Shown here one piece after another: positions 1-39,283 of a DNA stretch of 39,283 nucleotides. Within the stretch, counting starts at the first letter, position 1, and every line of letters begins with the position of its first letter. Made by a program: the position numbers and the translations under genes. The stretch is taken from positions 1 through 39,283 of the forward strand of contig NZ_ARZY01000042.1 of NCBI RefSeq assembly GCF_000568405.1, read 5' to 3'. The notes under the pieces were generated by a model. That model had not been told where the DNA came from and ran no database searches. It saw nothing but the letters and a program-made list of their open reading frames with translations. Source of the stretch: Catenovulum agarivorans DS-2. Its GTDB lineage: Bacteria > Pseudomonadota > Gammaproteobacteria > Enterobacterales > Alteromonadaceae.

Positions 1-31
1 TAGGCGGCTCAAAGTTTCCGTCTTCTAATGC
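1..31. repeat. Direct repeat copy 1, 3' coding end of a lipoprotein gene
   Basis: These 31 bases are identical to 5029-5059, where they form most of the last codons of the DUF2989-like lipoprotein gene. Read on the minus strand they encode ALEDGNFEPP. Identity stops at base 32. The copy may extend left beyond the window edge. It could be a remnant of a duplicated gene or one side of an insertion. Confidence 0.85.
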
Positions 32-180
32 ACTAACCAATCCGATATTCACTACGGAACGTCAGCTTTTTTTACAATCCAAATTTATCTGATTTTTAGT
101 TATTTGAATTTTAAGCATTTTTGGTATTGGTATATCAATTGCTTAAAAATAGCACAACTGATAAAAAAGGATACCAACTC

Positions 181-1197
181 ATGACTCCTAACAAAATTAA
201 ACTGTTGGCTGTTGCAATTTCTACCATCTTGGGTACGCATATTGCCCCCGTTTATGCATTTCCAACAGATATTGAACTTTCGGCTAATACAGATGTAACG
301 CTAAATGGTGATAATAGCACTGATTCAGACACCGACAATACGAGTGTCTATGCTTCATCTTATTTATACAGTGGCAATGATTGGGCGGATGCAAACGCAT
401 CAGCAAATGATCAAGGTTGGATTTACAGTAATGCTTATGGTTATGGCGCTGACTTTGATGCTATGTCAACGGTTACCCAATCTGTTACTGTGACTAACGA
501 TACAGGCCTCGACCAGTTTATTGATTTCACGTTTACAATTAACTTTGGTAGTTTGAGCGTTTATGGATTCGAATATGAACCAGCCTTTGAAACAGGAGAG
601 TATATAACCGCTAGTTATATGGCTGATATCCGACTAAACGACACTAGTATATGGGATAGTTCTGCAGCTCTTACCTATGATGAGAATGGATATTCGTTTA
701 CTCAATCAGGTGCGTCACTGGCAAATTATGACGCTAGTAATCCTGAGTATTACGGTTGGGGAGAACAAACAGATACAATAGGATTAGGGTTGATAGGTGC
801 AGGAGAGAGTTTTACGCTCGACTACATAGTCAAAACACATTCGTTTGGTCAACCTGGTCTAATCGACGACTGCGACAACGGATATGGTGATTATGGTGAA
901 TACGGCGACGGTGGAGAATTCTTGGTTTTTAACACTTTTGTTGACGATTTTGATGACGGCTATGGTGACTATGGCGAATATGGTGATGGATATGGGTGTT
1001 TGTACAGTGCTTTAGATGCATACGCGCAATTTGGTGACCCGTTCGACTTTGGTGCTACACCTGCATTTACTGACGCTTCTTTTACCCAAAGCACGCCAGT
1101 TCCAGAGCCTAGTTCATTTGCCATCATTGGTGCAGGTTTAGCGGGTCTAGCATTTATGCGTAGACGACAAGAAAAAACAAAAAAGAACCTTAGTTAA
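181..1197 (+). CDS. PEP-CTERM sorting domain-containing secreted protein
   Basis: A 338-residue exported protein. I start it at ATG 181 because AAGGA sits 8-10 bases upstream and the first 25 or so residues form a signal peptide (basic start, hydrophobic core, VYA cleavage site). The C-terminus carries a PEP-CTERM signal: VPEP at residues 307-310, a hydrophobic stretch, then a basic tail starting RRR. In this family that tail is recognised and removed by an exosortase during export to the surface or exopolysaccharide. The middle is acidic and rich in Asn, Ser, Tyr and Gly. It holds two copies of a GYGDYGEYGDG unit, bracketed by cysteines. No exosortase gene is in the window. The body of the protein matches no family I recognise, so its role is unknown. 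It faces the glycosyltransferase and TPR genes convergently. Confidence 0.85.
   Translation: MTPNKIKLLAVAISTILGTHIAPVYAFPTDIELSANTDVTLNGDNSTDSDTDNTSVYASSYLYSGNDWADANASANDQGWIYSNAYGYGADFDAMSTVTQSVTVTNDTGLDQFIDFTFTINFGSLSVYGFEYEPAFETGEYITASYMADIRLNDTSIWDSSAALTYDENGYSFTQSGASLANYDASNPEYYGWGEQTDTIGLGLIGAGESFTLDYIVKTHSFGQPGLIDDCDNGYGDYGEYGDGGEFLVFNTFVDDFDDGYGDYGEYGDGYGCLYSALDAYAQFGDPFDFGATPAFTDASFTQSTPVPEPSSFAIIGAGLAGLAFMRRRQEKTKKNLS
880..989 (+). repeat. Two diverged coding repeats of an Asp/Gly/Tyr unit
   Basis: Bases 880-911 and 958-989 encode the same unit (GYGDYGEYGDG) with different synonymous codons, so the protein sequence has been kept while the DNA has drifted. The pattern of acidic residues and glycine suggests metal binding or an extended surface loop. 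That reading is an inference. Confidence 0.7.
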
Positions 1198-1213
1198 AAC
1201 CTGAACACTGTCT

Positions 1214-1248
1214 GTAATGGAAGCAAGTTGTTAGTCAGCTTCCATTAC
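1214..1248. terminator. Inverted repeat between convergent genes, possible terminator
   Basis: GTAATGGAAGC (1214-1224) is perfectly complementary to GCTTCCATTAC (1238-1248) across a 13-base loop. It lies between the convergent PEP-CTERM gene and the glycosyltransferase gene, and the latter's stop codon is in the loop. There is no clear U-run on either side, so termination is uncertain. Confidence 0.45.
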
Positions 1249-2430
1249 AATCTCCGCACATCGTTTGGCAATTTCCTCAGCGTGGAGTTCGCTGTTAAAT
1301 CCTAAGTAGCGATTCTTGAAGTTGGCTGCATTCGCCTTAATGCTGCTGTCTGCTATCATAAAGTTTAGCGCTTTGTGTATTGTACCAAGATTGCTTTCTG
1401 GTACAAGCGCCGCAGATAATCCCTGCTCTGTCAGTTTTTTTGCCAAGATTCTTTGCTCTAACTGATTTGGAATAACCAGCAAACGAATCCCTGATAGCAG
1501 TGCTGCTGCGACTGTACCATGTCCGGCATTGCAAATTATTAGGTCCACCTGGTTTTCAATCGCGCTCAATTTAATCGGCTGATCGCTAAAGTCTAGATTA
1601 GTGTATTGTTTTTTTAGTTGGCTAACATCTAATTTAGGAATGTGAATGAGTCCTTCAATTGGCAACTGGTTTAACGCTTCGAGCAACTGCTGATAATTTT
1701 TGGTTCGTGAATGAAGGTAAACAAAAACTTTGTATTTATCTGTCTTAAATTGATGAGACTGGCCTAAGTTAGTGGCATAACGTGCGCCCCAATAGTTATC
1801 AGAGTCTCTGTTAGAGTAGTGGTCTAGTTCTGGAAAAGTGCATAAAAAATCTTCTTCGACGGTAAATATTTCACTAACGCTTGCTAGTTCGGCTTGATTG
1901 AACTTTGTGATACTAGAATTAATTGTAGCCAAAACTCCGTCGTCAATTTTTTGCAGTGTATTTGATGATTGTGGAGGAAAAATATCAAATTGAGGCAAAA
2001 TTAACTGCCTGGGCGGCGAAAAAAAACCTGTACCAATCATGCAACTCTTTATGTTGAGTGTCTTCGCAGCCAAAACGGCTGACGGAGAATGATCCGCTAC
2101 TATTAAGTCTACTGATAGTGTTTGCAATAAAGTTCGCCATGTACCTAGAAGATTTGTCAGTAGTTGAGGGTTGTTATATCCAAGATGGGATATTATGTGG
2201 GAGTAGCTGAGTGTGGCAGAGCGATTGCTATTGGTATTTCGAGTGCAAGGTGACTGAAAAATTAACGTGTTTTCATCAAAATTTTTTTTAATTAAATGTG
2301 CAAAGTCAAGATGACGAATAATCCAAGAGACTTTTATACCCATTGTCTGTAAATGTTTAGCAATTGGAATAAACCCCGAAATATGTCCATACCCTTCGCC
2401 AAACTCCCAACAAAATACGATGTGTTTCAT
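1231..2430 (-). CDS. Glycosyltransferase, GT-B fold (GT1/GT28-like)
   Basis: A 399-residue protein with the layout of UDP-sugar-dependent GT-B enzymes. The N-terminus has a Gly-rich loop (GEGYGHISG) after a first beta strand. The C-terminal half has CNAGHGTVAAALLSG followed by LLVIPNQLEQ, which matches the nucleotide-sugar binding region of GT1/MurG-like enzymes. No signal peptide or membrane segment is seen, so it probably acts in the cytoplasm. I start it at ATG 2430, not 2442, because a GGAAA ribosome site precedes 2430 and none precedes 2442. One base separates this ATG from the stop of the upstream TPR lipoprotein gene, which implies translational coupling. The substrate is unknown. The neighbourhood suggests a surface glycan or a glycosylated PEP-CTERM protein, which is inference. 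Confidence 0.8.
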   Translation of the reverse strand: MKHIVFCWEFGEGYGHISGFIPIAKHLQTMGIKVSWIIRHLDFAHLIKKNFDENTLIFQSPCTRNTNSNRSATLSYSHIISHLGYNNPQLLTNLLGTWRTLLQTLSVDLIVADHSPSAVLAAKTLNIKSCMIGTGFFSPPRQLILPQFDIFPPQSSNTLQKIDDGVLATINSSITKFNQAELASVSEIFTVEEDFLCTFPELDHYSNRDSDNYWGARYATNLGQSHQFKTDKYKVFVYLHSRTKNYQQLLEALNQLPIEGLIHIPKLDVSQLKKQYTNLDFSDQPIKLSAIENQVDLIICNAGHGTVAAALLSGIRLLVIPNQLEQRILAKKLTEQGLSAALVPESNLGTIHKALNFMIADSSIKANAANFKNRYLGFNSELHAEEIAKRCAEIVMEAD

Positions 2431-2431
2431 G

Positions 2432-4924
2432 TTATTTTCCATAAATTTTAGTTCGAGTGCTCAGAACACTCTGCTCTGCGGGGCTCAATTCGTATGCCAT
2501 GTCGATAAAATGTTTTGCTTTATCCACATTTCCTTGTTTATTGAGGTACCAAGCTAGATTGTTACTCAGTTGCCAATTCGTCTGTGCTAATTTGTGTACA
2601 CTCGGTACATCGACGATTTGTAAGGCTTGGTCAGTGTGAGTATCAGCAAACCACATAAACGCATCTATTCTAAGGCCAATTTCTTGTGGATAATGCTTTA
2701 GATATTCAATCGTTATTTCTAATAGCTGAGTCTGGATATTTATATAACTAGTCAAACGATGAAACTTATATATTAGCTGTTTATTTGCTGACAACTTAAA
2801 CGCATTTTGATACGCATTTGCGGCATCGCTATACCTTTTCTCAATGGCTGCTATATTTCCTATCAACTCAAAATAATGAGCGTTGGGTTTAACGGCATTG
2901 GAATAGCTTTTGAGCTGTTGTTTGGCTTTGTTAATCTTGTTATCGACTATGTAAAGGTTGGCAAGCTCTAACTGAAAATTCACATTGTTTGGAAATACGC
3001 TCAACGCATGTTTTAATAACTCGACTGCTTGGCTGGTTTGCTTTAAATGTCTTAACATCAGTAAGCGCAACTGAATTCCATCTATTGAATTGGCTTGAGG
3101 GTGTGCAGAAAATTGCTTAGCAATCTCTTCTATTTGAGTCTGATTGTTTTGCTGTTGATTGACTAGAAAATATAATTTCCAGTGGTCAATTTTTCTATGT
3201 TCAAGCGTAATTTTGGAGAGCTCTTGCTCTAATAAAAGCCATTGCTTGTGTTTATACAACAACTTTAGATATGGCATTTTTATATCTGGGTTGGTTGTCG
3301 ATGTGACTTGTTCTTTTATAGTTTGCCAGTTGATTTTAGGACTATTTTGCCAAGCAACTAAAAATGCATTGAATGCACCAGGATTATTTGGATCCAGCGT
3401 GAGTAACTGGCTAGAGTAAGTTAGCATTTCTTGCCAATTTTGTTGTGATTTTGCCAAAAATATCTTGTAGTTTAGTGCTATATGGTTTGTGGTGCCATCA
3501 GTTAAAAGGCTGTCGAAAATCTCGTCTGCCGCTGTTTGTCTGCCTGTTTTCCATGCAATTAGCGCCTGCATGGTTTTGGCAATTTCACTATCTGGATGGT
3601 TTTGTAACCATGCATCTACTCGGTCTTTTGCAAGTTCAACCTTATCGTTTTGTAGCCACTTAATGACTGAAAAAGAATCTTTCAAGTCGGAACCACTGGC
3701 TTGTGGAAATGATTTCACAATAGAAATATAAAAATGATGGTATTTCTGATTGTTAATGTAGTTTTCTAGTTTTTGCTGGCTGATATCAGTGATGTGCTGT
3801 TTTTCAAGTTCGTCAACTTCATTTATTAAGTAACTAGCAAGCGTAATATCCTCTTGAGAGGCAAATTCAAGTTGCTTGTATAATTCGATGGCTTTTTGGT
3901 GTCCATCATTTTTTAATTCTAGAATGGTTAGGATACGAAGAATGGGGTCATTGCCTGCAAGTTTGGGGGCTAAAGGCGATAGTAGCTTAAATGCTAGTTG
4001 ATATTGTTCTAAGTGATATGCGCTCATGCCCGCAACAGTGCGTAGCGATTTGGTATCCAAACCCGTTTGCAAGGCTTTATTTGCAGAGTGTAAGGCTGAT
4101 TTATAGTCTTGTTGCTGATATGCCAATGTTGCCACGAATTGATTAACAATCGGTCGCTTATCATTCGTGATGACTAATTGTTGTGTATGTGCTTTTGCGA
4201 TGGCAGTTTTATCCAGCTGTAATGCAAGTTGAACAATATAAACATGAATATTGGGGTACTTAGGACTTTGTGTATAGACCGTCAAAAATTTTTGCAGTGC
4301 CTGTTCCTTTTTTCCAGAATCTGCAAGCTTTCGAGCGTGTAATATAACCAACCGCCTGTCTGCATTTGAATGCTTTGTTTGCTCAGATAGTGTATTTAAG
4401 ATTTGTTTAGTTTTATTCGGTTGCGTCTCCAACAATAGTTCATAGTTTGTGACTAAGAACCAATCGTTATTATTTGCTGTGATTTTTATAAACTCTTTTG
4501 ATGCTAACGGAATATCGTTTGAATATAACGCCTTCCTAGTCAAATAAGCTTGTCGTAAGTTTGGATTGTCTACTTTTTTTAACGCGTCTGATAAATCTGC
4601 TAGTTGCCTATTTTGTAACAATGATTCTAAATAAGCGTCTACTTCAGATTCTACTTGAGGCTGTTTCGCTAAAACTGGTTTAAGGAAGCGAGCAGATTGT
4701 AGAAATAACCCTATTTGATAGTAAAACTTCCCTGCAGCTACCCTTATTTCAGGGTTATCTGTGTATTTTTGAAGCGCATTTTTTACTTCTATTTCCGCTT
4801 GTCTGAATTGCTGTTCCTGGGTGAGTTCCTCAATATCTATTATGGCTTGATGTGCCGTTTTGTTCCATCCGCAGCTAGTTAAAACAATTAATGTGCTTAA
4901 TAACAACGCGATTTTGATGTTCAC
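2432..4924 (-). CDS. TPR-repeat lipoprotein, PrsT-like
   Basis: An 830-residue protein starting at GTG 4924, with AAGGG just upstream. The first 18 residues form a lipoprotein signal peptide with lipobox LTSC (Cys18). The remainder is almost entirely helical and reads as tandem tetratricopeptide repeats, with alternating alanine/leucine/tyrosine helices and units such as LELANLYIVDNKINKA and ELIGNIAAIEKRYSDA. Very long TPR lipoproteins of this type (PrsT) occur in PEP-CTERM/exosortase exopolysaccharide loci. The PEP-CTERM protein next door makes this the best guess, but other TPR lipoproteins are possible. It probably sits in the outer membrane facing the periplasm as an assembly scaffold. 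It is co-transcribed with the downstream glycosyltransferase (1-base gap). Confidence 0.75.
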   Translation of the reverse strand: MNIKIALLLSTLIVLTSCGWNKTAHQAIIDIEELTQEQQFRQAEIEVKNALQKYTDNPEIRVAAGKFYYQIGLFLQSARFLKPVLAKQPQVESEVDAYLESLLQNRQLADLSDALKKVDNPNLRQAYLTRKALYSNDIPLASKEFIKITANNNDWFLVTNYELLLETQPNKTKQILNTLSEQTKHSNADRRLVILHARKLADSGKKEQALQKFLTVYTQSPKYPNIHVYIVQLALQLDKTAIAKAHTQQLVITNDKRPIVNQFVATLAYQQQDYKSALHSANKALQTGLDTKSLRTVAGMSAYHLEQYQLAFKLLSPLAPKLAGNDPILRILTILELKNDGHQKAIELYKQLEFASQEDITLASYLINEVDELEKQHITDISQQKLENYINNQKYHHFYISIVKSFPQASGSDLKDSFSVIKWLQNDKVELAKDRVDAWLQNHPDSEIAKTMQALIAWKTGRQTAADEIFDSLLTDGTTNHIALNYKIFLAKSQQNWQEMLTYSSQLLTLDPNNPGAFNAFLVAWQNSPKINWQTIKEQVTSTTNPDIKMPYLKLLYKHKQWLLLEQELSKITLEHRKIDHWKLYFLVNQQQNNQTQIEEIAKQFSAHPQANSIDGIQLRLLMLRHLKQTSQAVELLKHALSVFPNNVNFQLELANLYIVDNKINKAKQQLKSYSNAVKPNAHYFELIGNIAAIEKRYSDAANAYQNAFKLSANKQLIYKFHRLTSYINIQTQLLEITIEYLKHYPQEIGLRIDAFMWFADTHTDQALQIVDVPSVHKLAQTNWQLSNNLAWYLNKQGNVDKAKHFIDMAYELSPAEQSVLSTRTKIYGK

Positions 4925-5020
4925 AACAGACCCTTATTCATTTTTCCTTAGCTGCAATGCAAATATTAGCATATGGCGCAACAACCTCAATTAATCATAG
5001 TACACTTGTTAAGTAGAACG

Positions 5021-5824
5021 TTATCTTTTAGGCGGCTCAAAGTTTCCGTCTTCTAATGCTGTTTCATAGTCATTTGCAATATCATCTAATTGTGAGATTG
5101 GCACGCCTTCTGTTTTAAGTACTGCGCGCAATGGAGCTAAATCAATATCACTTACACCAAACTCTTTGGCAAGTTTACCCCATACATAAGCGTGTTTATA
5201 TTTTTCTTCTTTTAAGTACAAGGTACTCAAAGTATTGAGAATCTCTGGGTTGATAACATCGTCTTTGCCGTACAACTCTAAAGCTCGATATAGCGTATCT
5301 ATTGTCAAATCACGATTAAATTTTACATAGTAAGTGGCTAATTTAAATTGAAGCTCTGGCGTTTGTAAAACACCGCTATCACGCAAAGCTAAGAATCGGC
5401 TCATTGCATCTTCATCACCGTTTCTTGACCAGTGCCAATACAATAAGTTCGGGTCGTTACTATCGGCTGTTGCCTTTGATAAACGCTCAAGCTCTCTGAC
5501 TGAGGTCACAAACCCTTTAACTCGGCCCGTTTGCTTGTCTTTTAACTTAATATGCTCAATAAAAGATGCTTTCTCTACGCAGGTAGAGTATTTTTCAAAA
5601 TCAGTGATCAGCTTATATCTAACTTCATCGCTTGGGTTGATAGACTCGTTAAATCGTCCAAATATCACTTCTTTGCGTTCTTTTTTACACCAAGCATCAT
5701 CATTTAAATCTTCGCAAAATTCAGGGGTGTTTTTGCAGATAGATTTTAACGTGACGCCTTGTTCACAACCAAACAAAAAAGACAAGGGTAGAAAGCATAT
5801 CGGTAAAAGTCGGGTCTTATTCAA
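5021..5824 (-). CDS. DUF2989-like lipoprotein
   Basis: A 267-residue lipoprotein with a TTG start at 5824. GGAAGAG lies 5 bases upstream and a TATAAT lies about 17 bases upstream, and no other start keeps the signal peptide. The lipobox is LFGC (Cys20). A cysteine-rich motif follows (ICKNTPEFCEDLNDDAWCKKER), as in the DUF2989 family of Alteromonadales and Vibrionales. The second half is helical and resembles TPR/Sel1 repeats (residues about 125-235). The function is unknown. The last codons lie in a 31-bp segment duplicated at the window start. A divergent thioredoxin-like gene shares its promoter region. Confidence 0.7.
   Translation of the reverse strand: MNKTRLLPICFLPLSFLFGCEQGVTLKSICKNTPEFCEDLNDDAWCKKERKEVIFGRFNESINPSDEVRYKLITDFEKYSTCVEKASFIEHIKLKDKQTGRVKGFVTSVRELERLSKATADSNDPNLLYWHWSRNGDEDAMSRFLALRDSGVLQTPELQFKLATYYVKFNRDLTIDTLYRALELYGKDDVINPEILNTLSTLYLKEEKYKHAYVWGKLAKEFGVSDIDLAPLRAVLKTEGVPISQLDDIANDYETALEDGNFEPPKR
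5029..5059. repeat. Direct repeat copy 2, inside the 3' end of the lipoprotein gene
   Basis: Exact 31-bp match to bases 1-31 in the same orientation, about 5.0 kb apart. This copy is in frame in the intact gene (codons for ALEDGNFEPP). The two copies flank the PEP-CTERM, glycosyltransferase and TPR genes. Confidence 0.85.
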
Positions 5825-5840
5825 AAGGGCTCTTCCGTTT

Positions 5841-5846
5841 ATTATA
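5841..5846 (-). promoter_or_regulatory. -10 element of the DUF2989-like lipoprotein gene
   Basis: The minus strand reads TATAAT, 17 bases upstream of the TTG start. No convincing -35 is seen. The 72-base gap to the divergent thioredoxin gene must hold both promoters. Confidence 0.4.
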
Positions 5847-5896
5847 GAGATTGCGAATAGCTGTTTTTAAAAGCTTTTAAAAAAGGATAAACCAAA

Positions 5897-6430
5897 ATGT
5901 CACTAAAAAGAATGGCTAAGTGGGCAATTGAGTTGTTTTTTATGTTGTTAATCATTTCAGCATTCTTCTGGTTTCAATCGCGAAATATGCTTGAAACCGG
6001 CCATCGAATTGAACGTGTCACGGTGAACGGCCAAGTAGACAAATGGTTAAATACACAAATGGGCGTTACGGAAATTAATTTAGCCAGTGGTGACGGCCCG
6101 AGTCTAGTTTATTTCATTGCGCCTTGGTGTAGTGTTTGTCATCTAAGTATTGATAATTTACAAAGTTTGTATGCAGATTATCCTGGCAAACTCAATTTAT
6201 ATGTTATTGCGTTAAGTTTTGACAATAGTGATGAGGTTGTCAGCTTTGTAGAGCAACACAGTTTAACCTTTCCCATTTATCTAGGGGATGAGAAGTTGGC
6301 GCAATCTGTCAATGTATCGGCTTTCCCGAGTTACTATTATTTAGATAACCAAGGTGAGGTTGTCGCAAAAGCGGTTGGATACACAACCGAAACCGAGTTA
6401 AAGGTTAAACACTGGCTGCATTTTGAATAA
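5897..6430 (+). CDS. TlpA/ResA-like membrane-anchored thioredoxin
   Basis: A 177-residue protein with one N-terminal membrane segment (residues about 9-26) and a thioredoxin-fold domain outside the membrane. The redox motif is CSVC (Cys78 and Cys81) after FIAPW, and a cis-proline segment (SAFPSYY) lies near residue 144. This is the layout of TlpA/ResA proteins, which reduce disulfides on the periplasmic side, often for cytochrome c or other cysteine proteins. The start at ATG 5897 is supported by AAAGGA about 8 bases upstream. It is divergent from the Cys-rich DUF2989-like lipoprotein, which might be a substrate (inference). The partner is otherwise unknown. Confidence 0.8.
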   Translation: MSLKRMAKWAIELFFMLLIISAFFWFQSRNMLETGHRIERVTVNGQVDKWLNTQMGVTEINLASGDGPSLVYFIAPWCSVCHLSIDNLQSLYADYPGKLNLYVIALSFDNSDEVVSFVEQHSLTFPIYLGDEKLAQSVNVSAFPSYYYLDNQGEVVAKAVGYTTETELKVKHWLHFE

Positions 6431-6494
6431 ATCCCCGTGTTTCATTGTAGAGGCTAAGCGACTACAAACCTCGCAATTGCCGTTTGCTTGGGTG

Positions 6495-6520
6495 TATAAT
6501 GCCGCCTCAACTTTATGAGG
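6495..6520 (+). promoter_or_regulatory. rlmKL -10 box and 5' hairpin masking the ribosome site
   Basis: TATAAT is at 6495-6500. Transcription from it would begin near 6507. CCTCA at 6505-6509 can pair with TGAGG at 6516-6520, and TGAGG holds the GAGG ribosome site for the ATG at 6527. The -35 is poor. Confidence 0.4.
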
Positions 6521-6526
6521 TAAATA

Positions 6527-8638
6527 ATGGCAAAGTTTTTAGTCACAACATCCAAAGGTTTAGAAAATTTACTAGAAAGTGAATTAACTGAGCTTGGCAT
6601 TGAAAATATCAAGCTATCCGTTTCGTCGGTATGGTTTGAGGGAACAATGGAGCAGGCTTATCGCCTTTGTTACACCTCTAGACTTGCCAATAAAGTATTG
6701 TTAGAACTTGCCTCTGGTGATTGTGCCAACAAAAATGATTTATATAAAGTTTGTCAATCTGTTGATTGGCCAATGCAATTTTCAGACAAGGTTACGTTAA
6801 GTGTAGATTTTAATGGCACTAATGATGCTTTGCGCAATACTCAGTATAGTGCTCAGGTCATCAAAGATGCGATATGTGACATATTCAACGAGGAGTTAGG
6901 TCGCCGTCCCAATGTTGATAAATCCAATGCCGATATCCGTATTCAAGGGCGTTTAATTAAAAAGCAGGCGCACATCTTTTTAGATTTCTCTGGTGCGAGT
7001 TTGCATCAGCGTGGCTATCGAACCCAAGCAGGACGCGCGCCAATTAAAGAAAATATTGCAGCTGCAGTTGTTATGCGTAGCGGGTGGTTGCAGCAACCAA
7101 ATGCACCATTGGTCGATTATTTTTGTGGGTCTGGCACATTGTTGATTGAAGCGGCACAAATGGCGTGTAATATGCCTGCACAACAATACCGACGAAAGTG
7201 GGGATTTGACGCCTGGTTATCTCATAACAAAGCGCTATTCGAGCAAATAAAGACGGAATACGACCAACAAATAATCGAAGATGGTTCATTTCAACTTTAT
7301 GGTTTCGATATCAATAACCGTGAATTATCCGTTGCAAAACAAAATGCTGATGATGCAGGTGTTGCCAAATATATCCACTTTGAGCGACAAAATGCGGTAG
7401 ATCATACGTTGAAAGTGAAATCTGAAACTGGTTTTATTGTTTCAAATCCGCCTTATGGTGAGCGGTTGGAAGACCAAGTCGCGATTGCGCACTTATACTT
7501 AGATTTTGGCCATAATATCAAACAGCAACATGCTGGTTGGTCTCTTACCCTTATATCTTCAGCCATTGACGCAATGCGCTATTTAAAACTCTCGGCTAAT
7601 AAAAAGTATAAAGTTAAAAATGCCGCATTGGATTGTATTGTTGCTAATTATCAAATAGAAGCAGCTCAAGACACTACTCACCCTAGAGAAGGTTTGGCGG
7701 TTGAGTTTCAAAATAGGTTAAAGAAAAATTTTAAACAATTTTCTAAACAAGCGCGTCAAGCCGATACCGAATGCTATCGTGTATATGATAGTGATTTACC
7801 GAATTATAATGTCGCGATTGACATTTATAACGACTCTTTGGTCATCTACGAATATGCTGCACCAAAAAGTGTACCAGTCGAAAAAGCGCAAGCTCGGCTA
7901 AACGAAGTACTATTAACAGCACCATTTGTATTAGGTACAGAACCAAGCAAGATTGCATTAAAGGTGCGTAAAAAGCAAAAAGGTAATGAACAATATAAAA
8001 AGGCTGCTGATCGTGGTGAGGTCATGACGGTCAGAGAAGGGCCCGCGCAGTTTTACGTCAACTTGTACGATTATTTAGACACAGGGTTGTTTTTAGATCA
8101 CAGAGATATGCGTAAACTGATTGGCCAAGTCAGCCAAGGTAAATCTGTGCTCAATCTATTTTCATATACATGCAGTGTGAGTGTTCATGCCGCATTAGGT
8201 GGAGCAACTCAAGTGACTTCGGTTGATCTATCAAAAAAATACTTGGATTGGGGTAAACAAAATTTTGAGTTAAATGGCATTAACTCAACATGGCATCCCT
8301 TTATCGCTATGGATAGTATCGATTGGTTAAAGCGAACCAATAACAAGTTTGATTTAATTTTTATCGACCCACCTAGTTTTTCGAACTCAAAAAAACTAGC
8401 GCATGATTTTGATGTGCAAAGAGATCATATTAAATTACTGCGTTTGGCTTTAGAGCATTTGAACGAGGGGGGAGATATCTATTTCTCAAACAATTTACGT
8501 TCATTTAGCTTAGATGAATCCTCTTTGGCTGAGATAGGCTTGCAATGGCAAGATTTAACCAATAAAACCATGCCGTTTGATTTTAAGCGTAAATCGAATA
8601 TCCGTCAGGCGTGGCGATTATTTAAAACGGCAAAGTAA
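6527..8638 (+). CDS. rlmL: Bifunctional 23S rRNA methyltransferase RlmKL (m2G2445 / m7G2069)
   Basis: A 703-residue fusion of two SAM-dependent methyltransferases acting on 23S rRNA, as in E. coli RlmL/RlmKL (702 residues). The N-terminal half has a THUMP RNA-binding domain (about 45-155), then a methyltransferase domain with DYFCGSGTLLIEAA (about 198) and SNPPYGER (about 306), the RlmL part that makes m2G2445. The C-terminal half has NLFSYTCS (about 542), a VDLSKKYL SAM-binding acidic loop, and FIDPPSFSNSKK (about 613), the RlmK part that makes m7G2069. GAGG precedes ATG 6527. It is the first gene of a tight operon with the glutaredoxin-like gene, uup and the DUF3466 gene. Confidence 0.97.
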   Translation: MAKFLVTTSKGLENLLESELTELGIENIKLSVSSVWFEGTMEQAYRLCYTSRLANKVLLELASGDCANKNDLYKVCQSVDWPMQFSDKVTLSVDFNGTNDALRNTQYSAQVIKDAICDIFNEELGRRPNVDKSNADIRIQGRLIKKQAHIFLDFSGASLHQRGYRTQAGRAPIKENIAAAVVMRSGWLQQPNAPLVDYFCGSGTLLIEAAQMACNMPAQQYRRKWGFDAWLSHNKALFEQIKTEYDQQIIEDGSFQLYGFDINNRELSVAKQNADDAGVAKYIHFERQNAVDHTLKVKSETGFIVSNPPYGERLEDQVAIAHLYLDFGHNIKQQHAGWSLTLISSAIDAMRYLKLSANKKYKVKNAALDCIVANYQIEAAQDTTHPREGLAVEFQNRLKKNFKQFSKQARQADTECYRVYDSDLPNYNVAIDIYNDSLVIYEYAAPKSVPVEKAQARLNEVLLTAPFVLGTEPSKIALKVRKKQKGNEQYKKAADRGEVMTVREGPAQFYVNLYDYLDTGLFLDHRDMRKLIGQVSQGKSVLNLFSYTCSVSVHAALGGATQVTSVDLSKKYLDWGKQNFELNGINSTWHPFIAMDSIDWLKRTNNKFDLIFIDPPSFSNSKKLAHDFDVQRDHIKLLRLALEHLNEGGDIYFSNNLRSFSLDESSLAEIGLQWQDLTNKTMPFDFKRKSNIRQAWRLFKTAK

Positions 8639-8649
8639 CAAGCAAACCA

Positions 8650-8889
8650 ATGGAACATGCACAATTATTATTATTGGGTACAGAAGGTTGCCATTTGTGT
8701 GATCTAGCATACCAAGTATTAGCAAACATAGGTTTGGCACAACATATTCAAATAATCGATATTGCTGAAAACGAGCATATGGTTGAGCAGTTTGGCGAGC
8801 GTATCCCAGTATTACAAGATAGTTTAACCAAAGACTGTTTAAACTGGCCGTTTAACGAGCAGCAAGTGATAGAGTGGTTAGAAAATTAA
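8650..8889 (+). CDS. Glutaredoxin family protein (DUF836-like)
   Basis: A 79-residue small redox protein. The active-site motif is CHLC (Cys14 and Cys17) after LLLGTEG, followed by a helix. A GERIPVLQD segment supplies the cis-proline. This is the pattern of short glutaredoxin-like proteins of the DUF836 family, often found beside rlmKL and uup in Gammaproteobacteria. It starts 11 bases after rlmKL and ends one base before uup, so it is translated as part of the operon. The physiological partner is not known. Confidence 0.85.
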   Translation: MEHAQLLLLGTEGCHLCDLAYQVLANIGLAQHIQIIDIAENEHMVEQFGERIPVLQDSLTKDCLNWPFNEQQVIEWLEN

Positions 8890-8890
8890 T

Positions 8891-10792
8891 ATGAATTTAT
8901 ACCGTATAACGAACGGCCATTTAGCTTTTGGTGATCATCCGTTGTTAATAGGTGCAGAATTGCAAATTAACAAAGGTGAAAAGATTTCCATATTGGGACG
9001 CAATGGTACGGGTAAGTCCACTTTGTTAAAAATCATTAGTGGAGAACAAAACTTAGATTCGGGCGAAGTAAATGTCCGCGCTGGCACGATAATTTCTCGC
9101 TTACCTCAAGATCCACCACGCAATACACAAGGCACAGTATATCAATATGTTGCTGAAGGTTTGGGGGCTGCAGGTACAGCTTTAGGGGAATTTTATCTGT
9201 TAAGTACACAAGCCGATGCTTGTTTAGACAAAATGTCGGTGATTCAGCAACAGATAGACAAACTTGATGCCTGGTCCATAGAACCCAAAATCCAGCAAGT
9301 TATTTCACGTTTAGGCTTAAATCCAGACACTGAATTAACATCAATGTCAGGTGGTTGGTTACGTAAAGTGGCATTGGCTCGAGCGCTCGTTGTTGAGCCT
9401 GATATCTTGCTACTAGATGAACCAACTAACCATTTGGACTATCAATCTATTGCTTGGTTAGAAAGCTTTTTAAAAGAGTTTAACGGCGCGGTTGTATTCA
9501 TTTCGCATGATAGGGCATTTGTTCGTAATTTATCTGATTCTATTTTAGATTTAGATCGTGGCAAACTTATCCGCTTTGAACGTGGTTATGATCAATATCT
9601 AATTGATAAAGCTGAATATCTAAAAATAGAAGAAGAAACGAACCGTAAGTTTGATATCAAACTCGCGCAAGAAGAAGCTTGGATCCGCCAGGGAATTAAA
9701 GCGCGTCGAACCCGCAATGAAGGCCGAGTAAGACATTTACAACAGATGCGAAAAGACCGAGCTTCAAGGAGAGATGTTCAAGGTACAGCCAATCTCAAAC
9801 TTGAAGAAGACAAGCGCTCTGGTAAGGTGGTTGCTGAAATATTGGGCTTGAACTATGCCTATGGTGAGCAAAACATCGTCTCCAATTTTGATGGTTTGAT
9901 TTTACGCGGCGATAAAATTGCCTTGGTTGGCCCAAATGGATGCGGTAAATCGACTTTTATTAAACTGATATTGGGTCAATTAAAACCTGATTCGGGCAAT
10001 ATCAAAGTTGGTACTAATTTAGATGTTGTGTATTTTGACCAATATCGTTCACAGCTTGATGAAGAAAAGTCGGTGATGGACAATGTCGCAGATGGCAAGC
10101 AAGATGTTGTATTTAATGGACAAACACGCCATGCACTCGGTTATCTGCAAGATTTTTTGTTTAGTCCTCAAAGAGCGCGTTCTCCGGTAAAGTCATTATC
10201 AGGCGGTGAAAAGAATCGACTCTTGTTGGCCAAATTGTTTTTAAAACCAGCTAACTTATTGGTACTAGATGAACCAACTAATGATCTTGATGTAGAAACA
10301 CTCGAGCTACTAGAAGAATTATTAGATCAGTATTCAGGTACACTATTATTGGTATCGCATGACCGTGAATTTGTAAATAACACAGTTACTTCGAGCTATT
10401 ATTTTCATGGTAATGGGGTTATTGAAGAGTTTGTTGGTGGTTACGATGTTATAGTACCTGCAATTGAACAGCGAAATCGTCAACTGCAACAACAAAATAA
10501 AAAAACTGAACCAAAAGCTGAACCAAAAAGCTCGACACCAGTCGAAAAATCACAAAATAACAAAACAAAACTGTCGTATAAGCAGAAACGTTTGTTAGAA
10601 TCGTTGCCACAAACCATTGAACAGCTTGAAAGTCAGATAGAAACTTTGCAATTAGAAATCAATTCACCAGAGTTTTTCAGTAAAGAACAAAGTTATACTC
10701 AAGCTAAATTAGACGCTTTAGCTAAAGTTGAAGCAGAACTTGAGCAAGCTTTTGAGCAATGGGAAGAATTGGAAAGCCTACAGAATAATTAA
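8891..10792 (+). CDS. uup: ABC-F ATPase Uup
   Basis: A 633-residue soluble ABC-F protein with two ATP-binding domains and no membrane segments, close to the E. coli Uup length (635). Domain 1 has Walker A GRNGTGKST (about 36), signature SGGWLRKVALARAL (about 154) and Walker B LLLDEPTNHLD. Domain 2 has GPNGCGKST (about 347), LSGGEKNRLLLAKLF (about 436) and LLVLDEPTNDLD. A linker, rich in Lys, Pro and Gln, leads to a C-terminal coiled coil (about 560-630) that in Uup binds DNA. ABC-F proteins act on the ribosome; Uup also affects transposon excision and branched DNA. The start follows the previous stop by one base. Confidence 0.96.
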   Translation: MNLYRITNGHLAFGDHPLLIGAELQINKGEKISILGRNGTGKSTLLKIISGEQNLDSGEVNVRAGTIISRLPQDPPRNTQGTVYQYVAEGLGAAGTALGEFYLLSTQADACLDKMSVIQQQIDKLDAWSIEPKIQQVISRLGLNPDTELTSMSGGWLRKVALARALVVEPDILLLDEPTNHLDYQSIAWLESFLKEFNGAVVFISHDRAFVRNLSDSILDLDRGKLIRFERGYDQYLIDKAEYLKIEEETNRKFDIKLAQEEAWIRQGIKARRTRNEGRVRHLQQMRKDRASRRDVQGTANLKLEEDKRSGKVVAEILGLNYAYGEQNIVSNFDGLILRGDKIALVGPNGCGKSTFIKLILGQLKPDSGNIKVGTNLDVVYFDQYRSQLDEEKSVMDNVADGKQDVVFNGQTRHALGYLQDFLFSPQRARSPVKSLSGGEKNRLLLAKLFLKPANLLVLDEPTNDLDVETLELLEELLDQYSGTLLLVSHDREFVNNTVTSSYYFHGNGVIEEFVGGYDVIVPAIEQRNRQLQQQNKKTEPKAEPKSSTPVEKSQNNKTKLSYKQKRLLESLPQTIEQLESQIETLQLEINSPEFFSKEQSYTQAKLDALAKVEAELEQAFEQWEELESLQNN

Positions 10793-12502
10793 ATGATGAA
10801 TAAACTAACAAAATTATCAATCGCCTTGTTAACAGCAAGTGCAAGTTTCGCCACTTTTGCGAGTGCACTCAGTTATAACCTTGAGACTATTAGCACTGCG
10901 GAAGTATTTAAGAACAGCTTTCCTATCGATATAAATGATAATAATGAAGCTGTCTCCTTGAATACGGGAATATATCAACATCCTGTCGATTTATCGTTGC
11001 TCGACTTTGACGAACGAGACTTAACTTTTGCAAATCAATTAGCGCAAGTGGGTGTCAACAACGTTAGTTACCTAGAAAGTGTTAAAAAGGGAAACTTCGA
11101 CGCAACCAGTTTGCAGTCAGTATTGGGTTACATATCAGGCAACGCAAGTGACGGCCGATATCAGCCAATTGCAAATTATCGATCGTCATTGGCTGAATAT
11201 AATCAAAGTGAAGAGTTAGTCGTATTTGACACTATCAACCCAAACACAGATGAGTTGAGTTATTTTAACAACGAATACGCGCGTGGGATCAACAACTTAT
11301 CATGGATCGTAGGTGACACTAGCTCAACGTTTACTCGAACCGAATTTAACGATGAAACTTGGCTAATTCCAAACTTTATTCATCGTGGTTTTGTTAAAAC
11401 CAGAAACCGAGTTATAGAACTTTTACCACCTTATGATGAAATCGTCGGTGGTGTTAGTTATGCGACAGAAATTTCTAACTCAGGCTGGGTTGTTGGTTAT
11501 GGGTCAATAGAGGCGACGAATAATGTATTGTCGATCGAAGCTTCATGTGAACAGAATGACCTGATCCCTGAACAAGTATGCTTATGGCAAGGGTTTAATA
11601 ACAATATTGCAAATCAAACAAGCTTTTTTAAAACGCATGCACTGATGTGGAAGGTCAATGCAAATGGTGAGGTATCTCAACCAATTGATCTGGGCATTGC
11701 TATCGACGACTCTGGCTCAACCAACCAAGCAGTTTATTCTAGCCGAGCATTTGCGGTCAACGAAGAAGGTTATGCCGTAGGTGATTCGCATGTCAGAGAT
11801 GTAAACGATGATGTTCGCCGCCAAGCAGCGCTATTTCACAACGGTTCTGTGCATATCATCACCAATCCACTTACTTATCCTGCAAGCCGTGCCACTGATA
11901 TTAACGACAATAATATTGTTATTGGCGTGATGTCAGATACAGCTGGTTTAGGTATTGTGCAAAAGAGCTTTTATTATGACCTGAACACCAGTGATACTCA
12001 GGTACAAAAATTAGATGATTTTGCGGTTAGCTCACAAACTTTAGCGCGAGCAATTAATAATCAAAATGTTATCGTCGGCCAAACTGAAATCGATGCATTA
12101 ACAGGCGGCTCTACGCCTAAACATGGTTTTGTCTATTATACAGATACAGACGAAATGTTTGACTTAAATGAGCTAATGACCTGCGACACAAACATGACGA
12201 TTGTCGACGCGGTAGCGATTAATAATGATGGGGTTATTTTAGCACACGCAAGTGCAACGCAAACTGCCACAAATATTATGAATCAACAATTAGTTGACGG
12301 TTTAAGCGGTGAATTCGCGCGTGAACAAGTTAATCACACCGTTAAACTTGTTCCAGATGCACAAGGAATGTATGACTGCGTGCTACCAGGAGACGACATT
12401 AAAATTAAGCGCAAGGGCGCTTCTTTTTCTTGGATTTACTTAAGTTTGTTATTTATTACATTTTTGTTTAAAAAATCAATTCGTAATAGGAAATCGATCT
12501 AA
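10793..12502 (+). CDS. DUF3466 family exported protein with GlyGly-CTERM-like tail
   Basis: A 569-residue protein beginning directly after the uup stop codon (ATGATG, two adjacent starts). The N-terminus is a signal peptide (hydrophobic core, ASA cleavage near residue 24). The body has repeated units built on 'IN..G.VVG' (for example AINNQNVIVGQTEID and DINDNNIVIGVMSD), which look like HAF-type beta repeats. The C-terminus is GASFSW, a hydrophobic helix, then a basic tail (KKSIRNRK). This matches the layout of GlyGly-CTERM rhombosortase signals, though the glycines are degraded. From general knowledge, DUF3466 genes sit between uup and rmf in related marine genera. The function is unknown; it is probably surface-attached. 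Confidence 0.8.
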   Translation: MMNKLTKLSIALLTASASFATFASALSYNLETISTAEVFKNSFPIDINDNNEAVSLNTGIYQHPVDLSLLDFDERDLTFANQLAQVGVNNVSYLESVKKGNFDATSLQSVLGYISGNASDGRYQPIANYRSSLAEYNQSEELVVFDTINPNTDELSYFNNEYARGINNLSWIVGDTSSTFTRTEFNDETWLIPNFIHRGFVKTRNRVIELLPPYDEIVGGVSYATEISNSGWVVGYGSIEATNNVLSIEASCEQNDLIPEQVCLWQGFNNNIANQTSFFKTHALMWKVNANGEVSQPIDLGIAIDDSGSTNQAVYSSRAFAVNEEGYAVGDSHVRDVNDDVRRQAALFHNGSVHIITNPLTYPASRATDINDNNIVIGVMSDTAGLGIVQKSFYYDLNTSDTQVQKLDDFAVSSQTLARAINNQNVIVGQTEIDALTGGSTPKHGFVYYTDTDEMFDLNELMTCDTNMTIVDAVAINNDGVILAHASATQTATNIMNQQLVDGLSGEFAREQVNHTVKLVPDAQGMYDCVLPGDDIKIKRKGASFSWIYLSLLFITFLFKKSIRNRKSI

Positions 12503-12546
12503 GCTAACTGACCTATGGTGAATTGTTAGAAACTTCCCGTTAATCA

Positions 12547-12583
12547 GCTGGTTACTTAATATTTGGCTTAATAAGTAACCAGC
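12547..12583. repeat. 12-bp inverted repeat between the DUF3466 gene and rmf
   Basis: GCTGGTTACTTA (12547-12558) pairs perfectly with TAAGTAACCAGC (12572-12583) around 13 bases. No U-run follows. It may protect or end the upstream mRNA, or act as a protein site for rmf control. Confidence 0.6.
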
Positions 12584-12616
12584 AACCATCAAAAGTCCCT
12601 GTTGCAATACCCCGTT

Positions 12617-12630
12617 AAATTAGCTAATTT
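12617..12630. promoter_or_regulatory. Perfect 14-bp palindrome upstream of rmf
   Basis: AAATTAGCTAATTT is self-complementary and lies 75-88 bases before the rmf ATG. TTGCAA (12602-12607) lies 17 bases before TAATTT, so the palindrome overlaps a possible -10. Operator function is inferred. Confidence 0.4.
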
Positions 12631-12704
12631 GAAAGTGAAGGCACGCAAGCGTGTTGCTTCAAATTAATATCCAAAAACCAAAAACGGATGAAGGAATTGC
12701 TTAC

Positions 12705-12881
12705 ATGAAAAGACAAAAGCGTGATCGTTTAGAAAGAGCTCAGTCTAAAGGCTATCAAGCAGGTCTAACTGGTAAAACTAAAGAATGTTGTCCATATCAG
12801 GAAACTGATACAAGAGCCCAGTGGTTGGGTGGATGGCGAACGGCGGTAGATGACAGAGTTTCGTTTTTTGGAGGAAAGTAA
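12705..12881 (+). CDS. rmf: Ribosome modulation factor RMF
   Basis: A 58-residue basic protein that starts MKRQKRDRLERAQSKGYQAG and contains the RAQWLGGWR signature. It is almost collinear with E. coli RMF (55 residues). RMF binds 30S subunits in stationary phase and pairs 70S ribosomes into inactive 100S dimers. I start it at ATG 12705, with AAGGA 9 bases upstream; the reading frame is open further upstream but that part does not belong to the family. The gene is alone between a 200-base leader rich in inverted repeats and a strong bidirectional terminator. In E. coli it responds to growth rate and ppGpp. Confidence 0.96.
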   Translation: MKRQKRDRLERAQSKGYQAGLTGKTKECCPYQETDTRAQWLGGWRTAVDDRVSFFGGK

Positions 12882-12882
12882 G

Positions 12883-12906
12883 AAAAAAGCCCTTAAGGGC
12901 TTTTTT
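12883..12906. terminator. Bidirectional rho-independent terminator (rmf / fabA)
   Basis: A perfect palindrome: six A, GCCCTTAAGGGC, six T. It gives a stem and U-run on both strands and serves the convergent rmf and fabA genes. Confidence 0.9.
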
Positions 12907-12944
12907 CTTATCTAGAGCATAATTGTATAAAGTACCTAGTTTAG

Positions 12945-13457
12945 TTAGAAGCCAGATGTATCTTGGAATAAACCAACCTTTAAATCTTTCGCTTCATAGA
13001 TAACTTTACCGTCTACAGCTACAGTACCATCAGCCATACCCATAAATAATTTACGCTTAATTACACGCTTCATATCAATTCGGTAAGTAACTTTTTTCGC
13101 AGTTGGTAAGATCTGACCGGTAAACTTAACTTCACCAACACCTAAAGCTCGACCTTTACCAGGACCACCAGACCAACCTAAAAAGAAACCGACCAATTGC
13201 CACATAGCGTCAAGACCTAAACAACCTGGCATCACAGGATCACCAGGGAAGTGGCAATCAAAAAACCATAGGTCAGGCGTAATATCAAGCTCGGCTTCAA
13301 TATAGCCTTTGTTTGCAACACCACCTTCGTCATAAATAGCGGTAATGCGATCCATCATAAGCATATTAGGCGCAGGTAGTTGGCTATTACCTGGACCAAA
13401 AAGTTCGCCTCGGCTACAAGCCAATAGGCCTTCTTTGTCAAAACTGTTTTGTTTCAT
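12945..13457 (-). CDS. fabA: 3-hydroxydecanoyl-ACP dehydratase/isomerase FabA
   Basis: A 170-residue hot-dog-fold enzyme. It dehydrates 3-hydroxyacyl-ACP and isomerises trans-2-decenoyl-ACP to cis-3-decenoyl-ACP, the branch point to unsaturated fatty acids. The active-site region [21 protein letters not shown] carries His69 and Asp83, matching E. coli His70 and Asp84. Length matches the family (E. coli 172). It works with FabB, which is not in the window. A FabR-like operator lies 40-63 bases upstream of the start, so repression by an unsaturated acyl-ACP/CoA sensor is likely. The lonH-type protease gene is immediately upstream, as in E. coli, with an 87-base gap that allows its own promoter. 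Confidence 0.97.
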
Positions 13458-13496
13458 TTTGGCTAGTCAATATATTGATTAAAATTCGGCGCATAC

Positions 13497-13520
13497 TTTA
13501 GCGAACACATGTGCGCTAAA
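13497..13520 (-). promoter_or_regulatory. FabR-like operator upstream of fabA
   Basis: The core AGCGAACACATGTGCGCT (13500-13517) fits the E. coli FabR operator pattern AGCGTACA-N2-TGTACGCT with two differences. Outer TTT/AAA extend the symmetry to 24 bases with 10 of 12 pairs matched. It is just upstream of fabA. FabR identity is inferred from the motif as I remember it. Confidence 0.6.
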
Positions 13521-13544
13521 CAAGTCTGAGCAGCTAATTTCTCA

Positions 13545-15158
13545 CTATTTATTAAATAATTTAATTAATTTATGCCAAATAGAGCTAATTTCATCATCCT
13601 GTTGGCTAAATTTGTCTAATTCAACTTTAACCAAATCAAATAGACCTTTTTGATCATCTGTTTCAGCTGGTTTGCCAGTAAGTATTTCTGAAGCTTGATG
13701 GACATGGTCAATTGCATAAATTTTAAAGGTGCCATTGCTGACAGCTGTTTTAATTTCGCTGGTTAAATTTAAATTTGCAACATTAGCTTTGGGGATTATT
13801 ACCGAGTGAACTTGAGAAGGCGCTTTTAATTTGGCTAGGGTATAAAAACCTTCAATTTTCAAATCAACACCACCGACGGCCAATACATTACCCAATTGAT
13901 CCATCGCACCAGTTACAGCAACGTGTTGGTTAATAGGAATGTTCGATATAGCCGACAGCAGGGCATATAATTCAGCTAAAGATGCACTATCGCCATCAAC
14001 TTCATGGTAAGACTGCTCAAATACTATGTTGGATGAAATTGGCAAAGGTTCGTTGCGCGCAAATACCTTGGCAACAAATGAAGATAAAATCATCATAGCT
14101 TTAGCATGGATGTTGCCACCTAAATCGGATTTTCGTTCTATATCGCCAATATCACCTTCACCGACAAAAATATTTGCGGTGATTCTAGATGGTTCACCAA
14201 ACTCAGCAAGCGCTGTTTCTACAACGGTTAAGCCATTAATTTGGCCAACCACAGCACCAGAGAAATCTACTTTGATACTGTTATTTTTAATTTGCTCGTA
14301 ATTAAATAGACGCGCAGTCGCGTGAAAGCCTTCTAGTTCTCGAACAGTTAATTCAACTGTTTGCTGACTGATGTTCGTTTGGATTCTTTGTTTAATTTGT
14401 TCGATGTAGTTTAAGTCAATCGACATCCAGTTTTGGTCTTCACATCTTCTAGCAAGTGCCCAAACAATTGCATTAAATGCATTTTCATCAAGTTGGTAAT
14501 TTAGGGCTTGTAGTAAAGCATTTAAAGCCGATAAGGTTGTTGGATTGATTTCAACTGCGTAGTCAGCCTCATAAATTCGGTCCTGACTAATTTGACCCAA
14601 AGCAGGGCATAAGTACAAAAGTTGCTGAATTGAGTCGTAGTCACCCAAGATAATTATCTTTTTATCCAGCTTAATTTTGCTATGTCTTAGTTGTTTAAAC
14701 TCTGCTTGCTGATAGTCTTTGCTTAACCACTGGGTGTCGAATACTTTTGTAACGGCTGTTTTAACCAATAAATCGGCGCAATCTAAATCTTGCAGCAATA
14801 AATGAGTCGAAAAAATTAAATACTCATTATCAGCGTTAAAGATTTCTCCAGGCGAAAAATGTGCTTTACCACTGGTGGTTAGCTTAAATCGTCCGAACAA
14901 GGTTTCTTTGCCGCAATTACAAATAAGTTGGTTGTCTAAGCCTAGCCAAGTTAATAATTGAGCTGTATGAGGTTGACCGCACAACAAATGAATCAGTTGA
15001 TCCACTTTATTGGTTAAATCGACAAAGCTAGCGAGCTGAGGTAATAGGGCGCTTGAGTTAATGTCATCCTTTGAGTAAGAATAGGACGAAAGTTTCTCCT
15101 CAATGCTTAATTGCTCTACTGATAATTCAAGTTGTGCAATATCCTTCGCGTTTGACAT
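13545..15158 (-). CDS. ycbZ: Lon-family protease homologue (YcbZ/LonH type)
   Basis: A 537-residue protein with a C-terminal Lon protease domain. Ser391 lies in EVDGDSASLAEL and Lys434 in VDLKIEGFY. They are 43 residues apart, the same spacing as the Ser679-Lys722 dyad of E. coli Lon, so the proteolytic site looks intact. Upstream parts include GEVGEPSRIT-like and GDIERKSDLGGNIHAKAMMIL segments typical of this subgroup. I see no Walker A P-loop in the N-terminal 250 residues, so ATP use is doubtful. E. coli YcbZ (586 residues) also sits next to fabA. Its substrates are unknown. No strong ribosome site is seen at ATG 15158. Confidence 0.88.
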   Translation of the reverse strand: MSNAKDIAQLELSVEQLSIEEKLSSYSYSKDDINSSALLPQLASFVDLTNKVDQLIHLLCGQPHTAQLLTWLGLDNQLICNCGKETLFGRFKLTTSGKAHFSPGEIFNADNEYLIFSTHLLLQDLDCADLLVKTAVTKVFDTQWLSKDYQQAEFKQLRHSKIKLDKKIIILGDYDSIQQLLYLCPALGQISQDRIYEADYAVEINPTTLSALNALLQALNYQLDENAFNAIVWALARRCEDQNWMSIDLNYIEQIKQRIQTNISQQTVELTVRELEGFHATARLFNYEQIKNNSIKVDFSGAVVGQINGLTVVETALAEFGEPSRITANIFVGEGDIGDIERKSDLGGNIHAKAMMILSSFVAKVFARNEPLPISSNIVFEQSYHEVDGDSASLAELYALLSAISNIPINQHVAVTGAMDQLGNVLAVGGVDLKIEGFYTLAKLKAPSQVHSVIIPKANVANLNLTSEIKTAVSNGTFKIYAIDHVHQASEILTGKPAETDDQKGLFDLVKVELDKFSQQDDEISSIWHKLIKLFNK

Positions 15159-15380
15159 AAGCGCTAACCTGTTTGCTGCAAAATACTAGGGCGCGAAGTA
15201 TATACCTAAAGTTGTTTAAATTGCGAGATAATCACTTAGGTAACAGAAGATATGGCGATAAACAGCAACAAATACGCCTCAAACGGTAATTTATAACAAT
15301 TTATCGGGGGAGGATGTTTTAATTACTGATATATATGAGTATCATACGCCTCTTAATTATTCCCATAATGTAAATAACAA

Positions 15381-15401
15381 GTGGCACTTGGTAGGTGTCA
15401 C
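15381..15401 (+). promoter_or_regulatory. thrS leader: tRNA-Thr(GGU) anticodon-arm mimic
   Basis: A stem-loop 19-39 bases before the thrS ATG. Arms GTGGCAC and GTGTCAC form seven pairs (one G-U). The seven-base loop is TTGGTAG: U33-like T, then GGT in the anticodon positions, then A37-like A. GGU is a tRNA-Thr anticodon. The ribosome site (AAGGA, 15409-15413) follows closely. In E. coli ThrRS binds such an arm (CGU loop) in its own mRNA and blocks the ribosome. Confidence 0.75.
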
Positions 15402-15419
15402 CACTGGTAAGGAAATATA

Positions 15420-17333
15420 ATGCCTATTATCACTCTTCCTGATGGCTCAACAAGAGAATTTGAGCAAGCCGTAACTGTAATGCAAGTTGCTGAATCCATT
15501 GGCCCTGGTTTGGCCAAAGCAACAATCGCTGGCCGTGTTGATGGCCAACGAGTAGACGCATGCGACTTAATTGAAAACGATGCTAAGTTACAAATTATTA
15601 CCGCGAAAGATGAAGATGGTCTAGAAATCATTCGTCACTCGTGTGCACATTTGTTAGGTCACGCAATTAAGCAACTTTTCCCTGATGTAAAAATGGCGAT
15701 TGGCCCAACCATAGATAATGGTTTTTATTATGATATCGACTTAGATAAATCTTTGACCCAAGAAGATATCGAAGCGCTAGAAAAACGTATGTTACAATTG
15801 GCGAAGACCAACTATGCAGTGGTTAAAAAGCCAGTAAGCTGGCAAGAAGCGCGCGACACCTTTGAACAGCGTGGTGAACCATACAAAATTGAAATATTGG
15901 ATGAAAATATTTCAAAAGATGACAAACCTGCTTTGTATCATCACGAAGAATACATTGATATGTGTCGTGGTCCGCATGTACCAAATATGAAGTTTTGTCA
16001 GCACTTTAAACTAATGAAAGTCGCAGGAGCATATTGGCGTGGCAACTCAGACAATAAAATGTTGCAACGCGTTTATGGCACTGCTTGGGCCGACAAAAAA
16101 CAATTAAAGTCTTATTTAACCCGTTTAGCAGAAGCAGAAAAGCGCGACCATAGAAAAATTGGTAAGGCACTTGATTTATTCCACTGGCAAGAAGAAGCGC
16201 CAGGCATGGTGTTTTGGCATAATGATGGTTGGACCATTTACAAAACATTAGAAAACTACATGCGAGAGCAGTTAGTTAAATACGGCTATGAAGAAGTTAG
16301 AGCGCCGTTAATTTTAGATGTATGTATGTGGGAAAAATCAGGTCACTGGGATAAATATGGTGACATGATATTCTCAACAGAATCTGAAAAGCGCACCTAT
16401 GCAGTTAAACCAATGAACTGTCCTGGTCACGTACAAATCTTTAATCAAGGTTTAAAATCGTACCGTGACTTACCTTACCGTATGGCTGAATTTGGTTTAG
16501 TTCACAGAAATGAACCATCTGGTTCATTACACGGTTTAATGCGTGTTCGTTCATTTACTCAAGATGATGCGCACGTGTTTTGTACTGAAGAACAGATCTT
16601 GCAAGAAGTATCTTCGTGTATAGAAATGGTGTTCGATACATACAAAACTTTTGGTTTTGAAGATATTGACGTTAAATTGTCTACCAGACCTGAAAAACGT
16701 GTTGGAAGTGACGAAATTTGGGATAAAGCCGAAAAAGCGCTAGAAGATGCATTAAAAGCTAATGGCCTAGAGTTTGAACTTCAGCCTGGTGAAGGCGCGT
16801 TTTATGGACCAAAAATTGAATTTACTTTGCACGATTGTTTAGGTCGCGCATGGCAATGTGGCACAATTCAGCTAGACTTCTCTATGCCTGAGCGATTGGG
16901 TGCAACATATGTTGCTGAAGACAATGATCGAAAAACGCCTGTGATGATCCACAGAGCGATTTTAGGTTCATTAGAACGTTTTATCGGTATTATGATTGAA
17001 GAGTTTGCTGGGCATTTCCCAGTTTGGTTAGCGCCAACTCAAGCTGTTGTATTGAATATTACCGACAAACAAGGTGAATATTGCGAAAATATTGCTAAAA
17101 TATTGAACAAAAATGGATTTAGAGCCAAAGCTGACTTGAGAAATGAGAAAATTGGCTTTAAAATCCGCGAGCATACTTTAAAACGTATCCCATACATGTT
17201 GGTTGTAGGGGATAAAGAATTAGAGAATGGTCAAGTTGCAGTACGTACCCGTAAAGGTGAAGACCTCGGTGTTATGTCTATTGAACAAGCCGTTGAACTT
17301 ATTCAAGGCGACGTTGACTGTAAAAAATTATAA
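15420..17333 (+). CDS. thrS: Threonine-tRNA ligase
   Basis: A 637-residue class II aminoacyl-tRNA synthetase that charges tRNA-Thr, with the usual domain order. The TGS domain is at 1-60. The editing domain that hydrolyses Ser-tRNA-Thr includes [11 protein letters not shown] and [10 protein letters not shown]. The catalytic core has the zinc ligand in MNCPGHV, motif 2 ([20 protein letters not shown]) and motif 3 ([14 protein letters not shown]). The C-terminal anticodon-binding domain begins near residue 535. TAAGGAAA precedes ATG 15420. The leader has an anticodon-arm-like hairpin, so ThrRS probably represses its own translation. infC follows after 20 bases, giving the conserved thrS-infC-rpmI-rplT order. 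Confidence 0.97.
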
Positions 17334-17353
17334 TTTTCGTGGAGGAATGAACC

Positions 17354-17893
17354 ATTAAAGGTGGTAGAAAAGGCCCAGAGGCCGGCAAAGCGCGTATTAA
17401 CGATGAAATCGACGTAAAAGAAGTACGTTTAATTGACGCAGAAGGCGAACAAGCTGGCGTTGTCAGCTTAAGAGAAGCTCAGGATATGGCTGATGAGGCC
17501 AAGTTAGATTTGGTTGAGATTAGTCCTAATGCGAATCCACCCGTCTGTCGAGTGATGGATTACGGTAAGTTTCTGTACGAAAAGAGTAAATCTGCTAAAG
17601 AGCAGAAGAAAAAGCAAAAACAGGTTCAGGTTAAGGAAGTTAAATTCCGACCTGGAACTGACATAGGCGACTATCAGGTAAAACTACGCAACCTGACTCG
17701 CTTTTTAGAAGACGGTGACAAAACCAAAGTAACGATTCGCTTCCGCGGTCGTGAAATGGCGCATCAAGAAATTGGTATTGATATGATGAATCGTATCAAA
17801 AATGACTTATCAGACTTGGCTCAAGTGGAATCTTTCCCAAGCCGAGTTGAAGGTCGCCAAATGATCATGGTGTTGGCACCAATTAAGAAGTAG
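17354..17893 (+). CDS. infC: Translation initiation factor IF-3, AUU start
   Basis: Begins at ATT 17354 (AUU codon) with GGAGGA at 17341-17346. The product is 179 residues, starting [17 protein letters not shown], close to E. coli IF-3 (180). Any start at a later standard codon would remove most of the N-terminal domain. The N-terminal domain holds [14 protein letters not shown], and a Lys-rich linker ([12 protein letters not shown]) leads to the C-terminal domain with [19 protein letters not shown]-3 binds 30S subunits and rejects non-standard starts, so the AUU start gives negative feedback, as known in E. coli. An ATG at 17347 opens only a three-codon reading frame. Confidence 0.96.
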
Positions 17894-17934
17894 TTAAGGC
17901 ATAAAGAGGTTAGCCTTGGTTAACCCGCCTTGCT

Positions 17935-17960
17935 GCAAATTGTAAATTGACAATGCGGAG
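17935..17960 (+). promoter_or_regulatory. Hairpin before the rpmI ribosome site, possible L20 control region
   Basis: GC + ATTGT (17935-17943) pairs with ACAAT + GC (17950-17956) with a two-base bulge, ending next to GGAG (17957-17960) of rpmI. In E. coli, L20 binds the infC-rpmI region to repress rpmI-rplT. Similarity of function is inferred. Confidence 0.35.
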
Positions 17961-17968
17961 TAAACTCA

Positions 17969-18166
17969 ATGTCAAAAATCAAAAGCCATAGAGGTGCTGC
18001 GAAGCGCTTCAAAAAAACTGCCAATGGCGGTTTTAAATGCAAACAATCACACTTGCGTCATATTTTGACCAAGAAAAGCTCTAAGCGTAAACGTCACCTT
18101 CGTGCGAAAACTCAAGTTCATCAAAATGATGTTCCATTGATCGTTCGCATGTTGCCATACGCATAA
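17969..18166 (+). CDS. rpmI: 50S ribosomal protein L35
   Basis: A 65-residue very basic protein beginning [20 protein letters not shown] and ending with the typical IVRMLPYA. Length and sequence match bacterial L35. It has GGAG upstream, a 75-base leader after infC, and rplT 16 bases downstream. It is expected to be controlled together with rplT by L20 feedback. Confidence 0.97.
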
Positions 18167-18182
18167 AATAGGAGACTGAATA

Positions 18183-18539
18183 ATGCCTAGAGTTAAACGT
18201 GGTGTAGTTGCACGCGCAGCACACAAAAAAGTTTTAAAGCAAGCTAAAGGTTATTACGGTGCTCGTAGTCGCGTATATCGTGTAGCTACTCAAGCCGTAA
18301 CTAAAGCTGGTCAATACGCATACCGTGACCGTCGTCAGCGTAAGCGTCAATTCCGTCAATTGTGGATTGCACGTATCAATGCTGCTTCTCGTCAAAATGG
18401 TTTATCATACAGCCGTTTCATCAATGGTTTGAAAAAAGCATCTGTTGAAATCGATCGTAAGATCTTGGCTGATATCGCTGTATACGACAAAGCAACTTTT
18501 ACTGCTTTAGTTGAGAAAGCGAAAGAAGCTTTAGCTTAA
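18183..18539 (+). CDS. rplT: 50S ribosomal protein L20
   Basis: A 118-residue protein beginning [30 protein letters not shown]. It is an early 23S rRNA-binding assembly protein with a long basic N-terminal extension. It has a GGAG ribosome site and ends with AKEALA. It is the last gene before a strong terminator, so the transcript of thrS-infC-rpmI-rplT ends here. In relatives L20 represses translation of rpmI and itself. Confidence 0.97.
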
Positions 18540-18568
18540 TTCGAAAAATCAACAAACAGATTTTTGTT

Positions 18569-18600
18569 AAAAGGGGCGTGGTTATCACAGCCCCTTTTTT
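18569..18600 (+). terminator. Rho-independent terminator after rplT
   Basis: AAAAGGGGC (18569-18577) pairs with GCCCC plus T-run (18590-18600). The loop contains a second small GTG/CAC stem. It is a strong end for the ribosomal operon. Confidence 0.88.
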
Positions 18601-18626
18601 GTTTTTGTCTACTCACATTTATTATT

Positions 18627-18824
18627 TAACCTGAACTCTGGATAACAACTTGCTTTCTAGAGGCTATTTATCCTTATAACGGCGTTGAATTCGCTAGTAA
18701 TAGCCAGCTATTACGTACGCAAATTCGCCTTGTTCTAAGAATAACTATCTCTCTAGAATGACTACCATAAAATTAATTTTTAATAACAATGGGTTAGCTA
18801 ACTTGTTATCCAGAGTTCAGGTTA
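18627..18824. mobile_element. MITE-like palindromic element between rplT and pheS
   Basis: A 22-bp perfect terminal inverted repeat (18627-18648 and 18803-18824, starting TAACCTGAACTCTGG) bounds about 198 bases without a gene. Inside are further complementary parts: GTAATAGC/GCTATTAC (18697-18704, 18707-18714) and TCTAGAGG.../...CTCTAGA near 18656 and 18751. The RNA or single strand could fold into one long hairpin. There is no transposase. A target duplication is not clear. This fits a non-autonomous miniature element moved by a transposase elsewhere. Confidence 0.7.
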
Positions 18825-20016
<1,192 letters not shown>

Positions 20017-20033
20017 GCACTTTCGGAGATAGT

Positions 20034-22421
20034 ATGAAATTTAGCGAATCTTGGTTAAGAGAATGGGTCAATCCGCAAGTTAGCCAGCAAGAATTAATTG
20101 AACAAATCACCATGGCGGGTTTAGAAGTTGATGAAGTCGCGCCTGTTGCTGGTGAATTTAGCGGTGTAGTGGTTGGTCATGTAGTTGAATGTGGCCCACA
20201 CCCAGATGCAGAAAAATTACAAGTGACCAAAATTGATGTTGGTCAAGACGAATTATTAGACATAGTTTGTGGTGCAAAAAACTGTCGTAAAGACTTAAAA
20301 GTTGCAGTCGCAACGATTGGTGCTGTTTTACCGGGTAACTTTAAAATTAAAAAAGCTAAACTACGCGGTGTACCTTCATTTGGCATGTTGTGTTCAGAAG
20401 CTGAATTAGGTTTAGCAGACGAAGCACCTGGAATAATTGAATTACCCGCAGATGCGCCTATTGGGCAAGACATTCGTCAATATCTAAATTTAGACGATGT
20501 AGCGATTGAGGTTGACTTAACCCCTAATAGAGCTGATTGTTTAAGCATACAAGGTATTGCTCGTGAAGTGGGTGTATTAAATAATCACGATTTAACACCA
20601 GTAGAAGTTAACCCAGTAGCTGCAAGTATTGATGCTGCGGTATCAATCGAACTTAAAGCAGAACAAGCTTGCGCTAAATATGCAGGTCGCATCATTAAAG
20701 GTGTAGATGTATCAAAAGCTTCACCTTTATGGTTAGTAGAAAAATTACGTCGCAGCGGTATTCGTTCAATTGACCCAATTGTTGATGTAACTAACTTAGT
20801 GATGTTAGAGCTTGGCCAACCTATGCACGCGTTTGACTTACAACAAGTTGAAGGTGGTATTGTGGTACGTTTAGCCAATGATGGTGAGAAACTCACATTA
20901 TTAGACGGCCAAGAAATTAGTTTAAAAGCCGATAGCTTAGTGATTGCTGATCAGTCAAAAGCTTTGGCTCTAGCCGGTATATTCGGTGGTAAAGATTCAG
21001 GCGTGACTGAGTCTACGCAAGATATACTGCTAGAAAGTGCATTTTTTGCACCTGACTTTATGATGGGTAAAGCACGTCAATATGGTTTACATACAGACTC
21101 TTCACACAGGTTTGAGCGCGGTGTCGACCCAAGTATTCAGTTACAAGCAATTGAACGTGCGACCCAGCTTATATTAGACATTTGTGGTGGTGAAGCCGCG
21201 CAAGTATCTACAGCAGAGGTTGCAAGTGCATTACCGCAAGCTAAAAAAGTAACCTTACGTGCCGCTAAGCTTAAATCTAAATTAGGTATTGAGATAGCAG
21301 ATGACACTGTAACCGAAATGTTGACACGTTTAGGTTTAACAGTTGAAAAGACTGAAGCTGGCTGGAATGCTGTTGTTCCAGGCTATCGTTTTGATATTTC
21401 GATTGAAGAAGATTTAATCGAAGAAGTTGCGCGAATTTACGGCTATAACAATATACCAATGCAGCGTCCGGTTGCTCAGCTAAACATGAGCGCAAAACCA
21501 GAAGCAGTAAAATCTTTAGATTATGCAAAAAATTGTTTAGTGAATTTAGGTTATCAAGAAGCGATTACTTATTCGTTTGTTGACCCGAAAAAACAAGATG
21601 CACTGCATAATAATGCCCAAGCTTTAGTATTACCGCATCCGATTTCAGCAGATATGTCGGCAATGCGCTTATCTTGCTTAGCAGGCTTACTCGGTGCAGT
21701 GGTCTACAATGCTAACCGTCAGCAAAGCCGTCTACAGCTATTTGAATCGGGTTTAATTTTCACCCCTGATAAAGACGCAGAGAATGGTATTCGTCAAACT
21801 AGAGTGTTAGCCGGTGCTATCACAGGTTTACGTCACGGTGAACATTGGACGCTAGAAAAACGTCCGGTCGATTTCTACGATATTAAAGGTGATGTAGAAG
21901 CGTTATTGCAACAGATTGATAATAAAGCTGAATATGAATTTAAAATAGAATCGCATTCTGCCTTGCATCCTGGTCAATCTGCTGCTATCTATAAAAATAG
22001 CCAGTATTTAGGATTTATTGGTGCAGTACACCCTGAAGTAGCGAAGAAAATTGGATTAAAACCAAAAACTTTCGTCTTTGAACTGTTAACTAATGTATTG
22101 CTAACAAGTCAGGTACCGGCGGCTCAAGCAATTTCTAAATTCCCGTCAAATCGACGAGATTTAGCATTTGTGGTGGATAAATCTGTCCAAGTTGGTAAAG
22201 TGTTAAGTGAAATTAAAAAAGTTGGCGGAAATCAATTAGTTGAACTAAACTTGTTTGACGTCTACCAAGGAGAAGGGATAGCAGCTGATAAAATCAGTTA
22301 CGCGATCGCTTTAACATTGCAAGCGGTAGAGAAAACGCTAGAAGAGAAAGAAATCTCGGCAATCGTTGACAAGGTAGTTGAACACTTAAACGCGCAATTT
22401 GGTGCTACATTGAGAGATTAG
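20034..22421 (+). CDS. pheT: Phenylalanine-tRNA ligase beta subunit
   Basis: A 795-residue beta subunit with the same length as E. coli PheT. In order: an EMAP-like tRNA-binding domain (about 40-150), B3/B4 editing domains that clear Tyr-tRNA-Phe, a B5 domain (about 400-475, ending in [18 protein letters not shown]), a catalytic-like core, and a C-terminal FDX-ACB anticodon domain ([13 protein letters not shown] onward). CGGAG precedes ATG 20034. ihfA begins two bases after its stop. Confidence 0.97.
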
Positions 22422-22423
22422 GT

Positions 22424-22723
22424 ATGGCATTAACAAAAGCCGAAATAGCAGAACATTTGTTTGAAAAACTTGGAATGAATAAACGTGATGCCAAAGAATT
22501 AGTTGAAATATTCTTTGAAGAAATTCGCGTTGCTTTAGAAAGTGGTGAACAGGTTAAATTGTCTGGTTTCGGCAATTTTGATCTGCGTGACAAAGGTGAA
22601 AGGCCGGGTCGTAACCCTAAAACGGGTGAAGATATTCCGATTACCGCTCGCCGTGTAGTCACTTTTAGACCTGGGCAAAAGCTCAAAAGTCGCGTAGAGA
22701 ATGCTGAACCAATGGATGATTAA
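22424..22723 (+). CDS. ihfA: Integration host factor subunit alpha
   Basis: A 99-residue DNA-bending protein. It begins [35 protein letters not shown]. The DNA-binding arm has [24 protein letters not shown], with the proline that intercalates into the minor groove. It forms IHF with IhfB (not in the window). Two bases separate it from pheT, so it depends on pheST transcription or translation. E. coli has the same order and IHF feedback on pheST. Confidence 0.97.
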
Positions 22724-22724
22724 T

Positions 22725-22761
22725 CAATAAAAAAAGGTGCTTAAAAGCACCTTTTTTATTG
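22725..22761. terminator. Bidirectional terminator between ihfA and asnS
   Basis: An A-run then GGTGCTT, a short loop AA, then AAGCACC and a T-run. Both strands give a stem and U-run, so it serves ihfA and the convergent asnS. Confidence 0.9.
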
Positions 22762-22814
22762 GAAGTTATCTTGCTTTTAGGCGAGCGCAGGGCGCCAGCC
22801 TAAATTAAACAGAC

Positions 22815-24209
22815 TTAGAACGAAGCTGTTTTTGGCGCACGTGGGAATGGAATAACATCACGCACGTTTTGTACACCTGTTACATAAGCAACTAAGCGTT
22901 CAAAACCTAAACCAAAACCACCATGCGGCACTGAGCCGTAGCGGCGTAAATCACGATACCAGTAGTAATCTTCTGGGTTTAAGTCAACTTCGTGCATACG
23001 CGCATCTAGTATGTCTAAGCGGTCTTCACGCTGACTACCACCAATAATTTCACCAATACCCGGTGCTAATACGTCCATGGCTGCAACAGTTTTACCGTCA
23101 TCATTTAAACGCATATAGAAAGCTTTAATGTCTTTCGGGTAGTTTTGTAGAATAACGGGTCCACCTACGTGTTTCTCAGCTAGATAACGCTCGTGCTCAG
23201 ATGATAAATCAATACCCCATTCAACAGGGAATTCAAACTTCTGGCCGGATTTTAATAAGATGTCGATAGCATCTGTGTAATCCATACGAACGAATTCTGA
23301 TTCAGTTAAGGTCTTTAAGCGTTCAACCACACCTTTTTGCACACGTAAATCGAAAAACTCTAAATCGTCCATACGTTCAGCTAACACAGCTTTAAATACG
23401 TACTTCAACATGTCTTCAGCACATGATGCTACAGTTGCTAAATCAGCAAATGCGATTTCAGGCTCTACCATCCAAAACTCAGCTAAGTGACGACTGGTAT
23501 TTGAGTTTTCTGCTCTAAAAGTTGGACCAAAAGTATAAACTTTAGATAAAGCACAACAGTAAGTTTCAACGTTAAGTTGACCTGATACTGTTAAGAAGGC
23601 TTCTTTACCGAAAAAGTCTTCGCTGTAGTCAACTTCGCCATTGTCTTTCATAGGCGGATTAACTGCATCTAAGGTTGAAACGCGGAACATTTCACCAGCA
23701 CCTTCACAGTCACTTGCGGTGATGATAGGTGTTGCAATCCACTGAAAACCATTTTCATGGAAGTATCTATGAATCGCTTGCGCTAAACAGTTGCGTACAC
23801 GTGTTACCGCTCCAATTAAATTGGTGCGCGGACGTAAATGCGCATGTTCACGCAAGTATTCTACCGAGTGGCGTTTTGGTGCCATTGGGTATGTATCTGG
23901 ATCTTCAACTAAGCCGATAATTTCAACTTCGGTTGCTTGAATTTCAAAACTCTGGCCTTTACCTGCTGATTCAACCAAAGTACCAGTAATTGCTAGCGAA
24001 CAACTTGTTGTTAATTTCGCAATCTCGGCGTAGTTCGCCAAATTGCTGTCGGCAATAACCTGAATAGGGTCGAAACAAGAGCCATCATGTAAATTGATAA
24101 AAGCAAAATTTGGATTTGAACGAACGGTACGAACCCAGCCTTTAATGGTTAGAGTTTCTTTTAATGGGTATTTACCCGCTAATACATCACTGATTGCAGC
24201 GTGACTCAT
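22815..24209 (-). CDS. asnS: Asparagine-tRNA ligase
   Basis: A 464-residue class IIb synthetase (E. coli 466). The OB-fold anticodon domain is near the N-terminus ([24 protein letters not shown]). The catalytic core has motif 2 ([26 protein letters not shown]) and motif 3 ([15 protein letters not shown]). I start it at ATG 24209 ([10 protein letters not shown]); the frame is open further upstream to 24290, but that extra part has no family match, and CGGAG lies upstream of 24209. Divergent from the small membrane protein, with 66 bases between. Confidence 0.96.
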
Positions 24210-24275
24210 TTCAATTTTGCTCCGGCTAAATAAATCTTCTATTGTTATAAAGGGCAATATGTTACTAAAGCCAAT

Positions 24276-24674
24276 ATGAGAAACAAGCAAAAAGACACTA
24301 AAATTGTCGAAAATGAACGTAGAAAAGGCGCCGACTGGGTAATTAAGTCGATTTGGGCAACTAATTTAGTTGCTTGGTTGAGTTTTATCTTAGCTATGGT
24401 GTGGTTTAGGCTTGCCCGACCAGAAAAACTGCCAGGCTATGCCAAGTATAAAAAAATTGAAGATGAGTATCGATTGGAGTGGGCAGAACAATGGACAGAG
24501 TTTCTTTTTTGGCAATTGATCATTTGTTGTGCAATTACCCTAATTGCTATGTTTATCAACTTAAAAAGAATGAAACGCAAAAGCGACCATTTTCACTATA
24601 ACTTGGCAGTATTGTTAGCGGTGGCGGTCGCTGCGGTTTTATACGTGTATACTCAAATACTGCCGCGTTTTTAA
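24276..24674 (+). CDS. Small membrane protein of unknown function
   Basis: A 132-residue protein with a basic, charged N-terminus and three probable membrane segments (residues about 24-45, 76-96 and 108-126). The middle loop is rich in charged residues ([22 protein letters not shown]). I do not recognise the family. It is divergent from asnS and convergent with bioA, sharing four bases with the bioA end. No strong ribosome site is visible. Its long frame, and the fact that it fills the asnS-bioA gap exactly, support it as a gene. Confidence 0.65.
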
Positions 24675-25978
24675 TTTTTTAACCAGGCTTCAATTGCGCC
24701 AGCCAACTTTTTAATGTGTTTTTCTTCACTGATAAACGGCGGCATTAAATAAACTAATTTACCAAAAGGTCTAATCCACACACCTTGTTCTACAAAAAAG
24801 GCTTGAATTTGCTCCATTGGCACAGGCTCTTTTAGCTCAACCACACCTATAGCACCTAACACACGTACATCTTCCACTTGTGCAAATTCAGCAATTGGCT
24901 GTAAGTATTTGTTCAGCCAGTTTTCGACATTTGCGACTTGCTCTTTCCAGTTGTTTTCAATCAGCAATTCAAGTGAAGCATTCGCCACAGCACACGCAAG
25001 TGGGTTGCCCATAAAAGTAGGGCCGTGCATAAATACACCTGCTTGACCATTACAAATTTGTTCCGCGACTTTGCTTGTGGTTAAAGTGGCGGCTAAGGTC
25101 ATATAGCCACCAGTAATGGCTTTACCAACACACATAATGTCTGGTGTAATGTCGGCCCATTCACAAGCAAACATTTTGCCTGTACGACCAAAGCCCGTAG
25201 CAATTTCATCTGCAATTAATAATACATTGTATTGGTTAGCCAATTGGCGTAACGCTTTTAAATATTGCGGGTGATAAAAACGCATACCGCCAGCACCTTG
25301 AACGACAGGTTCAATAATGATTGCGGCGATATCATTGTGGTGTGCTTTCAATAACTGAGTGATTTCAATTAAATGATCTTGAGCTAAATCCGCTTTTTCT
25401 AACTGTTCATCTAACTCATTTTTATCTTTTGGGAATATTGGGGTAGGCGCATTGGCAAACAAATGCTGATTAATGGTCTTGTTAAACAAGGTGTGCATAC
25501 CATTCACTGGATCACAAACCGACATCGCAGCAAAAGTATCACCATGATAGCCATTTTTCACCGTTAAGAATCTGCACTTATCTTGTTTGTGTTCACTTTG
25601 CCAATATTGAATGGCCATTTTCATCGCAACTTCAACACTAACAGAGCCAGAATCAGCTAAAAACACTTTCTCAAGTCCATTTGGTGCCAAATCAACTAAC
25701 TTTTTAGACAAATCAACCGCTGGTTTGTGAGTGAGCCCACCAAACATCACGTGCGACATTTGCTGGCTTTGCTCAACCAAAGCTTGATTGAGTTTGGGAT
25801 GATTATAACCATGCACCGCAGCCCACCAGCTACTCATACCATCCACCAATACTTCGCCTGTTTCCAAAGTAATTTCAACACCGCAGGCGGATTTAACAGG
25901 GTAAGTTGGTAAAGGGTTAGTTAAGGAGGTATATGGGTGCCAAATATGTTTACGATCAAACTCTAAATCAATACTCAT
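24671..25978 (-). CDS. bioA: Adenosylmethionine-8-amino-7-oxononanoate aminotransferase BioA
   Basis: A 435-residue PLP-dependent class III aminotransferase that makes 7,8-diaminopelargonate from KAPA with SAM as amino donor. The N-terminus has HIWHPYTSLTNPLP. Substrate residues are in DGMSSWWAAVHGYNH. The PLP region has GYHGDTFAAMSVCDP and ADEIATGFGRTGKMFACE. The Schiff-base lysine is Lys286 in VGKAITGGY. It is divergent from bioB. No ribosome site precedes ATG 25978, and a TATAAA lies only 9-14 bases upstream, so the mRNA may be leaderless. Its stop overlaps the end of the neighbouring membrane gene. Confidence 0.96.
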   Translation of the reverse strand: MSIDLEFDRKHIWHPYTSLTNPLPTYPVKSACGVEITLETGEVLVDGMSSWWAAVHGYNHPKLNQALVEQSQQMSHVMFGGLTHKPAVDLSKKLVDLAPNGLEKVFLADSGSVSVEVAMKMAIQYWQSEHKQDKCRFLTVKNGYHGDTFAAMSVCDPVNGMHTLFNKTINQHLFANAPTPIFPKDKNELDEQLEKADLAQDHLIEITQLLKAHHNDIAAIIIEPVVQGAGGMRFYHPQYLKALRQLANQYNVLLIADEIATGFGRTGKMFACEWADITPDIMCVGKAITGGYMTLAATLTTSKVAEQICNGQAGVFMHGPTFMGNPLACAVANASLELLIENNWKEQVANVENWLNKYLQPIAEFAQVEDVRVLGAIGVVELKEPVPMEQIQAFFVEQGVWIRPFGKLVYLMPPFISEEKHIKKLAGAIEAWLKN

Positions 25979-25996
25979 GCTTAATATTTATACAGA

Positions 25997-26026
25997 TGTC
26001 AAATTTTATGAAGCGAATGATTGACA
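25997..26026. promoter_or_regulatory. Inverted repeat in the bioA-bioB control region
   Basis: TGTCAA (25997-26002) and TTGACA (26021-26026) are inverted repeats with an 18-base spacer. The right arm is also a consensus -35, 16 bases before TAAACT (26043-26048), a likely bioB promoter. The left arm lies beside the bioA -10 (TATAAA on the minus strand, 25987-25992). It resembles BirA sites (TGTAAA...TTTACA) but with weaker match and shorter spacing. Confidence 0.4.
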
Positions 26027-26078
26027 GTGTAACTAAGGTAAATAAACTATCAAGCAAAATTCAATTAGAGAAAAGAGC

Positions 26079-27122
26079 ATGCAAGCTGAAATACGCCACG
26101 ATTGGACAACTGAAGAAATTCAAGCCTTATTTGATTTACCATTTAACGATTTATTATTTAAAGCTCAGAGCGTACATCGCCAACACTTTAATCCAAATGA
26201 AGTGCAAGTAAGTACTTTATTGTCGATTAAAACAGGTGCATGCCCAGAAGATTGTAAATACTGCCCACAAAGCGCACGTTACGATACTGGCCTACACAAA
26301 GAAAAGTTAATGGAAGTACAAAAGGTGTTAGAAACAGCTGAGCTTGCAAAGAAAAATGGCTCAACACGTTTTTGTATGGGCGCTGCGTGGCGTAACCCAA
26401 AAGATCGTGACATTCCTTACATAGTTGAAATGATTAAAGGTGTGCGCGAAATGGGCATGGAAACTTGTATGACGCTTGGCATGTTAACCCGTGAACAAGC
26501 GATCACCTTACAACAAGCTGGTTTAGATTATTACAACCACAACTTAGATACGTCACAAGAATTTTACGGTGACATTATCACTACACGTACTTTTCAAGAC
26601 AGATTAGACACTTTAGAAAATGTGCGAGCATCTGGCATGAAAGTATGTAGTGGCGGTATTGTTGGTATGGGGGAAGAAGCTAAAGACCGAGCAGGTTTAT
26701 TAAAAAGCTTAGCTAACTTAGAACAACACCCTGACAGTGTACCAATTAATATGTTGGTTCGTGTTGAAGGTACCCCATTTGCTGATCTTGAAGATTTTGA
26801 CCATTTTGAATTTATTCGCACCATAGCAGTTGCACGTATTTTAATGCCAAAATCGCATGTGCGTTTATCTGCTGGTCGTACTGAAATGAATGAACAAATG
26901 CAGGCTATGTGTTTCTTTGCTGGCGCTAATAGTATTTTCTATGGCGAAAAACTATTAACCACTGAAAACCCAGAAGCAAATACCGATATGCAATTGTTTG
27001 CTAAATTAGGCATTCAACCAGAAAAACGCCAAGGTTATTCTGACGAAGTAACAGAACAAGCTATTTCTGAAGCGGTTGCTGAAAGCCAACAAACGCCACA
27101 GTTTTATAACGCTGCTGTTTAA
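26079..27122 (+). CDS. bioB: Biotin synthase BioB
   Basis: A 347-residue radical SAM enzyme that inserts sulfur into dethiobiotin, in the cytoplasm. The [4Fe-4S] motif CxxxCxxC is at Cys55, Cys59 and Cys62 (CPEDCKYC; E. coli Cys53/57/60). The [2Fe-2S] ligand regions ([22 protein letters not shown]) and SAGRTEM with the arginine ligand are present. GAGA/AAGAG precedes ATG 26079. Its stop overlaps the bioF start by one base (TAATG), so the two are coupled. Confidence 0.97.
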
Positions 27123-28306
27123 TGTTACCCAGCTATATTGAGCAAGAGCTTGCAGCTAAGCAAGCTCAATACGCTTATCGACAAAAAAATACAGTTACAA
27201 CCGACCAGCAATTTATTGTTCATAACCAGCAAAAGTATTTAAATTTTTCTGGTAATGATTATTTGGGTATTGCTGCGTCTGGTTGTTTGCAATCTGCGTG
27301 GATGAATGCGCTTGAAACTAATTTATCGGGCAGCACTGGCTCACCGTTAATCAATGGCCATCATGCTGCTCATCAAGCGTTAGAAGACGAAATTTGTGAT
27401 TGGTTGGGTTTTGATGCTTGTTTGTTATTTAACAGTGGTTTTTCTGCCAATAGCTCGGTATTAAAAACACTGTTAAAAGAGCAAAACCAGCTGATTATTC
27501 AAGATAAATTAAACCATGCGTCTTTAATTGATGGTGGCCTACAAAGCGCTGCGAAAAATTTGCGTTTTAAACACAATGATATCGAGCATTTGCAACAAAG
27601 ATTGCAAACACCAGCCGACTATAAATTAGTTGTAACTGAAGGTGTGTTTAGTATGGATGGTGATGGTGCGCCACTGCAGCCAATTTGTCAGCTTATAGCA
27701 GAGCAAGATAACACAGGTTTAATGTTAGACGATGCACATGGCATAGGTGTATTTGGCGAGCAAGGTCAGGGCAGTTTAGCTAAACAAAATATATCAGCGA
27801 ATAACATAGATATATTTACCGCAACTTTTGGCAAAGCGATTGGCACAAGCGGCGCATTTGTCGCAGGCTCAAAACAGTTAATTGATTATCTAGTTAATGA
27901 AGCACGAGCATATATTTTTAGCACTTCTTTCTCGCCGATATTAGCTGAGGTCACTCGTCAAGCTATTATTAAAATTCGCCGTGAAAATTGGCGACGAGAA
28001 AAGCTTGAACAGAATGTTGTGTACTTTGTTGATGGTGTCAACAAACTCGGGATAAGCTTGTCTTGTGGCGGGAGTGTCAGTGCAATTAAACCTGTGGTCA
28101 TTGGCAGCAATGAAGATACGCTCAAGCTAGCTAAAATATTACGCAAGCAAGGCATATGGGCAACAGCCATTCGCCCACCAACTGTGCCCAAAGGACAAGC
28201 TCGCATTCGTTTTACTATAAATTCTCTGCATGACATTGCAGATATAGACCAAGCCATACAGGCTTTAGAAATCGGCCTGCTAACTTTAAGCACGAGCCAG
28301 AGCTAG
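27122..28306 (+). CDS. bioF: 8-amino-7-oxononanoate synthase BioF
   Basis: A 394-residue PLP enzyme that condenses pimeloyl-ACP with alanine. The PLP region has LFNSGFSANSSVLKTL, DDAHGIGVFGEQGQG, and the Schiff-base Lys238 in TFGKAIGTSGAFV. YIFSTSFSP and the C-terminal ATAIRPPTVPKGQARIRFT complete the family pattern. Starts in the bioB stop codon (one-base overlap). bioC follows after 10 bases. Confidence 0.96.
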   Translation: MLPSYIEQELAAKQAQYAYRQKNTVTTDQQFIVHNQQKYLNFSGNDYLGIAASGCLQSAWMNALETNLSGSTGSPLINGHHAAHQALEDEICDWLGFDACLLFNSGFSANSSVLKTLLKEQNQLIIQDKLNHASLIDGGLQSAAKNLRFKHNDIEHLQQRLQTPADYKLVVTEGVFSMDGDGAPLQPICQLIAEQDNTGLMLDDAHGIGVFGEQGQGSLAKQNISANNIDIFTATFGKAIGTSGAFVAGSKQLIDYLVNEARAYIFSTSFSPILAEVTRQAIIKIRRENWRREKLEQNVVYFVDGVNKLGISLSCGGSVSAIKPVVIGSNEDTLKLAKILRKQGIWATAIRPPTVPKGQARIRFTINSLHDIADIDQAIQALEIGLLTLSTSQS

Positions 28307-28316
28307 GAAGGTAAAA

Positions 28317-29132
28317 TTGTCGTTATCTAAAAAACAGCTTATCTCAGAGCATTTTTCTAAAGCTGCGGCCAGTTATGATGGTGCTGCACAATTGCAAATT
28401 GCAGTCATTGAGCAAGCCTCAAAATATTTGATGTTATCAACAGAAACCAATTTGCTTGATGTTGGGTGTGGTACAGCCAATTTAATTAGATTTGCTCGTG
28501 GCAATACATACCTGGGCTGTGACATCTCAACGGGGATGTTAAAAACTGCCCAACACAAGGTCGAAAGCTCGGTTGAATATCAAAAAAGGTTTAGCCAATT
28601 TGATTTTAGCCAAGCTGATGCTCATCAATTGCCATTTGACGACAATAGCTTTGATATTGTTTTTTCCTCGCTTGCGTGGCAGTGGTGCGATTTAACCCAA
28701 GTATTGCAACAAGCTTATCGCGTTTGTAAACCGGGTGGTCAAATCGTGTTTACGACCTTGTTGGCTGACACCTTAAGCGAACTTAAACAAGCTTTTGCTG
28801 CATTAGATTCGAATAACCACGTCAATAATTTTTTAACCATAGAGCAAGCTCAACAGCAAATTGAGCAAGCAAATGTCCGCTGCTCAGTTTTTGAGGTGGT
28901 TAACCATCAAACCCAATATTCTAGTGTTAGAGCACTGCTCAAAGAGTTAAAAGCAATTGGTGCAAACACAGTGGTTAATCGTGACAAATCAAATGCGTTA
29001 ACACGGGCTAAGTTGCAGCAATTAGAAAATGTATATCCGAAATTGACTACTGTTGATAAAAACAAAGATTCCGGAAATATAACGGCAAGTTGGCAAACAT
29101 TGTATTGTTGTATCTATAAAGCTAACCAATAA
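28317..29132 (+). CDS. bioC: Malonyl-ACP O-methyltransferase BioC, TTG start
   Basis: A 271-residue SAM methyltransferase that methylates malonyl-ACP to start pimelate synthesis. SAM motif I is LLDVGCGTANLIRF (about 46-59). AHQLPFDDNSFDIVFSSLAWQWC is the typical BioC post-motif region. The start is TTG 28317, with AGGAAGG just upstream; the first in-frame ATG would cut into the domain. The usual partner esterase BioH, which frees pimeloyl-ACP, is not in this cluster and is probably elsewhere. bioD follows after 3 bases. Confidence 0.94.
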   Translation: MSLSKKQLISEHFSKAAASYDGAAQLQIAVIEQASKYLMLSTETNLLDVGCGTANLIRFARGNTYLGCDISTGMLKTAQHKVESSVEYQKRFSQFDFSQADAHQLPFDDNSFDIVFSSLAWQWCDLTQVLQQAYRVCKPGGQIVFTTLLADTLSELKQAFAALDSNNHVNNFLTIEQAQQQIEQANVRCSVFEVVNHQTQYSSVRALLKELKAIGANTVVNRDKSNALTRAKLQQLENVYPKLTTVDKNKDSGNITASWQTLYCCIYKANQ

Positions 29133-29135
29133 ATT

Positions 29136-29810
29136 ATGAATAGAAAAACATATTTTGTGACCGCCACAGACACTGAGTGTGGCAAAACTTTTTTTTCAAG
29201 CGCGCTTGTTAGTTACTTGAGTAAACAGGGCAAAGCTGCTGGCTTTAAACCCATTGCTGCTGGCTGTGATTTAATTGATGGTCAGTTCAAAAACGAAGAT
29301 GCCTTAGCATTGCAGCAGGCTAGCAATGTCGAGCTTGAATATTCTACGGTGAATCCCATTGCACTTGAGCCTGCTATTGCACCACACATAGCAGCGGCTG
29401 AAGCTGGTGTTGAAATTACCTTTGAAAGCTTAACTCAAGCTTATGCAAACTTTGACCAACAGCACCTTGATTATTTAGTGGTTGAAGGTGCAGGAGGCTG
29501 GAAATTACCTTTGGGCAATAACAATTATTTATCCGACTGGGTAGCTGAGCAAGAGTTATCGGTAATTTTAGTTGTTGGTTTAAAACTAGGCTGCTTAAAT
29601 CATGCTTTGTTAACCCAAGAGTCAATTAAAGCAACCGGCTGTAAAATTGTTGGTTGGGTTGCTAATTCACTACATGGTGAAATGCCATATATGCAACAGA
29701 ATATTGAAACTCTTCAACAAGCTATCGATGCACCTTTGCTCGGTGTGTTACCTAAGTTAAACAAGCCAAGTGAAAGTTTACACTTTTTAAATTTATCGAA
29801 CCTGTTGTAA
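29136..29810 (+). CDS. bioD: Dethiobiotin synthetase BioD
   Basis: A 224-residue ATP-dependent carboxylase that closes the ureido ring of dethiobiotin. The P-loop is ATDTECGKT (residues 10-18), where most relatives have GTDTxVGKT, so Ala10 and Cys15 are variants. GFKPIAAGC and VVEGAGGWKLPL mark the substrate and second nucleotide regions. Last gene of bioBFCD. No clear terminator follows. Confidence 0.96.
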   Translation: MNRKTYFVTATDTECGKTFFSSALVSYLSKQGKAAGFKPIAAGCDLIDGQFKNEDALALQQASNVELEYSTVNPIALEPAIAPHIAAAEAGVEITFESLTQAYANFDQQHLDYLVVEGAGGWKLPLGNNNYLSDWVAEQELSVILVVGLKLGCLNHALLTQESIKATGCKIVGWVANSLHGEMPYMQQNIETLQQAIDAPLLGVLPKLNKPSESLHFLNLSNLL

Positions 29811-29850
29811 TGCTGGCTTCATACAACTTGTATAAAAACTCAAATGCCTC

Positions 29851-29879
29851 TTGTTTGTTAAGCAAAGCTAAGATATAAA
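29851..29879 (+). promoter_or_regulatory. Possible pgm promoter
   Basis: TTGTTT (29851-29856), a 17-base spacer and TATAAA (29874-29879) give a sigma70-like promoter about 130 bases before pgm. A 13-base palindrome, ATACAACTTGTAT (29821-29833), lies just upstream and may be an operator. Confidence 0.4.
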
Positions 29880-30011
29880 CAAAGGGCACACCCAAAGTAG
29901 GGTTTTACCTGAGTAAACAGTACAACTTAGGCATAACATAATACAAGTTAAAAACTTGAAGTCACGATACATACACTATCAAAAAATCAAAACCGTAAAG
30001 GAAAGTCATAC

Positions 30012-31655
30012 ATGGCGTTGCATGAGAGAGCTGGTCAGCCAGCACAAAGTCAAGATCTAGTAAATATTCCTCGTTTAGTTAGCCAATATTATTTAAATAA
30101 GCCGTCGGCGGCACAAGGCGTAAGTTTTGGTACTTCTGGACACAGAGGTTCTTCGGTTAATTCAACATTTACTGAAACGCACATAGCAGCCATATGCCAA
30201 GCGTTGGTTGAATACAGAACAGAAAAAAATATTGATGGTCCGCTTTATATAGGTATGGATACGCACGCCTTGTCAGAGTGTGCATTTGCAACTGCCGTTG
30301 AAGTGTTTGCTGCCAATCAAATTAATGTAGTTGTGCAACAAGGCCGAGGTTATACACCCACGCCAGTTATCTCACATGCAATTTTAACCTATAACCAAGG
30401 GAAAACGAGAGGTTTAGCAGATGGTGTTGTTATTACCCCAAGCCATAATCCACCACAAGATGGTGGTTTTAAATACAATCCACCAAATGGCGGCCCAGCA
30501 GATGCAGATATTACTAATGCTGTGCAAGCGCGCGCAAATGAAATTATTGCAAGTGGTTTAGCTGACGTTAAACGTATTGATTTTACTCAAGCGATTGAAT
30601 CTGAATTTGTTACTGAATACGATTATATTAAACCTTATGTCGATGACTTAAAAAATGTAATCGACATGGATGCTATTGCCAAATCAGGTTTAAAAATTGG
30701 TGTTGATCCATTAGGTGGTTCAGGTATCGCATATTGGGATGTCATTGCTCAAACGTATGGTGTTAATATTGAAGTCGTAAACGACAGCGTCGACCCAACA
30801 TTCTCATTTATGACGTTGGATAAAGATGGCAAAATTCGCATGGATTGTTCATCACCATATGCAATGGCTGGTCTGATCGGCTTAAAAGATAAATTTGATA
30901 TCGCAGTGGGCAACGACCCAGATTATGATCGCCACGGCATTGTCACTAAATCTGCAGGCTTGATGAACCCTAACCATTATTTAGCTGTTGCTATTCAATA
31001 TTTATATACCCACAGAAAACAATGGGACAATGGTTTAGCCATAGGTAAGACCTTAGTCTCTTCAAGCATGATAGATAGAGTTGCTGATGCTCTAAATAAA
31101 AATTTATCAGAAGTACCCGTTGGCTTTAAGTGGTTTGTTGATGGATTATATTCAGGCACTTATGGTTTTGGTGGCGAAGAAAGTGCAGGGGCGTCATTCT
31201 TAAGAATGGATGGTTCAGTATGGTCAACCGACAAAGACGGTATTATTTTAGCGCTGCTAGCTGCAGAAATTACCGCAGTGACAGGTAAAGACCCAGCGCA
31301 ACTTTATCAAGAACTCGTCAGCCAATTTGGTGAGCCTATCTATAATCGATTAGATGCGCCAGCGTCTAAAGCGCAAAAAGACGTACTGAAGAATTTATCG
31401 GCTGATGACGTAGAAGCATCAACACTGGCAGGTGAAAAAATTCTTGCTAAGCTTACTCACGCGCCGGGTAACAATGCAGCAATTGGTGGTTTAAAAGTCG
31501 TAACGGAAAACGGCTGGTTTGCAGCAAGACCATCAGGTACAGAAGAAATTTATAAAATTTATTGCGAAAGCTTTTTAGGCCAACAACACTTAGAGCAGAT
31601 AATTGAAGAGGCTCAAGAAATTGTAAGCCAAACCTTTAAAAAAGCTGGACTTTAA
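30012..31655 (+). CDS. pgm: Phosphoglucomutase (alpha-D-glucose phosphate-specific)
   Basis: A 547-residue enzyme (E. coli Pgm 546) that interconverts glucose-1-P and glucose-6-P. The catalytic serine is Ser144 in [11 protein letters not shown]. Metal ligands are in [10 protein letters not shown]. The sugar loop is [11 protein letters not shown]. The phosphate-binding loop [17 protein letters not shown] is near the C-terminus. AAAGGAAAG precedes ATG 30012. The neighbour glgP produces glucose-1-P, so the two give a short route from glucan to glycolysis, though each seems to have its own leader. Confidence 0.97.
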
Positions 31656-31669
31656 GGTCAATTCAGTGG

Positions 31670-31703
31670 GCCAGTAACTTTGTTTAATAACATTTTTACT
31701 GGC
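31670..31703 (+). terminator. Hairpin after pgm, possible terminator
   Basis: GCCAGTAA (31670-31677) pairs with TTACTGGC (31696-31703) around 18 bases. The tail after the stem is only weakly T-rich. Confidence 0.35.
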
Positions 31704-31820
31704 TATTTGGCTGAGATTTGGTTAAATTTAGCCGCAAAACATAATAACAATAATCGAAATTGGACTATTTGATTAACTCCCAAACATCAACATTTAGTCT
31801 GCATGCGGAGCGCGTAACTG

Positions 31821-31853
31821 ACTTATAAATGAGTAATGCATTCATTTATAAGT
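31821..31853. promoter_or_regulatory. 12-bp inverted repeat in the glgP leader
   Basis: ACTTATAAATGA (31821-31832) pairs perfectly with TCATTTATAAGT (31842-31853) across 9 bases, 67-99 bases before the glgP ATG. A second small hairpin, AACGGG/CCCGTT (31883-31898), lies closer to the ATG. Either an operator or an mRNA structure. Confidence 0.5.
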
Positions 31854-31919
31854 TGTGAAATTAACATCAACTTCATTTGAACAACGGGATTGCCCGTTAC
31901 TCTATGAATAGGACATAAG

Positions 31920-34526
31920 ATGACTACAACACGCCGTACTAGCAAAAGTAAGACAACAACATCAAAAACTTCAGCGTCAGCCAGCAAAACCGCTGCGAGC
32001 AAAAGCTCAACCAAAGCTGCAACCAAAAGTACAACTCGACGTAAAAAATCAGCTTCGGCAGTGTCAGCAAGCATTGCACAATTTGGTATGACCCCAGAGC
32101 AATTTAAAGAATGTGTTGTTCGCCACTTACACGTATCGCTAGGCACCGACGAAAACAAAGCAAGCAAAAAAGCGTGGTGGAATGCAACATGTGCTGCAGT
32201 TAACGAAATTGTTTTTGAGCGAGCGACTAAAACCCAAAAAACACACTTTCAAAAAGATACTCGAGCGGTTCATTATTTATCGTTAGAATTTTTAATGGGG
32301 CGCTTTTTAAAGAACAACCTAACCAATATTGGTTTAACTGAAGTCGCTGCACAAGCATTAGAACAATTAGATTTAGACTTTAATGAAATATGCGAAGAAG
32401 AGCCAGATATGGCGCTAGGGAACGGTGGTTTAGGTCGTTTAGCTGCATGTTTTGTTGATTCACTTGCAACCCTTGGGTACCCGGCAATTGGTTATGGCAT
32501 TCATTACGAGCACGGTTTATTCACCCAAGAAATTAAACATGGCCGTCAATTAGAGCGCCCAGACTCATGGCGCGAATATGGCAACCCATGGGAAATTTGT
32601 CGTCCAGAATCCATTCAAGAAATTCCGCTATACGGATATGTAGAAACTAAATACGATGAAAATGGCCGTATCCACAAAGAATGGCACCCAGGCCGCATAA
32701 TTAAAGGGGTACCATGGGATATTCCAGTTGTTGGTTATGGTGCAAAAACAGTTAATATTTTACGTTTATGGGAAAGCCGTGCATCAGACTTCTTTAACTG
32801 GGATGTATTTAATGCCGGTGGTTATTTAGACGCACAAGTTGAGAATGTACAAGCTGAAACCATTTCTAAAGTATTGTATCCAAACGACAACACAGACGCG
32901 GGTAAAGAGTTACGCTTAATTCAACAATACTTCTTCTGTGCGTGTTCAATTAAAGACATAATTCGTCGTTACAAACGCGCACATGGTGACAATTGGGACA
33001 ACTTCCCAGCTCAGGTGGTCATGCAACTAAATGATACCCACCCAGCAGTGGCAATCCCTGAATTAATGCGTATCTTAGTGGATAGGGCAGAATTAGATTG
33101 GGATAAAGCTTGGGGCATCTGCCAAAAAGTATTTGCTTATACTAACCATACCTTATTGCCAGAAGCGCTAGAAAAATGGTCAGTGCGTTTATTTGAAAAA
33201 GTATTGCCTCGCCATTTAGAAATTATTTACGAAATTAACAGCCGTTTCTTAGAAGAGGTTGTTGAGCCAGCATTCCCAGATAATGATGAAGTTAAACGTA
33301 AATTATCTATCATCGAAGAAGGCCATGAAAAAATGGTGCGAATGGGTAACTTGTGCGTAATCGGCAGCTTTAAAGTAAATGGTGTTGCTGAAATTCACTC
33401 TAAATTAGTTAAATCTGATTTGTTCCCTGAATTCGACAAAATTTGGCCAGGTAAATTAACCAATGTAACCAATGGTGTTACACCGCGTCGTTGGTTGAAG
33501 TCATGTAACCCAGCGTTATCAAACTTAATTAGCAAACATGTTGATGAAGATTGGCCAGTACATTTAGATAAATTACAAAAGCTAAATGACTTGGCGGATG
33601 ACAAAAAATTCCAAAAAGAATTTATGCAAATCAAACATGATAACAAGGTTGAGTTAGCTAAAGTTATTAAAGAATTAACCAATGTCGACGTTGACCCTAC
33701 AGCACTGTTTGATATTCAAATTAAACGTTTGCATGAATACAAACGTCAGCAACTTAACTTAATTCATATAATGGCCTTATATCGTCGTTTATTGCAAGAC
33801 CCTGACTACGATATGCCAAAACGTGTATTTATCTTTGGCGCTAAAGCAGCCCCTGGTTATTACATGGCGAAAGAAATTGTTTATGCAATTAACAAAGTAG
33901 CGGACAAAGTTAATAACGACTCGCGTATTAAAGACAAACTTAAAGTGGTCTTTTTACCTAACTACCGAGTATCGTTAGCTGAGAAAATGATCCCTGCAGC
34001 TGACGTATCAGAGCAAATTTCACTGGCCGGTAAAGAAGCATCTGGCACTGGTAATATGAAACTTGCATTAAACGGTGCGGTCACCATAGGCACATTAGAT
34101 GGTGCAAATATCGAGATTGCTGAAGAAGCGGGTGAAGATAACGTAGTGATATTTGGTTTAACGGTTGACGAAGTTAAAGCGAAAAAAGCTGAAGGTTACA
34201 ACCCTTGGGATTATTATTACGCCAACGAAGAGTTAAAAGCAGTATTAGACTGGTTTGATACTGACTACTTCACCCCTGGTAAACCTGGTGAGCTTGCTGA
34301 AATTAAACGCAGCTTATTAGATTATGGCGACACCTACATGACACTTGCTGATTATGCTTCTTACTCAGATGCGCATAAGAAGATTGATGCATTGTATCAA
34401 GACTCTGCCAAATGGGCGCGTATGGCAATTGTAAATACAGCAACTATGGGTAAATTTAACTCAGACCGTTCAATTCAAGATTATGTTAACAATATTTGGA
34501 AGCTTGATCCTTGTAATGTTGAATAG
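31920..34526 (+). CDS. glgP: Glycogen/starch/alpha-glucan phosphorylase with basic N-terminal tail
   Basis: An 868-residue GT35 phosphorylase that releases glucose-1-P from alpha-1,4-glucan. The catalytic body starts near residue 57. It has GRFLKNNL, LGNGGLGRLAACFVDS, LNDTHPAVAIPELMR, and the PLP lysine Lys714 in EASGTGNMKLALNGA. Bacterial relatives are about 800-815 residues. The excess is an N-terminal tail of about 50 residues made of Lys, Arg, Ser, Thr and Ala, with 13 basic and no acidic residues in the first 43. AGGA before ATG 31920 supports this start; no ribosome site precedes a later one. A terminator follows. Confidence 0.94.
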   Translation: MTTTRRTSKSKTTTSKTSASASKTAASKSSTKAATKSTTRRKKSASAVSASIAQFGMTPEQFKECVVRHLHVSLGTDENKASKKAWWNATCAAVNEIVFERATKTQKTHFQKDTRAVHYLSLEFLMGRFLKNNLTNIGLTEVAAQALEQLDLDFNEICEEEPDMALGNGGLGRLAACFVDSLATLGYPAIGYGIHYEHGLFTQEIKHGRQLERPDSWREYGNPWEICRPESIQEIPLYGYVETKYDENGRIHKEWHPGRIIKGVPWDIPVVGYGAKTVNILRLWESRASDFFNWDVFNAGGYLDAQVENVQAETISKVLYPNDNTDAGKELRLIQQYFFCACSIKDIIRRYKRAHGDNWDNFPAQVVMQLNDTHPAVAIPELMRILVDRAELDWDKAWGICQKVFAYTNHTLLPEALEKWSVRLFEKVLPRHLEIIYEINSRFLEEVVEPAFPDNDEVKRKLSIIEEGHEKMVRMGNLCVIGSFKVNGVAEIHSKLVKSDLFPEFDKIWPGKLTNVTNGVTPRRWLKSCNPALSNLISKHVDEDWPVHLDKLQKLNDLADDKKFQKEFMQIKHDNKVELAKVIKELTNVDVDPTALFDIQIKRLHEYKRQQLNLIHIMALYRRLLQDPDYDMPKRVFIFGAKAAPGYYMAKEIVYAINKVADKVNNDSRIKDKLKVVFLPNYRVSLAEKMIPAADVSEQISLAGKEASGTGNMKLALNGAVTIGTLDGANIEIAEEAGEDNVVIFGLTVDEVKAKKAEGYNPWDYYYANEELKAVLDWFDTDYFTPGKPGELAEIKRSLLDYGDTYMTLADYASYSDAHKKIDALYQDSAKWARMAIVNTATMGKFNSDRSIQDYVNNIWKLDPCNVE

Positions 34527-34562
34527 GGTTAAAGCGAACTGATAGTTGTTTTAAAAAACTAC

Positions 34563-34588
34563 AAAGAGCGTTCAAATGAACGCTCTTT
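34563..34588 (+). terminator. Rho-independent terminator after glgP
   Basis: AAAGAGCGTTC (34563-34573) pairs with GAACGCTCTTT (34578-34588) around a short loop, ending in a T-run. Lies between glgP and the DUF4262 gene. Confidence 0.85.
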
Positions 34589-34649
34589 TGCTTTCTATCG
34601 GTCAAAAGGGTTAATGACACCAACAAGTTTTTTCGGAACGGAGACTTCA

Positions 34650-35114
34650 GTGGACAAGCAGGATCAAAAAGCATTAAATGACATTGAAGAATATGGATGC
34701 CATATCATTAACGTCATGGAAGGTGATAATGAGCCTTCTTTTACTTACTCGATCGGAATTAACCAAAAGCAAAATAAACCAGACTTAATTATTGTCGGTT
34801 TAAAAAGAGAATTAGCTCACTCTATCGTGAATAATTATAAAGATCGGTTGCTTGCTGGTGAAACCTTTGAAACAGGGCAATATTACTCTGATTTTCTTGG
34901 AGGTTTCGACGTCTTCTTTATCGAAGTTGATAAATCACATTACAAAGAATATCTCGGTTGGGGTTTGTGGCTCAATAACGGAGATGATTTTAAAATGCTG
35001 CAATTAATTTGGCCTACTACCGACGGTGTGTGGCCTTGGGACAGCGATAAATCTGAATTTTATGAGTGGGCACAACCTATTCTTAATGACGCAGGTGAGT
35101 TAAGTAAAATATAA
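34650..35114 (+). CDS. DUF4262 domain-containing protein
   Basis: About 154 residues. I choose GTG 34650 because GGAG lies 6 bases upstream, whereas the ATG at 34614 has an A/G-rich stretch only 3 bases away. The sequence has EYGCHIINVMEGDNEPSFTYSIG near the start, then DLIIVGLKRELAHSIVNNY and a Trp-rich end (WPTTDGVWPW). This is the DUF4262 pattern, a widespread small family of unknown biochemical role. There is no signal peptide. It seems to be a single-gene unit between the glgP terminator and a hairpin-rich gap. Confidence 0.75.
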   Translation: MDKQDQKALNDIEEYGCHIINVMEGDNEPSFTYSIGINQKQNKPDLIIVGLKRELAHSIVNNYKDRLLAGETFETGQYYSDFLGGFDVFFIEVDKSHYKEYLGWGLWLNNGDDFKMLQLIWPTTDGVWPWDSDKSEFYEWAQPILNDAGELSKI

Positions 35115-35431
35115 TCGGCTAGCCGAGGGTATCTAGCCCTCAGCCCCTGTAATGGTCAGCGTAGTCAAACAAAAGCACAAGGCAAATGGTAGTTATATTG
35201 TTTGCTACACAATATAGAAAAGTTGGTGAATTATGGTGAAATCAGGCATTAGCTAAGACAAAGGCAAAATATGTTTAGTTCGGCTAATCGGCTGGGATTA
35301 AATTGTTGAAATGTCGCAAAAAATAAGCGAAAGTCGTTAGTAGTTTAACAAAGTAAGTAGACTGTGGTGCATTGTTGCTTTGTAATAGGGTTTTTCTACA
35401 GTCTCGTTATACATCACAATAGAGCGCAACG
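35115..35431. other. Intergenic region with several hairpins
   Basis: No gene seen. It holds the palindrome TCGGCTAGCCGA (35115-35126), an adjacent GAGGG/CCCTC hairpin (35124-35140), TATATTGT/ACAATATA (35194-35216), and AGACTGT/ACAGTCT (35359-35365 and 35398-35404). No U-runs. They may be mRNA ends or leader structures of the next gene. Confidence 0.5.
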
Positions 35432-35926
35432 ATGAACAAAGGTACATTAACTTTCTTCTGTGGAAAAATGGGAGCTGGAAAGTCGACTAAGGCTAGCGAA
35501 GTCGCACAGAAAAGCAACGCAGTTTTGCTTTCCGAAGATGAGTGGCTTGCGTCGCTTTACCCAAATAAGATTTCATCTCTAAATGATTATATTGAATATT
35601 CAAAGCTACTTAAGCCGCAGATTAAAAAACTTGTTCAATCCATGTTGTCTGTGGGAACTAATGTAGTAATGGATTTCCCAGCAAATACTGTGTCGCAAAG
35701 AGATTGGTTTCGGAGTATTTTTTCCGAGATCGAAGCTCCACACAATTTGGTATACATCGACCTTTCAAATGAGGTCTGCTTAATGCAGATTGAAAAACGG
35801 CGTAAAGAGCAGCCTGAAAGATCGGCAACTGATACACCTGATATGTTTGAGCAGGTTACAAAGTATTTTATCGCTCCAACCCCTGAAGAAGGCTTTAATA
35901 TAACCAAAGTGGCACAAAATGCATAA
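35432..35926 (+). CDS. P-loop ATPase / small-molecule kinase-like protein (AAA_33 type)
   Basis: A 164-residue soluble protein with Walker A GKMGAGKST (residues 11-19) after TLTFFC. A second motif, LLSEDEWLASLYP, suits a substrate-binding acid. NVVMDFPANT is probably Walker B-like. The lid region has KRRKEQPERSATDTPDMFEQV with arginines for phosphate contact. This layout is that of the AAA_33 (zeta-toxin/chloramphenicol phosphotransferase-like) kinases. The substrate is not known. Apparent single-gene unit before dps. Confidence 0.75.
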   Translation: MNKGTLTFFCGKMGAGKSTKASEVAQKSNAVLLSEDEWLASLYPNKISSLNDYIEYSKLLKPQIKKLVQSMLSVGTNVVMDFPANTVSQRDWFRSIFSEIEAPHNLVYIDLSNEVCLMQIEKRRKEQPERSATDTPDMFEQVTKYFIAPTPEEGFNITKVAQNA

Positions 35927-35931
35927 TCGGG

Positions 35932-35943
35932 TACCCTAGGGTA
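35932..35943. promoter_or_regulatory. Perfect palindrome upstream of dps
   Basis: TACCCTAGGGTA (35932-35943) is self-complementary. The half CTAGGGTAT recurs at 35975-35983, inside a possible promoter: TTGGGT (35958-35963), 17 bases, TATTGT (35981-35986). The repeat could bind a regulator of dps. Confidence 0.4.
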
Positions 35944-36014
35944 TATTGCAAATACTATTGGGTTTGAAGATGTGCTAGGGTATTGTCAGTTTAAACCAAA
36001 ACGAGGAACGCAAA

Positions 36015-36485
36015 ATGACAGATATTGATATAGGTATTAATACGGAAGATAGAATCAAAATTGCTGAAGGTTTGAAACGTCTTTTGGCTGATTCTTACAC
36101 TTTGTATTTACAAACACACAATTTTCATTGGAACGTCACAGGGCCTCAATTCCGTGAGTTACATCTAATGTTTGAAGAGCACTATACTGAGCTGGCTGTT
36201 GCGGTTGATGATATCGCGGAGCGCATACGTACTTTAGATGTGGCTGCTCCAGGAACATATAAAGAATTTGCAAAACTTAGTTCTGTTGAAGAGGTTGAAG
36301 GTGTGCCTAGTTCAGAAGAAATGGTTGACTTGTTGACCAAAGGGCATGAACAAGTGGTTAAAACTTCTAGAAATGTGTTAAAGCTTGCACAGTCTGCAGA
36401 TGACGAGTCAACTGCAGCATTAGTTTCTGATCGTATGCGTATCCATGAAAAAACATCATGGATGTTAAGAGCTACTCGAAAGTAG
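36015..36485 (+). CDS. dps: Dps family DNA-binding ferritin-like protein
   Basis: A 156-residue four-helix ferritin-like protein that forms a 12-mer, oxidises iron with hydrogen peroxide and stores it. The ferroxidase ligands are at His38 (HNFHWNV), His50, Glu54, Asp65 and Glu69, with the spacing expected of Dps. The N-terminus lacks the Lys-rich DNA-binding tail of E. coli Dps, so DNA binding is doubtful. CGAGGAACG precedes ATG 36015. It has its own promoter region with a palindrome. Confidence 0.95.
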
Positions 36486-36885
36486 TTTGCTGATACCTCC
36501 CTGTTTGTTAGCCTGCGCAACCTAGGCGTTGTCGCTTTGCGCAGGTGTGCAACAGGGCATTTCATCTTACAAAAGATCCAGTTTTAACAATTGGATAGAT
36601 CTATCCATCCTCTTTGAATTTGGCCTTTCTATACCAGCATTCCTGCTATGGTTAACTATTCAGGTTGCACTGAAGTTTGCGTTCGGTTCTGCTTTATTAG
36701 GTGTATCTGAAATATTTCGTATAAAAATTTTATTTGTTTGTGATTATTTCAATATAGATGCGAATAATTAGGTAAACATAGAATATCGAACTGTTTAAAT
36801 ATACAAATAACGGCGTTTAAGCAAATACCCGAAACATGATGGGATAGGAATATTTAGACACAATAGTCAAAGTAAGAGAGTGTTC
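36486..36885. other. Intergenic region between dps and the ECF sigma gene
   Basis: An inverted repeat CCTGCGCAA (36512-36520) / TTGCGCAGG (36537-36545) follows dps; without a U-run it is a weak terminator. A 80-codon open frame (36529-36771) has hydrophobic parts but no ATG and no ribosome site, and may be chance or a relic. GAAAC about 55 bases before the sigma ATG could be an ECF -35, not proven. Confidence 0.45.
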
Positions 36886-37392
36886 ATGAACACAACTAAA
36901 TCAGCATTATTTGCTCAGGCAATGGAAGAGCACAAAGGTATTATTTACAAGGTTGTCAATTCGTATTGTCACAATCTTGATGAAAGGCAAGACTTAGCTC
37001 AAGAAATACTTACAACTATGTGGCTGTCGTTTGACAAATATAACAACGAATTCAAGTTTTCTACTTGGATGTACCGAATTGCTCTAAATGTCGCCATTTC
37101 CTACTACCGAAAAGATAGTAAACGAGAAGATAAAGCCAATGTTTGTGAAGCATCTATTGTACATATTGCAGACGAACCTGCAGCAGGGGAGCGCAGTGAG
37201 GAAATAAAGCAGTTGTATCAATTTATTGCACAACTCGACACGGTAAATAAAGCGATTATGTTGCTTTATCTAGAAAGTGAATCTTACGACAGCATTGCTA
37301 AAAGCTTGGGCATCAGCACAACCAATGTCGCTACACGAATAAGCCGAATTAAAGAAAAATTGAAAAATCAATTTGAGTTACAGGAGTCCTAA
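36886..37392 (+). CDS. ECF-type RNA polymerase sigma factor
   Basis: A 168-residue sigma70-family protein with only regions 2 and 4. Region 2 is residues about 15-80 (LAQEILTTMWLSFDKYNNEFKFSTWMYRIALN). Region 4 is about 110-160 (LDTVNKAIMLLYLESESYDSIAKSLGISTTNVATRISRIKEKL), with a helix-turn-helix. I start it at ATG 36886 (GAGAG upstream). The next gene starts one base after its stop and is a membrane protein, so it is probably the regulator. The stimulus is not evident. Confidence 0.92.
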   Translation: MNTTKSALFAQAMEEHKGIIYKVVNSYCHNLDERQDLAQEILTTMWLSFDKYNNEFKFSTWMYRIALNVAISYYRKDSKREDKANVCEASIVHIADEPAAGERSEEIKQLYQFIAQLDTVNKAIMLLYLESESYDSIAKSLGISTTNVATRISRIKEKLKNQFELQES

Positions 37393-37393
37393 C

Positions 37394-38050
37394 ATGAATT
37401 TAGACGAAATGAAAAATACTTGGGTTCAGCAAGAAAGCCAAAACGCCGCAGCTATCACTATAGATCAAAGAACCTTGGTTGAAATGAAAATTAATAAACA
37501 AATGCAGCAACTTAGAGCAATGAAATGGGCTCGAATTATTGAAAGTGTACTGTTTTTTTGTATTTTAATTTTATTGGGGCAATACATTGCACAAGGGGAA
37601 TTCACGCTATCAGCCACCAAGGTATCGGCTTTGATTCTTAGTGTTTTTGCGATTATTGGTTTAGCTGGAAATATCGGCCAAGTTATTTTGATAGCTAAAG
37701 TTGATTATTCACAGCCAATCAACGAATTACAGAAAAATATCTATCAAGTTTGTTGCCACAAGTTGCAATTAACGAAATTACTGCTGATGTCTACGCCTTT
37801 TTATTTAGCTTATGTATTTATTGGGTTTGACGTATTGTTTGGCATAGCGCTGTTTCAACATTTGGAATCGCATATGGTTTGGTTTTACTCGGTATCATCT
37901 GTGCTATTGCTTATTGTTACCGTGTGGTTGTCGGCAAAGTTAAACTATAAAAACATCCACACCGACTGGGTTAAAAATACCATTCAATTTATTGTTGGTG
38001 AGCGTTTAGTTAATGTGGCGCAGTTTATTAACAACATCGAGTCGAGTTAA
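37394..38050 (+). CDS. Membrane protein, candidate anti-sigma partner
   Basis: A 218-residue protein with a cytoplasmic N-terminus of about 45 residues and four membrane segments (about 46-66, 76-100, 133-157, 166-185). It begins MNLDEMKNTWVQQE. That short 'MKxxW' start recurs in membrane proteins encoded next to ECF sigma genes in other groups, notably Bacteroidetes. It has no CHCC zinc anti-sigma domain. The stop of the sigma gene is one base upstream, with AGGAG for ATG 37394, so synthesis is coupled. Binding the sigma factor is inference. Confidence 0.7.
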   Translation: MNLDEMKNTWVQQESQNAAAITIDQRTLVEMKINKQMQQLRAMKWARIIESVLFFCILILLGQYIAQGEFTLSATKVSALILSVFAIIGLAGNIGQVILIAKVDYSQPINELQKNIYQVCCHKLQLTKLLLMSTPFYLAYVFIGFDVLFGIALFQHLESHMVWFYSVSSVLLLIVTVWLSAKLNYKNIHTDWVKNTIQFIVGERLVNVAQFINNIESS

Positions 38051-38090
38051 GATAACGATATATATAAACCTATTTGTTCAAAGCTAATTT

Positions 38091-38585
38091 ATGAAAGCTC
38101 TACTTCAACAATGGGATGGAAAATCAAAAGCGGATATTGAAGCTATTTATCAAAATACATCTGCTGAGCTAGCCTTTGTTAATGACTTAATTTTATTGCT
38201 TCAACAGCCAGAATTACAAAAAGGGGCTTCGTGGCTTTTAAAGACACATGTCGATAATGGCTGCGTTTTGTCAGAAACTGAATCGCAAGAGGTTTTAGCG
38301 TGTTTAAAACATTTAGGGGATTGGCAAGCGAAACTCCATATTTTACAAATATTCCATGCAATTAAAATCTCTCATGAGTATAAACGTGAAGTAGAAAGCT
38401 TTGTCAGGCCTTTAATAACAGACAAAAATAAATTTGTTAGAGCCTGGGCATATAATGGATTTTATTTGTTAGCAAAGGCTTATCCGGAATACCGAAATGA
38501 AGCGGATGAATTCATTAAAATGGCTTTAAGAGATGAAGCTGCGTCAGTTAAAGCCAGAATTAGAAACATGCTAAAATCTAGTTAG
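38091..38585 (+). CDS. Helical HEAT-like repeat protein of unknown function
   Basis: A 164-residue soluble protein with repeated helix pairs (LQKGASWLLKTHV, WQAKLHILQIFHAI, DKNKFVRAWAYNGFYLL, DEAASVKARIRNML). This is the pattern of HEAT-like repeats, which make a curved surface for protein binding. No enzyme motif is visible. It starts 40 bases after the membrane protein and is probably in the same transcript as the sigma factor. The function is unknown. Confidence 0.65.
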   Translation: MKALLQQWDGKSKADIEAIYQNTSAELAFVNDLILLLQQPELQKGASWLLKTHVDNGCVLSETESQEVLACLKHLGDWQAKLHILQIFHAIKISHEYKREVESFVRPLITDKNKFVRAWAYNGFYLLAKAYPEYRNEADEFIKMALRDEAASVKARIRNMLKSS

Positions 38586-38850
38586 TTGTATTAATGTGAT
38601 TAGCTCGTTGCGTATCTTACGGTTTTAATGAATAGAGAGGACTTTGGCCAGCGTGTGACTGAATGTCCGCTAACCGATTCTCGATTAATTACAGCCGTGC
38701 TTTCTACAATAAAATATTGAGGTTGACTTTAATTTAAAATAAACATAAGTTTATGAAATTGATTGTTTTTTATTGATGGATTAACGGTTCGAATTCAATC
38801 TGGATACTGTGAATCCTGATCAATAAGCTGTTATGTGTATGGAGAAAATG
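38586..38850. other. Intergenic region with a possible promoter
   Basis: No gene seen. TTGACT (38723-38728) and TAAGTT about 17 bases later could be a promoter for the last gene. A GGTTCGAATTC at about 38787 looks like a tRNA T-loop but has no complementary stem. Confidence 0.35.
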
Positions 38851-39243
38851 ATGCTGATGAGCGAAGTCTTGAGTTTGCCTCCTATTATGCAGGGCGTGTT
38901 AGGCTCTGCTATATTCTGGCTTATTCTTAAGTTAGGCGAGGTTATTACGTCGCACTTTCTTAAGAAGGTCTCACTAATTTCATCATCATTTCGTGATAAA
39001 GTGATTTTATCAAACACGGCTCTAAATCAGGTGGTTATGGGGGATGACCCTGTTAACGCTTCTGCTATGGCGGGCTGGTGTTTAATTCATGCTCTAAAAG
39101 AGACCATTAAAGGTATTATTTTTATTGTTATAGGCTTGGCTTTTAGTCCTATGTCTAATGTGTTTTTGGTTGCAGGGTGCTTGGGGGCTTTATTTTATTT
39201 TTATGTCGCCCTAACGTTTGTGAATCTCAAGTGGAAGAATTAA
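38851..39243 (+). CDS. Small membrane protein of unknown function
   Basis: About 130 residues, with three hydrophobic segments: residues about 5-29, 80-97 and 100-124. Between them lies a charged and polar stretch (KKVSLISSSFRDKVILSNTALNQVVMGDD). Several ATGs lie in frame (38833, 38839, 38848, 38851, 38857); 38851 is chosen because GGAG at 38841-38844 is 6 bases from it. I do not recognise the family. Confidence 0.55.
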   Translation: MLMSEVLSLPPIMQGVLGSAIFWLILKLGEVITSHFLKKVSLISSSFRDKVILSNTALNQVVMGDDPVNASAMAGWCLIHALKETIKGIIFIVIGLAFSPMSNVFLVAGCLGALFYFYVALTFVNLKWKN

Positions 39244-39283
39244 AAATACACATAACAAATAAGGATATGTGTCGCGAAGCCGA

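Follow-up and report, generated by a model that had tools for sequence, protein, structure and literature searches.

Does the thrS mRNA of Catenovulum agarivorans DS-2 carry an anticodon-arm mimic of tRNA-Thr next to its ribosome site, and if so, is it an operator of the kind described in E. coli? We addressed this in a 39,283-nucleotide stretch of contig NZ_ARZY01000042.1 (positions 1 to 39,283, forward strand; hereafter the window), combining a reading of the leader with comparison of thrS leaders from related and more distant genomes.

A hairpin at the thrS ribosome site

As read from the sequence, a hairpin, GTGGCAC-TTGGTAG-GTGTCAC (15381-15401), lies directly 5' of the thrS ribosome site (Table 1). 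Its stem of seven pairs includes one G-U, and its seven-base loop (UUGGUAG in the RNA) carries U33 at 15389, GGU at 15390-15392 and A37 at 15393, just as the original prediction had it. Beneath the stem and an A/CAC internal loop, CA (15378-15379) pairs with UG (15405-15406).

Table 1 Features of the thrS leader and gene in the window (positions of the window).
Feature	Coordinates	Strand	Basis
Candidate thrS promoter, TTTTAA (15317-15322), 17 nt, TATCAT (15340-15345)	15317-15345	+	Weak, 8/12 matches
A/U-rich linker 5' of hairpin, candidate ribosome docking stretch (domain III-like)	15353-15377	+	Role by analogy with E. coli (domain III, available text of PMC3858243)
Whole operator element	15378-15406	+	Lower pairs and covariance-model match
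Hairpin stem, 5' strand, GTGGCAC	15381-15387	+	Sequence and paired changes in alignment A1
Anticodon-like loop, TTGGTAG (N34 = G15390, G35 = 15391, U36 = 15392)	15388-15394	+	G35-U36 kept in 101/101 leaders
Hairpin stem, 3' strand, GTGTCAC	15395-15401	+	Sequence and paired changes in alignment A1
Conserved CACTG tail	15402-15406	+	CACTG in 100/101 leaders and CACTA in 1, CACT being part of the selection criterion
Shine-Dalgarno sequence (SD), TAAGGA	15408-15413	+	Identical to E. coli thrS SD (UAAGGA in the available text of PMC3858243; L111 sequence)
thrS, threonyl-tRNA synthetase (ThrRS), ATG at 15420	15420-17333	+	NCBIfam TIGR00418, 785 bits

The window ThrRS is identical to E. coli ThrRS at 459 of 637 aligned residues, and infC is the next gene. 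The apparent infC start is an ATT at 17354-17356, 20 nt past the thrS stop; E. coli infC likewise starts at ATT. The divergent neighbour of thrS (13545-15158, minus strand) is a relative of Lon-like proteases that scores under curated cut-offs.

Folding of the window sequence does yield the hairpin, with energies not convincingly better than those of dinucleotide shuffles over 15370-15422 (z -1.11), 15200-15450 (z -0.16) or 15352-15440 (z +0.46). As the surrounding energy is ordinary by this measure, the single sequence alone is no proof of the hairpin, and the evidence for it is comparative. At gathering score, neither the window nor ten relatives had an Rfam match; relaxed thresholds brought up nothing in E. 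coli and, in the window, nothing but weak matches of no relevance (two with E<=10 in 15150-15500).

Conservation and paired changes among thrS leaders

We assembled 110 thrS upstream regions, comprising 29 genomes reached via the ThrRS protein, the best 80 of 589 named loci, and E. coli; species are possibly repeated between the 29-genome and 80-locus samples, and a 30th genome of the protein search was left out because it had only a distant synthetase match. Each leader was scored for a hairpin signature of at least six of seven stem pairs, a 7-nt loop and CACT after the stem, with the loop letters unconstrained. The signature is present in 101 of the 110 leaders, E. coli included, and every one of these has G35-U36 in the loop, whose letters were not among the criteria. 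Three species of the window's genus (L005-L007) show, by sequence and model matches, an operator whose stem is bulged by one base on its 3' side. The operator is absent in 6 of the 110 leaders (L027, L028, L029, L100, L102 and L108). The proposal of a tRNA-Thr anticodon-arm mimic that keeps G35-U36, analogous to the E. coli operator, is thus borne out comparatively. It had been staked in part on conservation of the loop and stem in relatives; that comparison was run and the proposal survived it.

In a larger set, partly chosen by the covariance model R1 itself (see below), 256 of 271 distinct leaders carry the signature, against 25 of 5420 shuffled leaders, and the 15 without it include bulged and tail-changed forms.

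Pairing was followed in an alignment (A1) of 88 distinct elements from the 101 signature leaders. These rows were picked for pairing, so that pair counts in A1 are biased towards structure, and with this bias 98.4% of the cells in the nine-pair structure are paired. Two-sided changes are seen at six of the seven stem pairs and amount to 118 cells, where shuffles give 37.3. Covariation scores 0.535 in the alignment, 0.227 in shuffles and no more than 0.136 in slid controls. Below the internal loop, both lower pairs are standard ones in all 88 rows.

Genomic distribution of the element

When the window's genome was searched with R1, a model that includes the window itself, there was one match at E<=1 among the 150 of 1153 first-look candidates scored, namely the operator (E 2.7e-11). 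This single match gives no sign of a wider regulon. Across genomes, R1 matched 26 of 30 near relatives (E<=1), 8/8 genomes of the genus and 114/118 of the family (E<=0.001), 131/369 of the class (E<=0.01) and 54/299 of the phylum, 51 of the latter within the class, these counts including the window's genome and others used in building the model. Under strict filters, 238 of the 369 class genomes had no match at E<=0.01; together with the six leaders that lack the element, this indicates that many lineages can do without it or have a diverged form.

At loci L112-L227, several of which repeat a genome, a ThrRS gene is present in 108 of 116, and in 107 of these the element is placed 12-51 nt before the gene. 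No ThrRS is nearby in the other 8 of the 116 loci. The L222 match lies inside a frame that we take to resemble an RNA polymerase beta-subunit, and the L185 match just 5' of a frame presumably resembling csy1. At L148 (G332:C18:33393-33424), what looks like a real extra operator copy, near-identical to that genome's thrS operator, sits after an apparent tRNA 3' end with no ThrRS gene in the 3 kb examined, and may be a relic or a ThrRS decoy. Three genomes of one genus in another class of the phylum (G580, G724 and G750; L339-L341) carry an R1 match that contains an insertion (E about 1e-5), and no ThrRS lies in the roughly 2 kb examined.

Relation to the E. coli thrS operator

The mechanism of the E. 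coli thrS operator (domains I-IV) is described in reviews (available text of PMC9976931, PMC7373986 and PMC3858243). The window element resembles it in its place before the SD, its seven-pair stem and seven-base loop, G35-U36, the CACUG tail and TAAGGA. The E. coli loop (L111, TTCGTGT) has the same layout but C at N34 where the window has G, and the stem letters differ. Upstream, E. coli also has a further anticodon-like hairpin, ATTTAGC-ATTTGTTG-GCTAGAT, whereas the window shows none and its presumed leader is shorter. Since the layout is shared and the E. coli operator is a described one, the window element is of a known kind; the features that place it there are a hairpin directly 5' of the SD, the seven-pair, seven-base form established by paired changes, G35-U36, and the CACUG tail with the internal loop. 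We consider it very probable that the element is a thrS translational operator, equivalent to the anticodon-like domain II, and, judged from sequence, it is a conserved and almost certainly functional operator of the E. coli kind. Two lineages carry tandem copies of domain II: in L109 (XeTr1) and L147/L150 (G381), two such operators lie 37 nt apart 5' of thrS. The record used for E. coli (L111, NZ_CP141089.1) is a 4.9-Mb entry labelled plasmid yet carrying thrS, probably a mislabelled chromosome.

In operators of this type, the CACUG and internal-loop motif positions ThrRS. Nine E. coli ThrRS positions were compared in the window protein: 502, 575, 577, 583, 600 and 609 are identical, and 443, 489 and 605 differ. 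Of these, 575, 600 and 609 contact the anticodon. Torres-Larios et al. reportedly extended the thrS operator in 2002, through a conserved RNA motif, to a subset of Gram-negative bacteria, of which the window would be one more; entry 1kog, which appears among ThrRS structures, is presumably the operator crystal structure of that year. In a search of limited texts and limited wording, nothing on point about a thrS operator beyond E. coli was among the literature matches listed.

Other leader types were considered. Control of thrS via its leader is also seen in Bacillus thrS and thrZ, whose leaders are T-boxes and bind tRNA, not ThrRS; a T-box leader was rejected for the window, which has no Rfam T-box match. 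A filter for Thr-rich leader peptides matched 2 of 110 leaders (L057 and L076), and the idea was dropped. Binding of a synthetase to an anticodon-like element of its own mRNA is shared with yeast AspRS and HisRS (available text of PMC7373986 and PMC6542539), although the synthetases and the RNAs are other ones and the organism is a eukaryote.

One arm or two

Sequence analysis suggests that the window leader is probably a one-armed form of the operator. Scans for 7-nt loops miss E. coli domain IV, which has an 8-nt loop, and a wider scan was therefore used, for hairpins of 5-7 pairs with loops of 6-9 nt containing GU. It recovers E. coli domain IV and finds arms in L036, L104 and L037. Over the 188 nt that precede the window operator it finds no GU-loop hairpin, hence no second hairpin of the domain IV type, and there is nothing upstream in L002-L006; the matches in L007 and L008 fall within or close to promoter boxes, or in an A/T hairpin whose GU is not central. 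Because the scan also matches 49 to 133 of 200 shuffles, single matches mean little and absences carry limited weight.

The position of the promoter bears on the same question. Promoter-like boxes (TCGACA-17-TATGAT or TATTAT, 72-93 nt before the ATG) occur in 5 of 8 leaders of the genus, and the window and its sister L002 (86% ThrRS identity) have TTTTAA-17-TATCAT at -80 and -82. No good candidate was found in L006, of the same genus, and a standard promoter scan requiring at least 9/12 matches found none in 15100-15450 of the window. The thrS mRNA would most likely start near 15352, leaving a short leader made of the A/U-rich linker, the hairpin and the SD.

It is unlikely that the window operator is fully two-armed as in E. 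coli, a further hairpin upstream (GAGG/CCTC or another) also binding ThrRS. E. coli has two arms, and relatives often have a second one. In a family-based set (family members and 23 of the 80 named loci, picked by name after viewing the leaders; two unplaced), a strict hairpin of 5 Watson-Crick pairs and a 7-nt loop with GT at 35-36 is found in 24 of 116 placed leaders, compared with at most 8 for other dinucleotides. N34 of these upstream arms is G in 11, C in 5, T in 5 and A in 3, and in several leaders (L036, L292, L316 and L323 among them) the arm comes within about ten bases after a TATAGT box. Of 197 leaders taken without selection, 19 have a hairpin of at least 6 pairs before the operator with GT in its 7-nt loop, and other loop dinucleotides occur in 1-7 each, except AC in 39; by eye, we read the AC-loop hairpins as tRNA-Val genes 5' of thrS in more distant gammaproteobacteria. 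Against a second arm in the window stands the empty upstream stretch, and the GAGG/CCTC pairing, put forward in the original prediction as an acceptor-like second domain and called weak even there, does not fill it: GAGG (15310-15313) and CCTC (15349-15352) enclose no GU loop and straddle the candidate -10 box, the sister L002 lacks the GAGG side yet retains TATCAT and the operator, and GAGG would lie outside the RNA if the start near 15352 is right. Nor does E. coli offer a model for such a domain, as its operator has a second anticodon-like stem instead of an acceptor-arm equivalent (available text of PMC9976931).

Terminators upstream of the operator in relatives

Outside the window's genus, arms and terminators hint at an added transcriptional layer. 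In an earlier, 104-leader version of the family-based set, an intrinsic terminator lies no more than 160 nt 5' of the operator on the thrS strand in 25 leaders, whereas the other strand gives 4 and shuffles 1.2; a few of the 25 (L042, L250, L251 and L296) look unlike the common CACCC/GGGTG type. The longest upstream ORF is on the opposite strand to thrS at 14/14 loci checked, 8 of which have such a terminator, a point in favour of the terminator being part of the thrS leader; these ORFs are mechanical calls, ending 410 and 478 nt away in L034 and L036. Both an upstream arm and a terminator are present in 18 of 116 leaders. The combination, with an arm such as GGTCTG-ATGGTAG-CAGACC in which N34 varies, was seen in L012, L036, L254, L256, L257, L292 and L294, and also in L313, L316, L321, L323, L346, L349 and L350.

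The terminator loop itself has GT in the anticodon place in L334, L335 and L336, three species of a four-species genus sample, and also in L338, as in ACACCC-CTCGTAT-GGGTGT-TTTTT; the loop is 8 nt in L336, and the fourth species (L337) has no NGU loop. This was noticed after the fact, and 8 of 27 terminators hold GT at some place in the loop, these four genomes included. At relaxed Rfam thresholds, L336 gave only an irrelevant weak match (InvR, E 0.38).

These leaders could possibly be ThrRS-sensed attenuators, to judge from their layout; no antiterminator was identified in the relatives' thrS leaders. A broader and rather improbable idea is that the family's thrS leaders are modular sets of anticodon-arm mimics through which ThrRS would act at two levels, an upstream NGU arm in sister genera, or in four genomes the terminator hairpin itself, setting termination, and that the window's genus has been stripped to one translational arm. 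A ThrRS site on the nascent RNA would then decide whether transcription stops ahead of the operator. A terminator in a thrS leader is as such not new, being described for B. subtilis thrS and thrZ (available text of PMC3997798). A separate search on terminators and attenuation, Shewanella included, limited in texts and wording, found no paper.

Free and fixed positions of the anticodon-like loop

The GGU of the window had been taken to mark a particular isoacceptor. Among the 256 signature leaders of the larger set, position 34 is C in 118, G in 103, A in 22 and T in 13; position 33 is T (U33) in 213, and 35-36 are GT in all 256. Position 34 thus varies freely, GGU is one state of it, and the idea of an isoacceptor mark fails. 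That the mimic is tuned to one isoacceptor, for instance sensing tRNA-Thr(GGU) specifically, is accordingly very improbable. It would agree with the GGT and TGT threonine tRNA genes found in the window's genome and with G34 being the commonest state in a sample of the window's family (53 of 85 rows, five of which, L005-L007, L315 and L329, were misplaced by the script). Relatives have any of the four letters at N34, and A34 leaders occur in G008, G014, G015 and G025, where GGT and TGT are the only Thr tRNAs seen in a survey that used one BLAST query and scanned 21/30 loci. The isoacceptor idea and the upstream GAGG/CCTC domain are both rejected on present evidence.

Least probable of all is a mere structured translation-initiation or mRNA-stability element that does not bind ThrRS, which would fit evidence made up here only of structure and conservation, but GU is kept at 35-36 in 101/101 leaders while the stem and neighbouring loop bases vary, which argues against a plain structural hairpin.

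Proposed mechanism and implications

ThrRS binding, repression and titration at the window leader are proposed by analogy with E. coli. Free ThrRS would bind the loop via its C-terminal anticodon-binding domain, reading G35-U36, while the internal loop and the CACUG tail would position it on the operator. Bound in this way, it would deny the 30S subunit access to the SD and AUG. An excess of tRNA-Thr relative to ThrRS would compete for the enzyme, and translation of thrS would go up. Most likely, then, spare ThrRS binds its own message and halts further synthesis.

Anticodon-mimic operators of thrS are already known from E. coli, and related bacteria commonly carry them; the interest of the present case lies mostly in the comparative picture of thrS leaders. 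That picture amounts to a natural experiment, in which G35-U36 and the tail hold constant against changes in the stem letters, at position 34 and even at U33; the pattern maps the determinants of ThrRS across a class and extends a textbook case of tRNA mimicry. If the window leader is truly one-armed, symmetric two-arm binding of the kind seen with the E. coli dimer would not be a universal requirement. Sister genera, with their arm and terminator leaders, in turn offer a directly testable case of a synthetase that may govern termination at its own gene as well.
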